Below, piece after piece: positions 1-64,000 of a stretch of 64,000 nt of DNA. A model generated the notes under the pieces. The model was not told the DNA's origin. It saw only the letters and a list, made by a program, of their open reading frames with translations, and did not search any database. The DNA is taken from the NCBI GenBank assembly GCA_002840405.1, contig PHAR01000002.1:186001-250000 (forward strand). The letters are read 5' to 3'. A program made the position numbers and the translations under genes. Position 1 is the first letter of the stretch, and each line of letters begins with the position of its first letter. The DNA comes from Deltaproteobacteria bacterium HGW-Deltaproteobacteria-8. GTDB taxonomy: Bacteria > Desulfobacterota > Desulfovibrionia > Desulfovibrionales > Desulfovibrionaceae.

Positions 1-245
1 CGCAGGGGGATGATGCCCCGGAAGCTCGGGTGGGTCGCGCTGGGCAGCGGCTCAAGGCCTGGGCTTTCGATGACCTCCATGACCTTGGCCACGTTGACGC
101 CAAAGGAGTGCCGCACGCCCGGCCCTTCCGGCCCGGCGTCGCTGTCTATGTGGAACTCCAGTATCTCCAGTTCGTTCGTTCCTGTGTCAAGCAGGATGCC
201 GGTCTGCATGACGTCGGAGCTGGTGTCGGCCTTCTGGTTTTTCAT
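1..245 (-). CDS. cheV: CheV-type chemotaxis coupling protein, N-terminal part (cut by window edge)
   Basis: The 81 visible residues start MKNQKADTSSDVMQTGILLD and continue with TNELEILEFHID, a FGVNVAKVMEVIE segment and a PSFRGIIPLR segment. This is the first half of a CheW-like domain as found at the N-terminus of CheV, which couples chemoreceptors to CheA and usually has a C-terminal receiver domain (off the window here). ATG at 245-243 is the first good start. CheW itself lacks the TGTNELEILEF opening typical of CheV, so CheV is favoured. A chemoreceptor at the other end of the window fits a motile organism. Confidence 0.8.
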   Translation of the reverse strand, partial: MKNQKADTSSDVMQTGILLDTGTNELEILEFHIDSDAGPEGPGVRHSFGVNVAKVMEVIESPGLEPLPSATHPSFRGIIPL

Positions 246-345
246 GGAAAAAGGTTACCGCGCTGAGGCGAGCATGTCCAGCATCAGGATGAGGATATTG
301 AGTGGGACGCTGCGGTTTGTGTCCCGCGAGGGGTTCTGCTAGAAG

Positions 346-422
346 TGGCGTGCCCGGAAGGACTCGAACCTTCGGCCGTCAGCTTAGAAGGCTGATGCTC
401 TATCCAACTGAGCTACGGGCAC
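346..422 (-). tRNA. tRNA-Arg (anticodon TCT)
   Basis: Full cloverleaf on the minus strand: acceptor GTGCCCG pairs with CGGGCAC, the D arm is GCTC-AGTTGGATA-GAGC, the anticodon loop CTTCTAA carries TCT, and the T arm contains GGTTCGAGTCC. The 3' CCA is encoded (positions 346-348). A promoter-like pair lies just upstream. Confidence 0.95.
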
Positions 423-436
423 GCACGAGGAACAAT

Positions 437-465
437 TCACTAATCAAGCAACGGGGCGCGGTCAA
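437..465 (-). promoter_or_regulatory. Probable promoter of tRNA-Arg
   Basis: On the minus strand TTGACC (465-460), a 17-nt spacer and TAGTGA (442-437) sit about 15 nt upstream of the tRNA 5' end. The -35 is good and the -10 is weak, so the -10 assignment is tentative. Confidence 0.4.
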
Positions 466-488
466 GGCCTGCGTCCGCAAGGCCGTCC

Positions 489-1805
489 GTGACGCAAGAG
501 CAAAACTACCAGGATTTTCTGGCCCGGCTGGACAGCCTGGGCCTGTTCCACATGGACCTGACCCTGGACCGCATGGCCGCCTTTGTGCAGCGCAGCGGGC
601 GGCCGCGCTTCCCGGTGCTGCATGTGGTGGGCACCAACGGCAAGGGCTCCACCGCCACCATCCTGGCCGAGCTGCTGCGCGCCCACGGCCTGCGCGTGGG
701 GCTTTACGTCAGCCCGCATTTTCTCAGCGTGCGCGAGCGCATCTTGGTGGACGGGCGGATGCTCTCCGAGGACGCCTGGGCGCGTCTGGGGGCGGAGGCT
801 CAGCAACGATCCGAGGGCCTTGGCCTGACCTATTTCGAGCTGTTGACCGCGCTGTGCGTGCTGGCCTTTGAGGACACGGGCGTCGATGTGGCGGTGATGG
901 AGGCGGGCCTGGGCGGGCGCTTTGACGCCACCAACGTCCTTGAGCCTGCGCTCACGGTGTTCACGCCCATCGGCCTGGACCACCTGGGCGTGCTGGGCAA
1001 CACCCTGGCTGAGATCGCCACGGACAAGGCCGGGGCCATGCGTCGACCTGTGCGAGGTGACGGGCTGGCCATCACCGCGCACCAGGAGCCTGAGGCCGCC
1101 GAGATCCTCCGCTGCGTGGCGGGTGAGACCGGAGTCGAGCTGGTGGGCGTGGGCGAGGTGCTTTCCTACTCGCGCGCCAAGGGCTCAGTCGCGCCTGCGT
1201 CAAAGGGGAAAGTCTTTGCGCCGCACATGACCGGCCTGCGTTTGAGCCTGCCCGGCCTGCACCAGCAGGACAACGCCCGCCTGGCCCTGGCCGCGTTTTG
1301 CGTCTGGGCCGCGCGCATGCGTCTGCCGGTGATTGAAGAGGCCTGCCGCGAAGCCTTTTCTCGCGCCTTCATCCCTGGCCGCATGCAGCGCGTGCCTGCC
1401 GGGGCAGGGCTGCCGGAGCTGATTCTGGACGGCGGGCACAACGCCCACGGCCTGGCCGCGCTCAAGGCCTCGCTCGACGCGGACGCCGTCCGCCCGGCGG
1501 CCGTGGTCTTCGGCTGCCTGCGCGACAAGCCGCTTAACGCCATGCTGCCGCTCGTGCGCAGTTTTACGGATGGCCCGGTCTACGCCGTGGGCATCCCCAC
1601 CTGTCCGCGCGCCTGCGAGCCGCAGGAGCTGGCCGCCTTCCTGGGGCCGGGGGCCGTGCCCGCTGCGGATGTCCACGCCGCCCTGGCTGAGATCCCGGTC
1701 AGCGGACTGGGAGATTGTGCCGGACCGGTGCTTGTCTGCGGTTCCTTGTATTTGCTGGGTGAGTTTTATATGACTCACCCTGGGCTGCTTGAGCGCCCAA
1801 AGTGA
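489..1805 (+). CDS. folC: Bifunctional folylpolyglutamate synthase / dihydrofolate synthase
   Basis: A Mur-ligase-type ATPase that adds glutamate to dihydropteroate or folates in the cytosol. It has the P-loop GTNGKGSTATIL (about residues 49-60), a VSPHFLSVRERI segment, the EAGLGGRFDATN motif and a C-terminal DGGHNAHGLAALK. At 438 aa it has normal family length. The start is GTG at 489; no earlier start keeps the N-terminal MTQEQNYQDFLARLDSLG intact. The stretch after DKAGAM (RRPVRGDGL) is slightly longer than the usual KPGVP-type segment. selA follows 40 nt downstream on the same strand, so the two may be cotranscribed. Confidence 0.93.
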   Translation: MTQEQNYQDFLARLDSLGLFHMDLTLDRMAAFVQRSGRPRFPVLHVVGTNGKGSTATILAELLRAHGLRVGLYVSPHFLSVRERILVDGRMLSEDAWARLGAEAQQRSEGLGLTYFELLTALCVLAFEDTGVDVAVMEAGLGGRFDATNVLEPALTVFTPIGLDHLGVLGNTLAEIATDKAGAMRRPVRGDGLAITAHQEPEAAEILRCVAGETGVELVGVGEVLSYSRAKGSVAPASKGKVFAPHMTGLRLSLPGLHQQDNARLALAAFCVWAARMRLPVIEEACREAFSRAFIPGRMQRVPAGAGLPELILDGGHNAHGLAALKASLDADAVRPAAVVFGCLRDKPLNAMLPLVRSFTDGPVYAVGIPTCPRACEPQELAAFLGPGAVPAADVHAALAEIPVSGLGDCAGPVLVCGSLYLLGEFYMTHPGLLERPK

Positions 1806-1845
1806 TCCAGCCGCCAGGCCGCCCCGCCTACTTGGAGGATTTGCC

Positions 1846-3288
1846 GTGACCAGACTTTTCCGCCACCTGCCCGCCGTGGACCAGTGCCTCAATGCCCTGG
1901 CAGCGGACCAAGGCCGCCAAACAAAGGCCCTGCAAGGCGTGCCGCGCCCGCTCATCAAGGATCTGGTGAACGCCTTTCTCGACCTCGTGCGTGAGGAGAT
2001 CCGCGCCGGGGCCTTTGCCGACGAGGCGCAGCTCACGCTGGCTGCGCTGTACCCGCGTCTGCTGGCCTTCGCGCGGCGGGGGGCCAAGCCGCGCTTCCGC
2101 CGGGTGCTGAACGCAACGGGCGTGGTGGTGCACACCAACATGGGCCGCTCGCTGCTGGCGCCGGAGGCCGTGGCCGCCGTGGCCGAGGCCGCCGCGCACT
2201 ACTCCAACCTGGAGTTCGACCTGGCCACGGGCGAGCGGGGCAGCCGCTACTCCCACGTGGAGGCGCTGCTCTGCCGGCTCACCGGGGCCGAGGCCGCCCT
2301 GGTGGTCAACAACAACGCCGCCGCCGTGCTCATCGTGCTGGACACCCTGTGCAAGGGCCGCGAGGTCATCGTCTCGCGCGGGCAGCTGGTGGAGATCGGC
2401 GGGAGCTTCCGCATCCCAGAGGTCATGGCCAAGAGCGGGGCCATCCTGCGCGAGGTTGGGGCCACCAACCGCACGCACCTGCGCGACTACGAGTTGGCCA
2501 TCAGCTCGGACACCGCAGCCATCATGAAGGTCCACACCTCCAACTTCCGGCAGGTGGGCTTCGTCAAGGAGGTGCCCCTGTTCGACCTCAAGACCCTGGC
2601 CGCCACCTTCGGCCTGCCGGTCATCGAGGACCTGGGCAGCGGCAGCCTCATGCGCTTCGACGCCGAGGGTCTGCCCGGCGAGCCCACGGCCAGTGAAGCC
2701 ATCGCCGACGGCGCGGACGTGGTCTCCTTTTCCGGCGACAAGGTCCTGGGCGGGCCGCAGGCAGGCATCATCGTGGGACGGCGCGAGATCATCGAGCGCA
2801 TCAAGAAGAACCCGCTGAACCGCGCCCTGCGCATCGACAAGATGACGCTCGCTGCGCTGGAGGCCACCCTGCGCCTGTACCTGGACCCGGACCTGGCCAA
2901 GGGCCGCGTGCCCACCCTGGCCATGATGACCCGTCCGCTGGTCTCCCTGCGCGCCCAGGCCGCGCGCCTGGCCGCGCTGCTCAAGAAGCACTTGGCCGGG
3001 CGGCTCGAGGTCTCCGTGCGACCGGGCGTGTCGCGCGTGGGCGGCGGGGCCTTCCCCGAGGCCGACCTGCTCACGGCCCTGGTGGCCCTTGCGCCGCTTT
3101 TGAAAACGGGCGCTGGCCTGGACCCCAGCCTCTCGGTTGACGCCCTACGCCAGGCCCTGCTGGCCTCGGACCCGCCCCTGGTGGCCCGGGTCGAGAACGG
3201 GGCGCTGTGCCTGGACCCGCGCACCCTCGATTCTTCCGAACATGCCCTGGTCCTCGACGCCCTGCGCCAGGCCCTGGGCGATGGCTGA
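1846..3288 (+). CDS. selA: L-seryl-tRNA(Sec) selenium transferase
   Basis: A PLP enzyme converting seryl-tRNA(Sec) to selenocysteinyl-tRNA(Sec) with selenophosphate. The 480-aa product starts MTRLFRHLPAVDQCL, typical of SelA, from GTG 1846, which has a clear GGAGG at 1834-1838. Longer in-frame readings upstream (for example from 1789) overlap folC and add sequence not seen in the family. Motifs include NATGVVVHTNMGRSLL, LVVNNNAAAVLI and SFSGDKVLGGPQAGI, where the lysine is the PLP-binding residue. selB lies 1.6 kb downstream, separated by an M18 peptidase, so the selenocysteine pathway is only partly clustered. selC and selD are not in the window. Confidence 0.95.
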   Translation: MTRLFRHLPAVDQCLNALAADQGRQTKALQGVPRPLIKDLVNAFLDLVREEIRAGAFADEAQLTLAALYPRLLAFARRGAKPRFRRVLNATGVVVHTNMGRSLLAPEAVAAVAEAAAHYSNLEFDLATGERGSRYSHVEALLCRLTGAEAALVVNNNAAAVLIVLDTLCKGREVIVSRGQLVEIGGSFRIPEVMAKSGAILREVGATNRTHLRDYELAISSDTAAIMKVHTSNFRQVGFVKEVPLFDLKTLAATFGLPVIEDLGSGSLMRFDAEGLPGEPTASEAIADGADVVSFSGDKVLGGPQAGIIVGRREIIERIKKNPLNRALRIDKMTLAALEATLRLYLDPDLAKGRVPTLAMMTRPLVSLRAQAARLAALLKKHLAGRLEVSVRPGVSRVGGGAFPEADLLTALVALAPLLKTGAGLDPSLSVDALRQALLASDPPLVARVENGALCLDPRTLDSSEHALVLDALRQALGDG

Positions 3289-3326
3289 ACCATAAATAAC
3301 GACACCTGAACCCTTGGAGCATCTCC

Positions 3327-4721
3327 GTGAGCAAAGCGAAGCCTGAACTGGAACATTCTTCCCGCAACTGCTGGGATGTCTATGCCTCTCCTGCCGACCG
3401 CAAGGCGCTGAACGCCTGCGCCGACGGCTACATGCGTTTTCTCTCGACCTGCAAGACCGAGCGCGAGACCATTGATTACGTGCTGGCCGCTGTGAAGAAG
3501 GCCGGGTTCAGCGAGACGCTTTCGGCCAAGACCAAGGCCTACGCCCGGGTGCTGCGCGGCAAGTCCATCCTGCTCGTGCGGCGTGGGAAGAAGCCCCTGT
3601 CCCAGGGCTTCCGGCTGCTGGGCGCCCACGCCGACACCCCGCGCATAGACCTGAAGCAGCACCCGCTCTACGAGGACACCGACCTGGGGCTCATGAAGAC
3701 CCACTACTACGGCGGCATCCGCAAGTACCAGTGGCTGGCCCGCGAGCTGGCCCTGCACGGCGTGGTGGTCAAGAAGGACGGCACCGTGGTCAAGATCACG
3801 GTGGGCGAAGACCTGTCCGACCCGGTGCTGACCATCACCGACCTTCTGCCGCACCTGGCCCAGAAGCAGGCGGACCAGAAGGTCTCCGACGCCTTTGAAG
3901 CCGAAAAGCTCAATGCTGTGGTGGCCCACGAGCCCACTGGCGCAGGCGATCCCAAGCAGGCCAAGGACAAGGACCGCGTGAAGCAGCGGGTGCTGGAGCT
4001 CTTGCACAAGCGCTACGGCATCACCGAGAGCGACCTGTTCAGCGCCGAGCTGCAGCTGGTGCCTGCCGGACCGGCCCGCTCCGTCGGCCTCGACGCCTCC
4101 ATGATCGGCGGCTACGGCCATGACGACCGCTCCTGCGTCTACGCGGCCCTGGAGGCCCTTTTGGCCGAGAAGACCCCGGAGCACACGCAGCTGGTGCTGT
4201 TCTGGGACAAGGAGGAGATAGGCTCCGAGGGCGGCACGGGCGCGCAGTCCCTGTTCTTCGAGTATGCTGTGGCCGACTTGCTGGCGGCCTGGGAGCCCAA
4301 GGCCCGGCTGTCTGAGGTCTTCCAGCGCGGCATGGCCATCTCTGCTGACGTCAACGCCGCCGTGGACCCGGACCATCTGGATGTGTTCGAGAAGCGCAAC
4401 GCCGCGTACATGGGCTTTGGCCCGTGCTTCAACAAGTTCACCGGGCACCGGGGAAAAGTCGGGGCCAACGACGCGCACCCGGAATACGTGGCCTATCTGC
4501 GGGGCATTCTGGACAAGGCCGGGGTGCCCTGGCAGATGGCTGAGCTGGGGAAGGTTGACCTGGGCGGCGGCGGCACCGTGGCCAAGTTCCTGGCCGTGTA
4601 CGGCATGGATGTCATCGACATGGGGCCTGCGGTCTTGTCCATGCACAGCCCGTTCGAGGTGCTGGGCAAGGCCGACCTGTACGCCACGGTCCTGGCCTTC
4701 CGGGCCTTCCTCAAGAGCTAG
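3327..4721 (+). CDS. M18 family aminopeptidase (aspartyl aminopeptidase type)
   Basis: A cytosolic zinc aminopeptidase of the M18 family. Metal-site motifs appear in order: [41 protein letters not shown], a [13 protein letters not shown] segment and [14 protein letters not shown]. The 464-aa length is normal for the bacterial M18 form. The start is GTG 3327 with a GGAG about 10 nt upstream. It sits 38 nt after selA and before selB on the same strand. No functional link to selenocysteine insertion is known to me. Three strong hairpins follow the gene. Confidence 0.9.
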
Positions 4722-4774
4722 GGTCGCGTCCACAATGCTTTCTTGTCATGCGCAGGGGCGATGACGCGACACGA

Positions 4775-4842
4775 GAGCCGGACGCATGTCCGGCTCCGCC
4801 GCCGCAGGCGGCGTGAGCGAGCCCAAAACCACGATTTTGGGC
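4775..4842. repeat. Three tandem perfect hairpins between the M18 peptidase and selB
   Basis: Hairpin 1: a 9-bp stem GAGCCGGAC / GTCCGGCTC with GCAT loop (4775-4796). Hairpin 2: a 7-bp stem CGCCGCC / GGCGGCG with GCA loop (4797-4813). Hairpin 3: an 8-bp stem GCCCAAAA / TTTTGGGC with CCACGA loop (4821-4842). None is followed by a U-tract, so they are not classical terminators. The arrangement looks like an extragenic palindromic repeat unit or an RNA-stability/regulatory leader of selB. No second copy was noticed in the window. Confidence 0.7.
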
Positions 4843-4906
4843 GAAGCGATCCATTGCGCAAGTTTGAGTTGCAGCTGAGACGGCCATAATCACAAGAGGA
4901 GCATAC

Positions 4907-6823
<1,917 letters not shown>

Positions 6824-6959
6824 GGCCTGCTAACTAGCGCCTGCCGACCGGTGCCTGCCGACCAGGATGGACGGAGCCGTCTTGGGCGGACGGCGCCGGG
6901 CATTCGGCTTGATTTTTCGGGCGGGCTCAAGCACAGTCCGCTCGCTGCGGCGGGCAAAA

Positions 6960-6987
6960 GAAAAGGCCCCGTTTGAAGCGGGGCCTT
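6960..6987 (-). terminator. Intrinsic terminator of tRNA-His
   Basis: On the minus strand a 9-bp stem AAGGCCCCG / CGGGGCCTT with a 7-nt loop is followed by TTTTCTTTT-like sequence. It lies 13 nt past the tRNA-His 3' end. It could also terminate selB transcripts arriving from the other side, though without a comparable U-tract on that strand. Confidence 0.75.
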
Positions 6988-6999
6988 GAATTTCTCGAG

Positions 7000-7076
7000 T
7001 GGGGTGAGTGAAGGGGCTTGAACCCTCGGCCCCCAGGGCCACAACCTGGTGCTCTGCCAACTGAGCTACACCCACC
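7000..7076 (-). tRNA. tRNA-His (anticodon GTG)
   Basis: Cloverleaf on the minus strand with acceptor GTGGGTG paired to CACTCAC (one G-U), anticodon loop TTGTGGC (GTG) and T loop TTCAAGC. The extra G at position -1 (7076) faces C73, the histidine identity pair. CCA is encoded at 7002-7000. Confidence 0.95.
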
Positions 7077-7091
7077 ACATGAGGAAGCTTG

Positions 7092-7119
7092 TCTATACGA
7101 CAGCCGCCCGGACGGTCAA
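7092..7119 (-). promoter_or_regulatory. Promoter of tRNA-His
   Basis: Minus-strand TTGACC (7119-7114), a 16-nt spacer and TATAGA (7097-7092), placing the start of transcription about 8-10 nt before the tRNA. Both boxes are close to the sigma-70 consensus. Confidence 0.65.
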
Positions 7120-7186
7120 GGACTAAATCCAGAAATACCGAAACTGGCCAGCAAGCAAGCTCGGCCGGAGAACACAAGGACACACC

Positions 7187-8440
7187 ATGGACAAGCTCAT
7201 CATCGAAGGCGGCGCGAAGCTCAAGGGGACCATCCAGGTCAGCGGTTCCAAGAACGCGGCCCTGCCCATCCTCATCGCCTGCCTGCTGGCCAAGGGCACC
7301 GTGCGCCTGACCAACGTGCCGCGCCTGCGCGACATCTTCACCACCCTGAAGCTTCTAAACATCCTGGGCTGCGAGACCACCTTCGAGGGCAACACGGTGA
7401 CGGCCAGGGTCACGGAGCTGAAGCCCGAGGCCCCGTATGAGCTGGTCAAGACCATGCGCGCCTCGGTGCTCTGCCTGGGGCCGCTTCTGGGGCTCCTGGG
7501 CGAGGCCAAGGTGGCCCTGCCCGGCGGTTGCGCCATCGGCGCGCGGCCCGTGGACCTGCACCTGAAGGCGCTGGAGCGCATGGGCGCACGGTTCATCCTC
7601 GATTCCGGCTACATCCACGGCATCTGCGGCGGGCTCATCGGCGCGCGCATCGTGTTCGACTTCCCTACCGTGGGCGGCACGGAGAACCTGCTCATGGCCG
7701 CCAGCGTGGCCAAGGGCTGCACCATCCTGGAGAACTGCGCCCGCGAGCCCGAGGTGGTGGACCTGGCCAATTTCCTTACGGCCTGCGGGGCGCGCATCCG
7801 GGGCGCAGGCACCGCCATTATCGAGGTGGAGGGCGTGCGCGAGCTCAAGGGCTGCGAGTATCGCGTCATGCCCGACCGCATCGAGGCCGGCACCTATCTG
7901 GTGGCCGGGGCCATCACCGACGGCGAGCTTAGGCTCATGGACTGCCCCCTGGAGGAGCTGGACGCCCTGGTCTCCAAGCTGCGCGAGATGAACGTCCAGG
8001 TGGAGCGCCAGGAGGACGGCAGCGTGCTGGTGCGCCGCAATGGCGAGCTGCTCGGTGTGGACGTGACCACCCAGCCGCATCCCGGCTTCCCCACGGACAT
8101 GCAGGCCCAGCTCATGGCGCTCATGTGCGTGGCCTCGGGCTCGGGCAGCATCCAGGAGAAGATCTTCGAGAACCGCTTCATGCACGTGTCCGAGCTGGGC
8201 CGCATGGGCGCGCGCATCTCCCTCAAGGACCGCACGGCCATGGTGCGCGGGGTGCCGCAGCTTGTGGGCGCGCCGGTCATGGCCTCGGACCTGCGCGCCA
8301 GCGCCTCGCTGGTGCTTGCCGGGCTGGTGGCCCAGGGCACCACCGAGGTCCAGCGCATCTACCACCTGGACCGTGGCTACGAGCGCATGGAGGAGAAGCT
8401 CTCCGCCGTGGGCGCGCACATTCGCCGGGAAAAGGAATAG
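7187..8440 (+). CDS. murA: UDP-N-acetylglucosamine 1-carboxyvinyltransferase
   Basis: First committed step of peptidoglycan synthesis: transfer of enolpyruvate from PEP to UDP-GlcNAc in the cytosol. The N-terminal [13 protein letters not shown] carries the conserved Lys-Asn pair. The [14 protein letters not shown] loop has the reactive cysteine that is the fosfomycin target in this family, so the usual Cys form is present. Other motifs are [13 protein letters not shown] and the C-terminal [15 protein letters not shown]. The 417-aa length is normal. ATG 7187 follows AAGGA by 8 nt. comEC lies 57 nt downstream. Confidence 0.97.
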
Positions 8441-8497
8441 CCGGGCCGGAGAAGGAATAACCCGAGCTTCCAGGACGCCAGACCAGCCAGGGGGAGC

Positions 8498-10960
8498 ATG
8501 CTCGCCAGCCAGCGCCAGGAGCCGTTCGAGGCCGAAGGCCAGCCGCCCGGACTGCTGGCCTGGCAGGTGTATTTCCTGGCCTACGTCGCGGGCATCTGGA
8601 ACCTCCGGCACCCTGATCCCGCTCTGGCCGCGGCTGGCCTGCTCTGGCTCGGGCTGGCGATGTACCGCGCCAGGGGCCTCAGGCGCTGGGCGCTGACCCT
8701 GGCCCTGGTGGCCGTAAGCTTTGCTGGCGGCGCGCTGCACGCGCGCCTTGTCCTGCCAGATGTCCCGCCCCTGTCCCCCGCCGTGACTGATGGCCGGAGC
8801 CGAGCCCTGCTACGCGGCCGCGTGGCCGAGGTCACGGACAAGCCCTTTGGCCGCCTGGAGATCCTGCTTGAGCACGTCCGCGCCACGACCCAGGACAACG
8901 CCACCTTTGCGCTGCCCGGCAAGGTGGCCTGGGACTGGGATGAGGGGAGCTTTCGGCCCGCGCCCGGCCAGGACTTTGAGGTGTCGTTGCGGCTGTGGCC
9001 TGTGCGCGGATTCCAGAACCAGGGCGGCGCGGACTTCGACTGGCAACAGCGCCTGCGTGGAGTGTTCCACCGGGCCTATGCGCGCGGCCCATTGCCGGAC
9101 ATCCACTGGGGCCAGCGGCCTGCTCACCACTGGTGGGACCTGCGCGAATCCCTGCGGGCAAGCCTGCTGCGGCACCTGCCGCCGACCCAGGGCGGGGCCA
9201 TTGTGCTGGGCCTGCTCATGGGCGACCGTTCACACATTGGCCTCACCGTCACTGAGGAGCTGCGCGCGGCCGGGCTGGCGCACACCCTGGCCCTGTCCGG
9301 GCTGAACGTGGTCTACGTGGCGCTGCTGGGCTGGGGCCTGGCCTGGCTCGTCGGTCTGGCCTGGCCGGGCCTGTTCCTGCGCCTGCCCCGCCAGAAACTG
9401 GCGATCCTCCTCTCTTTCCCGCTCATCGCGGCCTACGTCTGGGTGGGCCAGGCCAGCCCGTCCCTCGTGCGCTCGGCCTGCATGTTCGGGTTCTGGGGGC
9501 TTTTGCTGCTCATGGACCGCAGCCGCGCCCTCATCGACGGACTGTTCCTGGCCCTGGTCCTGATGGTCCTGGCCCAGCCGCTTTCGATCTATGACGTGGG
9601 CCTGCAGATGTCGGCCCTGGCCGTGGCCGGGCTGGCGATAGTGTTCCCGTGGCTGCGCGGGTTCTGGCCGTGCCGGGCGGGCTGGTGGAATCGTCTTATT
9701 GGGCTTGGCTGGGACGCCCTGGCCATGAGCCTTGCCGCCAACCTGGCGCTGCTGCCCGTGGTGGTCTCGTACTTCGGCGTGTTCCAGCCCAACTTCCTGC
9801 TCAACCTGCCCTGGGTGCCGGTGCAGGGATTGGTGGTGCAGATGCTCGGCATGGTCGGCCTGGCCTTGGCCCCGGTGCCGGGGCTGGACGTTGCAGCAGG
9901 CTGGCTGCTCCGGGCCGCTGCCTTTGTGCAGGACCTCATGCTGGACGGGCTGCATCGCGCGACCCTGGCCGGGTGGCTGCCTGTGTGGGCGCTGCTCCGG
10001 CCGCTGTGGCCGGAGCTCCTGGGCGCGGGGCTGGTCACGGCCCTGACGCCGTATTGTTGGTTCAGGCGCGGCAACGCGCCCGTGCTGCTGGTCCTGGCCG
10101 GGCTGCTGCTCATGGCCGTGCCGCAGGCGGGGCGAATCCTGGCCGAGGCCCGGCCCGAGGTCCGCCTGACCCTGCTCGACGTGGGCCAGTCCCAGGCCCT
10201 GCTGGTGACCGCGCCAGGCGGGCAACGGGTGCTGGTGGACGGTGGCGGCACGGCCAGCCGCATCTTCGACATGGGCCGCTCCGTGGTGGGCCCGAGCCTG
10301 GCCTGGGGCCGCGCGCCCCGGCTCGACGCCGTGGTCATGAGCCACCCGGACGTGGACCACGCCCAGGGCCTGGCCTTCATCCTGCGGCGTTTCCGGGTCG
10401 GGCGGCTGATCACCAACGGGCAATGGCCGAGCGGGGCCCTGGGCGATACCTTCGCCGCCGCGCTGAAGGCCGGAGCGCCTCGGCCCGAGACGTTCCATCC
10501 CGGCGACCGCCTGGACCTGGGCTCCGGCGTGGTGCTGGAGGCCCTGCACCCGGCCGGGGACTTCGACAAGGCCACGACCAACGAGCGCTCGCTGGTGCTG
10601 CGGCTGCTGTGGAACGGCGAGCCGCTGGCGCTGTTGCCAGGGGATGTGCAGCGCGCGGGCATCGAGGACATGATCGAGCGGGGCCGTGACCTGCGCGCGC
10701 AGGTGCTGCTGCTGCCGCACCACGGGTCCAAGTCCAGCCTGTCCGGCATGCTGTACGAGGCCGTGGCCCCGGCCCAGGCCCTGGTCAGCTGCGGGTACCT
10801 GAATCACTTCCGGTTTCCCAACCAGGCCGTGGTCGACGAGCTGGCCCGGCTCGGCATCCCGCTCGCCAGCACGGCGGAGCGGGGCATGACCGAGGTGGTC
10901 TGGAGCGGGCCGGGGCAGAGCGCTTCCCTGTCCTTCCGGCTTTCAGGCCAGCGGTTTTAG
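8498..10960 (+). CDS. ComEC/Rec2-type DNA-uptake channel protein
   Basis: A large polytopic inner-membrane protein (820 aa). Order: N-terminal membrane segments, an OB-like periplasmic region (about residues 85-210), the competence domain with many transmembrane helices including the [17 protein letters not shown] segment (about 265-500), and a C-terminal metallo-beta-lactamase-like domain with [31 protein letters not shown] and [11 protein letters not shown]. This is the complete architecture of ComEC. In known systems it transports single-stranded DNA into the cytosol. Its stop overlaps the convergent PAS-GGDEF-EAL gene by 4 nt. No other competence genes are in the window, so active transformation is unproven. 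Confidence 0.9.
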
Positions 10961-13524
10961 GGGGCTTTATTGCAACCGCCGCAGCAGCTCTGGATGTACT
11001 CCCAGGCCTGGGCTGCGGGCAGGGGCTTGGCGTAGAGGTAGCCCTGGGCGTACTCGCACTGGAGCACGGTCAGGATCATCTTCTGCTCGTTGCGCTCCAC
11101 GCCCTCGGCCACCACCTGGAGTTGCAGGGAGTGCGCCAGACTGATGATGGCCTTGACGATCTCCAGGCCTTCCGGGCTGGTGTCCAGCCGACGCACGAAG
11201 CTGAGGTCGATCTTGAGGGTGTCCAGGGGGAACTGCTGCAGGCTGCTCATGGACGAGTAGCCGGTGCCGAAGTCGTCGATGGACAGGGTGCAGCCCAGTG
11301 CCTTGAGCTTCCTGAGCTTGTCCACGGCGCTGCTGGCGTTCTCCATGATGGCCGACTCGGTTATCTCGAGCTTGAGCGCGCCGGGCGGCAGGCCGGTCTC
11401 CTCCAGCACGGAGCGGATGGCCTCCACCAGTGAGGGTTCGGAGAACTGCCGGGGAGAAAGGTTCACGGACATGACCAGGCCCCTGGCCAGCTCCGAGGAC
11501 TCGCGCCAGGTCATGAAGGTCTGGCAGGCCTCGCGCAGCACCATGATCCCCAGATCCACGATGAGCCCGGTGTCCTCGGCCACGGGGATGAATTCGCCTG
11601 GCGAGATGAGGCCGCGTTCCGGGTGGTTCCAGCGCACCAGGGCCTCGAAGCCCTGCAGGGTCGACTGGCTGTCGAGGCGCACGATGGGCTGGTAGACCAG
11701 GAAGAACTCCTTCCGGGCGATGGCCCGCCGGAGATCCGTTTCCACGGACAAAAGATTGCTGGCCCGCGCGAGCATGCCCTTGGTGAAGGCCTTGAAGCGG
11801 TCGCGCCCGGCCTTCTTGGCCTGGTGCATGGCCAGGTTGGCGTTGCGCAGCAGGTCTTCCGGGGTGTCGGAATCCTGCGCGCCCAGGGTGAGGCCCAGGC
11901 TGGCGGTGAGCTGGATGTCGTGGCCGTCCACGGCCAGGGGCATGGCCAGGGCCTTGCGGATGCGCTGCACGGCCTGGATGGTCTCGCGCGGGGAGGACAG
12001 CTCCTCCAGCAGGATGACGAACTCATCCCCGCCGAAGCGCGACACGGTGTCCAGCCCGCGCACGCATTCGCGCAGCACATCGGCCACGGCCATGAGCACC
12101 TTGTCGCCAAAGGCGTGGCCCAGGCTGTCGTTCAGCACCTTGAAGCGGTCCAGGTCCAGGAAGATCAGGGAAAAATGATAGGGCTGGCGGCGCCGGGAGC
12201 GCTCCATGGCCTGGCGCACCCGGTCCAGGCACAGGGTGCGGTTGGCCAGGGCGGTCAGCGGGTCGTGCAGGGCCAAGTGCCGGAGCTGCAGCTCCATCTC
12301 CTTGCGGCTGGTGATGTCGCGCAGGGAGATGCGCGAGCCGAGCGAGCCGCCGTTGCCGCTCATGACCTCGCGCTTGGCCTCGCAGACCCAGCGCAGGTCG
12401 CCGCTCTTCTGCCGGATGCGGAAATCCAGGGTGTCGTCCTCGCCCTGGAAGCTGCCGGAGCGGAAGCTCCGCCAGGCTTCCATGTCCTCGGGGTGGACTA
12501 GGTTCTCCATACCCCTTGGATTGTTCAGAAAATACTCACTTTGGTACCCGGTGATGCGTTCACAGGAGGGGCTGACGTAGAGCATTTCTCCTGTGGGGCT
12601 GACCCAGCACTCCATGGCGTGGGTGTAGTCGGCCACGATGCGGTAGCGGTCCTCGCTCTTTTGCAGCGCCTGCTCGGACTGGATCTGAGGCGTGATGTCC
12701 ACGGCGATGCCGGCCACGGCAAAGGTGACGCCGTTCTGCACCAGGGGGAATTTGGAGACCTGGAGGAATCTCGGCGGGCCGCCAGCGAGGCTGCGCACCT
12801 CCTCCAGGATCAGCAGGGGCTTGCCCTCGTCGAGAACGAAGCGGTCGTTTTCGCGCAGCATGTCGGCCACGTCCTGGGGCCAGAACTCCAGGTCCGTGTG
12901 GCCGAGGATGTCCTCCGCCTTCCTGCCCAGGCTGGCGCAGTGGGCCGGGTTGCTGAAAATGTAGTAGCCGGCGAGGTCCTTGATGAAGGCCATTGCGGGA
13001 GAGTTCTCCATGAACGAGGCGAAGAGCTGGCGGCTCTTGTCCAGTTCGGCCTCCATCTGCAGGCGCATGGTCACGTCGCGCGCCACGACCACGGCATAGC
13101 CCGTGCCCGCGAAGTTGTGCAGGGTCACGGTGATCTCCACCGGCGTGCGCCGCCCTTCGCGCCCGGTGAGCGAGGTCACCAGATGCCCGTTGCGGAATAG
13201 TGCCTGCACGCCGCCTTCCAGGGTGGTTGCTGCGGCCCCGGCGTAGCGTGTGGCGATCTCCGGCGGGAAGAGCAGAGAGATGTGGGAGGAGAGCACCGCA
13301 GCGCGCTCCAGGCCCAGGATGGCCAGGGCCGTCTCGTTGACGTCGGCCACGGTCCAACCCTGGGTCTCGAAGACGAAGATGGCGTCATTGGCGTGGTCGA
13401 CCACGGCCCGGAAGCGCTCCAGATCCTCCAGACGGCGCTTGAGCTCCGGGTAGTAGCTTTTGGCGATGCTGCGCTCGCCCAGGCCGATGAGCCTGTCGCG
13501 GAGGTCGTTGTCCTCAGAGGGCAT
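10957..13524 (-). CDS. PAS-PAS-PAS-GGDEF-EAL cyclic-di-GMP signalling protein
   Basis: About 855 aa without obvious membrane segments. Three PAS-type sensor modules precede a GGDEF domain with the canonical RFGGDEFVIL active site and then an EAL domain with GFEALVRW, NLSPRQF, LEITESAIM, DDFGTGYSS, KIDLSFV and VVAEGVE, all matching catalytic phosphodiesterase residues. Either activity could dominate. ATG 13524 is chosen and lies inside the last codons of the upstream alcohol dehydrogenase; TTG at 13530 is an alternative. The gene is probably translated from the same mRNA as the dehydrogenase. The tail ends CCGGCNKAP, an unusual Cys-rich end. Confidence 0.93.
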   Translation of the reverse strand: MPSEDNDLRDRLIGLGERSIAKSYYPELKRRLEDLERFRAVVDHANDAIFVFETQGWTVADVNETALAILGLERAAVLSSHISLLFPPEIATRYAGAAATTLEGGVQALFRNGHLVTSLTGREGRRTPVEITVTLHNFAGTGYAVVVARDVTMRLQMEAELDKSRQLFASFMENSPAMAFIKDLAGYYIFSNPAHCASLGRKAEDILGHTDLEFWPQDVADMLRENDRFVLDEGKPLLILEEVRSLAGGPPRFLQVSKFPLVQNGVTFAVAGIAVDITPQIQSEQALQKSEDRYRIVADYTHAMECWVSPTGEMLYVSPSCERITGYQSEYFLNNPRGMENLVHPEDMEAWRSFRSGSFQGEDDTLDFRIRQKSGDLRWVCEAKREVMSGNGGSLGSRISLRDITSRKEMELQLRHLALHDPLTALANRTLCLDRVRQAMERSRRRQPYHFSLIFLDLDRFKVLNDSLGHAFGDKVLMAVADVLRECVRGLDTVSRFGGDEFVILLEELSSPRETIQAVQRIRKALAMPLAVDGHDIQLTASLGLTLGAQDSDTPEDLLRNANLAMHQAKKAGRDRFKAFTKGMLARASNLLSVETDLRRAIARKEFFLVYQPIVRLDSQSTLQGFEALVRWNHPERGLISPGEFIPVAEDTGLIVDLGIMVLREACQTFMTWRESSELARGLVMSVNLSPRQFSEPSLVEAIRSVLEETGLPPGALKLEITESAIMENASSAVDKLRKLKALGCTLSIDDFGTGYSSMSSLQQFPLDTLKIDLSFVRRLDTSPEGLEIVKAIISLAHSLQLQVVAEGVERNEQKMILTVLQCEYAQGYLYAKPLPAAQAWEYIQSCCGGCNKAP

Positions 13525-14683
13525 GTTCAAACACCGCGCGGATGTCCAGGGCCGTGGGGGCCTTGGGGTTGGTGACCATGCAGGGGTCCTTCATGGCGAA
13601 CTCGGCCAGGCGGTCCAGGTCGGCCTGCTTCACGCCGAGGGAGGCCAGGGTGGCCGTGGCGCCCACGGCGGTCTTGAGCGCGCGCACCTGGGCCAGCACA
13701 AGCCCTCGCTTTTCCTCCAGGTTCGCGCTCGGGGGGATGCTGGCGCCCAGGGCCACGCCGATGTCCGTGTAGCGCTCCGGCTCGGAGGCGAAGTTGTAGT
13801 CGATGACGTGGTCCAGCAGGATGGCGTTGCACTGGCCGTGGGGCAGGTCGAGCAGGCCGCCCAGGCTGTGGGCCATGGCGTGCACCGCGCCCAGGATGGC
13901 GTTGGAGAAGGCCAAGCCCGCGTACATGCTGGCGAGCATCATGCCGCCGCGCGCGTTCAGGTCGTTTGGATTGTTGATTGCGGCGGGCAGGTGCCTGGCG
14001 ATGCGCCGCACGGCCTCCAGGGCCAGGAGGTCGGTGATGGGGCCGTGGGCGTTTGAGACATACGCTTCAATGGCGTGGGTCAGGGCGTCCACCCCGGTGT
14101 CGGACGTCAGTTCGCGATCCATGGTCACGGTGAGGGCCGGGTCGATGAGGGCGGCGTCGGGCACCACGGCCTTGCTGACGATGGCGATCTTCACCATGCG
14201 CGTGGTGTCGCTGATGATGGCAAACTGCGACACATCGGCTGAGCTGCCCGCCGTGGTGGGCACGCAGATGAGCGGCGGGCCGGGGTCGGGCACGTTGTCC
14301 ACGCCTTCGAACTCCAGGATATGGCGCTTGTTGGCGGAGACGATGCTGATGCCCTTGGCGCAGTCCATGGGGCTGCCACCGCCCACGGCCACAACAGCGT
14401 CGCAGCCCTCGGCCTGGTATATCTCGGCCCCGTGCATGACCTCGCTGTCGCGGGGGTTGGCGCGTACGTCGGAGAAGAGCACGTGCTCCACACCGCCCTC
14501 GTCCAGGGAGGCGATGATGTCCGGGAACCAGGGCTGGATGGCCACGCCAGGGTCGGTGACCAGGAGCACCTTGAGCGCGCCGAGGTTGCGGGCGTACCGG
14601 CCCGCAAGCCTGCCCGCACCAACGCCGAACACCGTTTCCGGGGCAAGGAACTTGCGCAGATCAAGCAGCACGTCGGTATTCAT
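13514..14683 (-). CDS. Iron-containing alcohol dehydrogenase
   Basis: Group III Fe-dependent alcohol dehydrogenase, 389 aa, NAD(P)-dependent. Visible are the nucleotide-binding GGGSPMDCAKG, the DPALTVTMD segment and the metal-site stretches SDTGVDALTHAIEAYVS and the His-rich AVHAMAHSLGGLLDLPHG. ATG 14683 has AGGAGG 7 nt upstream, whereas longer in-frame readings add unrelated residues. These enzymes are common in sulfate reducers for ethanol or other short-chain alcohol oxidation; the actual substrate cannot be told from sequence. The reading frame overlaps the downstream signalling gene by 11 nt. Confidence 0.92.
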   Translation of the reverse strand: MNTDVLLDLRKFLAPETVFGVGAGRLAGRYARNLGALKVLLVTDPGVAIQPWFPDIIASLDEGGVEHVLFSDVRANPRDSEVMHGAEIYQAEGCDAVVAVGGGSPMDCAKGISIVSANKRHILEFEGVDNVPDPGPPLICVPTTAGSSADVSQFAIISDTTRMVKIAIVSKAVVPDAALIDPALTVTMDRELTSDTGVDALTHAIEAYVSNAHGPITDLLALEAVRRIARHLPAAINNPNDLNARGGMMLASMYAGLAFSNAILGAVHAMAHSLGGLLDLPHGQCNAILLDHVIDYNFASEPERYTDIGVALGASIPPSANLEEKRGLVLAQVRALKTAVGATATLASLGVKQADLDRLAEFAMKDPCMVTNPKAPTALDIRAVFEHAL

Positions 14684-14782
14684 GCCTTGCCTCCTCATGA
14701 TTGCATGGGAAATTGTAGCTAGTACAGAAGATACATGAGTCGCAATGAATTGCAAAGGAGAAGGTGTGCTCTGCGCCGTGTC

Positions 14783-15631
14783 TTACAATATCCAGTTTTG
14801 CCCTGCGGCCAGGTGCAGCACTTCGCGGTCTGGCAGGCGCTTCTTGAGGAGCGCCACGCGATCCGGACCGGTGCAGTGTCCGGCCACCAGGCGGCGGACA
14901 CCAAATGCCTCAAGGGCCTGGGCCGTCTCCTCCAGGGCCTCGGGGCCGGCCTTGAACAGATGCAGGCCGCCAAGCACGGCGTGCACCCGGTCGATGCCCA
15001 GGCGCTGGCGCAGGCAGGCCAGGGAATTGGCCAGCCCGCTGTGGCAACAACCCAGGATGACCACCGGGCCGCTTGCGCTTTCGAGGACCAGGAAGGCGTC
15101 GTCGGGCACGGGGTCGGGCTCTGCCCCTGCCGGGTCCAGGGAGAAGCCCTGCACCGCCTGGAACAGGCCGGGCGCGCGCGGGATGTCGGAGATGAGCGTC
15201 AGGCCGGAAGCAAGGACGCAGACCGGGTCCGCCGGGATGAACGCGGGCAGGGGCGAGGGTGGCCCGATGGAACGCCGGGGCTTGCCGCCCGGTTCCTCGG
15301 CGAAGCGCGCCACCGCGCTGGCCGGGTGGGCGTGGATCGACCCTTGGAAGGCCGTGCTGGAGCGCAAAGCGGCGAGTCCGCCGGTGTGGTCGTAGTGGCC
15401 GTGGCTCAGGGCCAGGCCGCGCGCCTGGCCAACGTCCAGGCCGAGGGCGCCCGCGTTGCGCAGGAACAGGTCGGTCTGGCCGGTGTCCCAGAGCCACAGG
15501 CCGCCGTCGGCTTCAGCCGGGCCAAGGTCGATGGCGAGGGCCAAGCCCCATTCGCAGCCGCAGGCCGGGTGGGCGGACTCGTTGTCGCACAGGACGACGA
15601 TGCGGCGCTGCCCAGAGGCAAGCGGCCTCAT
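14783..15631 (-). CDS. MBL-fold metallo-hydrolase, dihydropteroate-synthase-like subgroup
   Basis: 282 aa. The metal-binding LSHGHYDHTGG motif is clear, with the further ligand stretches VILGCCHSG, LGGLHLF and VAGHCTGPD. The opening VVLCDNESAHPACGCEWGLA resembles the subgroup related to the methanopterin precursor enzyme, which begins with a DN...EHGLS-type segment. ATG 15631 overlaps the cimA stop by one base (TGATG), so translation is probably coupled to cimA. It is the last gene of the pdxJ-to-cimA operon. The substrate is unknown. Confidence 0.8.
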   Translation of the reverse strand: MRPLASGQRRIVVLCDNESAHPACGCEWGLALAIDLGPAEADGGLWLWDTGQTDLFLRNAGALGLDVGQARGLALSHGHYDHTGGLAALRSSTAFQGSIHAHPASAVARFAEEPGGKPRRSIGPPSPLPAFIPADPVCVLASGLTLISDIPRAPGLFQAVQGFSLDPAGAEPDPVPDDAFLVLESASGPVVILGCCHSGLANSLACLRQRLGIDRVHAVLGGLHLFKAGPEALEETAQALEAFGVRRLVAGHCTGPDRVALLKKRLPDREVLHLAAGQNWIL

Positions 15632-17259
15632 CAGCCCTGCTTGGCCTTGTCGTGCTTCCCGCCGGGCTGGGGCCACTTCTGCGGGTCGTCCTTGAAGAGC
15701 TTGTAGTTGATGGAGTCGACGAGCGCCTGCCAGCTGGCCTCGATGATGTTGTGCGACACGCCCACCGTGGTCCAGCGGTCGCGCTTGTCGCCGGACTCGA
15801 TGAGCACCCGCACGAAGGACGCGGTGCCTCCGCCGTCCTTGTTGGCGATGGACATGACGCGCACCTTGAAGTCCAGCAGGCGCATCTGTGCCAGGGTGGG
15901 GTAGGAGGGCTCCAGCGCCCGGCGCAGGGCCACGTCCAGCGCGTTCACCGGCCCTCTTCCCGTTGCCGCCGTATGCGCCACATCGCCGCGTACCTGGAGC
16001 ATCACTGTGGCCTCGGAGAAGGGCTCCTTCTCCTCGTTCACGGCGTCGAGCACTCGGTAGTTCACCAACTGGAAGTAGCGCTTGCTCCAGCCCATCATGC
16101 GGAAGAACAAGATCTCGTAGCTGGCCTCGGCCACGGAGTACTCGTAGCCCATGGTCTCGCGGCGCTTGAGCTCTGCCAAAAGGTCCATGACCGCCGGATC
16201 GTCCTTGTCCAGGTCATAGCCGTACTGCTTGGCCTTGAACAGGATGTTGCTGCGCCCGGCCAGGTCGGAGAGCAGGATGCGGTTGACGTTGCCAACCAGC
16301 TCGGGCCGGATGTGCTCGTAGGTCTCCGGGTTCTTGACCACGGCGCTGACGTGCACCCCGCCCTTGTGCGCGAAGGCCGAGCCGCCCACGTAGGGCTGGC
16401 GGGGGAAGGGGCGCAGGTTCACGGTCTCGGCCACGTAGTTGGCCATACGGGTGAGCTTCTCAAGGTTCTCCGCACCGATGCAGGAGACGCCGAGCTTGAG
16501 CTCCAGGCTGGGAATGATGGAGCAGAGGTTGGCGTTGCCACAGCGCTCGCCGTAGCCGTTGATGGTGCCCTGCACCTGCACCGCGCCCAGGCGCACGGCC
16601 TCCAGCGAGTTGGCCACAGCCAATTCAGCGTCGTTGTGGGTGTGTATGCCGAGGGCTGCGCCGGGCAGGGCGCTCTGCACCTGGACGATGATCCTGGCGA
16701 GTTCGTCGGTCATGGTGCCGCCGTTGGTGTCGCACAGGACGAGCACGTCGGCTCCGGCCTTTTGGGCCGCCTTGAGGCAGGACAGGGCGTACTCCGGGTT
16801 GGCCTTGAAGCCGTCGAAGAAGTGCTCGGCGTCGTAGAACAGCTCTCGCACTCCGGGGCGCAGGGCCGCCAGGCTTCCACTGATGAGCTCCAGGTTGCGC
16901 GGAAGGGTCACGCGCAAGGCGTGGGTCACGTGGAAGTCCCAGGTCTTGCCGAAGATGGTCGCCACCTCCACCCCGGAATCCAGGATGGCGCGCAGGTTCG
17001 GGTCGGAGTCGGGCGCGGTCTTGCTGTTGTGGGTGCTGCCGAAGGCCGCGACCTTGGCGTTCTTCAGGTTGTAGTTCTTGATCTCCTTGAAGAACAGCTT
17101 GTCCGTGGGGTTCGAGCCGGGCCAGCCGCCCTCGATGTAGTGGATCCCCAGCTCGTCTAGCTTGCAGGCGATGCGGATCTTGTCCTCGGTGGTGAGGTGC
17201 AGTTCTTCCGCCTGTGTGCCATCCCTGAGGGTCGTATCGTAGATGCTGGCCTTGCGCAT
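15631..17259 (-). CDS. cimA: (R)-citramalate synthase
   Basis: Condenses pyruvate and acetyl-CoA to citramalate, the entry to threonine-independent isoleucine synthesis. The DRE-TIM barrel start IYDTTLRDGTQAEE, the EGGWPGSNPTD substrate-loop motif and LGIHTHNDAELAVANS are typical of CimA rather than LeuA. A C-terminal allosteric LeuA-dimer domain follows (about residues 400-520). The 542-aa length fits. It follows lysC by only 7 nt. Together with leuCD and leuB at 28.3-31.2 kb it could supply 2-oxobutyrate. A genuine leuA is also present, which supports the separate CimA call. Confidence 0.92.
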   Translation of the reverse strand: MRKASIYDTTLRDGTQAEELHLTTEDKIRIACKLDELGIHYIEGGWPGSNPTDKLFFKEIKNYNLKNAKVAAFGSTHNSKTAPDSDPNLRAILDSGVEVATIFGKTWDFHVTHALRVTLPRNLELISGSLAALRPGVRELFYDAEHFFDGFKANPEYALSCLKAAQKAGADVLVLCDTNGGTMTDELARIIVQVQSALPGAALGIHTHNDAELAVANSLEAVRLGAVQVQGTINGYGERCGNANLCSIIPSLELKLGVSCIGAENLEKLTRMANYVAETVNLRPFPRQPYVGGSAFAHKGGVHVSAVVKNPETYEHIRPELVGNVNRILLSDLAGRSNILFKAKQYGYDLDKDDPAVMDLLAELKRRETMGYEYSVAEASYEILFFRMMGWSKRYFQLVNYRVLDAVNEEKEPFSEATVMLQVRGDVAHTAATGRGPVNALDVALRRALEPSYPTLAQMRLLDFKVRVMSIANKDGGGTASFVRVLIESGDKRDRWTTVGVSHNIIEASWQALVDSINYKLFKDDPQKWPQPGGKHDKAKQG

Positions 17260-17266
17260 GATCGTT

Positions 17267-18493
17267 CTACCCCACTATATGCTGTCCGACAAAGGTCTGG
17301 TGCAAGGTGCGCACCGCGAGTTCCGTGTACTTGTCCTCGATGAGGCAGGTGAGCTTGATCTCCGAGGTGCTGATCATCAGGATGTTGATGTTCTCGTCGC
17401 GCATGGCGCGGAAGGCCTGGGCCGCCACGCCGGAATGGTTGCGCATGCCCACGCCGATGACCGAAACCTTGGCGACTTCCTTGTCCGACAAGAGGGCCTT
17501 GAAGCCGATCTCGGACTTGAGGCCCTCCATGAGCTTCAGGGTGGCGTCGAGGTCCGCCCGGGGCACGGTGAAGGTGATGTCCGTGAGCCCCTCGCGGCTG
17601 GGGTTCTGCACGATCATGTCGACCAGGATCTTTTTCTCGGCGATGGGCGTGAAGATGGAGGCGCAGACGCCGGGCTCGTCGACCACACCGACCAAAGTGA
17701 CCTGGGCCTGATCCTTGTCGTAGGCGACGCCAGCGACCTTGACTGATTCCATGACGGTATCCTCCTGTGTGACCAGGGTGCCGGGCTCGTCACTGAACGT
17801 GGAGCGCACGTGCACGATGACATTGTATTTCTTGGCGAACTCAACCGAACGGATCTGGAGCACCTTGGCGCCCATGCTGGCCATCTCGAGCATCTCGTCG
17901 TAGGAGATGCGGTCGAGCTTCCTGGCCTCGGAGCACATGTTCGGATCGGTGGTGAACACGCCAGGCACGTCGGTGTAGATCTCGCAGATCTGGGCATTCA
18001 GGGCCGCAGCCACGGCCACGGCCGAGGTGTCCGAGCCTCCGCGCCCCAGGGTGGTGATGCGGCCGTGGTCGTCCACGCCCTGGAATCCGGCCACCACGAG
18101 CACGTCGTACTCCTCAAGCATGGCCACCAGCTTCTCGCTGTCGATGCTCTCGATGCGCGCCTTGCCATGGGAGTCGTTGGTAGCGATGGGCACCTGGAAG
18201 CCGAGCACGGAGCGGCAGTTAATGCCCTCGTCCTTGGCCATGATGGCGAACAAGGCGACGGAAATCTGCTCCCCGGTGGAGACCAGGCTGTCGAGCTCAG
18301 CCACGTCGGGAGCGGGTGACCACTCCTTGGCCAGGGCCAAGAGGCGGTTGGTCTCTCCGGCCATGGCCGAGAGCACCACGATGACCTTGTCGCCGTTCGC
18401 CAGGGGGCGGCGCACGTTGTTCAGCACCTGCCTCATGCACTCCAGATTGCGCACGGAGGTGCCACCAAATTTCTGGACCACGATGTTCTTCAT
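17267..18493 (-). CDS. lysC: Aspartate kinase
   Basis: Phosphorylates aspartate for lysine, methionine and threonine synthesis. It starts MKNIVVQKFGGTSVRN with the KFGGTSV nucleotide motif, then GRGGSDTSAVAVAAAL and YTDVPGVFTTDPN. Two C-terminal ACT repeats (about residues 265-408) include VGVVDEPGVCASIF and VIGVGMRNHSGVAAQ, indicating allosteric feedback control. At 408 aa it is a monofunctional enzyme. ATG 18493 overlaps the tsaE stop in an ATGA, so the two genes are translationally coupled. Confidence 0.95.
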   Translation of the reverse strand: MKNIVVQKFGGTSVRNLECMRQVLNNVRRPLANGDKVIVVLSAMAGETNRLLALAKEWSPAPDVAELDSLVSTGEQISVALFAIMAKDEGINCRSVLGFQVPIATNDSHGKARIESIDSEKLVAMLEEYDVLVVAGFQGVDDHGRITTLGRGGSDTSAVAVAAALNAQICEIYTDVPGVFTTDPNMCSEARKLDRISYDEMLEMASMGAKVLQIRSVEFAKKYNVIVHVRSTFSDEPGTLVTQEDTVMESVKVAGVAYDKDQAQVTLVGVVDEPGVCASIFTPIAEKKILVDMIVQNPSREGLTDITFTVPRADLDATLKLMEGLKSEIGFKALLSDKEVAKVSVIGVGMRNHSGVAAQAFRAMRDENINILMISTSEIKLTCLIEDKYTELAVRTLHQTFVGQHIVG

Positions 18494-18987
18494 ACTGTGG
18501 GACCCTTCTGCCATTGGTTGAGCGTCGGTTCCAGGGACTTGAGCAGGCCGCTGGCCGCCTTACCCCATGCCCTGATTTCGAGCGCTCGTCCAGAGGGAAC
18601 AGCGACCCATTTCACGTGCAGTGCCTCGTCGGGCCACAGCTTTTCCTCAACCCTGTCGATCCACTCGGCCACGAGCAGGGTGCTGGCCTGGCCCAGCAGC
18701 TCCTCGAACTCGTCCAGCGGGTGGGAGGAGTCCAGGCGGTAAAGGTCGAAATGGGCCACCTGGGGCCTGGTGGGGTAGAGGTTCACCAGGTTGAAGCTGG
18801 GGCTGGAGACCTCGGCCTCCTCCGCCCCTGGCAGCGCGGACACCAGGCCGCGCACCAGGGTGGTCTTGCCGGAGCCCAGCGGGCCTTGGAGCAGCAGGGC
18901 CAGGGGCGGCGAAAACGAGGTCAGGCCGTGGGCGAGGACCGCGCCCAGGTCCAGCATGTCCTCGGGCGCTGGCAGATGAAGCAGCAC
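18490..18987 (-). CDS. tsaE: tRNA N6-threonylcarbamoyladenosine biosynthesis ATPase TsaE
   Basis: 165 aa. The Walker A GPLGSGKTTLVRG, the VSSPSFNLVNLY segment and the HFDLYRL motif are the TsaE signature. In known systems TsaE drives the TsaB-TsaD complex that makes t6A37 in ANN-decoding tRNAs. The start is GTG 18987. It lies between a CBS-domain gene and lysC in the same operon. tsaB, tsaC and tsaD are not seen here. Confidence 0.93.
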   Translation of the reverse strand: MLLHLPAPEDMLDLGAVLAHGLTSFSPPLALLLQGPLGSGKTTLVRGLVSALPGAEEAEVSSPSFNLVNLYPTRPQVAHFDLYRLDSSHPLDEFEELLGQASTLLVAEWIDRVEEKLWPDEALHVKWVAVPSGRALEIRAWGKAASGLLKSLEPTLNQWQKGPTV

Positions 18988-19002
18988 GCGTGGTCCCCTG
19001 TG

Positions 19003-19461
19003 TCAGGGCTTCTTGCCCAGCAGGGTGCGCAGGATGTCTTCCTTGCCGACAACGCCCACGAGCTTGCCCGCGTCCACCACGGGCAGGGTGAAGAGCTTCT
19101 CGTTGACCATGACGGTGGCGATCTCCTCAAGCGGCGTCTGCGGGCTCACGGTCTTGGGATTGCTGGTCATGGCCTGGGCCACGTTGGTGGCGGCGATCTT
19201 CTGCATCTCGCGCTCGAAGTCGTCGCGGCTGGACAGTGCGATGAACCCGTCGAGCATGGCGAACACCGAGGGCAGGGTGACCTGCTTCTGCTGTGCCACC
19301 AGGTCGCTCTGGCAGAGCACGCCGACGAGCTTGCCCTTGGCGTCGACCACGGGCGCGCCGTTGATCTTCTTGTCCAGCAGCAAGGTTGCGGCGGTGCGGA
19401 TGTCGGTGTCCGGAGACAGGGTGAACGGTTCAGGGGTCATGATGTCGATGGCCTTCAACAT
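19003..19461 (-). CDS. Tandem CBS-domain protein
   Basis: 152 aa made almost entirely of two CBS motifs: residues about 1-65 (MLKAIDIMTPEPFTLSPD..., VVDAKGKLVGVLCQSDL) and about 90-150 (AMTSNPKTVSPQTPLEEIA, VVDAGKLVGVVGKEDIL). Such pairs bind adenine nucleotides and act as energy or ligand sensors. No effector domain is attached. ATG 19461 overlaps the end of nnr by 7 nt. Its cellular role is unknown. Confidence 0.88.
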   Translation of the reverse strand: MLKAIDIMTPEPFTLSPDTDIRTAATLLLDKKINGAPVVDAKGKLVGVLCQSDLVAQQKQVTLPSVFAMLDGFIALSSRDDFEREMQKIAATNVAQAMTSNPKTVSPQTPLEEIATVMVNEKLFTLPVVDAGKLVGVVGKEDILRTLLGKKP

Positions 19462-21077
19462 GGCGTGTGCTCCTTGAGGACGTGTGGAAGTGTATGGGCG
19501 ATCTCCGAAGCGAGGTTGCCACGGACCGGAAAGTCGTTCGCCAGGGCCAGGCCGCAGAGCCCGTGCCAGTATACGCCGAGGCAGGCCGCGTGCAGCGGGT
19601 TGATGCCGCGTGCCAGGATCGCCGCGATGACCCCGGCCAGCACATCGCCGGAACCGCCCACGGCCAGATTCGGCGCCACGATGGGGGAGAGGTGCAAGAG
19701 TTCGCCCTGGCCCACCAGCGTGCCCGCGCCCTTGAGCGTCAGCACCTGGGGGTGCTTGGCCAGGAAGCGGTGCGCGGCTGTGACGCGGTCGGCCTGGACC
19801 TCGCCCATGCCCATGCCGAGCAGCCGTGCCATCTCGCCGGGGTGCGGGGTGAGCACGGAGTCATCGGGCAGGTCGCTCATGAGCGCCGGGTTCTGGGCCA
19901 GGTGGTAGAGGGCGTCGGCGTCATAGATGCACGGGTTGGCCCAGCCCTTGTCAAAGGCCTGGGCAAAGGCCTTGGGGAACAGGGCCAGGAAGTCTGCGGC
20001 CTCCTTGTTGCGGCCAAGGCCCGGACCGATGACCACGCAGTCGTAGCGGCCCAGGGACGGCAGCAGGGAGTCCAGGCAATCCGGGCTCCAGGTGGTTCCC
20101 TGGCCCAGGCCCACGGCCATGATGTCCGGCAGGCCGGCCTTGACCTCGGGCAAAACGCCTCGCGGGCAGCCCACGGTGACCAGCCCGGCCCCGGCGCGCA
20201 GCGCGCCCAGGGCGCAGAGCTGTGCCGCCCCGGTGAGGCCCTCGCTGCCGCCCAGCACCAGCACATGCCCGGCCCGGCCCTTGTGCAGCTCCGCCGCCGG
20301 GGGTGGAAGCAGCTCGAAGAGGCGCTCCGTGAGCAGCACCTGGCGCGGGGGCGAGGCCTCGGTCACGGTGCGCGGGATGCCGATGGCGCGTGGGATCAGG
20401 GTGCCGACATAGGGCGCGGCCAGGGGCAGGGCGCAGCCCAGCTTGGGGGCGTGGAAGGCCACGGTGACGTCTGCGCGCACGGCCTGGGGCCGTGGCTGGC
20501 CCGTGAGCCCGTCCAGGCCGGAGGGCGTGTCCAGGGCCAGGACGAAGCAGCTTTCGCCCAGGCTGTTCATGGCCTGCACCAGGGCCAGCGCCTCGGTCGT
20601 GAGTTCACCGCTGAAGCCCGTGCCCACGAGCCCGTCCACCAGGATGTCTGGGGCCTGGCCGTTGCACAGGGCGGACTTGGCGCGTCCGGCGGGCAGGTGG
20701 CGGCAGGCCGCGCCCGCGCGCCGGGCCAGGTCCAGGTGGTAGCGGGCCGCCCCGCGATAGCCTGAAACCGGGCGGGTGTGCAGCACGAGAGGTTCAGCCC
20801 CTTCGTCGAGCAGCCTGCGGGCCAGCACAAAGGCGTCGCCGCCGTTGTTGCCGCCGCCAGCCACCAGGAGCACCCGTGCGCCGGAAAGCGGACCAAAGGC
20901 CTCGCGCAGGACGCTGAGCGCCTCGGCCCCGGCGTTCTCCATGAGCAGCTCGGCCTTGAGGCCGAAGTCCTGGATGGCTCTCCTGTCCCAGGCGGCCATT
21001 TCGGCCGGCGTGGGCAACGGGTCGAACAACTCCAGCGTGTTGGAACAGGTATGTCGTGTCAGCGCGGAATGGTGCAT
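19455..21077 (-). CDS. nnr: Bifunctional NAD(P)H-hydrate epimerase / ADP-dependent dehydratase
   Basis: Repairs damaged NAD(P)H hydrates. The N-terminal YjeF epimerase domain (about residues 20-230) has RAIQDFGLKAELLMENAG, VAGGGNNGGDAFV and ALDTPSGLDG. The C-terminal ribokinase-fold dehydratase (about 250-535) has VLVLGGSEGLTGAAQL, CVVIGPGLGRN, LTPHPGEMARLLG and VGGSGDVLAGVIAAI. At 540 aa both halves are complete. ATG 21077 has a GAGG-rich Shine-Dalgarno; an earlier in-frame methionine is less well supported. It follows acpS with 63 nt between. Confidence 0.93.
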   Translation of the reverse strand: MHHSALTRHTCSNTLELFDPLPTPAEMAAWDRRAIQDFGLKAELLMENAGAEALSVLREAFGPLSGARVLLVAGGGNNGGDAFVLARRLLDEGAEPLVLHTRPVSGYRGAARYHLDLARRAGAACRHLPAGRAKSALCNGQAPDILVDGLVGTGFSGELTTEALALVQAMNSLGESCFVLALDTPSGLDGLTGQPRPQAVRADVTVAFHAPKLGCALPLAAPYVGTLIPRAIGIPRTVTEASPPRQVLLTERLFELLPPPAAELHKGRAGHVLVLGGSEGLTGAAQLCALGALRAGAGLVTVGCPRGVLPEVKAGLPDIMAVGLGQGTTWSPDCLDSLLPSLGRYDCVVIGPGLGRNKEAADFLALFPKAFAQAFDKGWANPCIYDADALYHLAQNPALMSDLPDDSVLTPHPGEMARLLGMGMGEVQADRVTAAHRFLAKHPQVLTLKGAGTLVGQGELLHLSPIVAPNLAVGGSGDVLAGVIAAILARGINPLHAACLGVYWHGLCGLALANDFPVRGNLASEIAHTLPHVLKEHTPC

Positions 21078-21140
21078 TGCTGGCCTCCTCAGGGGCACGC
21101 GAAAGGATCTGGCCGTGCTCTGTCCATGTTCGGACGAAGA

Positions 21141-21521
21141 CTAGGCGGCACCCTCCAGGATCACGGTGGCGGCGGCGATGTCGCGGCCGTGGGTCAGAGA
21201 GATATGCATCTTCTCTACGCCCATTGCGCTGGCGATTTCAAGGGCTTTGCCGTGCAGACGCAATTGCGGTGCGCCCGAGGGCAGGTTCACGACCTCGATG
21301 CTGGTCTGGGTCACGCCCTGGGCGAAGCCCGTGCCCAGGGCCTTGGCGGCGGCCTCCTTGGCGGCGAAACGGGCAGCCACGTATGACGCGGGGTCGTTCG
21401 CAGGCATCCCGGCGGCCTCGGCCTCGGTGAGCACGCGCCGGATGAAGCGCTCGCCGAAGCGAGCCAGGGAATCGCGGATGCGGGGGATCTCCGCCACATC
21501 AAGTCCCAGTCCCAGGATCAC
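21141..21521 (-). CDS. acpS: Holo-[acyl-carrier-protein] synthase
   Basis: Transfers 4'-phosphopantetheine from CoA to acyl carrier protein. The 126-aa sequence has the two signature motifs: [11 protein letters not shown] near the start (metal-binding Asp) and [14 protein letters not shown] in the middle, plus the C-terminal [16 protein letters not shown]. The start is GTG 21521. It lies 9 nt after pdxJ, a pdxJ-acpS pairing that recurs in many proteobacteria. Confidence 0.95.
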
Positions 21522-21530
21522 GCGCCCCCC

Positions 21531-22256
21531 TTAGTCCACGAAGCCGCGCACGATGTCCGCCATGTCGCGGGTGGCCTGGCGCAGGCCGATATACGCGGCG
21601 CGGGAGATGATGCTGTGGCCGATGGAGTATTCACAGATGCCCGGCACCCGTGCGAAAGGCAAAATGTTGACGTAGTTGAGCCCGTGGCCCAGGTTGACCT
21701 TGAGGCCCAGGCCCTGGGCGTGGCTGATTCCGGTGAGGAGCTTTTCCAGCTCGGCCTGGCGCGAGGCCTGACTCACGGCGTCGGCGTAGTGCCCGGTGTG
21801 GATCTCGATGAACTGCGCGCCGGTGTGGCTGGCGGCCTCGATCTGGGCCGGGTCGGCGTCGATGAACAGGCTGGCCTCGATGTCCTGGGCGATGAGCGGG
21901 GCCAGGTAGGCCGAGAGCTCGCCCTCGCGGCCCACGCAGTTGAGGCCACCCTCGGTGGTCAGCTCCTGGCGCTTTTCCGGCACCAGGCACACGGTGTCCG
22001 GCCGCAGGCGCAGGGCGATGTCCTGCATCTCGGCCGTGGCGGCCATCTCCAGGTTCAGCTTGGTGTTCACGGTGCGGCGCAGGACCTCCACGTCGCGGTC
22101 CTGGATGTGCCTGCGGTCCTCGCGCAGGTGCACGATGATGCCGGCGGCCCCGCCGAGTTCGGCCTCATGGGCTCCCAGGACGGGGTCGGGCTCCTGGCCC
22201 AGGCGGGCCTGGCGCAGGGTGGCGATGTGGTCGACGTTGACGCAGAGCAGCGGCAT
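21531..22256 (-). CDS. pdxJ: Pyridoxine 5'-phosphate synthase
   Basis: Makes PNP from 3-amino-1-hydroxyacetone phosphate and deoxyxylulose phosphate in vitamin B6 synthesis. It starts [20 protein letters not shown], then [46 protein letters not shown] and the C-terminal NVGHG-like [12 protein letters not shown] and [13 protein letters not shown] 22256 has AAGGAGG upstream; 241 aa is the normal length. It is the first gene of the minus-strand operon that runs to the metallo-hydrolase at 14.8 kb. Confidence 0.96.
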
Positions 22257-22352
22257 GCATACCTCCAAGGATTGCTTGAACAACCGGAATATTACGCCTT
22301 CCGTGGGGCAAAGGCAACCGTGGGCAGGCTTGGCGCGGCGGCGGCCCGCTCG

Positions 22353-22381
22353 TTGACATCAGGCCGGGGGGAAGGTACCCA
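22353..22381 (+). promoter_or_regulatory. Possible promoter of ugd
   Basis: A perfect TTGACA (22353-22358) is followed after 17 nt by TACCCA (22376-22381), about 42 nt upstream of the ugd start. The -10 is poor, so this is only a candidate. Confidence 0.35.
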
Positions 22382-22423
22382 AAGCGGCTGATAATCACGG
22401 CTTCAGCCCTGCGAGGAGAATCT

Positions 22424-23761
22424 ATGAACGTCTGCATCGTCGGCACCGGGTACGTTGGCCTGGTCACCGCGGCCTGTCTTTCGGAAATGGGCAACCATGT
22501 GCGTTGCGTGGACAAGAGCCCGCAAGTCGTGGAGACCCTGCGCGCCGGACGTATCCACATCTTCGAGCCCGGGCTTGAGGAACTGGTGCGCCGCAACTGC
22601 GCCGAGGGCCGCCTGACCTTCACCACCAGCCTGGCCGAGGGCCTGTCCTCCGGCGGGGCCGACGCCGAGTTCGCCTTTGTCTGCGTGGGCACGCCGTCTG
22701 GTGACGACGGGGTCTGCGACCTCTGCTTCGTCGATGCCGTGGCCGGGGAGATCGGCCGCATGGTGAGCGCCCCGCTCATCGTGGTCAACAAGTCCACCGT
22801 GCCCGTGGGCACCGCCGACCGCGTGCGCGCCATCATCACGCGTGAGCTGGCAGCGCGCGGGGCTGCGGTCGAGTTCGACGTGGTCTCCAACCCGGAGTTT
22901 CTCAAGGAGGGCGACGCGGTGCAGGACTTCATGAAGCCCGACCGCGTCATCGTGGGCACCGAGAACCCCAAGAGCGCGGAGATGCTCAAAGCCCTGTACG
23001 CGCCTTTTGCCCGCAGCCGCGAGAAGCTCATCATCATGGGCGTGCGCAGCGCGGAGATGACCAAGTACGCGGCCAACTGCATGCTGGCCACCAAGATCAG
23101 CTTCATCAACGAGGTGGCCAACATCTGCGAGCGCGTGGGCGCGGACGTCTCCGAGGTGCGCCTCGGCATCGGCAGCGACCACCGCATCGGCTACGACTTC
23201 ATCTACCCCGGCGTGGGCTACGGCGGCTCCTGCTTCCCCAAGGACGTGAAGGCCTTTCTGGCCACCGCGCGTGAGGCCGGCTACGAGGCCGGGCTCATCA
23301 ACGCCGTGGACGAGGTCAACGCCCGGCAGAAGACCGTGCTGGCCGCAAAGATCCTGGCCCACTTCGCGCCCCTGGGCGGCGTGGCCGGGCGCACCCTGGC
23401 CCTGTGGGGCCTGGCCTTCAAGGCCAACACCGACGACATCCGCGAGGCCCCGGCCTTTGACATCATCCGCGAGCTGACCGCAGTCGGCATGCGCGTCAAG
23501 GCCTTTGACCCGGTGGCGGCCGAGCGCGCCCAGGCCGAGCTCTCCGGAAACGCCCTGGTGGAGCTGGTGAGCGCCCAGTACGACGCCTTGATAGGAGCCG
23601 ATGTCCTGGCCGTGGTCACGGACTGGAACCAGTTCCGCAACCCGGACTTCGCGGGCATCGCCCGGCAGCTTGCCGAGCCGGTGATCTTTGACGGCCGCAA
23701 CCTGTACTCTCGCTCGCTTTTGTCGCGCTTCGGCCTCAGGCACTACGGCATCGGCCGCTAG
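22424..23761 (+). CDS. ugd: UDP-glucose 6-dehydrogenase
   Basis: Oxidises UDP-glucose to UDP-glucuronate for surface polysaccharide. It has the N-terminal NAD motif CIVGTGYVGLVTAACL, STVPVGTAD, SNPEFLKEGDAV, the catalytic-cysteine loop GYGGSCFPKDVKA and the C-terminal LWGLAFKANTDDIREAP. At 445 aa it is complete. ATG 22424 follows CGAGGAG. It is divergent from pdxJ and convergent with the next gene, so it appears monocistronic. Confidence 0.95.
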   Translation: MNVCIVGTGYVGLVTAACLSEMGNHVRCVDKSPQVVETLRAGRIHIFEPGLEELVRRNCAEGRLTFTTSLAEGLSSGGADAEFAFVCVGTPSGDDGVCDLCFVDAVAGEIGRMVSAPLIVVNKSTVPVGTADRVRAIITRELAARGAAVEFDVVSNPEFLKEGDAVQDFMKPDRVIVGTENPKSAEMLKALYAPFARSREKLIIMGVRSAEMTKYAANCMLATKISFINEVANICERVGADVSEVRLGIGSDHRIGYDFIYPGVGYGGSCFPKDVKAFLATAREAGYEAGLINAVDEVNARQKTVLAAKILAHFAPLGGVAGRTLALWGLAFKANTDDIREAPAFDIIRELTAVGMRVKAFDPVAAERAQAELSGNALVELVSAQYDALIGADVLAVVTDWNQFRNPDFAGIARQLAEPVIFDGRNLYSRSLLSRFGLRHYGIGR

Positions 23762-23772
23762 GGCCTCGGTCG

Positions 23773-24816
23773 TTAGAAGCTTGGGCGCTGGAGCCCGCCG
23801 CCCGGCAGCGCCGGGTGCGTCACCGGATGCGTACGGCCGCGCCCGTCGCGCCAGGACGTGAGGCGTCCTGCGCTGTCGAGGATGGCCGTGAACTCGGCGA
23901 ACACCGGCGAGTCGCCATGCAGGGCGCGCAGCACCGGGCCGGAGTTCAGGAAGCTGGCGTCCCCGAAACGCGTGGCGTGTTCCCCCTCCGGCGCGGGCGC
24001 GGTCTCGGCATAGGGGAATTCCGCGAACCAGGCGAAGGTGCCGAAGATGCTGGCTTCTTTGCCCAGCCGCCGCAGCTCCGCGCGGTCCGCGCGCTTCAGG
24101 TGCTGCACCGGGTAGGGCGCGGCGATGTCGAGCGGGTTGGCCGTGGTCACCAGCATGTCCGGCCCATTTTCCACCACCACCTTCCAATAGTACGGGGCCA
24201 GGGCGTCCGGGGTCACGGCCACATGGTCGAAAGCCTGGCCGCGCCGGGCCAGCAGTTCCTGGTAGCGGGCCTGCATGTCCAGGCGCAGGGCCACGCCAAA
24301 GGCCGGGTACAGGACCAGCAGGCCCAAGCCAAGGATGGCCAGCCGCGTCCTGCGCTGTTCCGGTCGCCCGGACTTGGCGCGCGCCAGAAAGGCCAGGGCC
24401 AAAAGACTCAAGGTGAAGAAGGGGTCGATGACGTAGAGGCCTTCCACGCTCACGCGCGCATCCGAGAAGGGCGCGAAGAGCTGCGTGCCGAAGGCCGTGA
24501 CCACGTCCAGGAACAGGTGCCCGGCCAGGCTTAAGGCTGCGGCCAGGAAGCCTGTCCAGAGCGGCACCTTTGCTCCGAGCCTGCGTGCCGCCCAGGCCAG
24601 CAGCAGGGCCAGGAAGGGCAGGGCGAACAGGGAGTGGGTCAGGCCCCGGTGATACAAAAGGAAGTACTCCGGGTTTATCCAGCGCACGACGACGTCCAGG
24701 TCCGGGCAGGTGGCGGCCACGGCGCAGAGTGCGGTCAGGCCGCGCGGGTTGCCGAGGCGGGCGCGCAGAGCCTGGGCCGTGAGCAGTCCGGCCGCCAGGT
24801 GGGTGACGGGTTCCAT
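23773..24816 (-). CDS. YdjM-like metal-dependent membrane hydrolase family protein
   Basis: 347 aa with several hydrophobic helices in the N-terminal half. Conserved features of the YdjM family (PF04307) are MEPVTHLAAGLLTA, ATCPDLDVVVR, YHRGLTHSLFALPF and LAGHLFLDVVTAFGTQLFAPFSD, which carry His/Asp residues thought to bind metal at the membrane. The C-terminal 150 residues form a soluble domain without clear identity. Biochemical function in this family is poorly established. It ends 12 nt from the ugd stop, convergent with it. Confidence 0.82.
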   Translation of the reverse strand: MEPVTHLAAGLLTAQALRARLGNPRGLTALCAVAATCPDLDVVVRWINPEYFLLYHRGLTHSLFALPFLALLLAWAARRLGAKVPLWTGFLAAALSLAGHLFLDVVTAFGTQLFAPFSDARVSVEGLYVIDPFFTLSLLALAFLARAKSGRPEQRRTRLAILGLGLLVLYPAFGVALRLDMQARYQELLARRGQAFDHVAVTPDALAPYYWKVVVENGPDMLVTTANPLDIAAPYPVQHLKRADRAELRRLGKEASIFGTFAWFAEFPYAETAPAPEGEHATRFGDASFLNSGPVLRALHGDSPVFAEFTAILDSAGRLTSWRDGRGRTHPVTHPALPGGGLQRPSF

Positions 24817-24862
24817 GGGCGTTTCCTACCACCGCGCCGGGGGGATGCCAAGCGCGTGGTTG

Positions 24863-24891
24863 TTGACCTTGGGCGCAATGGCGGGTAATTC
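24863..24891 (+). promoter_or_regulatory. Probable promoter of psd-pssA
   Basis: TTGACC (24863-24868), a 17-nt spacer and TAATTC (24886-24891), 45 nt upstream of psd. Spacing is ideal and both boxes are near consensus. Confidence 0.55.
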
Positions 24892-24935
24892 CCCAGGACC
24901 GGAAAGCGATCACGACCACAAGGAGACCAAAGCGC

Positions 24936-25574
24936 ATGCGCAAACCGACCATCGGACTGAGCCTGGAGGGCCTGCCCTCCATCGGCCTCTCGGCTTTCGC
25001 CACCATTGTCTTCGCGGCCATGGGGTGGTGGCTTTTGGCCCTGATCCTGCTCGTGGTCACCGGCTTTGTGGTGCATTTCTTCCGCGATCCCGAGCGCGTG
25101 ACCCCGGAGGACCTGGACGCCGTGGTTTCCCCGGCGGACGGCCGCGTCTGCAAGGTGGACTTTGCGCCGGACCCCGTCAGCGGGCAGATCCGCCAGGTCG
25201 TGTGCGTGTTCATGAACGTCGTCGACGTGCACGTGAACCGCGCCCCTGTTGAAGGCAGCGTGGAGCTCATCCGCTACATCCCCGGCAAGTTCTTCAACGC
25301 CAGCCTGGACAAGGCAAGCACGGACAACGAGCGCAACATCGTGGTCCTGGGCCGGGGCGCGGAGCGCTTCACCGTGGTGCAGATCGCGGGACTCATCGCG
25401 CGGCGCATCGTGTGCTGGTCCGAGCCTGGGGACATCCTGCGCCGGGGTGAGCGCTTCGGTCTGATCAAGTTCGGGTCCAGAGTTGACCTCTACCTGCCCG
25501 ACGGCTATGCTGTGAAGGTGTACGTGGGCGAAACCGTCCGCGCAGGCGAGACGGCAATCGCCGTCCGCAAGTAG
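24936..25574 (+). CDS. psd: Phosphatidylserine decarboxylase (short, archaeal-type)
   Basis: Converts phosphatidylserine to phosphatidylethanolamine at the inner membrane. 212 aa with a hydrophobic N-terminal hairpin (about residues 14-44), VVSPADGRVC, NVVDVHVNRAPVEG, GKFFNASLDKAS and NERN. The self-cleavage site is the GS of KFGSRVDLYLP near residue 180, whose serine becomes the pyruvoyl group. ATG 24936 has AAGGAG upstream. The substrate-making enzyme pssA follows 27 nt downstream, so the two steps are one operon. Confidence 0.94.
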   Translation: MRKPTIGLSLEGLPSIGLSAFATIVFAAMGWWLLALILLVVTGFVVHFFRDPERVTPEDLDAVVSPADGRVCKVDFAPDPVSGQIRQVVCVFMNVVDVHVNRAPVEGSVELIRYIPGKFFNASLDKASTDNERNIVVLGRGAERFTVVQIAGLIARRIVCWSEPGDILRRGERFGLIKFGSRVDLYLPDGYAVKVYVGETVRAGETAIAVRK

Positions 25575-25601
25575 TTCAAGCCGGGGCAACCTGGGAGTCG
25601 T

Positions 25602-26369
25602 ATGGTCAAGGAAAGGGCATTGCCGCGTCACAAGGGCGTGTACATCCTGCCGAACCTGTTCACCACCGCGAGCCTGTTTTTGGGCTTCATGGGGATGATC
25701 TGGGCCATTGAGGGCCTGTACGAGTACTCTGCCCTGTGCATCCTGGGGTCGTGCCTCTTCGACGGCCTGGACGGCAAGGTGGCCCGGCTCACCAACACCA
25801 CCAGCGAGTTCGGGGTGCAGTTCGACTCCCTGGCCGACCTCGTGGCCTTTGGCGCCACCCCGGCGCTGACCGTGTACCTTTGGCAGTTGCACACCTTTGG
25901 CACCCTGGGGCTCATGGCCTCCTTTCTGCTTATCGCCTGCGGGGCGCTCAGGCTCGCGCGCTTCAACGTGCAGTCTTCGGTGACGAGCAAGAAATTTTTC
26001 GTGGGCCTGCCCATCCCGGCCCAGGCCAGCACCCTGGCCACGCTCATTCTCTTTGCCCCGAACCTGCCGGAAAAATTGATCGTCGACGTGCTGCCCACAG
26101 TCTGTCTGGTCCTGGTGTATGTGTTGTCCTTTCTCATGGTCAGCACCATGCGCTACGCCTCTTTCAAGGAGTACGGGTTCATCAAGGCCCACCCCTTCAG
26201 CTCCATGGTCACGGTGATCCTGCTCTTCGTCATGGTGGCCTCGCGCCCCAAGATGCTGGGCTTCCTCTTCTTCCTGGGCTACATCATCTCCGGCCCCATC
26301 TACACCATGTTCATCCTCTCCCCCCGCAGTTCCAAGCTGGTATCGCCCAAGGAGACCCAGCAAGGCTGA
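25602..26369 (+). CDS. pssA: CDP-diacylglycerol--serine O-phosphatidyltransferase
   Basis: Makes phosphatidylserine from CDP-diacylglycerol and serine. The CDP-alcohol phosphatidyltransferase signature (DGxxARx8GxxxDxxxD type) is visible in DGLDGKVARL followed by EFGVQFDSLAD. 255 aa with about 7-8 membrane segments, consistent with the membrane-bound subclass. The start is ATG 25602. The gene supplies the substrate for Psd encoded just upstream. Downstream lies the leu leader region. Confidence 0.94.
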   Translation: MVKERALPRHKGVYILPNLFTTASLFLGFMGMIWAIEGLYEYSALCILGSCLFDGLDGKVARLTNTTSEFGVQFDSLADLVAFGATPALTVYLWQLHTFGTLGLMASFLLIACGALRLARFNVQSSVTSKKFFVGLPIPAQASTLATLILFAPNLPEKLIVDVLPTVCLVLVYVLSFLMVSTMRYASFKEYGFIKAHPFSSMVTVILLFVMVASRPKMLGFLFFLGYIISGPIYTMFILSPRSSKLVSPKETQQG

Positions 26370-26489
26370 GCCAGGGGCCGGGAATTTTTATCCGCCACCA
26401 GTTTTGACGCTGGACAAGGCGTGTGGGAACATGGCATTGAATTTGAGCGCGACCGTCCCTTTTGACTGGCCCGCGCAAAAGAGAACACG

Positions 26490-26579
26490 ATGAGCAATCG
26501 AACCATCCGCACCGAAATCCGCACCACGCTGCAAAGCGTCGCCCTAATCCTACGCGAGTCCCAGAAGGACTCCCTGTAG
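26490..26579 (+). CDS. Leucine leader peptide of the leu operon (29 aa)
   Basis: A short reading frame ATG 26490 to TAG 26579 encodes MSNRTIRTEIRTTLQSVALI followed by LRESQKDSL. Codons 19-21 are CTA-ATC-CTA; CTA is a rare leucine codon in this GC-rich DNA, the same trick used by the E. coli leu leader. Codons 18-30 themselves form the left and right arms of a terminator-like hairpin. It sits 151 nt upstream of leuA. The Shine-Dalgarno (AAGAGA) is weak. A TTGACG at 26404-26409 may be the -35 of its promoter. The assignment is inferred from position, codons and structure. Confidence 0.7.
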   Translation: MSNRTIRTEIRTTLQSVALILRESQKDSL

Positions 26580-26597
26580 GCCGGGCTTTTCTTTTTT
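26541..26597 (+). terminator. Attenuator hairpin and U-tract overlapping the leu leader peptide
   Basis: A stacked hairpin: GCCC (26541-26544) with GGGC (26583-26586), CCTAC (26549-26553) with GTAGG (26576-26580), and GAGTCC (26556-26561) with GGACTC (26567-26572) around a CAGAA loop. That is 15 bp with two small internal loops, followed directly by TTTTCTTTTTT (26587-26597). The left arm includes the CTA-ATC-CTA control codons, so a ribosome stalled there would prevent the hairpin forming. Confidence 0.72.
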
Positions 26598-26675
26598 CCC
26601 TCTCTTCTCTTTAAAAGTCCTCGGTCCAGGGAGCACCCTCTGGGACTTACCACGTGCGCGGGCATTCGCCCGCGC
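26557..26675 (+). promoter_or_regulatory. Alternative long-range pairing and leader hairpin before leuA
   Basis: The segment AGTCCCAGA (26557-26565) can pair with TCTGGGACT (26639-26647) and CTCCCTG (26570-26576) with CAGGGAG (26627-26633), a 16-bp long-range helix that excludes the attenuator hairpin. A separate 8-bp hairpin GCGCGGGC / GCCCGCGC with an ATTC loop follows at 26656-26675. The region from 26370 to 26730 holds no other gene. Its role in leuA control is inference. Confidence 0.5.
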
Positions 26676-26730
26676 GTATTGCCAGCAATTCAGTAAACAG
26701 ATAGGTTCCCAATCCACGTGAGGAGGATAT

Positions 26731-28284
26731 ATGTCAGACCGCGTGTACATTTTCGACACCACGCTGCGTGACGGCGAGCAGTCGCCCGGCGCCACCATGA
26801 ACCAGGAAGAGAAGGTCAGCCTCGCGCGCCAGCTCGAAGCCCTGGGTGTGGACATCATCGAGGCGGGCTTTCCCGCCGCAAGCCAGGGCGACTTCGAGTC
26901 TGTCCAGGCCATCGCCCGCTGCATCAAACACATCCAGGTTGCGGCCCTGTGCCGCGCCCTGACCAAGGACATCGACCGCGGCTGGGAGGCCATCCGGGAC
27001 GCCGCGCATCCGCGCATCCACACCTTCCTGGCCACCAGCGAAATCCACATGACGCACAAGCTGCGCAAGACGCGCGAGCAGGTGCTGGAGATGGCCGAGG
27101 CGGCCGTGAAGCACGCCGTCTGCCTGTGCCCCAACGTGGAGTTCTCGGCAGAGGACGCCTCGCGCTCGGACTGGGAATTCCTGGCCAAGGTCTGCGAGGT
27201 GGTCATCCGCGCCGGGGCCACCACCGTGAACATCCCGGATACCGTGGGCTACGCCCAGCCCTTTGAGTTCGGCGAGCTCATCACCTACCTTCTCAAGACC
27301 GTGCCCAATGCCAAGGACGCCGTGTTCAGCGTGCACTGCCACAACGACCTGGGCCTGGCCGTGGCCAACAGCCTCTCGGCCATCCGGGCCGGGGCGCGGC
27401 AAGCCGAGGTGACCCTCTGCGGCATCGGCGAGCGCGCGGGCAACGCCTCCCTTGAGGAGCTGGTCATGGCCCTGCACACCCGCCACGGGCTCTACCAGCT
27501 CGACTGCGGCGTCAAGACCGAGCAGCTCTACCCCTCCTGCCGCCGCCTCTCGCAGATCATCGGCCAGCCGATCCCGCCCTACAAGGCCATTGTCGGACCC
27601 AACGCCTTTGCCCACGAGTCCGGCATCCACCAGGACGGCATGCTGAAGAACCCGCTGACCTACGAGATCATGACGCCCGCGTCCGTGGGCCGCAAGGGCA
27701 CGGAAATGGTCATCGGCAAGCACTCCGGCAGCCACGCCATCAAGTCCAAGCTGACCGAGCTCGGCTACGCCCTGGACGACGCCCAGCTGGCCGTGGTCTT
27801 CGCTGCGGTGAAGGAGCTGGCAGACAAGAAGGAGCGTGTGTTCGACGAGGACGTCGAGGCGCTGGTCCTGGAGATGGTCTACCGCCGCCGCGACAAGTAC
27901 CGCCTGAAGGACATGAGCGTGTTCTCGGGCACGGGCGGGGTGCCGCCCCACGCGGCCATGGTCATGGAGATCCTGGACGGGGAAAAGGTGGCCGAGGTGC
28001 GTCGCCACTCGTCCTTTGGCGAGGGGCCTGTGGACGCTTTGTTCAAGTGCATCGGGGCCATGGTGGGCTACGCGCCCGCCCTGGACCGCTTCCAGATTAA
28101 CGCCGTCACCGGCGGCACGGACGCCCAGGCCACGGTGACCGTGCGCATCGAGCACGAAGGCAAGAAGTCCGTGGGTCGCGGCACCAACGAGGATATCCTT
28201 GTCGCCAGCGCCATGGCCTTTATCAACGCACTCAATCGTTTGGAGAAAATGAGGGAGGAGAAGAGCGAATGTCCCACAATTTAG
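26731..28284 (+). CDS. leuA: 2-isopropylmalate synthase
   Basis: Condenses 2-oxoisovalerate with acetyl-CoA, the first step of leucine synthesis. Motifs: IFDTTLRDGEQSPGATM, EAGFPAASQGDFE, SVHCHNDLGLAVANSLSA, CGIGERAGNASLEEL, HESGIHQDGMLK. The C-terminal regulatory domain (about residues 390-505) is present, so leucine feedback inhibition is expected. The 517-aa length is normal. ATG 26731 follows GAGGAGG. Its end overlaps leuC by 16 nt. Confidence 0.97.
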   Translation: MSDRVYIFDTTLRDGEQSPGATMNQEEKVSLARQLEALGVDIIEAGFPAASQGDFESVQAIARCIKHIQVAALCRALTKDIDRGWEAIRDAAHPRIHTFLATSEIHMTHKLRKTREQVLEMAEAAVKHAVCLCPNVEFSAEDASRSDWEFLAKVCEVVIRAGATTVNIPDTVGYAQPFEFGELITYLLKTVPNAKDAVFSVHCHNDLGLAVANSLSAIRAGARQAEVTLCGIGERAGNASLEELVMALHTRHGLYQLDCGVKTEQLYPSCRRLSQIIGQPIPPYKAIVGPNAFAHESGIHQDGMLKNPLTYEIMTPASVGRKGTEMVIGKHSGSHAIKSKLTELGYALDDAQLAVVFAAVKELADKKERVFDEDVEALVLEMVYRRRDKYRLKDMSVFSGTGGVPPHAAMVMEILDGEKVAEVRRHSSFGEGPVDALFKCIGAMVGYAPALDRFQINAVTGGTDAQATVTVRIEHEGKKSVGRGTNEDILVASAMAFINALNRLEKMREEKSECPTI

Positions 28285-29528
28285 CCGAAAAAGTCCTGCA
28301 GGCGCACACGGATGAGGAAATCACCCGCGCCGGGCAGATCGTCACCTGCCGCGTGTCGCTGGTCCTGGCCAACGACATCACCGCGCCCCTGGCCATCAAG
28401 TCCTTCAAGGGCATGGGCGCGACCAAGGTCTTTGACAGGGACAAGGTGGCCCTGGTCTGCGACCACTTCACGCCGAACAAGGACATCGACTCTGCCGAGC
28501 AGGTCAAGGTGGTGCGCGAGTTCGCCCGCGAAATGGGCGTGACGCACTATTACGAGGGCGGTGACTGCGGCGTGGAGCATGCGCTCCTGCCCGAGCTCGG
28601 CCTGGTCGGGCCCAAGGACATCGTGGTCGGCGCGGACAGCCACACCTGCACCTACGGCGGCCTGGGCGCCTTTGCCACGGGCATGGGCTCCACCGACATC
28701 GCCGGAGCCTTGGCCCTGGGCGAGACCTGGTTCAAGGTGCCGCCCACCATCCGCGTGGAGTACGACGGCGTGCTGGAACCCTTTGTGGGCGCCAAGGACC
28801 TGATCCTCGCCCTCATTGGCCGTCTCGGCGTGTCCGGCGCCCTGTACCGGGCGCTGGAGTTCGGCGGGCCGGTCATCGACAACCTGTCCATCGAGGGCCG
28901 CATGACCATGGCCAACATGGCCATCGAGGCTGGCGGCAAGGTCGGGCTGTTCCCGGCCGATGCCAAGACCCTGGCCTATTGCGCGGCCCACGGCCGCACC
29001 GGCGACAAGGCGCTGAAGGCCGATCCCGGCGCGGTGTACGAGCAGGAACTCTCCCTGTCCGTCACCGGCATGAGCCCGCAGGTGGCCTGCCCGCACCTGC
29101 CCGACAACGTCCGCCCGGTGGACGAGCTCAAAAACCTGCGCGTGGACCAGGCCGTCATCGGCTCCTGCACCAACGGCCGCATCGAGGACCTGCGCGAGGC
29201 TGCGGCGGTGCTCAAGGGCCGCAAGGCGCACAAGAACGTGCGCCTGATCATCCTGCCCGCCACCCCGAAGATCTGGCGGCAGGCCATGGAAGAGGGGTTG
29301 TTCAGCATCTTCCTGGACGCCGGGGCCGTTGTCGGCCCGCCCACCTGCGGCCCGTGCCTGGGCGGCCACATGGGCATCCTGGCCGGTGGGGAGCGCTGCA
29401 TCTCCACCACCAACCGCAACTTCCGGGGCCGCATGGGCAGCCTGCAGAGCGAGGTCTACCTGGCCAGCCCGGCGGTTGCCGCGGCCAGCGCCGTGGCCGG
29501 CGAGATCATGCATCCCGGCAAGCTCTAG
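28269..29528 (+). CDS. leuC: 3-isopropylmalate dehydratase large subunit
   Basis: Aconitase-family enzyme with LeuD; isomerises isopropylmalate and probably citramalate as well. Iron-sulfur cysteines are visible in GSCTNGRI and GPPTCGPCLGGH. Other motifs are GADSHTCTYGGLGAFATGMGSTD and STTNRNFRGRMGS. The 419-aa length is the short homoaconitase-like form common in anaerobes and archaea rather than the about 470-aa enterobacterial form. It starts at ATG 28269 inside leuA, indicating coupling. Confidence 0.95.
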   Translation: MSHNLAEKVLQAHTDEEITRAGQIVTCRVSLVLANDITAPLAIKSFKGMGATKVFDRDKVALVCDHFTPNKDIDSAEQVKVVREFAREMGVTHYYEGGDCGVEHALLPELGLVGPKDIVVGADSHTCTYGGLGAFATGMGSTDIAGALALGETWFKVPPTIRVEYDGVLEPFVGAKDLILALIGRLGVSGALYRALEFGGPVIDNLSIEGRMTMANMAIEAGGKVGLFPADAKTLAYCAAHGRTGDKALKADPGAVYEQELSLSVTGMSPQVACPHLPDNVRPVDELKNLRVDQAVIGSCTNGRIEDLREAAAVLKGRKAHKNVRLIILPATPKIWRQAMEEGLFSIFLDAGAVVGPPTCGPCLGGHMGILAGGERCISTTNRNFRGRMGSLQSEVYLASPAVAAASAVAGEIMHPGKL

Positions 29529-29621
29529 ACCGGCAATCTGTCGTCCCGACGGATCATACGGCGCACACGAAGCAATTCCCCGCCCGAGGACGCGTCCCGG
29601 GCGGCGCACAAGGAGAAAGAC

Positions 29622-30122
29622 ATGCTCGTCACAGGCAAGGTGCACAAGGTCGGCGCACACATCGACACCGACGCCATCATCCCGGCCCGGTTCCTGGTGA
29701 CCACGGACTCCGAGGTCCTTGGGGCCAACTGCATGGAGGGCCTTGAGCCCGGTTGGGTCAAGCGCGTGCAGAAAAACGACATCCTCGTGGCCGACGAAAA
29801 CTTCGGCTGCGGCTCGTCCCGCGAGCACGCCCCCATCGCCATCCTTGGCGCGGGCATCCCCGTGGTGGTGGCCAAGAGCTTCGCCCGCATCTTCTACCGC
29901 AACGCCTACAACATGGGGCTGGTGCTGCTTGAGGTTGGCGACGACGCGGGCAAGCTCCACGACGGCGACAAACTCGAGGTGGACCTCGACGCCGGGCAGA
30001 TCAAGAACCTGACCACAGGGGAGACCATTGTCTGCGCCCCTGTGCCCCAGTCCATGCAGGACCTCCTCGACGCGGGCGGCCTCGTGCCCTACGTCAAGAA
30101 GCGTCTGGCAGAGAAGCAGTAG
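29622..30122 (+). CDS. leuD: 3-isopropylmalate dehydratase small subunit
   Basis: 166 aa, the short LeuD form that pairs with the short LeuC. It starts [20 protein letters not shown] and has the substrate-loop motif [15 protein letters not shown] and [14 protein letters not shown] 29622 follows AAGGAG. It lies 93 nt after leuC and 11 nt before leuB. Confidence 0.95.
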
Positions 30123-30133
30123 GAGCTGGTACA

Positions 30134-31204
30134 ATGAAAATCTGTGTCATGCCCGGAGACGGCATCGGCCGTGAGATCGTGGCCCAGGCCCTGCGGGTTC
30201 TGGACAAGGTCGGGGCAAAGTTCGGCAGGAAGTTTGAGACGCAGGAGGCCCTCATCGGCGGCGTTGCCATCGACGCCACGGGCAGCCCCCTGCCTGAGGA
30301 AACCTTGCGCCTGTGCAAGGCTGCGGACGCCGTGCTGCTCGGCGCGGTGGGCGGCCCCAAGTGGGACACCATCGACCCGTCCATCCGCCCGGAGCGCGGA
30401 CTGCTCGGCATCCGCAAGGAGCTGGGGCTGTTCGCCAACCTGCGTCCCGCCAGCCTGTTCCCGGAGCTCCGCCACGCCTGCTACCTGCGGCCCGACATCG
30501 TGGCCAAGGGCATCGACCTGTTGGTGGTGCGCGAGCTCACCGGCGGCGCGTACTTCGGCACGCCCAAGGGCGTGGAGGTGCGGGGCGGCGAGCGCGTGGG
30601 CTTCAACAACATGATCTACTTCGAACACGAGATCCGGCGCATCGCCAAGGTCGGCTTCGAGGCCGCAAAGAAACGCCGCAAGAAGCTATGCTCGGTGGAC
30701 AAGGCCAATGTGCTGGACGTCTCGCGCCTCTGGCGCGAGGTGGTCATCGAGGTGTCCAAGGACTACCCGGACATCGAGCTCAGCCACATGTACGTGGACA
30801 ACGCGGCCATGCAGCTGGTGCGCGACCCGTCCCAGTTCGACGTCATCGTCACCGAGAACCTCTTCGGCGACATCCTCTCCGACGAGGCCTCGGTCATCAC
30901 CGGGTCCATCGGCATGCTGCCCTCGGCGTCCGTGGGCGAGGGCAACCCTGGCCTGTTCGAGCCCATCCACGGCTCGGCCCCGGACATCGCGGGCCAGAAC
31001 AAGGCCAATCCCCTGGCCACCATCCTCTCTGTGGCCATGCTGCTGCGCTACAGCGTCAGCGACATGGACGCCGAGGCCGCCGCCATCGAGACGGCGGTGC
31101 AGAAGACCCTGCAGCAGGGTTACCGCACCGGCGACATCCGCGAGGAAGGCTGCAAGCTGCTGGGCTGCGTGGAGATGGCCGACGCCGTGCTGGCGAACCT
31201 GTAG
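30134..31204 (+). CDS. leuB: 3-isopropylmalate dehydrogenase
   Basis: NAD-dependent oxidative decarboxylation of 3-isopropylmalate; homologues also handle 3-methylmalate in the citramalate route. Motifs: [65 protein letters not shown] and [13 protein letters not shown]. The 356-aa length is normal. It is the last gene of the leuACDB operon and is followed by a strong terminator. Confidence 0.97.
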
Positions 31205-31230
31205 CCAGCTCGCACATTCAGACGATTCGA

Positions 31231-31261
31231 CGGGGGGCCGGGATTCCGGCCCCCCGTTTTT
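31231..31261 (+). terminator. Intrinsic terminator of the leu operon
   Basis: An 11-bp perfect stem CGGGGGGCCGG / CCGGCCCCCCG (31231-31241, 31246-31256) with a GATT loop is followed by TTTTT. It lies 27 nt after the leuB stop. Confidence 0.93.
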
Positions 31262-31273
31262 GCTTGACCTCTG

Positions 31274-31310
31274 CGCAACTCTGTTGCAATTGGAGTGCAA
31301 CAAAGTTGCA
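31274..31310 (+). promoter_or_regulatory. Two tandem palindromic operators upstream of znuA (probable Zur sites)
   Basis: Site B is a perfect palindrome TGCAACaaaGTTGCA (31296-31310). Site A is the near copy cGCAACtctGTTGCA (31274-31288). Their centres are 22 bp apart, two helical turns, and the outer halves also form TGTTGCA-N7-TGCAACA. The pair lies 17 nt before znuA and overlaps the expected promoter (TTGACC at 31264-31269). The Fur-family regulator encoded downstream is the obvious candidate binder. Confidence 0.65.
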
Positions 31311-31327
31311 TAGAGGGGGGGGTGCTC

Positions 31328-32227
31328 ATGCACAAGATTCTGGTGTTGCTGTGCCTTGTCTTTGTTTGCCTGGCCGCCAGCGCGCAGGCCGGAACGGGTC
31401 CGCTGGCCGCGGCCAAACCCATGCCGGTGGCCGTGGGCGTGGCCCCAGTGGACTATTTAGCCAGAAGGATCGGCGGGCCGCTCATCCAGACCACTGTGCT
31501 GGTGCCTGCCGGGGCCGATGCGCATACCTACGAGCCCAAGCCCTCGCAGATGCGTGAACTTTCCAGATCCGCTCTGTACCTGTCCGCAGGCCTGGAGTTC
31601 GAGGAGGCCTGGGAGCCGCGCCTCAAGGCCGCCAACCAGAAACTTGTGGTGGTGCGCACGGATTCCGGCCTGGCCCGGATGCCCATGCCCGAGGGCCACG
31701 ATGGCCGCCACAAGGGCTCGCACGGCTCTGAGGCCGAGCTGGACCCGCATGTCTGGGTTTCGCCCGCCAATGTCCGGCACATGGCCGGGACAATCGCCGG
31801 GGCGCTGGCCAAGGCCGATCCGGCCCACGCCAAAGACTACGCCGCCAACCTGGGCGCGCTGTTGAAGGACATCGACGCCGTGGACGCCGACCTTCGCTCT
31901 GTTTTCGCCGGGCTCCCGGCGAACCAGCGCACCTTCCTGGTGTTCCACCCGGCCTGGGGCTACCTTGCGCGCGACTACGGCCTGACCCAGATGGCCATCG
32001 AGTTCGAGGGCAAGGAGCCTTCGCCCAGGCGGCTTGGGGCCATCGTGACCCAGGCCAGGGCCAAGGGCGTCAAGGTCATCTTCGTGCAGCCGCAGATGAG
32101 CCGCCGCACGGCCGAGACCATCGCGCAGGCCCTGGGCGCGCGCGTGCTGGTGGCCGATCCGCTGGCTGCGGACTGGGCTGCGAACCTGCGCGCCGTGGCT
32201 GCGGCCTTCCGCGCGGCGCTGCGCTAG
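31328..32227 (+). CDS. znuA: Zinc ABC transporter substrate-binding protein (ZnuA-like)
   Basis: Periplasmic metal-binding lipocalin-unrelated cluster A-I solute-binding protein, 299 aa. A signal peptide (MHKILVLLCLVFVCLAASAQ) is clear when starting at ATG 31328. Metal-ligand stretches are PAGADAHTYEPKPSQ, LDPHVWVSPANV, FLVFHPAWGYLARDY and the C-terminal VLVADPLAADW. A short His-containing segment (GHDGRHKGSHG, about residue 128) is the usual zinc-selective loop, though small. It is followed 8 nt later by a Fur-family regulator. No permease or ATPase genes are adjacent. Manganese cannot be excluded as substrate. Confidence 0.88.
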   Translation: MHKILVLLCLVFVCLAASAQAGTGPLAAAKPMPVAVGVAPVDYLARRIGGPLIQTTVLVPAGADAHTYEPKPSQMRELSRSALYLSAGLEFEEAWEPRLKAANQKLVVVRTDSGLARMPMPEGHDGRHKGSHGSEAELDPHVWVSPANVRHMAGTIAGALAKADPAHAKDYAANLGALLKDIDAVDADLRSVFAGLPANQRTFLVFHPAWGYLARDYGLTQMAIEFEGKEPSPRRLGAIVTQARAKGVKVIFVQPQMSRRTAETIAQALGARVLVADPLAADWAANLRAVAAAFRAALR

Positions 32228-32235
32228 GAGGGGGC

Positions 32236-32661
32236 ATGGACGCTCAGGAACTGCTGGAGCATTGCGGCGTGGCGGTGACGAAGAACAGGCTGCTGGTCGT
32301 GCGGGCGCTTTCCGGCGCGGAGCATCCGCAGACCCCGCTGGAGCTGCTGTCTTGTCTGACGGACAAGACTGGATTGGCCGGCCGCATGAACCGTGTGACC
32401 TTGTACCGCATTCTGGACCTGCTGGTGGAGCGCGGGGTGGCGGCGCGGCACAACGCGGGCGAGCGGTCCTTCCGCTACTGCCTGGGCCGGGGCGTGCACG
32501 GGCACTCGCATTTCCACTGCAACCGTTGCGGCCAGACCCAGTGTTTGGATTCCAGGCTGCTGGAGCCGGGCCTTTCGCGCATCCTGTCCGGCCTGCCCAT
32601 GCGCGTGGACCTGGCCGAGATCACCCTCGGCGGGGTCTGCGAGGGTTGTCAGAACACCTGA
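32236..32661 (+). CDS. Fur-family metalloregulator, probably Zur
   Basis: 141 aa with an N-terminal winged helix (VTKNRLLVVRAL, NRVTLYRILDLLVERGV) and a C-terminal metal-binding domain with HGHSHFHCNRCGQTQC and the final CEGC, giving two CxxC pairs for a structural zinc. It overlaps nothing but follows znuA by 8 nt, so it is cotranscribed with a zinc-uptake gene. This context, and the palindromes upstream of znuA, point to a zinc-responsive autoregulated repressor (inference). A general Fur role is the alternative. Confidence 0.85.
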   Translation: MDAQELLEHCGVAVTKNRLLVVRALSGAEHPQTPLELLSCLTDKTGLAGRMNRVTLYRILDLLVERGVAARHNAGERSFRYCLGRGVHGHSHFHCNRCGQTQCLDSRLLEPGLSRILSGLPMRVDLAEITLGGVCEGCQNT

Positions 32662-32674
32662 TTCGTCTTTCGGC

Positions 32675-32725
32675 CACGAAACAAGGCCCGGCTTGGAGGT
32701 GTCTCCAGGCCGGGCCTTGTTCGTG
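32675..32725. terminator. Bidirectional terminator-like hairpin
   Basis: A long near-perfect stem of roughly 20 bp (CACGAA, CAAGGCCCGG and TGGAG elements pairing with their complements) spans 32675-32725 with a short loop. It sits between the convergent Fur-family gene and the tautomerase gene. Flanking T-tracts are short, so efficiency is uncertain. Confidence 0.7.
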
Positions 32726-32741
32726 GGATAGGGATGAAGCG

Positions 32742-33131
32742 CTACACCTTCACCTGATACCCCAGGTCCACCAGATCGGCGCGGATGCCGCCCCGGATGC
32801 CCACGTTTTCGCGTGGCTGTTCGTTCAGGATGAGGAAGACATCATTGCGCTGGATGCCCAGGCCTTCCAGGGCCTCCACGATGGCTGTGAAGAGCGCGCC
32901 CTTGGTCTCCGGCGTGCGGCCAGCGAAGAGCATGATCTCCACCAGCACGTAGCGCTCGGTCTTGTCCTCGGGCAGGAGCCATTCGTCGCGCCCGTGCACG
33001 CAGAGGCGCAGGTTGCGGTCCTGCGGCGGCAGCTTCAGCGTGTCCGCGATGGCCGTCTGCACGGCGGCCATGAGCGCGCGCTTCTCAGCCGCGCTGCGGC
33101 CTTCGAGGATGCTGACCAGGGTGACAGGCAT
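32742..33131 (-). CDS. Tautomerase-superfamily protein
   Basis: 129 aa. After removal of Met the chain begins PVTLVSILEGRSAAEKRALM, with the N-terminal catalytic proline typical of the 4-oxalocrotonate tautomerase fold. The length and the YVLVEIMLFAGRTPETKGALF segment fit the longer Tautomerase_2-type members built from two beta-alpha-beta units. The substrate is unknown. It is 9 nt downstream of gatA and is the last gene of that operon. Confidence 0.8.
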   Translation of the reverse strand: MPVTLVSILEGRSAAEKRALMAAVQTAIADTLKLPPQDRNLRLCVHGRDEWLLPEDKTERYVLVEIMLFAGRTPETKGALFTAIVEALEGLGIQRNDVFLILNEQPRENVGIRGGIRADLVDLGYQVKV

Positions 33132-33140
33132 GGGCGGCTC

Positions 33141-34604
33141 CTACAGGGCGGCGATTCCCGTTGCCGGAACGTTCTTTTCCAGCACCCCGGCCACCTGGAG
33201 CAGGCGCGCCTCGTCAAAGGCCCGACCTGTGAGCTGCAGACCAACAGGCATCCCGGTCTCGCGGCCCAGGCCCACGGGCAGGCTCATGCCCGGCAGCCCG
33301 GCCAGGTTGGTGCTGATGGTGAAGATGTCCATGAGGTACATCTGCAAGGGGTCGCTGGTCATCTCGCCGACCTTGAAGGCCGTGGTCGGGCACACCGGGC
33401 CCAGGATGACGTCGCACTGGGTCAGCGCGGCCTCGAAGTCCTGGCGGATCATGCGGCGCACCTGGGCGGCCTTGCGGTAATAGGCGTCGTAGTAGCCGGA
33501 CGAGAGCACGTAGGTGCCCAGGATGATGCGCCGCTGGACCTCCTCGCCAAAGCCCTGGGTGCGGCTTTTGACGTACATCTCGATGAGGCTCTCGGCGCTT
33601 TTGTCGCGCAGGCCGTAGCGCACGCCGTCGAAGCGCGCCAGGTTGGAGGAGGCCTCGGCCACGGCGATGATGTAGTAGGTGGCGATGGCGTATTCGGAGA
33701 GCTTCAGGCTCACGGGCACGGTCTTGGCGCCCAGGGCCTCGGCCTGTTTCACGGCCGCACCGCAGGCCTCGGCAACCTCGGGCGAGAGGCCCTTGTCCCA
33801 GTACTCGGCGGGCAGGCCGATGGTCAGCCCCTTGAGGTCGCCGCGTTCAGACAGCGCGGCCACGTAGTCAGGCACTGGCGCTTCGACCGAGGTGGAGTCG
33901 CGTCCGTCGTGCCCGGCAATGACCTGCAGGATGCGCGCGGCGTCCTCCACGCTGCGGGTCATGGGGCCGATCTGGTCCAGCGACGAGCCGTAGGCCACCA
34001 TGCCGAAGCGCGACACGCGGCCGTAGCTGGGCTTGAGCCCCACGATGCCGCAAAAGCTGGCGGGCAGGCGGATGGACCCGCCGGTGTCGGTGCCCAGCGC
34101 GCCATAGCACTGGCAGGCGGCCACGGCCGCGCCGGAGCCGCCGCTGGAGCCGCCGGGCACGCGCGAGGTGTCCCAGGGGTTCCTGGTGGCGAAATAGGCC
34201 GAGTTTTCGGTGGTGGAGCCCATGGCGAACTCGTCCATGTTGGCCTTGGCCAGGATGATGGCCCCGGCGTCCTTCAGGCGCGCCACGGCCGTGGCGTCGT
34301 ACACGGGCCGGAAGTTCTCCAGGATCTTGGAGCCGCAGGTGGTTGGCGCGTCCTTGGTGGCCAGCACGTCCTTGACGATGAGCGGCACGCCCCAGAGCGG
34401 TTTGGCGGCGTCCGGGCCTTGCGCGTCCAGGGCCTTGGCCTGGGCTCTGGCTTCTTCGGCCTGGAGGGACAGCAGGGCCTGGATCTTGGGTTCCGTGGCC
34501 TGGATGCGCGTGAGCGCGGCCTCGGTGACCTCTGCGGCGGAGCGGGACTTGTCCGCCAGCTGTTGACGGACCTGGGTCAAGGTAAGCTGTGTCAGATCGG
34601 GCAT
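33141..34604 (-). CDS. gatA: Asp-tRNA(Asn)/Glu-tRNA(Gln) amidotransferase subunit A
   Basis: Amidase subunit that releases ammonia from glutamine for transamidation of misacylated tRNAs. The Ser-cisSer-Lys triad is visible in [12 protein letters not shown], the [12 protein letters not shown] loop and [14 protein letters not shown]. 487 aa, full length. gatC lies 61 nt upstream in the same operon, but gatB is not in the window. Presence of GatCA implies indirect Gln-tRNA and/or Asn-tRNA synthesis. Confidence 0.96.
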
Positions 34605-34665
34605 GATTTCGTTTCCGTTGCTCGCTTGGGTGTGCTTTAAGGATGGGCGCCAGAGGTTCCGGTGG

Positions 34666-34950
34666 CTAGACGATGCGCGGCACGATGAAGAAGGCGCCGT
34701 CGGTCTCGGGCGCGTTCCTCAAGATTTCCTCGCGGGTGAAGTCCTTGCGTACCACATCGTCGCGCATGACGCTGATCTGGTCGACGGGGGTATACATGGG
34801 CTCCACAGAGCTTGTGTCGAGCTCCGAGAGCTTGTCCATGTAGCCCAGGATGCCGTCCAGCTGTCCGGCGTACTGGTCGATTTTCTCTGGCGTCAGGTCC
34901 AGGCGGGCGAGCCGGGCGACCTTGGCCACTTCTTCAGGGCTGATTTTCAT
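34666..34950 (-). CDS. gatC: Asp-tRNA(Asn)/Glu-tRNA(Gln) amidotransferase subunit C
   Basis: 94 aa. Typical GatC features: [20 protein letters not shown], a [22 protein letters not shown] segment ends in the conserved VEPMYTPV, and the [18 protein letters not shown] tail. It links GatA and GatB. It lies 13 nt after the lipoprotein gene, with gatA downstream. Confidence 0.95.
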
Positions 34951-34963
34951 CTGCGGGTGCTCC

Positions 34964-36991
34964 TTAGTCCGTGGGCTCTTTGGTCAGGCTCCCGGAGGGG
35001 CCGGACAGCTTCTTGTCCTTTTGCAGCTGGCGCGAATAGGCCAGGCGCTTCTCGCGGCGCAGCTTGGCCTTGGCGGCGGCGGCGCGCAGCTCCTCCGGGT
35101 TCAGCAGGGTTTTGCCGTCCTTGCGCGGGCTGAACAGGTAGAGGTTTTGCCGGGCGTGGCCCTCGGCGTCCCAGGTGATGGGCGCCATGCTGAACTCCAT
35201 GCCGCGCAGGTCCTGCAGGCGCTGGTTCACCTGGGGCGGAGTCCAGTCCGCAGGCAGGTTCAACAGCGCGGCGAAATTGATGAAGTCATGCCCCAGGGCC
35301 AACCAGAAATCCGCAACCTCCTTCTCGGAAAGGGCGGACTGGAGCGTCTTGGCCGCGGGGGCCTCGGGCCACCAGGCGCCGGGGCAGGCGGCCAGCTGGA
35401 AGTAGGCGTCGTCGATGTCCTTGGCGTTGTCCAGGGCCACGCTCCACAACTCAGTGCCGAGGAAGACCAGGTGCTGGCCCTCGAAAAAGTGGAAGTTGGA
35501 CACGAGCAGCTCAGACTGGGTCCAGTCCTCAGGCACGAACACGGCCTCGAAGTCGGGCATGGGCAGGGGGGTGTTCTTGTTGCGGTGGAAGGAGTCCGGG
35601 ACCTTGAGCAGGCGCTCGACGCTGTGCAGCCAGCGCGGGTGGTCGCCCGGCGGATAGAACTCGCTGGAGGCCAGGCGCAGGCCCTTGGCCTTGGCCTCGG
35701 CCTGGAAGGTCTCGGACATGCGCTGGCCGAAGCGGCTCTTTGGGGCCAGCACGGCCACGGAACGGATCCCCAGCTGGTCGGCGGTGAGGTCCACCAGGGA
35801 GCGCACCTGGTCCTTGGGGCTGGTGAAGAAGCGCCAGGCCTGGGCGCCCTCCTGGGCTTCGCCCAGGTCCGGCAGGAAGGCGAAGACCGCGCGCGAGGAC
35901 AGGACCCCGTTCTTCTGCATGTCGCGGAAGCTCTCCACAAGCATGGGGCCGCCCACCACGGAGTACTCCGGCGGCAGGGCGGCAAGCTGTTCGCGCCAAT
36001 CCGGGGCCTCGGCGTTGATGGCTTTCACTTCCACCGAACGGCCCAAGGCGGCGAGCTGCTGTTGCGCCACCTCTGCCCCGCGCAGGACCTTGGCGGCCGT
36101 GGGGGCGAAGCGTCCGGTGAGCGGCAGCACCAGCGCCACGCGCACCGTGCCGAGCCCAGCTGCGAGCTGGCTGCCGGGAACATCGGAGAGGGTGTGGCGC
36201 GCGGACAGCGCCAGCAGGGGGCTTGAGGCGTCGGCCCGGGGCGACAGGGCGCGCCGCTTCACCTCGCGCTGGATCAGGGCGTGGGGGAAGGTGGCTGCGC
36301 CGGCTGTTCCGACCTGGCGCGCCAGGCTCTGGATCTGCATTTCGGGCAGGTCGCGCAGCTGGTTGGCGTACAGAGCCTCCATGGCGGCCTTGTCCTTGCG
36401 GTCAGGAGCCTTGCTGTGCGTGCGCGCCAGGATCTCGATGGCCCGGGGCGTATCGCCGTTCCGGGTGTAGATTTCAGCAAAGGCCATGGCCGCGCGGGAG
36501 CGCACGTCAAAGGGCAGCTCGGTGTGCGCCTCGAGCCAGGCGCGGTGGTTCTCCAGCAGGTCCGGCCGGTTCAGCGCGCCCAGGGTCTTGATGTATTGCT
36601 CGTGCCAGGGCCAGGTGGCCAGCACGGTGCCGTCGGCCACCACCATGCGGTCCAGGGCCGACTTGGACTGGTAGAGGTGCCGTGAATTGTATGCGCTCAC
36701 GGCCAGGCGGTTCAGGGCGTTAAGGCGCGCCTCGCTGCTCAGCTCGCGCTGCAGCAGGCGGGTGTAGAGCAGTTCGCTCTGGGGATAGTTGCCGGAGGCC
36801 CAGAAGGTGTCGGCGTCTTTGGCCAGGTCGTCCGTGGATTGCTCCCGTGGGGCTTCGAGCGGGGCCTTGCTTGCCATGGGCAGGTTCAGCTCCACGCAGC
36901 CGACGGCCAGAAGCGGCAAGAGCAGGACCAGCGGGGCCAGAATCCTGGCTGCGCCAGCGCGGACGCTGATCAGGCGCGGTGTGTGTTTCAT
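34964..36991 (-). CDS. LpoA-like penicillin-binding-protein activator, predicted lipoprotein
   Basis: 675 aa. A signal peptide ends in the lipobox LLAVGC at about residue 32. The N-terminal half (about 50-260) is helical with TPR-like repeats (SELLYTRLLQRELS, RAAMAFAEIYTRNGDTPRAIEI). The C-terminal half (about 275-640) has a type-1 periplasmic-binding fold, VRVALVLPLTGRFAPTAAKVL. This arrangement matches LpoA, the outer-membrane activator of PBP1a, though identity is likely low. The tail is Lys/Arg-rich (LRREKRLAYSRQLQ). It heads the operon with gatC and gatA. Confidence 0.75.
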   Translation of the reverse strand: MKHTPRLISVRAGAARILAPLVLLLPLLAVGCVELNLPMASKAPLEAPREQSTDDLAKDADTFWASGNYPQSELLYTRLLQRELSSEARLNALNRLAVSAYNSRHLYQSKSALDRMVVADGTVLATWPWHEQYIKTLGALNRPDLLENHRAWLEAHTELPFDVRSRAAMAFAEIYTRNGDTPRAIEILARTHSKAPDRKDKAAMEALYANQLRDLPEMQIQSLARQVGTAGAATFPHALIQREVKRRALSPRADASSPLLALSARHTLSDVPGSQLAAGLGTVRVALVLPLTGRFAPTAAKVLRGAEVAQQQLAALGRSVEVKAINAEAPDWREQLAALPPEYSVVGGPMLVESFRDMQKNGVLSSRAVFAFLPDLGEAQEGAQAWRFFTSPKDQVRSLVDLTADQLGIRSVAVLAPKSRFGQRMSETFQAEAKAKGLRLASSEFYPPGDHPRWLHSVERLLKVPDSFHRNKNTPLPMPDFEAVFVPEDWTQSELLVSNFHFFEGQHLVFLGTELWSVALDNAKDIDDAYFQLAACPGAWWPEAPAAKTLQSALSEKEVADFWLALGHDFINFAALLNLPADWTPPQVNQRLQDLRGMEFSMAPITWDAEGHARQNLYLFSPRKDGKTLLNPEELRAAAAKAKLRREKRLAYSRQLQKDKKLSGPSGSLTKEPTD

Positions 36992-37015
36992 GCGGCTGCC
37001 TCCCTTTCCTGGGCC

Positions 37016-37051
37016 AAAAAAACCCGGCCCACGGAGGTTCCGCAGGCCGGG
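37016..37051 (-). terminator. Intrinsic terminator of grpE-dnaK
   Basis: On the minus strand the stem CCCGGCC / GGCCGGG (37051-37045 with 37029-37023), with an inner CGGA / TCCG pairing, is followed by a run of six T residues (complement of 37022-37017). It lies 50 nt past the dnaK stop. Confidence 0.85.
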
Positions 37052-37100
37052 ATCAGGTTACTCACTCTTGCCCCGCAAGGCAAGCGGGCGCGCTTGTGCG

Positions 37101-39035
<1,935 letters not shown>

Positions 39036-39119
39036 GATATGAACCTCCAGGGATGGGGGATGATGTTTTCGTTGAGGCCTTTAGTAAGTCCGGTTTTGCA
39101 GATGTAAAGACCGGAAGGC

Positions 39120-39671
39120 CTACACTTCTTGTTTCTTGTTTACCATAACCTTGGCCGGACGGATGACGCGGCCCTTGAGCACGTAGCCGCTCTGGGTCAC
39201 CTTGGCCACGCAGTCCTCTTCCAGCCCGTGCTCGCACACGGCGCCGATGGCCTCGTGCTTGGCCGGGTCAAAGGCCTCGCCGCAGGCGCCCACGCACTCC
39301 AGGCCGTGGCGCTTGAGCGTGTCCAGAAAGATCTTGCGTGTCATGTCCACACCCATGACGAGGTTCTTGCAAGCCGGGTTGTCGCCCGCGTGCTCAAGGG
39401 CCAGGGTCAGGTTGTCCAGCACCGGCAGGAGATCTGCGAGCACGGACTCGGTGGCATAGCGGCGCACTTCCTCGGTCTCGCGCTGGATGCGGCGCTTGAA
39501 GTTCTCGTTGTCGGCCAGGGCGCGCAGTTTGATGTCCTCGGCCTCGGCCATGACCGCGCACTTGGTGCAGATATGGGCCTTGCACAGGGCCTGAAGTTCT
39601 TCCTCGTTGATATCGACCTTTGGGGCCTCGGTGTCAGGCGCCTGGGTCTCGTTCTTCTCGATTTCCGACAT
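39120..39671 (-). CDS. grpE: GrpE nucleotide exchange factor, cysteine-rich variant
   Basis: Releases ADP from DnaK. 183 aa: a long N-terminal coiled coil (AEAEDIKLRALADNENFKRR) and the C-terminal beta domain (EAFDPAKHEAIG, SGYVLKGRVIRPAKVMV). Eight cysteines are present, including an N-terminal LCKAHICTKC cluster just before the coiled coil, and pairs in ECVGACG and VCEHGLEEDC. ATG 39671 gives better spacing to the GGAG than ATG 39674. It is the first gene of the grpE-dnaK operon. No hrcA or CIRCE element was seen. Confidence 0.93.
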   Translation of the reverse strand: MSEIEKNETQAPDTEAPKVDINEEELQALCKAHICTKCAVMAEAEDIKLRALADNENFKRRIQRETEEVRRYATESVLADLLPVLDNLTLALEHAGDNPACKNLVMGVDMTRKIFLDTLKRHGLECVGACGEAFDPAKHEAIGAVCEHGLEEDCVAKVTQSGYVLKGRVIRPAKVMVNKKQEV

Positions 39672-39760
39672 CATTGCTCCAGAGTCTGCGTGTTGCTCTC
39701 AAACGTGCGAGGACGCCGAGCGGCTTGAACCCAAGCTGTCCCGGCGTCGCGTCAGTGAAA

Positions 39761-39788
39761 CAAGTAAACACGGGGCTTGGGATGTCAA
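39761..39788 (-). promoter_or_regulatory. Probable promoter of grpE-dnaK
   Basis: Minus-strand TTGACA (39788-39783), a 16-nt spacer and TACTTG (39766-39761), about 90 nt upstream of grpE. The -35 is perfect. No clear sigma-32 type pair was seen. Confidence 0.45.
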
Positions 39789-39836
39789 CAGGGCGGAGGG
39801 CGGATTTGCCTGTCTATGGGGCGAAAAAATGCGCGG

Positions 39837-41042
39837 CTAGACCAGGAACTGGCCGTTTTCGTAGATGGCGCGCCGCCCGCCCCCTGGCAGGACCGCCGTG
39901 ACGCGCTTGGCCTCGGTGTTCACCAGGTCCCAGTGCATGCTCGAGGCGTTGAAGCCGAGCTCGGCCTCGCGCTCTGGGGAGAGCTCGCCTGCCGGGCCGG
40001 TGAAGCTGGCGGCAGAGGCTCCGCCAAGAGCGATGTGGCAGTTGCCGGTCTCGCCGCCGCAGTTTTCGTCGAGCAGGGTGTGGGCCATGAAGCGCTCGAC
40101 CTTGGAGATGCGCTTGTCCGTGAGCGAGAACTCGCCCACCCTCCTGGCTCCTCCATCCGACGCCAGCCGCCCGGCCAGAAACTGCCCGCCGCGCCCGGCC
40201 TCGGAGTTCACGGCCACGCCGTTGTGGAACTCCAGGCGCACGTCGGACAGCACCCGCCCCCAGCGCAGGCTTGGCTGGTCGGCGAAGTACACGCCCTGAA
40301 CCGTGCGCCAGTCCGGCGCGAGGTACAGCTCGAAGCCAGGGATGTTGCGGCCGGTGACGCCCACGAATTTCCGCTTCTCGCCGGGCGAGAGGGTCAGGTC
40401 CATGCGCTCGCTTTCGATGTGCAGGCACGAAATGTTGAGCCCGTCGAGCCACTTGCCGATGGAGGCCAGCTCGGTTTTGGTGCGTTTCCACTCGGCCACG
40501 GGGTCGGGCGTGAAGAGCAGGCAGGCGCGGGCCAGGCGTTCGGCGTACTCGGGCAGCGCCATGCCGCTCGCTTCCGCCAACGCCTCGGTGGGATGCAGGC
40601 AGACCGTGGACCCGAGCAGGCCAGCGCGGCGGCGGCGGTCCAGCACTCCCGCGGCCTGCATCTCGGTCTTCTCGCCAGCGGCGATGGTGCGGGGGTCGAT
40701 GCGGGAGAGGTGCGTCAGGTCGTCGGGGGCCAGAATGGTGATGACCCCGGCAGTGGCCTTGTACAATTCGTCGAGCCCCGGCTGGGCGAAGGTGAGCTGG
40801 CCGAAACTGGTGTTGCCGAAGTGCTCGGACTGCATGAAGGCCGTGAGCAGGGCGCACGGCAGGGGGTGCAGGTGCGCGTCCAGGAGCGTCGCGTAGACGG
40901 CCTCGGCCAGCGGCAGGGCGTCGTGGTCATAGCGCAGCAGCACCAGTTCGCCGTTCTTGAAGGGCACGGCGCGGGAGGTGCGCATGGCCCATACGAGGAC
41001 CTCGGCGTAGGAGGCGAGTTGGTCGGGTGTGAGGTGGGGCAT
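39837..41042 (-). CDS. M29 family aminopeptidase
   Basis: 401 aa, thermophilic metalloaminopeptidase family (AmpS/PepS type, two metals). Motifs: LRYDHDALPLAEAVY, NISCLHIESERMDLTLSPGEKR-like segment, NIPGFELYLAPDW, VRLEFHNGVAV, SKVERFMAHTLLDENCGGETGNCHIALG and SSMHWDLVNT, which carry the Glu, His and Asp metal ligands. The start is ATG 41042. The upstream diguanylate cyclase stops directly before it. A decayed copy of its 5' end lies 1.2 kb upstream (see the repeat). Confidence 0.9.
   Translation of the reverse strand: MPHLTPDQLASYAEVLVWAMRTSRAVPFKNGELVLLRYDHDALPLAEAVYATLLDAHLHPLPCALLTAFMQSEHFGNTSFGQLTFAQPGLDELYKATAGVITILAPDDLTHLSRIDPRTIAAGEKTEMQAAGVLDRRRRAGLLGSTVCLHPTEALAEASGMALPEYAERLARACLLFTPDPVAEWKRTKTELASIGKWLDGLNISCLHIESERMDLTLSPGEKRKFVGVTGRNIPGFELYLAPDWRTVQGVYFADQPSLRWGRVLSDVRLEFHNGVAVNSEAGRGGQFLAGRLASDGGARRVGEFSLTDKRISKVERFMAHTLLDENCGGETGNCHIALGGASAASFTGPAGELSPEREAELGFNASSMHWDLVNTEAKRVTAVLPGGGRRAIYENGQFLV
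40995..41018. repeat. Direct repeat copy 1, inside the M29 aminopeptidase 5' end
   Basis: A 24-nt stretch in codons about 9-16 of the aminopeptidase recurs at 42216-42239 with a single mismatch. The surrounding bases (CACCTC on the gene-start side and GGGCC on the other) also match with small gaps. Confidence 0.7.
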
Positions 41043-42062
41043 CTAGTTTGCTACCGGCTGCACGCAGTTGCGGCCCGAGCTCTTGGCCAGGTAGAGGGCC
41101 TTGTCGGCCTGGCCCACCAGGTCTTCCGGAGCATTGCCACTCGTCGGGACAATGCTCGCCACGCCGAGGCTGACAGTGACGATGCCGGGTGCGGTTTCCG
41201 GATGGGGCATCGTCAGCGACCATATCTCCTGCTGGATGTGGCGGGCAGTTGCCAGCGCGTCATTCTCGTTCATGTCCGGCACGAGTACGACGAATTCCTC
41301 TCCTCCATAGCGCGCGACCAGCTTTCCGGCGCGCCGCTCCGCCTTCACCAGCGCCTGGGCGAGCATCTTCAGGCAGTCGTCACCGGCCAGGTGGCCGTAG
41401 TTGTCATTGTACTGCTTGAAGTGGTCGACATCAAGGATGATGAGCCCGAGCGGGCTGCCGGCCCGTTGTGCGCGGTTCCACTCCTGCGCGAGCATCTGGT
41501 CGAAGCTGCGGCGGTTGGGGATATTCGTCAGCGCGTCCGTATTGCTCATGGCCTCCAGCTTGGAGTTCGACTCCTCCAAGGCCCGCGTTCGATTCTCGAC
41601 CAGGGCCTCAAGCTCCCGGTTGCGCTCGTGCAAGCCCTTCATGGGGTAGACTTCGCCATTCTGGACCAGATGGTAGGGGATGGAGATGGTGCTGCTCACG
41701 ATCATCCAGTCCTTGCCCTCGAGCCGGTACACCAGGGCCAGCCGCGCGGTTTCCTTGGACAGAATGTGGTCGTCCATGGGCAGGTGGATGTGGAAGAAGG
41801 CGGTGGCGGAGACAACGTCTGGGCTGATGTCCAGCAACGCGATGTCCAGCATGTCGATGCGGATGCGGCCTGGCACCTGGGCGAAGTCTTGCCGGGTGAT
41901 CTTCACCCACTCGGCCTTGTCCTTGACCAGGAAGTCGCCGCCGCCGGTGAAGCCGCTGAAATTCTCGCTGAAGCGCTCTGTGAGCCGGTCATCGCGGCCG
42001 GCATACATTTCGATATATTCGTCGAACAGTGAGCGGATGAGTTGTTGTCGGTCTGGCTGCAT
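41043..42062 (-). CDS. SnoaL-like domain plus GGDEF diguanylate cyclase
   Basis: 339 aa, soluble. Residues about 1-135 resemble an NTF2/SnoaL-like cone fold (MQPDRQQLIRSLFDEYIEMY, FFHIHLPMDDHIL, LVYRLEGKDWMIV). A short coiled coil (about 145-175) leads into the GGDEF domain with DALTNIPNRRSFD, LDVDHFKQYNDNYGH and the active site RYGGEEFVVL. The enzyme should make c-di-GMP; the N-terminal domain may sense a small ligand. ATG 42062 has AAGGA upstream. It lies between two copies of a short direct repeat. Confidence 0.88.
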   Translation of the reverse strand: MQPDRQQLIRSLFDEYIEMYAGRDDRLTERFSENFSGFTGGGDFLVKDKAEWVKITRQDFAQVPGRIRIDMLDIALLDISPDVVSATAFFHIHLPMDDHILSKETARLALVYRLEGKDWMIVSSTISIPYHLVQNGEVYPMKGLHERNRELEALVENRTRALEESNSKLEAMSNTDALTNIPNRRSFDQMLAQEWNRAQRAGSPLGLIILDVDHFKQYNDNYGHLAGDDCLKMLAQALVKAERRAGKLVARYGGEEFVVLVPDMNENDALATARHIQQEIWSLTMPHPETAPGIVTVSLGVASIVPTSGNAPEDLVGQADKALYLAKSSGRNCVQPVAN

Positions 42063-42157
42063 CGTGCTGGTCCTTAATGGAGCAGTGGAGATGAAATGCT
42101 GTGATGTTTGCCGCTTCGGGGTGCCTGCAGAATTGTTATACATGGTTCGAGGACCCA

Positions 42158-42187
42158 GGGCTAGGGGCTGGGGGCAGGGGAGGGGGG
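42158..42187 (+). other. G-quadruplex-forming motif
   Basis: Five runs of three or more G (GGG, GGGG, GGGGG, GGGG, GGGGGG) are separated by loops of 1-3 nt on the plus strand, 96-125 nt upstream of the diguanylate cyclase start. The gap 42063-42292 holds this motif and the decayed repeat, and no gene. Confidence 0.55.
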
Positions 42188-42215
42188 CCAACGAGGGTGG
42201 CAGGGGAGGCCCGAT

Positions 42216-42239
42216 GAGGACCTCGGCGTTGGAGGCGAG
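42216..42239. repeat. Direct repeat copy 2, decayed fragment of the M29 gene start
   Basis: Matches 40995-41018 at 23 of 24 positions. On the minus strand it would encode LASNAEVL versus LASYAEVL in the intact aminopeptidase, but no open gene continues from it. The two copies flank the diguanylate cyclase gene. Confidence 0.65.
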
Positions 42240-42292
42240 GGGGGGAGGTGATTTGTCAGAGGAATGTCTCCCAACCTTAGGGATGCTATTCG

Positions 42293-43033
42293 CTAGTTTG
42301 TCTGAACCAAAAGTTCTAGTTTCTTGTACTGCTCTTTTGTTTCTTCAAGATGAGAACCAGTTATGTGAAAGTGGTGAGCAACAATTTCGGCACCGTGGAC
42401 GCACATGTTCGCAGACATGAACATGCGCAATATGATATTGTTAGTGGTTGAGCTCGTATGCGTAAAGAACCTGGTTCCCCCATATGGGAAGTGATCAGCA
42501 ATCAATTGGTCTATGTTGTTGTGTGATGACCTGCAAAGTAAATTGTACGTAACGAAGTATTCACTAATGAGGTCAGCCTGGTCGAATCGTTCACGAATTC
42601 GAGAATCGTTTGCAATATTAGAGTTTTCTTCACAGTATGTCATAGCTTTATCAAAACGTTCTATCATCAATTGTTTTGTGGACGAGGAATCATCTTTAGA
42701 GCTATTCATTATTTCACAGTCAAGGAATTTTATTTCCTGTTGCGAAAATTTATAGGTCATTATTTTTATGTAATCAGAGTTCTGTACCAAGTTAATCAAG
42801 TCGATTCTGGCTTCAAGCATCGAACGCAATATGACGGGAATATACGCATAGCGTTTATAATTTGATAAGGTCGATACGGAATCGGCACCGCAGAGGAGTC
42901 TAGCCAAAAGTGCTAAAATAATCTGGTCCGTGTTTTTGGTAAGGCTAGGTGAACTCTCCTCTAGAAATTTATGGATGTTATCAATGATAGAGTCATGCAT
43001 GGACAATGCATCGCTGGGCTGAGAATCACTCAT
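42293..43033 (-). CDS. DUF5677-like protein in an AT-rich island
   Basis: 246 aa, no signal peptide or membrane helix. The mainly helical sequence includes LLARLLCGADSVSTL, VILRSMLEARIDLINLVQ, FVTYNLLCRSSHNNIDQL and FMSANMCVHGAEIVA. The R-x-x-E-ARIDL and S-x-H helices resemble the HEPN-like DUF5677 group; that assignment is tentative. ATG 43033 has GGGGGAG upstream. Base composition and codon use are strikingly AT-rich relative to both neighbours, which suggests recent acquisition. Function is unknown; many relatives occur near mobile or defence genes. Confidence 0.65.
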   Translation of the reverse strand: MSDSQPSDALSMHDSIIDNIHKFLEESSPSLTKNTDQIILALLARLLCGADSVSTLSNYKRYAYIPVILRSMLEARIDLINLVQNSDYIKIMTYKFSQQEIKFLDCEIMNSSKDDSSSTKQLMIERFDKAMTYCEENSNIANDSRIRERFDQADLISEYFVTYNLLCRSSHNNIDQLIADHFPYGGTRFFTHTSSTTNNIILRMFMSANMCVHGAEIVAHHFHITGSHLEETKEQYKKLELLVQTN

Positions 43034-43080
43034 GGTCTCCCCCTTGCTGTCATTGGCTCTGAACGCACAAATGCGTGGCA

Positions 43081-43108
43081 AAGAAAGGGCGCGCCACCCG
43101 GCGCGCCC
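43081..43108 (-). terminator. Intrinsic terminator of the cbpA-cbpM-clpB operon
   Basis: On the minus strand a 9-bp stem GGGCGCGCC / GGCGCGCCC with GGGT loop is followed by TTTCTTT. It lies about 18 nt past the clpB stop at 43126. Confidence 0.8.
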
Positions 43109-43125
43109 CCACCCAAGTTTCTAAC

Positions 43126-45701
43126 CTACTGAATCGCCACGCCCCCGTCCACGTTCGGCGCGGCAGGCGTCACCTCGGCGTCGTAGACCACGTTGCCGTC
43201 CTCGTCCTTGGCCCCGAACACGATGCGCCCGTTCTGCGCGTCCACCACGATCTCCGCCCCGTCCTCGATGCGCCCGGCGATGATCTCCTTGGCCAGGCGG
43301 GTCTCCAGGTGGGTCTGCAGGTAGCGCCGCAGGGGCCGCGCGCCGTAGATCGGGTCGTAGGCCGCAGCCGCCATGAAGGCCTTGGCCGCGTCCGTGATGG
43401 TGAGCCCCATCTTGCGGTGCGCCAGGCGCTTGCGCAGGCGTCCATGACCTGCTCCTCCACGCCGGGGCCAAAGGTGCCGTCGGGCCGGATGCCCGCCAGC
43501 ATGATGGGCGAGCCGATGTTCGAGGTCATGATCAGGATGGTGTTCTTGAAGTCCACGGTGCGTCCGTGGCCGTCGGTCAACCGCCCATCGTCCAGGATCT
43601 GCAAGAGCGTGTTGAAGACGTCCGGGTGGGCCTTCTCGATCTCGTCAAAGAGCACCACGGAGTAAGGCTTGCGGCGCACGGCCTCGGTGAGCTGGCCGCC
43701 CTCGTCGTAGCCCACGTAGCCCGGAGGCGCTCCGATCAAGCGCGAAACCGTGTGCTTCTCCATGTACTCGCTCATGTCCAGGCGGATCATGTTGTCCTCG
43801 GTGTCGAAGAGCGCGCTCGCCAAGGTCTTGCACAGCTCGGTCTTGCCCACGCCCGTGGGGCCAAGGAACAGGAACGAGCCGATGGGCCGCTGCGGGTCCT
43901 TCAGGCCTGCGCGCGCGCGCAGCACCGCGTCGGACACGGCCTGCACGGCCTCCTCCTGGCCGATGACGCGCTCGTGCAGCTGCTCTGGCAGGCGCAACAG
44001 CTTCTCGCGTTCGCCCTCCAGCAGGCGTGTCACCGGGATGCCGGTCCAGCGCGCGATGATGCCCGCGATGTCGTCCGGGCCGACCTCCTCCTTGAGCAGG
44101 CGCGGCTTGCCGTCGCCGTCCAGGCCGTCGGCCGGGGCTCTCTCGGCCAGCTGCTTCTCCAGGGCGTGCAGCTTGCTGTAGCGCAGCTCGGCGGCGCGGT
44201 TGTAGTCCAGCGCGCGCTCGGCCTCCTCGATTTCCAGTTTGGTCTGCTCGATGTCGGCCTTGATGCGCCGCACGCCCTCGATGGCGCCCTTTTCGCGCTC
44301 CCACTGGCCCAGCAGCTCGGCCTGCTTTTCCTTGAGCCCGCCGAGCTCCACCTCCAGCTTGTCCAGGCGGTCGCGGCTGGCGATGTCGGTCTCGCGCTTG
44401 AGGGCCTCGCGCTCGATTTCCAGCTGCAGCACGCGGCGGTTGGTCTCGTCCAGTTCCGTGGGCAGGCTGTCGATGTCCGTGCGGATCATGGCCGCGGCCT
44501 CGTCGATCAAGTCGATGGCCTTGTCCGGCAGCTGGCGGTCGGTGATGTAGCGGCTGGAGAGCGTCGCCGCCTCCACGATGGCCGAGTCGCTGATGCGCAC
44601 GCCGTGGTGCACCTCGAAGCGTTCCTTCAGGCCGCGCAGGATGGAGATGGTGTCCTCCAGGCTCGGCTCGTCGACCATGACCGGCTGGAAGCGGCGTTCC
44701 AGCGCCGGGTCCTTCTCGATGTACTTTCGGTACTCGTCGGTGGTGGTGGCGCCGATGCAGTGCAGCTCGCCGCGCGCCAAGAGCGGCTTGAGCATGTTGC
44801 CTGCGTCCATGGCGCCCTCGGCCTTGCCCGCGCCCACGATGGTGTGCATCTCGTCGATGAACAGGATGATGCGGCCTTCGGACTTCTGCACGTCCTTCAA
44901 GACGGCCTTGAGGCGCTCCTCGAACTCGCCCCGGTACTTGGCCCCGGCGATGAGCGCGCCCATGTCGAGTGCGAAGATGGTCTTGTCCTTCAGGCCCTCA
45001 GGCACGTCCTGCTTGACGATGCGCTGGGCCAGGCCCTCGGCGATGGCGGTCTTACCCACGCCGGCCTCGCCGATGAGCACGGGGTTGTTCTTGGTGCGGC
45101 GGCTCAAAATGCGGATGACGCGCCGGATCTCGGCATCGCGGCCGATGACCGGGTCGAGCTTGCCGCTCTTGGCCTCGTCCACCAGGTCGCGGCCGTACTT
45201 CTTGAGGGAGTCGTAAGTGTCCTCGGGGTTGTCACTGGTCACGCGCTGGTTGCCGCGCACCTGGGTCAGCGCGCCAAGGACCTTGTCGCTGGTCAGGCCG
45301 AACTGGCGGTTGACACGGCCCGGTCCGGTGGATTGGGGCTCGTCGACAAGGGCCAGGAAGATGTGCTCCACGCTGACGAACTCGTCCTGCATGCGCCTGG
45401 CGGTGTCGTCGGCCCGCACGAGCACGGCGTTCACGCCCTGGGTGACGTGGATCTGGCCGGGCTGCGCGCCAGGCCCGGACACGGAGGGCAGCTTGCCCAT
45501 CTCGGCCTCAACGGCCTGGGCGTAGGCGTGCGCGTCCAGCCCGCACTTGGCTATGATCTGCGGCACGAGCCCGCCGTCCTGGGTCACCAGGGCGTAAAGC
45601 AGGTGCAGGGTGTCGATCTGCTGGTGGCCGCCGCGCACGGCGAGGTTCTGGGCTTCGGCCAGGGCGGCCTGGGATTTCTGGGTCAGTCTGTTGGGGTCCA
45701 C
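43126..45701 (-). pseudogene. clpB: ClpB disaggregase with a frameshifting internal deletion near 43440
   Basis: GTG 45701 with GGGAGG upstream starts [19 protein letters not shown]. The N domain, AAA1 ([27 protein letters not shown]), the coiled-coil middle domain and AAA2 up to [11 protein letters not shown] ([29 protein letters not shown]) are intact. After EEQVMDA the frame breaks: continuation in frame gives nonsense, while another frame resumes with [17 protein letters not shown], the GARPLRR sensor-2 motif and the normal end at 43126. Roughly 35-45 residues are missing, including the FRPEFLNR arginine-finger segment. A real deletion or an assembly error would look the same. It follows cbpM. 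Confidence 0.85.
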
Positions 45702-45769
45702 GGCGTGTCCTCCCGGTTGTGCCGCCGGGTCATCGCCCTGGCGGACTGAAGTTGAGTCGATCGAGAAGG

Positions 45770-46084
45770 TTACAGAAGGCGGCGCAGCTCGTTGAGCTCC
45801 TGCTCCAGGCGCTCCACGCGGTCGATCAAGTCCACGATGATGCAGCCTGCGGTGTGCGAAATCTCCAGGTCTCGGCACAGGCGCTGGAGCTTCTGGATGC
45901 GGTACACGTCGCGCGAGCGGAACAGGTACTCGTCGGCGCGGGTGCGCACCGGGTCGATCCAGCCGATGTCCAGGAGCTCGGCCACGGTGGCCGGCTCCAC
46001 GCAGGTCAGCTCCACCAGCCGCGTCCAGGCGATGAACTCGGAGGGGATGGGCAGACTGTCGGGATCATTCACTTTGAGCGTCAT
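45770..46084 (-). CDS. cbpM: CbpM-like co-chaperone modulator
   Basis: 104 aa with a MerR-like helix-turn-helix opening ([31 protein letters not shown]) and a C-terminal coiled coil ([21 protein letters not shown]), as in CbpM, which binds and inhibits the J-domain of CbpA. ATG 46084 with GGGAG 7 nt upstream is preferred over the ATG at 46111. Placement between cbpA and clpB supports the call. Confidence 0.85.
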
Positions 46085-46120
46085 GTCAGGCTCCCGCTGG
46101 TTCGTCTTCATCGGTTCTGG

Positions 46121-47098
46121 TCAGTCCCTGGGCGCGAAGCTGGAGGCTTTGGCCAGCTGTTCCCAGAGGGCGCGCTCCTCGTCCGTCAGTTCCTTGGGCG
46201 ACTGGATCATGATGCGCACCATCTGGTCGCCGCGCCGTCCCGAGGCCCCCAGGCCCTTGCCGCGCACGCGCAGTTTGGCCCCGGAGCCGATGCCCGGCGG
46301 AATCTTCATCTCCACGGCCCCGTCGAGGGTGGGCACGCGCACGGAAGCGCCAAGGGCCGCCTCCCAGGGGGCCAGCTTGAGATCAAGGATGACGTTGTCG
46401 TCCTTGACCTTGAACTGCGGGTGCGGGGCCAGCTTGATCTTGAGGTACAGGTCCCCGGCCTCGCCGCCGCCAGCTCCGGGGCTGCCCTGGCCGGACAGGC
46501 GGATCTTCTGGCCGTCCTTGACGCCGGGCGGGATGTTGACCTTCAGAGTCTTGGTCTGCAGGCGCGGCTGTCCGTCCTGGCCGTAAACCTGCTCCTGCAG
46601 GCTCAAGGACTGCGGACCGCCCGTATAGGCCTGCTCCAGGCCGATCTCGTAGGTGACCTCGGCGTCCTGGCCGCGCCGGGAGCGCATGTGCTGGCCTCCG
46701 AAGCCGCCGGGGCCGCCAAAACCGCCTCGCGGCCCACCCTGGGCTCCGCCAAACAGGGTCTCGAAGAAGTCGCTGAAGCCGCCCGCGCCGCCGCCGAAGC
46801 CGCCCTGGCCGCCGGAGTACTGGAAGTGCATGTTCTCAAAGCCCGGCGGACGCTGGAAGTTCTGGCCCTGCTGCCAGTTGGCGCCGAGCTGGTCGTAGAG
46901 CTTGCGCTTCTCCGGGTCCTTGAGCACCTCGTTGGCCTCGCCCATCTCCTTGAACTTGGTCTCGGCCTCGGGATTGCCGGGGTTCAGGTCGGGGTGGTAC
47001 TTGCGGGCCAGCTTCTTGAAGGCCTTGGATATCTCGTCCTGGGTGGCTGTGCGCGCCACTCCGAGGATTTTGTAGTAGTCCTTGTATTCAACACTCAT
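46121..47098 (-). CDS. cbpA: CbpA-type DnaJ co-chaperone
   Basis: 325 aa: an N-terminal J-domain (residues 4-70) with the HPD motif in KKLARKYHPDLNPG, a very Gly/Phe-rich linker (about 80-150), and two C-terminal peptide-binding subdomains (TYEIGLEQAYTGGPQSL, VNIPPGVKDGQKIRLSGQG, KIPPGIGSGAKLRVRGKG). The zinc-finger region of true DnaJ is absent, hence CbpA type. It stimulates DnaK. It is the first gene of an operon with cbpM and clpB, behind a promoter at 47153-47180. Confidence 0.93.
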   Translation of the reverse strand: MSVEYKDYYKILGVARTATQDEISKAFKKLARKYHPDLNPGNPEAETKFKEMGEANEVLKDPEKRKLYDQLGANWQQGQNFQRPPGFENMHFQYSGGQGGFGGGAGGFSDFFETLFGGAQGGPRGGFGGPGGFGGQHMRSRRGQDAEVTYEIGLEQAYTGGPQSLSLQEQVYGQDGQPRLQTKTLKVNIPPGVKDGQKIRLSGQGSPGAGGGEAGDLYLKIKLAPHPQFKVKDDNVILDLKLAPWEAALGASVRVPTLDGAVEMKIPPGIGSGAKLRVRGKGLGASGRRGDQMVRIMIQSPKELTDEERALWEQLAKASSFAPRD

Positions 47099-47152
47099 CG
47101 AGGGTCCCGCTCCTTGTGCGCCAGTAGGCGCAATCTTCCATTCCAGTCTGCC

Positions 47153-47180
47153 AGAATAATCTGTATTTCCGGCAAGTCAA
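47153..47180 (-). promoter_or_regulatory. Probable promoter of cbpA-cbpM-clpB
   Basis: Minus-strand TTGACT (47180-47175), 16-nt spacer, TATTCT (47158-47153), about 55 nt upstream of cbpA. Confidence 0.5.
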
Positions 47181-47221
47181 GGCTGTTTTCCACAGGCTGA
47201 CGGTCCTTGGCCAGTCATGCC

Positions 47222-47249
47222 TTGCCATCGCAGGGCTTTTTGATATGTA
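47222..47249 (+). promoter_or_regulatory. Possible promoter of the caspase-like gene
   Basis: TTGCCA (47222-47227), 16-nt spacer, TATGTA (47244-47249), 24 nt before the ATG. Divergent from the cbpA promoter. Confidence 0.35.
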
Positions 47250-47273
47250 TTTGCAAAGGCTGGAGGTGTCCGG

Positions 47274-49274
47274 ATGCTGCACAATTTTCGCCACTTGTTC
47301 TGTCTCTGCGTCCTACTCATCTCGCTCTGCCTCACCGGGCTTCTGCCCGGGGCCGCATGGGCGCAAGCCCGCACCGCGCTGGTCATCGGCAACGCCGCCT
47401 ACCGCTCCGCGCCCTTGAAGAACCCCGTCAACGACGCCTCGGACATGGCCGCCGCCCTGGGCAAACTCGGTTTTGACGTCATGTTCCTGAAAGACGCCAC
47501 CATGCAGCAGATGGAGGGCGCGGTGCGCGAATTCGGGCTCAAGCTGCGCAAGGGCGGTCTGGGGCTGTTCTACTTCGCCGGGCACGGGGTGCAGGTGGCT
47601 GGAGAGAACTACCTCGTCCCGGTGAACGCGGTGATCCAGTCCGAGGGCGACGTGAAGTACGGGTGCCTCAACGCCGGGCTGGTGCTGGCCAAGATGGAGG
47701 ACGCGGGCAACGGCCCCAACGTGGTCATCCTGGACGCCTGCCGCAACAACCCCTTTGCCCGGTCCTTCCGCAGCGCGGAGGCAGGCCTGGCGCGCATGGA
47801 CGCGCCCACGGGCTCCATCATCGCCTATGCCACGGCTCCCGGCAAGGTGGCGGCCGACGGTAACGGTAGAAATGGCCTGTACACTCAATACCTGCTGCGC
47901 AACATCACCAAGCCCGGCCTTTCGGTGACGGACCTGTTCATGAACGTGCGCGAGGCCGTGGTGCGCGAGTCAGGAAAGAAGCAGGTCCCGTGGGAGAACA
48001 CCTCGCTCATCGGCCGGTTCTCCTTTGCCGGGCAGGCGGCGGCGCCACAGCCTGTGCCGCAGCAGGCCGCAGCCGCCCCGGCCCCAGTGCTACAGCAGGC
48101 CGTGGCCCCCCCGGTGGCGAAGCCCTCGCCTGTGGCACAGCCTGTTCAGCCCGCCTTTCCGGTCCTCAGGACCCAAACAGCCCCCGCGCCGACCCCTGAC
48201 GAGGCCAAACTCATGCAGTTCATGCGCCTGGCCTGGAGCGCCAAGCATGATGATGAGCGCAACTCGGCGCGCAAGCTGGCAACGCCTCTGGCGGCCAAGG
48301 GCAGCATCTACGGCAAATATGCCTTGGGCTGGCTGAGCGAGGACGACAAGGTCAAACAGCAGGCCAACATCCAGGGGGCAAAGCAGGGCATTCCCCTGGC
48401 CATGGTGGAGCTTGCTGAGTATCTTGTGGAGAATCCTGTGTCGACGGCCGATGATGCCGAGGCCAGAGCCTGGCTGCAACAGGCTTTGGAGCTTGGGGAA
48501 CCCAAGGCCAAGGTCGCTCTTGGTTCACTGCTCATTCAGGGCAAGGGCGGTCCTCGGGATATGTTCGCCGGGGAACGGCTGCTGACTGAAGCCGCGCGTG
48601 AGCTTCCTGAATATAATCTGCTCGTTGGTGTGACTTATTCCAGCCTTGCCGACAAGGGCCTGCCCAAGGCCGAGGCCAAGAGCAAGTTTCTTGCCTATAC
48701 CCGACGCGGGGCGGACCTTGGGGATACGCACGCCATGATGCAGATGGGCTTTGAGCACGAGTTCGGAAAAACCGTGCCGAAGGACATGAAGGAGGCCGTC
48801 TGGTGGTTCACCAAGGCGGCTGAGAAGAATGACGTGTATGGCATGACCACGCTTGGCATGACTCTCCGGTATGGCAAGGATGGCGTTGAAAAGGATTCGA
48901 TCGCGGCGGCCCGATGGTTTCGCAGCGCTTCCGCGCGAGGGGATGAACCCGCATCGATCTATCTGGCGCAGATGACCATGTTGGGCGAAGGCGTTCCCAA
49001 GGACTTGCAGCGTGGCCTGGGCATGCTCAAGGGCCTGGCGGAGAAGGGCAGCGGTTACGCCCAGGTGGAATTGGGCAAGATGTACGAGCACGGCGAAGGG
49101 CTTACGAAGAATCAGCAGGAGGCGTACTATTGGTACGTCGTGGCGGATTCCATTGGTGACATCGGCGGGCGGGTGTACAGGGCCTCGCTGGCCAAGACGC
49201 TGCCCGCTGAGCAGCGCGCCGTCATTGAGGCCAAGGCCGCCATGTGGAAGCCCAAGAAGGCCGCCAAGTCGTAG
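47274..49274 (+). CDS. Secreted caspase-like (C14) protein with Sel1 repeats
   Basis: 666 aa. A signal peptide (about residues 1-30, ending AWAQA) precedes a caspase-fold domain (about 33-250) with ALVIGNAAYRSAPLKNPVNDA, the catalytic His in YFAGHGVQVAGENYLVP and Cys in VVILDACRNNPFA. A Pro/Ala/Gln-rich linker (about 252-305) follows, then Sel1-like repeats (about 320-640: YGKYALGWLSEDDKV, AMMQMGFEHEFGKTVPKDMKEAVWWF, AQVELGKMYEHGEGLTKN). Catalytic residues look intact. Codon use is less GC-biased in the Sel1 half (about 48.35-49.15 kb). The target is unknown. It is convergent with a rhomboid protease gene. Confidence 0.88.
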   Translation: MLHNFRHLFCLCVLLISLCLTGLLPGAAWAQARTALVIGNAAYRSAPLKNPVNDASDMAAALGKLGFDVMFLKDATMQQMEGAVREFGLKLRKGGLGLFYFAGHGVQVAGENYLVPVNAVIQSEGDVKYGCLNAGLVLAKMEDAGNGPNVVILDACRNNPFARSFRSAEAGLARMDAPTGSIIAYATAPGKVAADGNGRNGLYTQYLLRNITKPGLSVTDLFMNVREAVVRESGKKQVPWENTSLIGRFSFAGQAAAPQPVPQQAAAAPAPVLQQAVAPPVAKPSPVAQPVQPAFPVLRTQTAPAPTPDEAKLMQFMRLAWSAKHDDERNSARKLATPLAAKGSIYGKYALGWLSEDDKVKQQANIQGAKQGIPLAMVELAEYLVENPVSTADDAEARAWLQQALELGEPKAKVALGSLLIQGKGGPRDMFAGERLLTEAARELPEYNLLVGVTYSSLADKGLPKAEAKSKFLAYTRRGADLGDTHAMMQMGFEHEFGKTVPKDMKEAVWWFTKAAEKNDVYGMTTLGMTLRYGKDGVEKDSIAAARWFRSASARGDEPASIYLAQMTMLGEGVPKDLQRGLGMLKGLAEKGSGYAQVELGKMYEHGEGLTKNQQEAYYWYVVADSIGDIGGRVYRASLAKTLPAEQRAVIEAKAAMWKPKKAAKS

Positions 49275-49294
49275 CACCCCTTACTCGCAGTGTC

Positions 49295-50020
49295 TCACTC
49301 GAAGCGGAAGTCCGTGCGCGTGCCCTTGTACTCGCAGTAGTAGCAGCGCTCCGGCTTCATGAACAGGCGCACCAGCACCATGCCCGCCACAAAGCCGCCC
49401 ACATGCGCCCACCAGGCGATGCCCTGGACCGGCGCGCCCAGCTGCTCGAACAGCCCGGCGAAAATTTGCGAGAGGAACCAGAAGCCCAGGAACAGCCAGG
49501 CGGGCAGCCGCACGATGTAGGGAATGATGATGATCGGGATGAAGGTCAGCACCTTTCCGCGCGGGTACAGCAGCACGTAGGCGCCCATGACCCCGGCCAC
49601 GGCCCCGGAGGCGCCGATGATGGGCGCGGTGGCCGTGGTGTTGAAGAACAGGTGCAGGGCCAGGGCCGACAGCCCGCAGAGCAGGTAGAAGCCCAAAAAC
49701 CGCAGCGGCCCCATAACGTCTTCGATGTTGTCGGCGAAGATCCACAGCATCCACATGTTCATGATCACATGCCACCAGCCGCTGTGCAGGAACATGTAGC
49801 TGAAGAAGGGCAGCACGCCTGTGGCTGGAAAGCCGACCACGGCCGCCCAGTCTGGGAAGAGGTAGCGCGCGGGCACCACCCCGAAGAGATAGTAGAAGTG
49901 CTCCTGGACCGCGGGGTGCAGGCTGCTGAGCAGGAATTGTATGACCACATTGGCCAGGATGATCAGGATGACGGCATAGGGCGTGTGCACGCGCGGGATG
50001 TCGTCCTTGAGCGGGATCAC
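49295..50020 (-). CDS. Rhomboid-family intramembrane serine protease
   Basis: 241 aa with about six transmembrane helices. The catalytic serine is in IIGASGAVAGVMGAYV and the histidine in WAHVGGFVAGMVL; the upstream FLHSGWWHVIMNMWMLW carries the conserved HxxxN segment. A cytosolic tail ends CYYCEYKGTRTDF with a CxxC pair. GTG 50020 overlaps the stop of the RluA-CoaE gene (GTGA), so translation is likely coupled. Substrates are unknown. Confidence 0.92.
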   Translation of the reverse strand: MIPLKDDIPRVHTPYAVILIILANVVIQFLLSSLHPAVQEHFYYLFGVVPARYLFPDWAAVVGFPATGVLPFFSYMFLHSGWWHVIMNMWMLWIFADNIEDVMGPLRFLGFYLLCGLSALALHLFFNTTATAPIIGASGAVAGVMGAYVLLYPRGKVLTFIPIIIIPYIVRLPAWLFLGFWFLSQIFAGLFEQLGAPVQGIAWWAHVGGFVAGMVLVRLFMKPERCYYCEYKGTRTDFRFE

Positions 50021-51807
50021 GCCTCGTCCTCCTCCCCGTCCAGCCCGCTGTCCTGCGTATCGTCATCGGGCAGGACCACGGTCTCGCCAGCCACGGCGTC
50101 GAGCAACGCGGCCAGGCGCGACCGGAAGCGCTCCGAGCGCACCTGCCGGAGTCCGGCCAGGGCGTCCAGCAGCTCCCTGGCGCGCAGGTCCAGGCCGTCA
50201 AGGTCGCCGTTGTTGTCCACGACGAGGTCGCAGGCGGCCAGCTTGCGCTCCCCCGGCCACTGCCAGGAGTCCAGGGTCGCCAGCACCTCCGGGGCCAGGC
50301 CCCGGCTCTCGCGCAGGTCGCCCTGACGCTTGTCCTCCGGGCAGCGCACACCCACCAGCACATCGGCCAGGGACTCGGCCTGAGAACTTTTTTGGGGGGG
50401 CGCGTCGGAGCGCCAGCCAGCCTCCAGGAACAGCGGCACTTCGGCCACGGCCAGCGGCTCGTCCGCATGGGCTGCCCAGAACTGCAACAGGGCGTGCTCC
50501 ACCAGCGGGTGGATGATGTCCTCCAACTCGCGGCGCAGGCCCGGCTTGTCCAGCAACAGGGCCAGCAGGCGCTTGCGGTCAACGCCGCCGTTCTCGTCCA
50601 GCATCTCGCGGCCGAAGCTGCGGGCGATGAGCGAGGCGCCGTCGCCGCCAGGAGCGTAAAGCTGGGCCACGCTGGCATCGGCGCTGAAGGTGGCCGGGGT
50701 GCCGGGCTGGCGGGCCAGGGCGCGCAGCAGGGCGGACTTGCCGCAGCCGGGCAGGCCGGTGAGCACCACGCGTTGGCAGTCGGCCTCCAGGGCGCCGAGC
50801 AGGGCGAAGAAGTCTTCAGGCGGGTCGCGGCGCAGGTCCAGCACCTCTCCGGTCTGTGGATGCCTGAAGGCCAGCCGGAAGGCGTGGAGCATCTGCCGGG
50901 GAGCGAGTCCTGCCAGGGGGCCGCCCTGGGCCAGCCAGAGGGCGTGTTGGGCCGGGCCGTAGACCGGGTCGCCCACGAGCGGGTGGCCGATGTGCGCCAG
51001 GTGCACGCGGATCTGGTGCGTGCGGCCCGTGTGCAGGCGCACGGCCATGAGGCTGGCGCGGCCCAGGCGGTCGGTCCACAGCCTGCGCCAGCTGGTGCGC
51101 GCCTCGCGCCCGCCTTTGGCCAGCACGGCCATCTTGGTGCGGATGGACGGGTGGCGGCCCATGGGCAGGTCGATCCGGCCCGTGTTGGCGTCGCCCGCTT
51201 CCTGGTCGATGAGCTCGGACTTGGGGCGGCCGTGCACGATGGCCAGGTAGGTCTTGCTCACGCTGCGCGCGGCAAAGGCCCGCGAGAGCGCCAGGCGCGC
51301 GCCCTCGTTCAGGGCCACAATGATGAGCCCCGAGGTGTCCTTGTCCAGCCGGTGCACGATGCCCGGCCGTTCGCCCTCCATGCCCGAGGCCTCGGGCAGA
51401 AGCTCCGGGAAATGGTGCAGCAGGCGGTTGACCAGGGTGCCGTCGGGCTGGCCGGGCGCGGGGTGCGTGGTCAGCCCGGCCTGTTTGTCGAGAACCACGA
51501 GGATCTTGTCGCGGTGGACCACGGTCAGCGGGCCGTCCTCGGCTTCGGGCGAGTCCTTGAGCGAAAAGGGCGGGGGCAGCAGGGCCAGCTTTTCGTCGCC
51601 CTCCAGGCGCTGGCCGGGCTTGCGGCAGGCCTTGCCGCCGATCTTGGCGAAGCCGCCCACTATCCAGTCCTTGATGCGTTCGCGGGAGATGCCAGAGCCG
51701 GCCAGTTCGCGCGCCCAGAACTGGTCCAGGCGCGTTCCGGCGTCGGCCGGGGTGACGCTGCGTTCAAGGCAGAGTATCTCAGGGGTGTCGTTGTTGGTAT
51801 TGGGCAT
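50017..51807 (-). CDS. coaE: RluA-family pseudouridine synthase fused to dephospho-CoA kinase
   Basis: 596 aa in two enzymes. Residues about 15-90 are an S4 RNA-binding domain (TRLDQFWARELAGSGISRERIKDWI), about 95-350 the RluD-like pseudouridine synthase with VLDKQAGLTTHPA, catalytic GIVHRLDKDTSGLIIVA and LHTGRTHQIRVHLA. Residues about 370-570 are CoaE, the last step of CoA synthesis, with P-loop VVLTGLPGCGKSALL, ELEDIIHPLVEHALL and AEVPLFLEAGW. Both active sites look intact. ATG 51807 has no Shine-Dalgarno but a promoter ending 10 nt upstream. The tail is acidic (DDDTQDSGLDGEEDEA). Confidence 0.92.
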   Translation of the reverse strand: MPNTNNDTPEILCLERSVTPADAGTRLDQFWARELAGSGISRERIKDWIVGGFAKIGGKACRKPGQRLEGDEKLALLPPPFSLKDSPEAEDGPLTVVHRDKILVVLDKQAGLTTHPAPGQPDGTLVNRLLHHFPELLPEASGMEGERPGIVHRLDKDTSGLIIVALNEGARLALSRAFAARSVSKTYLAIVHGRPKSELIDQEAGDANTGRIDLPMGRHPSIRTKMAVLAKGGREARTSWRRLWTDRLGRASLMAVRLHTGRTHQIRVHLAHIGHPLVGDPVYGPAQHALWLAQGGPLAGLAPRQMLHAFRLAFRHPQTGEVLDLRRDPPEDFFALLGALEADCQRVVLTGLPGCGKSALLRALARQPGTPATFSADASVAQLYAPGGDGASLIARSFGREMLDENGGVDRKRLLALLLDKPGLRRELEDIIHPLVEHALLQFWAAHADEPLAVAEVPLFLEAGWRSDAPPQKSSQAESLADVLVGVRCPEDKRQGDLRESRGLAPEVLATLDSWQWPGERKLAACDLVVDNNGDLDGLDLRARELLDALAGLRQVRSERFRSRLAALLDAVAGETVVLPDDDTQDSGLDGEEDEA

Positions 51808-51816
51808 GATGCGCAG

Positions 51817-51845
51817 AGTATACCTTGACCGGGGCAAAAGCACAA
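51817..51845 (-). promoter_or_regulatory. Promoter of the RluA-CoaE gene, possibly giving a leaderless mRNA
   Basis: Minus-strand TTGTGC (51845-51840), 17-nt spacer, TATACT (51822-51817). Transcription would start about 7 nt further, around 51810, only about 3 nt before the ATG at 51807, and there is no Shine-Dalgarno. Confidence 0.5.
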
Positions 51846-51892
51846 ACAGCCCCGGCTTGACCCCTGGGGGCGCTCCACGTACAAGTTCGCGC

Positions 51893-52669
51893 ATGGCACC
51901 ACGCACCATCGGACTCATCCTGACCTACAACGGCGAGCGCCTGCTGGCGCGCTGTCTGGAGAGCCTGGCCTTCTGCGATGAGGTCATCGTTGTGGACTCG
52001 CTCAGCCAGGACGCCACCTGCGACATTGCCCAGGCCGCCGGAGCCACGGTGTTGAAACGTCGCTGGGAGGGGCCGGGTCCGCAGTTCCGCTACGCTCTGG
52101 AGCATATCCGGGCCATGGAGCCCAAGGCCGACTGGGTGGTCAGCCTGGACCAGGACGAGTACCTGACCGACGAGCTGGCCGCGAACATCCGCGCCGCCGT
52201 GCTGGCGGAAGATGATCTCGCTGGCTACTGGATGCCGCGTTCGTCCTTTTATTTCGACCGCTTCATGCGCCATAGCGGCTGGTACCCGGACCGTCTGCTG
52301 CGCCTGTTCCGGCCCGCGCGCATGGAGGTCCAGGTCAGCGGCGCCCACTACAGCTTCCACCCGAAGGGCGACACCGGCAGGCTTGTCGGCGACATCATCC
52401 ACTACCCGTACCGCAATTTCCGCGAGCACCTGGACAAGATCAATTCCTACGCCCAGCAGGGTGCGGACGACCTCAAGGCCAAGGGCCGCCCCGGCGGCGT
52501 GCTGGCCGGGGTTGTCCACGGCCTGGCACGCTTCGCCAAGCTGTACCTGCTCAAGCTCGGCGTTCTCGACGGCCGCGCCGGGTTCATCAACGCCGTGCAT
52601 GGCGCGTTCTATGCCTTCCTCAAGTATGTGCGCGCCTGCGAGGGCGGGGACTGGGGGCAAAAGCCTTGA
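51893..52669 (+). CDS. Family 2 glycosyltransferase (WaaE/KdtX-like)
   Basis: 258 aa, GT-A fold. It begins APRTIGLILTYNGERLLARC, then CDEVIVVDSLSQDATCDIA, the DXD-type WVVSLDQDEYLTDEL, and RHSGWYPDRLLRLFRPAR, as in LPS inner-core heptoside glucosyltransferases. A hydrophobic C-terminal stretch may anchor it peripherally. ATG 51893 is chosen to give this intact N-terminus; longer frames overlap the divergent gene. Its stop overlaps the TTG of mnmA, so both are coupled. Confidence 0.85.
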   Translation: MAPRTIGLILTYNGERLLARCLESLAFCDEVIVVDSLSQDATCDIAQAAGATVLKRRWEGPGPQFRYALEHIRAMEPKADWVVSLDQDEYLTDELAANIRAAVLAEDDLAGYWMPRSSFYFDRFMRHSGWYPDRLLRLFRPARMEVQVSGAHYSFHPKGDTGRLVGDIIHYPYRNFREHLDKINSYAQQGADDLKAKGRPGGVLAGVVHGLARFAKLYLLKLGVLDGRAGFINAVHGAFYAFLKYVRACEGGDWGQKP

Positions 52670-53709
52670 GCCTCGCCGTTGCCGTGAGCGGCGGCGGCGA
52701 CAGCCTGGCCGCGCTGCTGGCCCTGCGCGATGCCGCTTGCGAAGGCGGCCACGATGTCCTGGCCCTGCATGGGCTCTTTCTTCCCGGTACTGACGAGGCC
52801 GCGACTCAGGGATTGGCTGCCACCTGCGCCCGCCTGGGCGTGCCCCTGCACCTGGTTGACCTGCGCGCGGAGTTCGAGCGCCTGGTGGCCGCGCCCTTTG
52901 CGGCCGAGTATCTCTCTGGGCGCACGCCCAATCCCTGCGCCCGCTGCAACGCGTACCTCAAGTTCGGGCTGCTCCTAGACCGCGCCCTGGACCTGGGCGC
53001 CACCGCGCTGGCCACCGGGCATTTCGTCGCCAGCGGCCCGCACCCGGACTATGGCTGGGCGCTCTCGCGCGGGGCGGATCCGGTGAAGGACCAGAGCTAT
53101 TTCCTGTCCCTGGTCCCGCGCGAGCGACTGCAGCGCGCGCTGTTCCCGCTGGCACTGCGGCTCAAGGCTGAGATCCGGACCGAGCTGGCCGGGCGGAGCC
53201 TGACGCCGCCTCTGCCCGAGGAGAGCCAGGAGATCTGCTTCGTGCCCGGCGACGACTACCGGGCCTTTCTGTCCGACCGCTGCGTCGAATTGCCAGGAGG
53301 CGGACCAGCCGTGCTTCCGGACGGCACCGTTGTCGGTTCGCACCAGGGACTGTGGCGCAGCACCATCGGCCAGCGCCGGGGCCTGGGCATCGCCTGGCGG
53401 GAGCCGCTGTACGTGCTGGACAAGGACGCCCACAACAACGTGTTGGTGGTGGCTCCGCAGGCGGCGCTTTTGGTGGACGTTTTCTCGGCGGGTGAGGTGA
53501 ATCTGCTGGTGGATCCGCAGCTCTGGCCGGAAGAGGTGCTGGTCCAGACGCGCTACCGCGAGGCGGCCAAGCCCGCGCGGGTGGAGCTCTCCGGAGCTTC
53601 GCTCCGTGTGCGCTACCATGAGCCGCAGCTTCGTCCCGCGCCGGGGCAGGTGGCCGCGCTGTACGGCTCCGGCGGGGTGGTGCTGGCAGGGGCGGTGGTC
53701 GCGGGTTAG
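52666..53709 (+). CDS. mnmA: tRNA-specific 2-thiouridylase MnmA
   Basis: Makes s2U34 in tRNA Lys, Glu and Gln. 347 aa. The PP-loop reads VAVSGGGDSLAALLAL (the second position after GG is Gly instead of the usual Val). The catalytic cysteines are in TPNPCARCNAYLKF and SQEICFVPGDDYRAF; ATGHFVASG and GQRRGLGIAW are also typical. The start is TTG 52666, overlapping the glycosyltransferase stop in a TTGA. The stop overlaps the convergent TPR gene by 4 nt. Confidence 0.92.
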   Translation: MSLAVAVSGGGDSLAALLALRDAACEGGHDVLALHGLFLPGTDEAATQGLAATCARLGVPLHLVDLRAEFERLVAAPFAAEYLSGRTPNPCARCNAYLKFGLLLDRALDLGATALATGHFVASGPHPDYGWALSRGADPVKDQSYFLSLVPRERLQRALFPLALRLKAEIRTELAGRSLTPPLPEESQEICFVPGDDYRAFLSDRCVELPGGGPAVLPDGTVVGSHQGLWRSTIGQRRGLGIAWREPLYVLDKDAHNNVLVVAPQAALLVDVFSAGEVNLLVDPQLWPEEVLVQTRYREAAKPARVELSGASLRVRYHEPQLRPAPGQVAALYGSGGVVLAGAVVAG

Positions 53710-54227
53710 AACGGGCTTGAGCTCATGTCCTCGTGTATGCCGCGCTCCAGCTCGAGCTGTTCGCGCTTGCCCTTTTCCAGCTCGTCCAGGATGTCGCGGA
53801 TGACCTCCTCGGACGGCTCCTCCGGGTGCTTGCGCAGGCGCACGGCTTCCTCCTGCACGAACTTCTGGTGGTAGAATTTTCCGGGCCAGCGGAAGGTGGC
53901 CAGCCCGTCCAGTCCGGACTCGCGCTCGCCCTTGCCAATGCGCGACAGGCCCAGGTACAACAGGCTTATTGGTTCGCCGGGGGAGAGCGCCTGGACCTTC
54001 TCCAAGCTCGTCTCGGCCAGGGCGTATTTCTTGAGGTCGAAGTAGGCCATGCCCATGCGGCGGTGCAGCATCCAGTCGTCCGGCTCCCTGGTCAGGGCCT
54101 CTTTGTAGCGCTCGATGGCCTGCAACCGGTCCGCGTCGGAGAAGATGAACCCGCTGCTCATGCCAAGGGAGCAGCCTGACAAGAGCAGCATCGTGAGGGC
54201 GCAGAGCGCAAGGGCGAAGGCGCGCAT
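53706..54227 (-). CDS. TPR-containing predicted lipoprotein
   Basis: 173 aa. A signal peptide with lipobox LLLSGC (about residue 19) precedes about two TPR units (ERYKEALTREPDDWMLHRRMGMAYFDLKKYALAE region, and ISLLYLGLSRIGKGERES). The C-terminal third is charged and helical. It is probably attached to the outer membrane or inner-membrane periplasmic face. No specific function can be assigned. Monocistronic between mnmA (convergent) and mtaB (divergent). Confidence 0.75.
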   Translation of the reverse strand: MRAFALALCALTMLLLSGCSLGMSSGFIFSDADRLQAIERYKEALTREPDDWMLHRRMGMAYFDLKKYALAETSLEKVQALSPGEPISLLYLGLSRIGKGERESGLDGLATFRWPGKFYHQKFVQEEAVRLRKHPEEPSEEVIRDILDELEKGKREQLELERGIHEDMSSSPF

Positions 54228-54268
54228 GGGGGGCTCCTTGGATCGGGTTTGTTCGTCCTTGGAGGATT

Positions 54269-55678
54269 ATGACGCGGACGCCGGAAATACTCCACGAAAA
54301 GATTGGGGCCATGCGAAAATTTTACATCGCTACACTGGGTTGCAAGATCAACCAGTACGAATCCGAAGCGCTGACAGAGTCCTGGCGTGCCCTTGGCCTG
54401 GTCGAGGCGGCAGCGCCCGAGGACGCCCAGGTGCTCCTGGTGAATTCCTGCGCCGTCACCAGCCGCGCCGTGAGCGACCTGCGCGCCCAGCTGCGCCGCC
54501 TGCGCAAGGCCAGCCCCGGCGCGCGCATCGTGGTCACGGGCTGCGCTGCCCAGGTCCTGGGCGAAGAGCTCGCCGCCATGCCCGAGGTGGATGAGGTGGT
54601 GCCCCAGGACCGCAAGGCCGACCTCCTGACCGGCCCCTTCGGCCGACCCTTCGGGTCTTCCACGGGTGTTGCGCCTTCGTCTGATGCTTCGGCACACTCT
54701 TTTCCACCCTTTGAGATCAGCGCGTTCAACCGCGCCCGGGCCGTGGTCAAGGTCCAGGACGGCTGCTCGCATGGCTGCACCTACTGCATCGTGCCGCTGA
54801 CCCGTGGGCCGAGCGTCAGCCGGGAGCCTGGCCAGGTGCTTTCCGAGATGCGCCGCCTGCTGGACGCCGGGTACCGCGAGCTGGTCCTGTCCGGGGTGAA
54901 CCTGCGCCAGTACGGGCGCGACCTGCCGGAATCCGCCAGGCATGGGAAGCCGCTAGATTTCTGGGACCTGCTGGCGCGGGTCGAGGCTGAGCTCGCGCCG
55001 GAGTGGGCGGGCCGGGCGCGCCTGCGCCTGAGTTCCGTGGAGCCCGGCCAGCTCGACGCCAAGGCGCTGGACGTGCTGGGCGCCTCCAAGCTGGTGGCTC
55101 CGCACCTGCACCTGTCCCTGCAAAGCGGCGACCCGGAGGTTCTGCGGCGCATGGGGCGCGGGCACTACCGGCCGGAGCAGGTGCTGGAGTTCCTGAAAGG
55201 GCTCCGGCAGGCCTGGCCGCGCCTGGGCCTGGGCGCGGATCTGCTCACCGGATTTCCCGGCGAGACCGAGGCCCAGTTTGAGACCACCTATGCCTATTGC
55301 CGTGAGCTGCCCCTGACCTACGCCCACGTGTTCCCCTATTCGCCCCGGCCCGGCACCCCTGCGGCCGATTGGCCCGACACCCTGCCCAAGGCCGAGCGCA
55401 CGGCCCGGGCGGCCCGGCTGCGCACCCTGGCCGAGTCCCGCAAGCGCGGGTTTCTCAAGACCCTCAGGGCGCTGCCGGAGTTGACGGTGCTCGTGGAGAG
55501 GGCCAAGAACCTGGGCAATGGCGTCTGCGAGTTCTATGCGCCGTGCCTGGTGCACGGCCCGGGCTTGAAGCCCGGCAGCCTCGTGCGCATGCGGCCCGAG
55601 GGCGTGCAGAACGGCAGGATTGTCGGTGTGGCCTCCGGCGTGGCCCTTGACGTCGCGCTCTGCGGGGCAGGCGCATGA
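54269..55678 (+). CDS. mtaB: tRNA t6A37 C2-methylthiotransferase MtaB
   Basis: Radical-SAM enzyme converting t6A37 to ms2t6A37. The N-terminal methylthiotransferase domain (TLGCKINQYESEAL, VNSCAVTSRAVSDLR, VVTGCAAQVLGEE) holds the second 4Fe-4S cluster. The radical-SAM CX3CX2C is in DGCSHGCTYCIVPLTRG. The C-terminal TRAM-like end is present. ATG 54269 has GGAGG but only 3 nt spacing; ATG 54311, giving MRKFYIATLGCK, is a plausible alternative. A Ser/Pro-rich insert (GSSTGVAPSSDASAHSFPPF) sits before the radical-SAM motif. TsaE in the window acts on the same nucleotide. Confidence 0.92.
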   Translation: MTRTPEILHEKIGAMRKFYIATLGCKINQYESEALTESWRALGLVEAAAPEDAQVLLVNSCAVTSRAVSDLRAQLRRLRKASPGARIVVTGCAAQVLGEELAAMPEVDEVVPQDRKADLLTGPFGRPFGSSTGVAPSSDASAHSFPPFEISAFNRARAVVKVQDGCSHGCTYCIVPLTRGPSVSREPGQVLSEMRRLLDAGYRELVLSGVNLRQYGRDLPESARHGKPLDFWDLLARVEAELAPEWAGRARLRLSSVEPGQLDAKALDVLGASKLVAPHLHLSLQSGDPEVLRRMGRGHYRPEQVLEFLKGLRQAWPRLGLGADLLTGFPGETEAQFETTYAYCRELPLTYAHVFPYSPRPGTPAADWPDTLPKAERTARAARLRTLAESRKRGFLKTLRALPELTVLVERAKNLGNGVCEFYAPCLVHGPGLKPGSLVRMRPEGVQNGRIVGVASGVALDVALCGAGA

Positions 55679-56304
55679 GCACCCCGCGCGAGCCGCAGCC
55701 GGGCAAGCTGGTGCTTTCTGTGCTGGCTGCCACGGACTGGTGGGACATCGCCTGGCCGGGCTATCGCGCGGAGCTTGTGGAACGCTTTGGCCCTGTGGAC
55801 TACGAGACGCCGCCGCTGGCCTTTGACCACACCGCGTACTATGACGAGGAACTCGGCACGCCGCTTTTTCGCCGCCTCCTGGGCTTTGCGCGGTTGGTGC
55901 CCCTGGACGGGCTCGTGGCCGTGAAGCTGGCCACAAACGCCGACGAGCGCGCCCACGCCCGGCCCGCCAGTGACCTGACCGGCGACCTAACTTGCGACCT
56001 GGCCGGCGGCCAGCCAGGCGGCTCGCGCCGGGTGAACCTGGACCCCGGCCTTGTCACCCTGGAGCGCCTCGTGCTGGCCTCGGGCAAGAATTTCACGCAC
56101 CGGGTGTACCTGGGCTCCGGCATCTGGGCCGACCTGACGCTCATCTACAACAAGAAAACCGGCTGGGTCGAACTGCCCTGGACCTTCCCGGATTACGCTA
56201 CCGAGGACATGAAACGGCGCTTGACGGAACTGCGCGCGCTGTACAAAACAACCGTTGAGACTGCGGCCCTGCCCGCGCCCGAAGGAGCACACACATGCCC
56301 GTAA
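55675..56304 (+). CDS. DUF4416 family protein
   Basis: 209 aa, cytosolic. Family-type features are GKLVLSVLAATDWWDIAWPG, FGPVDYETPPLAFDHTAYYDEELG, NLDPGLVTLERLVLASGKNFTHRVYLG and PWTFPDY. The segment DLTGDLTCDLAGGQPGGS (about residues 100-117) is a short repetitive insertion. ATG 55675 overlaps the mtaB stop in ATGA; its end overlaps yicC by 10 nt. The function of the family is unknown to me; the gene order DUF4416-yicC-remA-gmk suggests an RNA or nucleotide link. Confidence 0.85.
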   Translation: MSTPREPQPGKLVLSVLAATDWWDIAWPGYRAELVERFGPVDYETPPLAFDHTAYYDEELGTPLFRRLLGFARLVPLDGLVAVKLATNADERAHARPASDLTGDLTCDLAGGQPGGSRRVNLDPGLVTLERLVLASGKNFTHRVYLGSGIWADLTLIYNKKTGWVELPWTFPDYATEDMKRRLTELRALYKTTVETAALPAPEGAHTCP

Positions 56305-57176
56305 GCATGACCGGCTTTGGCCGACATGAATCCATCACCGAGGAATTCAGCCACGTCTGGGAGATCCGCAGCGTCAACAACCGCTTCCTGGACATGAAGT
56401 GGCGCATGCCCTCTGTGCTGCGCAGCCTGGAGACCCGTTTCGAGAAGGTCCTGCGCAAGAACGCCGCGCGCGGCCGCGTGGACGTGAGCTTAAGCGTGGA
56501 GACGCGCTCCGCAGCGCTGCTCGGCGTCAGCCTGAACACGGCCCAGGCCGGGGCCATGCTCGACCAGCTGCGGGCCCTGGCCAAGACCCAGGGCGTGGCC
56601 TTTGCCCCGGACATGAACCGCCTCATCTCGGCCTCGCACCTCTGGCGCGACGATTCCGCCGAGCCCGATCCCGGCCTTGTGGCCAGCCTGGAGCAGGGCC
56701 TCAAAAAGGCGCTGGATGACTGGAACAACTCCCGCCGCGTGGAGGGCGAGGAGCTGGCCCGGGACCTGAAGGAGCGCTTCGCCCGGCTGCGCGTGCTGGC
56801 CGCGAGCGTGGGCGAGCGCGTGCCCCTGGTCCTGAAGGACAAGCAGGCCGCCACGGCCGAGCGCCTGAACGCCCTGGTGGCCCAGGCGGGCATGACCTTC
56901 ACCGAGGAGCGCCTGGCCCAGGAAGTGGCCGTGCTGGCCGACCGCCTGGACGTGAGCGAGGAAATCACCCGGCTTGCTGCGCACCTGGACCGCCTGGAAG
57001 AGGCCGTGGCCTCCAACGGCGAGGCGGGCAAGCGCCTGGACTTCCTCATCCAGGAGGCCTTCCGCGAGATCAACACCTGCGGCAACAAGGCCCAGGACGT
57101 GGAGCTGAGCCGCCTGACCGTGGAGTTCAAGGTGGAGCTGGAGAAGTGCCGCGAACAGGTCCAGAACCTGGAGTAG
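56295..57176 (+). CDS. yicC: YicC/YloC-family endoribonuclease
   Basis: 293 aa. Begins [18 protein letters not shown], a family hallmark, then [29 protein letters not shown] and the C-terminal [21 protein letters not shown] with [19 protein letters not shown]. Members of the family are reported as RNases acting on small RNAs in other bacteria. ATG 56295 follows GAAGGAG. remA and gmk follow closely. Confidence 0.93.
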
Positions 57177-57183
57177 GTGGGGC

Positions 57184-57474
57184 ATGGAAAAGACTGTGCA
57201 GCAGCAACGTCAGCGGCTGGTGAACCTGGGCTTCGGCAACTTCGTCGTGGCCGCCCGGGTCATCGCCATCGTGGACCCGGCCAGCGCGCCCATGCGCCGC
57301 CTGCGTGAAGACGCTCGCCAGGAGAACCGGCTCATCGACGCCACCCAGGGCCGCAAGACGCGCGCCATCGTGGTCACTGACTCCAACCACGTCATTCTCT
57401 CGGCCATCCAGGCCGAGACCATCGGACAGCGTTTCCAGGCCGAGGACGCAAGCTCTCGGCGCGAGGAGGATTAA
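57184..57474 (+). CDS. DUF370 / RemA-like DNA-binding regulator
   Basis: 96 aa. [29 protein letters not shown] and the conserved [29 protein letters not shown] are DUF370. In Bacillus, RemA is a DNA-binding activator of biofilm matrix genes; in other phyla the role is unknown. Positioned 7 nt after yicC and directly before gmk, an order that recurs across distant bacteria. Confidence 0.9.
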
Positions 57475-58125
57475 GTGGTTGCCACAAGCGCGAACAGCAC
57501 CGAGAACACCCGCCGCCTGGGCCTGTGCCTGGTGATTTCCGCACCTTCGGGCGCGGGCAAGAGCACCCTGGTGGAGCGCCTGCGCGCGGAGTTCCCGCAC
57601 TTCGCCTATTCCATCTCCTGCACGACCAGGGCCCCGCGCGGCGAGGAGAAGGACGGGGTGGACTACCACTTCCTCACCCGCGACGACTTTGTCTCCCGCC
57701 GCGAGGCCGGGCACTTCGCCGAGTGGGCCGAGGTCCACGGCAACCTGTACGGCACGCCCAAGGCCCCGGTGGAGGAGCACCTCGCTGGCGGCCGCGACGT
57801 GCTCTTTGACATCGACGTGCAGGGCGCGCTGCAGGTCAAGGGCGTGTTGCCGCAGGGGCTGTTCGTGTTCATCCAGCCGCCGTCCAGGCAGGAGCTGGAG
57901 CGCCGCCTGCGCGGGCGCGGCACGGACTCCGACGAGGCCATTGCCAAGCGCCTGGGCAACGCCCTGGGCGAGCTGAGGCAGGCCGGGCGGTTCGACTATA
58001 TCATCGTCAACGACGACCTGGACACCGCCGCGGACGAGCTGCGCGCGGTTTACGTGGCCGGGCGCACCCGCACGGTCAACCGGCCGGGCCTGCTGGACGC
58101 GCTCCTGGCGCAGTGGGAGGCGTGA
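57475..58125 (+). CDS. gmk: Guanylate kinase
   Basis: Phosphorylates GMP to GDP. 216 aa. P-loop VISAPSGAGKSTLVERL, GMP-binding SISCTTRAPRGEEKDGVDYHFLT-type region and the lid DIDVQGALQVKG. The start GTG 57475 directly abuts the remA stop; a short 14-residue leader precedes the core fold. The stop overlaps the pyrF ATG in TGATG. Confidence 0.96.
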   Translation: MVATSANSTENTRRLGLCLVISAPSGAGKSTLVERLRAEFPHFAYSISCTTRAPRGEEKDGVDYHFLTRDDFVSRREAGHFAEWAEVHGNLYGTPKAPVEEHLAGGRDVLFDIDVQGALQVKGVLPQGLFVFIQPPSRQELERRLRGRGTDSDEAIAKRLGNALGELRQAGRFDYIIVNDDLDTAADELRAVYVAGRTRTVNRPGLLDALLAQWEA

Positions 58126-58877
58126 TGCCCAAACGTGAGCCGCAACTTGTCGTGGCGCTGGACTTCCAGACCAAGGGCGAGGCCCTGGCCCTGGCCGCGC
58201 AGCTCAAGGGCGTCGCGCCCTGGCTGAAGGTCGGGCTGGAGCTTTTCGTGGCCGAGGGGCCGGGCATCGTGCGCGAGCTCAAGGCCCTGGGCTTCCGCGT
58301 GTTCGTGGACCTCAAGTTCCTGGACATCCCCAACACCGTGCGCGGGGCCGTGCGCTCGGCCGTCAAGTCCGGCGCGGACATGCTGAACATCCACGCCTGC
58401 GGCGGCGCGGACATGGCCCGTGTGGCCGTGGCCGCGCGCGACGAGGCGGCTGCCGAGATGGGGCTGGACACCAGGCCGCTGCTTCTGTCCGTGACTGTGC
58501 TCACGAGCATGATGGACCCGTCCTTGCCTGTGCTGAACGGCCGCGCGCCTGCCCAGGTGGTGCTGGAGCTGGCAAAGGCCTCGCGCGCTGCGGGCCTGGA
58601 CGGCGTGGTCTGCTCCGGCCAGGAGGCGGCGGGCATCAAGGCCGCCTGCGGGCAGGATTTCTTGTGCCTGACGCCAGGGATCAGGATTCCTAATCCTGAG
58701 GCCACGCCGGACGACCAGCGCCGCGTCATGACCCCGGAAGCTGCCGTGGCCGCTGGCTCGGACTTCCTCGTGGTCGGTCGGCCCATCACCCGCGCAGTTG
58801 ATCCAGCCGCCGCCGCCCGCGAGATTCTCCATCGCATGGGGGGCCGCATGGCCCAGGCACCCCTGATGGGGGCATAA
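58125..58877 (+). CDS. pyrF: Orotidine 5'-phosphate decarboxylase
   Basis: Last step of UMP synthesis. 250 aa from ATG 58125 (GGGAGG upstream). Catalytic residues in FVDLKFLDIPNTVRGAV (Asp-Lys-x-x-Asp), LVVALDFQTKGEAL at the start, and LTPGIRIP with FLVVGRPITRA at the end. Coupled to gmk. Confidence 0.95.
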   Translation: MPKREPQLVVALDFQTKGEALALAAQLKGVAPWLKVGLELFVAEGPGIVRELKALGFRVFVDLKFLDIPNTVRGAVRSAVKSGADMLNIHACGGADMARVAVAARDEAAAEMGLDTRPLLLSVTVLTSMMDPSLPVLNGRAPAQVVLELAKASRAAGLDGVVCSGQEAAGIKAACGQDFLCLTPGIRIPNPEATPDDQRRVMTPEAAVAAGSDFLVVGRPITRAVDPAAAAREILHRMGGRMAQAPLMGA

Positions 58878-58884
58878 GCCCGCC

Positions 58885-60654
58885 ATGCCCTGCAACTGGA
58901 AACTCCTGTCCGACGCGCCCGTGCCGGACTTTATCGGAACGCTGGCCGAGGACCTCGGCATCACCCAGGTTATTGCCGAGGTGCTCTGGCGGCGCGGCTA
59001 CACCTCGGCCCAGGACATGGACCGCTTCCTCTCGCCCGGACTGCGCCACCTGCTGCCGCCCGAGACCATCCCCGGCCTGACCGAGGCGGCGCAGATGCTG
59101 GCGCGCGGACTCACAAGCGGGGCGCAGTTCTGCGTCTGGGGCGACTACGACGTGGACGGCATCACCTCCACCGCGCTGGTGAAGGACTTTCTGCACAAGC
59201 GCCTGGGGCCGGAGGCCGCGCCGCTGGACGGCTCGGGCCAGGTGCGCCACTTCCTGCCCAACCGCAAGGAGCACGGCTACGGGCTGAACATCCCCTGCAT
59301 CGAGCGCCTGGCCGCAGAGGGCGTGCGCCTGCTGCTGACCGTGGACTGCGGCATCAGCTCCGTGGCCGAGGTGGCGCGCGCGAATGAGCTCGGCCTGACG
59401 GTGGTGGTCAGCGACCACCACCTGCCGCCGGACGAGCTTCCGGCTGCTGCAGCCATCTGCAACCCGCAGCTCTGCCAGGGAAAACTTTGCGGCGGGGTGT
59501 GCAACGGCCTGTGCGACCTGGCGGGCGTGGGTGTGGCCTTCTTCCTCATGGCCGCGTTGAACCGCCTGCTGCCTGGCGAGCCTGTGGACATGCGCCAGTT
59601 CCTGGACCTCGTGGCCTTGGGCACCGTGGCCGACGTGGTGGGCCTCAAGGGCCAGAACCGCATCCTGGTCAAGAACGGGCTGTTGCTCATCAAGGAGGCC
59701 GCGCGGCCCGGCATCGCTTCGCTCAAGGTCTACAGCGGGTATGACCGGCTGGCCGAGCTCGGGGCCGGGCAGATCGGCTTTGGGCTGGCCCCGCGCATCA
59801 ACGCGGCCGGGCGCATGGCCGACCCGCAGATCGCGCTGACCATGCTGCTGGCCCCGGACATGGACACCGCCAACCCGCTGGCCAGCAAGCTCGACGGGCT
59901 GAACGCCAAGCGCCGCAGCTCGGAGCAGGAAATTCTTGAACAGGCGCTGGCCCAGGCCGAGGAGCAGAAGGACCGCGTGGGGCTGGTGCTGGCGGGCGAG
60001 GACTGGCACGCGGGGGTCATCGGCATTGTTGCCTCGCGCGTGGTGGAGCGGCATTACAAGCCGGTGCTCATGCTCTGCCGGGAAGACGGCGCGGACGGCG
60101 GGCACTGGAAGGGCTCGGGCCGCAGCGTGGCGGAGTTCGACCTGCACGAGGGGCTCTCCGGCCTGGAGCACCTGTTCCTGGGCTTTGGCGGGCACAAGCA
60201 GGCGGCCGGGCTGTCCATGCCGCTTGAGAATCTTGAGGCCCTGCGCGAGGGCTTCCACCTGGCTGTGGCGGCCGCGCTTGGCCCTGTGCCGCTGCGGCCC
60301 TCGCTGAAGCTGGACCGCGAGCTTGCCTTTGGCGACATCTCGTTCACGCTCTTGAAGGAGCTGGAGATGCTCCAGCCGTTCGGCATGGGCAACCCGGAGC
60401 CGCTGTTCGTGTCGCCGCCGGTGCTGGTGCGCGACTACCGGGTGTTCGGCAAGGTCCACGTGAAGCTCGGGCTGGCGGAGCAGGGGGCTGTAGACCGCCC
60501 TGGGCTGCTCTTGCCTGCCAAGGTCTGGCGCAAGGCCACGGAGCTGACCCACGAGGTGAAGGGCAAGCTCATGCGCTTTGCCTTTACGCCGAGGATCGAC
60601 CGCTTTGACGGGATTCCGAAGATTGAGTTGCAGGTGAAGGACTGGGATGAGTAA
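58885..60654 (+). CDS. recJ: Single-stranded-DNA-specific exonuclease RecJ
   Basis: 589 aa, 5'-3' ssDNA exonuclease in recombination and repair. DHH motifs appear in order: FCVWGDYDVDGITSTAL, LLTVDCGISS, VVVSDHHLPPDELPAA, a LVALGTVADVVGL segment, and LAPRINAAGRMADP. The DHHA1 domain GFGGHKQAAGLSM and an OB fold at the C-terminus follow. It ends 9 nt from the convergent OLD-type gene and closes the mtaB-to-recJ gene run. Confidence 0.95.
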   Translation: MPCNWKLLSDAPVPDFIGTLAEDLGITQVIAEVLWRRGYTSAQDMDRFLSPGLRHLLPPETIPGLTEAAQMLARGLTSGAQFCVWGDYDVDGITSTALVKDFLHKRLGPEAAPLDGSGQVRHFLPNRKEHGYGLNIPCIERLAAEGVRLLLTVDCGISSVAEVARANELGLTVVVSDHHLPPDELPAAAAICNPQLCQGKLCGGVCNGLCDLAGVGVAFFLMAALNRLLPGEPVDMRQFLDLVALGTVADVVGLKGQNRILVKNGLLLIKEAARPGIASLKVYSGYDRLAELGAGQIGFGLAPRINAAGRMADPQIALTMLLAPDMDTANPLASKLDGLNAKRRSSEQEILEQALAQAEEQKDRVGLVLAGEDWHAGVIGIVASRVVERHYKPVLMLCREDGADGGHWKGSGRSVAEFDLHEGLSGLEHLFLGFGGHKQAAGLSMPLENLEALREGFHLAVAAALGPVPLRPSLKLDRELAFGDISFTLLKELEMLQPFGMGNPEPLFVSPPVLVRDYRVFGKVHVKLGLAEQGAVDRPGLLLPAKVWRKATELTHEVKGKLMRFAFTPRIDRFDGIPKIELQVKDWDE

Positions 60655-60663
60655 GGTTGATTG

Positions 60664-62538
60664 TCAGTGATGAGTGGTTTTTTCACTGGGCGTGTGTTTT
60701 TTATCTAGGCCAAAATGGTGTCTGAAATTTTCAAACAGAGTTATTATTGCGTTGAGCGTTTCTCCGTCAAAAGAAAATTTACTACCATTGGAAACTTGCT
60801 CACAAAATTTTTTTGCTTTTAGCACTTTGTCTTTGCCTTTCATCCGTTCAGAATTCTTTATTGCTTGATCGCCTGGACTGGCGTTTAGTACGTGCTTAAA
60901 AAAATCGTTATGAGTAAAAACATCCTCGACTGAACCTTCCACTGGGAGCGTGAGAAGTTGATCTTTGGTGAGGATTAACCACTCTTGCTTAATATTTTTT
61001 TGTGCGTCTTGGTAGGCTTTGTCGTTGTCGTAAAGATACAGCACGTTACATCCCCAGCCTTGAAGAATCATGCCAATTTTTGGCATGTTTCCCGCGCCGC
61101 CCCCAAAGATAAAGTTAATTTCTGCATTGTTTGTAAGTTGTTTAAATGCTGTAAAGTAATAGTAGTCAGACATCCCCTCGACTATAACATTGTTCATCTT
61201 TTCAGCGTTGGCTATGCCTTGGTTAAGGCCCATGCCTATTGCAGAAAGTATTGGCGTTAGCGTTTCCTTGTCTGAAACTTTATGTATTTTATTTTCTATT
61301 GTTGTTCCATTGCTCATCTCTTTTAATACAAGACGAATTCTGCCGAGCTTGTCGTGCTCAATTAAGTAGGGTGAGTGTGTTGTGAATATGATTTGTGATG
61401 ATTTCCCAGCGTCTTCTAAATTGTTTAAAATATCTGTTTGAGCTGTTGCGTGCAGATATAGCCCAGGCTCATCTATTAATATCACGTTGCTAACATCTTC
61501 TCTAGACCTTGCGCTTACCCTTATGTAAAATGCCAGGTGCCAACGCCTACCTTGGCTTCTTATCTCTGGCTCATAATATTGTTCACCTTCTTTGATCCAA
61601 AACTTGAGACTTGTATTGTCCCATTCAATTTCAAGCTCAGAGAAATCTTGTGTCCAGAATCGACTAAAGTCTTCATTGAGACTTTTGTTAAGTTTGCTTT
61701 TGTGCTTTATCTTGTCTCTGCTATTGTCTCCAGTTATTGTTTCTATGTTTAGGTCTGTAATTTTGCTTAAATCAAGAATCCATTTGTTTTCATGCAACTC
61801 TGGAAGAGGTATCTCGCTAGGAAATATATCGTCAAATGAACTGAACAGTATGAAATTTGGTACTACATTTATTAGCGATTTGGTCAGCCTCTGACGAGGC
61901 TGGGGAGTGATCTGTATAGCCTCATCAACCAGCGATATAAGAATAGGAAGTTTGGTTTGCAATATTTCCTGCTCGGCGGCAGGAAAACTAGAAATGCTTG
62001 CAAGTGCTGTCGTCTGATATGCCTTTATTCCAGCAGAATATGAGTCCAGATCACTTCTCGTGAAGGTTGGTATTGTTGATGGTAAACTTTTCGATATTGT
62101 TTGAATGTTATTTGTGAATACGTTGACTCTAGCCACATGTATTTCACCAAAGATCCCTCTGTCTTTTGCGACATCCAGTTTTTCGAAAAATAAGTCATGT
62201 ACTTGGTATTCATCGTTGAAGTCTTTTGTTATTGTTACAGTCTTTGGAATTCTTGAAACATTAATACGATCAATCATTGCTTCTTCAAGGACTGTTGCAA
62301 TGTCTTCTGCGGAAAGAGAAAATTCGATTTCTATTGTTGGTTCAAGGTCATCATATTGAATTGGACAGACATTTTCGTCTATACTAATGTCAGTATTGAA
62401 GTCGGCCAAGGCTTGCAATATAGAGCTCTTTCCAGATTCATTCTTTCCAGCAAGGATTGTAACTCCTTCTTCTAAATAGCAATCTCCAGAATCAATAATA
62501 GATTTGTAGTTGCAAATTCTGAATTTGATTATCTTCAT
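60664..62538 (-). CDS. OLD-family ATPase/TOPRIM nuclease in an AT-rich island
   Basis: 624 aa. N-terminal ABC-type ATPase: Walker A ILAGKNESGKSSILQAL (about residue 30), Walker B VILIDEPGLYLHATAQTDIL and the H-loop IIFTTHSPYLI (about 380-410). C-terminal TOPRIM-like domain (about 460-560): NVIVEGMSDYYYFTAF and VLYLYDNDKAYQDA. This is the class 1 OLD arrangement, related to the phage P2 Old exclusion nuclease and to defence ATPases such as GajA. No helicase partner is adjacent. The gene is strongly AT-rich, bounded by GC-rich core genes, and a TTGACA (62587-62582) lies upstream. Likely acquired; a defence role is inference. Confidence 0.85.
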   Translation of the reverse strand: MKIIKFRICNYKSIIDSGDCYLEEGVTILAGKNESGKSSILQALADFNTDISIDENVCPIQYDDLEPTIEIEFSLSAEDIATVLEEAMIDRINVSRIPKTVTITKDFNDEYQVHDLFFEKLDVAKDRGIFGEIHVARVNVFTNNIQTISKSLPSTIPTFTRSDLDSYSAGIKAYQTTALASISSFPAAEQEILQTKLPILISLVDEAIQITPQPRQRLTKSLINVVPNFILFSSFDDIFPSEIPLPELHENKWILDLSKITDLNIETITGDNSRDKIKHKSKLNKSLNEDFSRFWTQDFSELEIEWDNTSLKFWIKEGEQYYEPEIRSQGRRWHLAFYIRVSARSREDVSNVILIDEPGLYLHATAQTDILNNLEDAGKSSQIIFTTHSPYLIEHDKLGRIRLVLKEMSNGTTIENKIHKVSDKETLTPILSAIGMGLNQGIANAEKMNNVIVEGMSDYYYFTAFKQLTNNAEINFIFGGGAGNMPKIGMILQGWGCNVLYLYDNDKAYQDAQKNIKQEWLILTKDQLLTLPVEGSVEDVFTHNDFFKHVLNASPGDQAIKNSERMKGKDKVLKAKKFCEQVSNGSKFSFDGETLNAIITLFENFRHHFGLDKKHTPSEKTTHH

Positions 62539-62618
62539 AACTACCTCGATTTATCTAGTTGCTTATCTTAATCAGCGGATTTGTCAATATGGTGGAATGC
62601 CTTCATATCCGACAAGCG

Positions 62619-62650
62619 AACGGCCCCGAAGCTTCCGCTCCGGGGCCGTT
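62619..62650 (-). terminator. Terminator-like hairpin downstream of the chemoreceptor gene
   Basis: A 10-bp perfect stem AACGGCCCCG / CGGGGCCGTT with a 12-nt loop. T-runs on both sides are short (TTTT on the plus strand, TT on the minus), so orientation is uncertain. Confidence 0.55.
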
Positions 62651-62721
62651 TTCATTCTCCTACTTGTGAGCCGCAGGGCGGCTAAAACTTCTCGAAGCCG
62701 CTCTCGTCCTCCTGTTCCTCG

Positions 62722-64000
62722 TCAGCGCCCGGATGCGCGTAAGGGGCAGGGGCAGCCGCCAATGTGCTGCAGCCGCTGGGCCTGGCTCGCCAGTTCCTCG
62801 CTGGTGCTGGCCGTTTCCTCAGAGGCCGAGGCGTTCTGCTGGATCACCTGGTCGAGCTGCTGGATGGCCCTGTTCATCTGGTCCGCGCCCTGGGTCTGCT
62901 CGCGGCAGGCCGCGCTGATCTCCTGCACCAGCTCGCTGGTGTGCTCGATGTCCGGCACGATCTTGGCCAGCATGTGCCCGGCCTTCTCGGCCACGGCCAA
63001 ACTGTTGTTGGAGAGCTGCCCGATCTCGCTGGCCGCCGAGCCGCTGCGCTCGGCCAGCTTGCGCACCTCTGCCGCCACCACGGCGAAGCCCTTGCCGTGC
63101 TCGCCCGCGCGCGCCGCCTCGATGGCCGCGTTCAGCGCCAGCAGGTTCGTCTGCCGGGCGATCTCCTCGATGAATCCGATCTTGTCCACGATCTCGCGCA
63201 TGGCCTTCACGGTCTGGTCCACGGCCGCGCCGCCCTCGCGCGCGTCCTCGGCGCTCTTCTTGGCCATGTTCTCGGTCTGCTGGGCGTTGTCCGCGTTCTG
63301 GCGGATGTTCGAGGCCATCTCCTCGATGCTGGAGGAGATCTCCTCCACGCTGGCGGCCTGTTCCGTCGCGCCCTGTGACAGGGACTCGCTGGACGCGGAC
63401 AGCTCCTCGGACCCGGAGGCCACGGCCTCGGCCGAGTTGTTCACCTGCAGCACCACCGAGCGCAGCCGCACGGCCATGTCCGTCAAGGCCGCCGCCAACG
63501 CGCCGATCTCGTCCTTCTGGTTGACGTCGATGCGCGCCGCAAGATTGCCCTCGGCCAGTTCCTTGGCAAAGGTCAGTCCCTTGCGCACCGGCCCGACGAT
63601 GCCCCTGGTGATGAATATCGCGGCCAGGGTGCCGAGCAGCAGGGCCAGCAGCGCGCCGGTGACGAGCAGGGTGCGCGACATGGCGATCTCGCCGAACATC
63701 TTGGCCTTCTGGCTGTCGCGCGCGGTCTCGCAGACCTTCTGCATCTCACGTGCGTTGGTGATGAGCTGCTTCTCCATGTCCTGCTGTTTTGTGAGGGCCT
63801 TGGAGTAGTCGTCGAGGTATTTCACGTACGAGGTCGTCTCGGTGATGATCTTCTCGGTCTGGGCGATGTTCTCCTGCTTCTTCAGCTGTGACTTGAGACC
63901 CTGCGCCAAGGTGATGATGCCCTGGCCGATCTCCTGCGCTTTCTGGGCATAGGCCGCGTCGCCTGTCTGGATGTAGTACATGACCGTCAGGCGCATGGTG
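62722..64000 (-). CDS. Methyl-accepting chemotaxis protein (N-terminus beyond window; apparent C-terminal frameshift)
   Basis: The visible 426 residues hold the end of a helical sensory domain, a transmembrane helix ([21 protein letters not shown]), a HAMP domain ([20 protein letters not shown] region) and the signalling hairpin [21 protein letters not shown] with [18 protein letters not shown]. The frame ends [16 protein letters not shown] at 62722. A different frame from about 62756 reads [20 protein letters not shown] then FEKF to a stop at 62682, which looks like a natural receptor tail, so a 1- or 2-base slip or small deletion near 62750-62770 is likely. Confidence 0.9.

Follow-up and report, generated by a model that had tools for sequence, protein, structure and literature searches.

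The leu operon in the window, a 64,000-nt stretch of the genome of Deltaproteobacteria bacterium HGW-Deltaproteobacteria-8 (order Desulfovibrionales), is probably controlled by a ribosome-mediated leucine attenuator that uses the 3' end of an open reading frame as its sensor. Our best reading is that the element works like known leucine attenuators but relies on an unusual sensor. This sensor is in most cases the pssA tail, with a control codon predicted to pair with the stop codon and, in the window, a sensing hairpin that is itself a candidate terminator. For the order as a whole, we lean slightly towards a dual-use frame, in which the last dozen codons of pssA also sense leucine for the leu operon; the output would mostly not be an intrinsic terminator, and the window would be a free-leader case with its own terminator. 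A ribosome finishing pssA probably also reads the leucine supply of the cell.

In the proposed mechanism, the last control CTA and the stop codon form the opposite ends of hairpin 1:2, and the second half of the 1:2 stretch would pair alternatively with a downstream segment (2:3, the long helix). Low Leu-tRNA(CUA) would stall the ribosome, blocking hairpin 1:2 (T1 in the window) and letting the long helix form, and leuA would be expressed; with leucine present, the ribosome would finish and leave, 1:2 would form, with termination at T1 in the window, and leuA expression would fall. The frame is free in the window, where 1:2 is lengthened and followed by a U-tract, making it potentially able to terminate transcription when ribosome-free. 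In most loci of the order that we examined, the frame is pssA, and ribosomes completing this phospholipid gene would sense leucine. The steps based on sequence are the frame, the tail-confined CTA bias, the specificity of both helices for their own partners, and the occurrence of the tail in pssA as well as in free leaders. The effect of the ribosome is a modelled step: on a CTA codon it destroys 1:2 but leaves most of the long helix intact, and at the stop codon it destroys both.

Leader frame and competing helices in the window

The operon has the gene order leuA-leuC-leuD-leuB and is preceded by pssA, itself preceded by a phosphatidylserine decarboxylase gene according to NCBIfam (Table 1). 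NCBIfam identifies leuD only at the LeuD/DmdB subfamily level. The leuC frame as annotated begins 16 nt before the end of leuA (28269-28284), an overlap that suggests translational coupling. The window pssA ends in ...SSKLVSPKETQQG, without CTA. Between pssA and leuA, the 29-codon frame of the original prediction is present as described, with CTA-ATC-CTA at codons 19-21; among the 416 Leu codons of 12 window genes CTA appears once, whereas it makes up two of the four in the leader ORF.

Table 1. Features of the pssA-leuA region (positions within the window)
Feature	Position	Strand	Basis
pssA, CDP-diacylglycerol--serine O-phosphatidyltransferase	25602..26369	+	NCBIfam TIGR00473, 122 bits (cut-off 107)
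Candidate promoter P1 of the stand-alone leader, TGGACA-N18-CATTGA	26411..26440	+	by eye, weak
Leader ORF, 29 codons, TAG stop, MSNRTIRTEIRTTLQSVALILRESQKDSL	26490..26579	+	reading frame same as pssA
Control codons CTA-ATC-CTA, leader codons 19-21	26544..26552	+	codon reading
Hairpin 1:2 (T1), 16 bp; control codons in left arm, stop codon in right arm	26541..26586	+	fold
Long-range helix, 5' arm (leader tail, stop codon, start of U-tract)	26557..26590	+	fold, permutation test
U-tract TTTTCTTTTTT directly behind T1; 11 nt, ten U	26587..26597	+	sequence, own terminator scan
Long-range helix, 3' arm	26613..26647	+	fold, permutation test
Hairpin T2 (GCGCGGGC-ATTC-GCCCGCGC), no U-tract in window	26656..26675	+	terminator scan, alignment
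Candidate leuA-proximal promoter P2, TTGCCA-N17-TAGGTT	26679..26707	+	genus alignment A2
leuA Shine-Dalgarno, AGGAGG	26721..26726	+	sequence
leuA, 2-isopropylmalate synthase, first gene of the operon	26731..28284	+	NCBIfam NF002086 and TIGR00973, above cut-off
leuC	28269		
leuD	29622		
leuB	30134		

Two mutually exclusive helices involve this frame. The original prediction placed a 15-bp hairpin here, followed at once by an 11-nt U-rich tract; its position and the tract are confirmed, and the pair count is 16 rather than 15, in three blocks (4+6+6) with one G-U pair among them. For 26541-26587, the predicted folding energy is -23.0 kcal/mol (z -3.68), a value equalled by one of 200 dinucleotide shuffles. 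A competing helix had likewise been foreseen, at 16 bp; it exists, and extends to 30 bp, with a fold of -41.4 kcal/mol over 26557-26650 (z -4.59; 0/200 shuffles equally good). The leader ORF as a whole folds only mildly above shuffles (z -1.88). The leucine attenuator reading of the original prediction is supported, with the control CTA codons inside the hairpin. The classical trp attenuator, too, has control codons within its hairpin 1:2, so the novelty does not lie in this feature by itself; what is odd, as the sequence reads, is the U-tract directly behind hairpin 1:2.

A generic consensus scan of 26300-26800 returned no terminator-like and no sigma-70 promoter-like sites. It expects an uninterrupted stem and a loop of 3-8 nt, for which the T1 stem does not qualify, and it missed both candidate promoters. 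For P1, the pattern TGGACA-N18-CATNNN was recognized by eye in five stand-alone loci of the genus (L001, L087, L088, L090, and L092). P2 is a conserved candidate sigma-70 promoter downstream of the attenuator and immediately upstream of leuA: its TTGC and TA are kept in the genus, with a TTGC-N19-TA pattern in 12 of 13 loci. Given this position, P2 would bypass the attenuator if it is a promoter. Hairpin T2 has a U-tract in two relatives (L090 and L092); a coupling of T2 to the long helix via a GGGAC-CCC stretch was considered by eye and dropped. Rfam searches of 25500-27500 up to an E-value of 5 gave three matches, all below the gathering score, the best being a miRNA family (E 0.14); at the gathering score, neither the leu leader nor the T-box or the other listed RNA families matched in this region or in 11 relatives.

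Control codons at the end of pssA across the order

The comparison covered 136 family loci (132 of 133 matches, i.e. 110 + 22 with G015 omitted for its missing leuA start, plus four genus members) and 54 of 55 matching genomes from other families (G193 omitted, start missing). We define the tail as the last 12 codons of pssA and, for the codon counts, the fused class as loci with the pssA stop at most 200 nt from leuA. CTA occurs in the tail of the upstream pssA in 123 of 190 loci, made up of 73 + 5 of the 136 family loci (L005 not counted) and 45 of the 54 loci from other families. The codon counts within the family are based on 114 distinct loci, the first ones read, together with the duplicate L005, whose leuA upstream sequence equals that of L086. 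There, pssA lies upstream of leuA in 96 loci, 68 of them with a gap of at most 200 nt. In these 68 fused loci, 103 of the 176 tail Leu codons are CTA, compared with 46 of 2463 in the pssA body; from the usage of the genes themselves, 5.0 tail CTA codons would be expected. At least one tail CTA is found in 62 of the 68 fused loci; six have none, as do seven of 52 linked loci from other families. Of the 28 family loci with a wider pssA-leuA gap, 12 have a CTA tail, and among 22 further family loci pssA lies upstream in nine, five of them with a CTA tail.

The same holds in the five other families, where pssA lies upstream in 52 of 54 loci (the PssA match of L288 is doubtful) and a CTA tail was found in 45, with CTA at 48 of 94 tail Leu codons vs 55 of 1831 body codons. 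Fused loci with CTA include those of Desulfomicrobium (L006) and Desulfonatronovibrio (L007); in Desulfovibrio, CTA was found in L009 and L010, with none in L008 and L021. In L196, CTA CTA is present just beyond the 12-codon tail, and L161 keeps the hairpin with CTG in place of CTA. This codon evidence argues strongly that, in most loci of the order examined, the control codons lie within the C-terminus of an unrelated enzyme.

PssA genes that do not adjoin leuA served as a control. A search of 18 of the 19 loci lacking pssA before leuA (L174 was left out, its contig beginning 155 nt before leuA) gave PssA in 15 genomes, with CTA at none of seven tail and two of 543 body Leu codons; three of the seven tail codons come from L202, which is cut by a contig end. 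Since the unlinked PssA lack the tail CTA, the CTA tail travels with leuA and not with PssA. This bears on the reading of the tail as an arrest peptide or as a feature of the PssA protein, with CTA and the RNA pairing as by-products. The tails are indeed alike across genera (LLRESxxELS), but the final residues vary (LS, LG, IT, SD, PS), the CTA bias is synonymous and largely tail-confined, and in free leaders the tail occurs apart from PssA, all of which, together with the control, makes such an origin very improbable. We give still less credence to an ordinary terminator next to a small frame that arose by chance and senses no leucine: the free leader is indeed predicted from sequence and the consensus scan was negative, but codon bias and conservation extend across six families.

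Leaders were called in 105 of 115 loci, 74 fused and 31 free; the ten without a called leader (L151, L154, L161, L168, L174, L178, L179, L191, L195, and L196) were left out, except that L161 was included in the clade consensus folds. Free leaders were chosen partly by their Leu/CTA codons, so their CTA content is no independent evidence.

The switch between fused and free forms is best seen within the genus of the window, where leuA was obtained from 13 of 15 genomes (the window is L001). The original prediction missed that the element is, by sequence comparison, the 3' end of pssA in most relatives examined. Conservation of its short frame holds in part: a free frame is present in seven of the 13 genus loci, and in the other six the same codons terminate pssA. 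The latter (L085, L086, L089, L093, L094, and L095) have no stand-alone leader; their pssA ends in ...SKLLRESQKEPS or nearly so, reading CTA CGA GAG TCC ... TCG plus stop, and leuA follows 129-168 nt after the pssA stop. In L001, L087, L088, L090, and L092, the PssA end differs and a separate ATG frame carries ...LR(E/L)SQ(K/R)... to its stop; L091 and L096 likewise have free leaders. The free leader shares the pssA reading frame in four of the five loci tested. A LeuA tree built from 34 loci requires at least six changes between fused and free, with four forced by well-supported branches; judged from these sequences, the two forms alternate and the control codons have moved more than once between pssA and a leader.

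Only the final CTA is common to all 13 genus loci, at codon -9 or, in L094 and L095, codon -10. The original prediction had linked the intervening ATC to isoleucine, but ATC or ATT precedes the final CTA in just four genus loci (L001, L088, L090, and L092), with TTC, CTC, CTG, or AGC in the other nine. As the ATC codon is not conserved, isoleucine co-sensing was rejected.

Several loci show further variants of the tail. The PssA tails of L091 and L096 (SKLQRDSQKGPQAS and SKLLRDSQKGSQPS) resemble a decayed control tail that has lost CTA, and the pssA 3' end of L198, also a free-leader genome, has the same decayed look without CTA. A CTA-tailed pssA is retained in L230, L231, L232, and L248, where leuA begins 466-794 nt downstream. 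In L125, L126, and L130, a CTA-tailed pssA is followed by a second small frame before leuA (MAHAV...NLRL, by eye), possibly forming two attenuators in series. A recurrent CCCC(U/A)CAUA-like motif, likewise noted by eye, lies ~10-25 nt past the pssA stop in members of several families (L213-L252).

Helix conservation, ribosome masking, and the output step

In 79 loci (57 distinct sequences), CTA lies exactly nine codons ahead of the stop, and this fixed spacing permits an ungapped comparison. Because the MAFFT alignment A1 gapped two rows (L101 and L153), pairs were counted on ungapped 30-nt tails. Pairing of the control codon with the stop codon defines a register with 72% standard pairs over ten positions, compared with 25-42% in the eight neighbouring registers, and positions 4-10 of hairpin 1:2 show several pair types among the 57 distinct sequences. 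In simple tail folds, CUA is paired with the stop codon in 39 of the 74 fused loci and in 14 of the 31 free ones.

Conservation of the stem in relatives, on which the original prediction had asked to be judged, is borne out, as hairpin 1:2 and the long helix both pass permutation tests; since the permutations retain the relatedness among loci, the helices are supported, not proven. For hairpin 1:2, tested on leaders from the first 115 loci together with 40 loci of other families, also the first ones read, but not on the 36 loci added later, own arms average -7.97 vs -5.23 kcal/mol for permuted arms, with 0/20000 permutations as low, and with 20 dissimilar sequences only, 10/20000 were as low. 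Across the 13 genus loci, the long helix gave values of -36.3 vs -31.9 kcal/mol (0/20000), and its inner part alone gives -19.2 vs -17.5 (48/20000). The 3' segment ends 49-71 nt past the stop codon in the genus; because alignment A2 puts the 3' arm of L091 two bases off, the invariant ends of the arms were used to locate them. Consensus folding of 18 clades served as a guide only. In that of one genus (L106-L108, L110-L112, L114, and L121), the control codons appear paired with a downstream segment, with apparent compensatory changes, and this segment can also form a hairpin of its own; these loci appear to have a different switch layout.

How a ribosome would act on the two helices was modelled with a 28-nt footprint, assessing T1 in the RNA ending at 26597. 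Placing CTA-19 in the A site leaves T1 four of its 16 pairs, and placing CTA-21 or the stop codon there leaves none; the long helix retains 29, 19, and none of its 30 pairs at these three positions. As T1 is broken at CTA and stop codons alike and the long helix differs, stalled and finishing ribosomes would be told apart mainly by the long helix. The proposal that a stalled ribosome masks the terminator is therefore true but incomplete: a ribosome on the stop codon breaks T1 too, so T1 masking alone cannot sense leucine. In this model, T1 can form only before the ribosome arrives, if it lags far behind, or after it has left.

Intrinsic terminators are unevenly distributed. Our own scan found one in 20 of 31 free and 19 of 74 fused loci, compared with 17 of 105 mononucleotide shuffles. 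Five free-leader members of the genus (L001, L087, L088, L090, and L092) showed a strong terminator immediately after hairpin 1:2, with weaker ones in L091 and L140. The absence of a terminator from most fused loci would fit a translational attenuator, in which the state of the long helix sets access to the leuA start site via an anti-Shine-Dalgarno segment and T1 is only incidental, found in a few species. In one group (L189, L194, L196, and L174), segments that complement the Shine-Dalgarno vary together with that of leuA, by eye, and in the window the start site has an openness of 0.37 when a ribosome sits on CTA, 0.12 when it has reached the stop, and 0.22 when no ribosome is present. Across loci, however, the contrast between stall and stop was inconsistent (12 up and 14 down among 74 fused, three up and three down among 23 free loci, eight free loci being omitted because they had no CTA or too short a gap), and a general start-site switch was rejected because masked folds gave no consistent effect. 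Compared with no ribosome, a stalled one raised openness in 17 and lowered it in seven of the 74 fused loci, and in five and three of the 23 free loci. We therefore regard translational output as a tentative option with well below an even chance. Stability is a further candidate, besides start-site access and Rho, for the final step in species that lack a terminator.

The low number of intrinsic terminators in fused loci would also suit Rho-dependent termination, with a pyrimidine-rich stretch past the stop loading Rho once the ribosome has left, and a stall or the long helix preventing this. In the genus, the loop is indeed G-poor and pyrimidine-rich (G 0.05-0.24 in 37 nt). Yet the bias over all loci is slight, with G at 0.21 vs 0.26 further on in fused loci and below half of C in only 25 of 74 fused and eight of 31 free loci, and the naked stretches are short for what Rho is generally taken to require, so we consider a role of Rho unlikely.

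Comparison with known attenuators

Amino-acid attenuators are taught as dedicated leader peptides. If our reading is true, leucine supply is tied to the translation of a phospholipid gene, the otherwise odd conserved PssA tail is explained, and attenuators can hide within annotated genes, beyond the reach of leader-peptide searches. Some members of the order can be grown and engineered, which makes the idea directly testable. The element was unreported in the literature searched, which comprised open-licence papers only and thus does not establish novelty in print; a term search of the accessible part of PMC545781 found no mention of leucine or leuA.

The trp/leu type shares with our element a predicted leader frame with end-product control codons, as judged by frame and CTA bias, and mutually exclusive helices, one including the control-codon region, as computed here. 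In that type, a finishing ribosome permits the terminator and a stalled one prevents it, a logic that T1 does not follow in our static model; for this reason, we do not file the element as a strict trp/leu-type attenuator.

The leuL attenuator of enterobacteria, listed in Rfam as Leader_leu, uses alternative RNA helices. In the window, by contrast, the U-tract lies behind hairpin 1:2 itself, the rival helix closes downstream, and there is no Rfam match; moreover, the frame is pssA rather than a leader peptide in most relatives examined. Like our element, the leuL attenuator belongs to a leu operon and has rare CUA control codons in its leader; according to the available text of PMC1183508, CUA is the predicted most suitable leu control codon in Escherichia coli, and replacing CUA by CUG in the Salmonella attenuator lowered its sensitivity.

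In other genera of the family, two groups of leu leaders (L185-L188, L193, and L256; L254, L266, L268, L269, L271, L272, and L274) are also short, Leu-rich, and located before leuA. The second group has CTA shortly ahead of the stop, as here, and in L254 the CTA lies clearly inside a hairpin spanning the stop codon. Unlike the window, both groups have an ordinary terminator with a U-run beginning ~54-73 nt past the leader stop, a classical design.

A possible likeness exists to tnaC and Rho, where the output may hinge on what follows the leader stop codon. In TnaC, free tryptophan leads to nascent-peptide arrest, whereas no arrest peptide is indicated here.

For an entire gene in the role of leader, the precedent is rph-pyrE attenuation in E. 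coli, in which a complete upstream gene is the leader and translation near its end decides the expression of the next gene; the signal there is UTP, acting via coupling, and is not codon-specific. The fused relatives carry control codons and hairpin in the end of pssA, which may act as a leader, with putative co-transcription and regulation; the window is the un-fused case. Compared with rph-pyrE (Bonekamp 1984, as cited in the reference list of PMC6941894), the difference is that here the end-product control codons lie within the last codons of the upstream gene.
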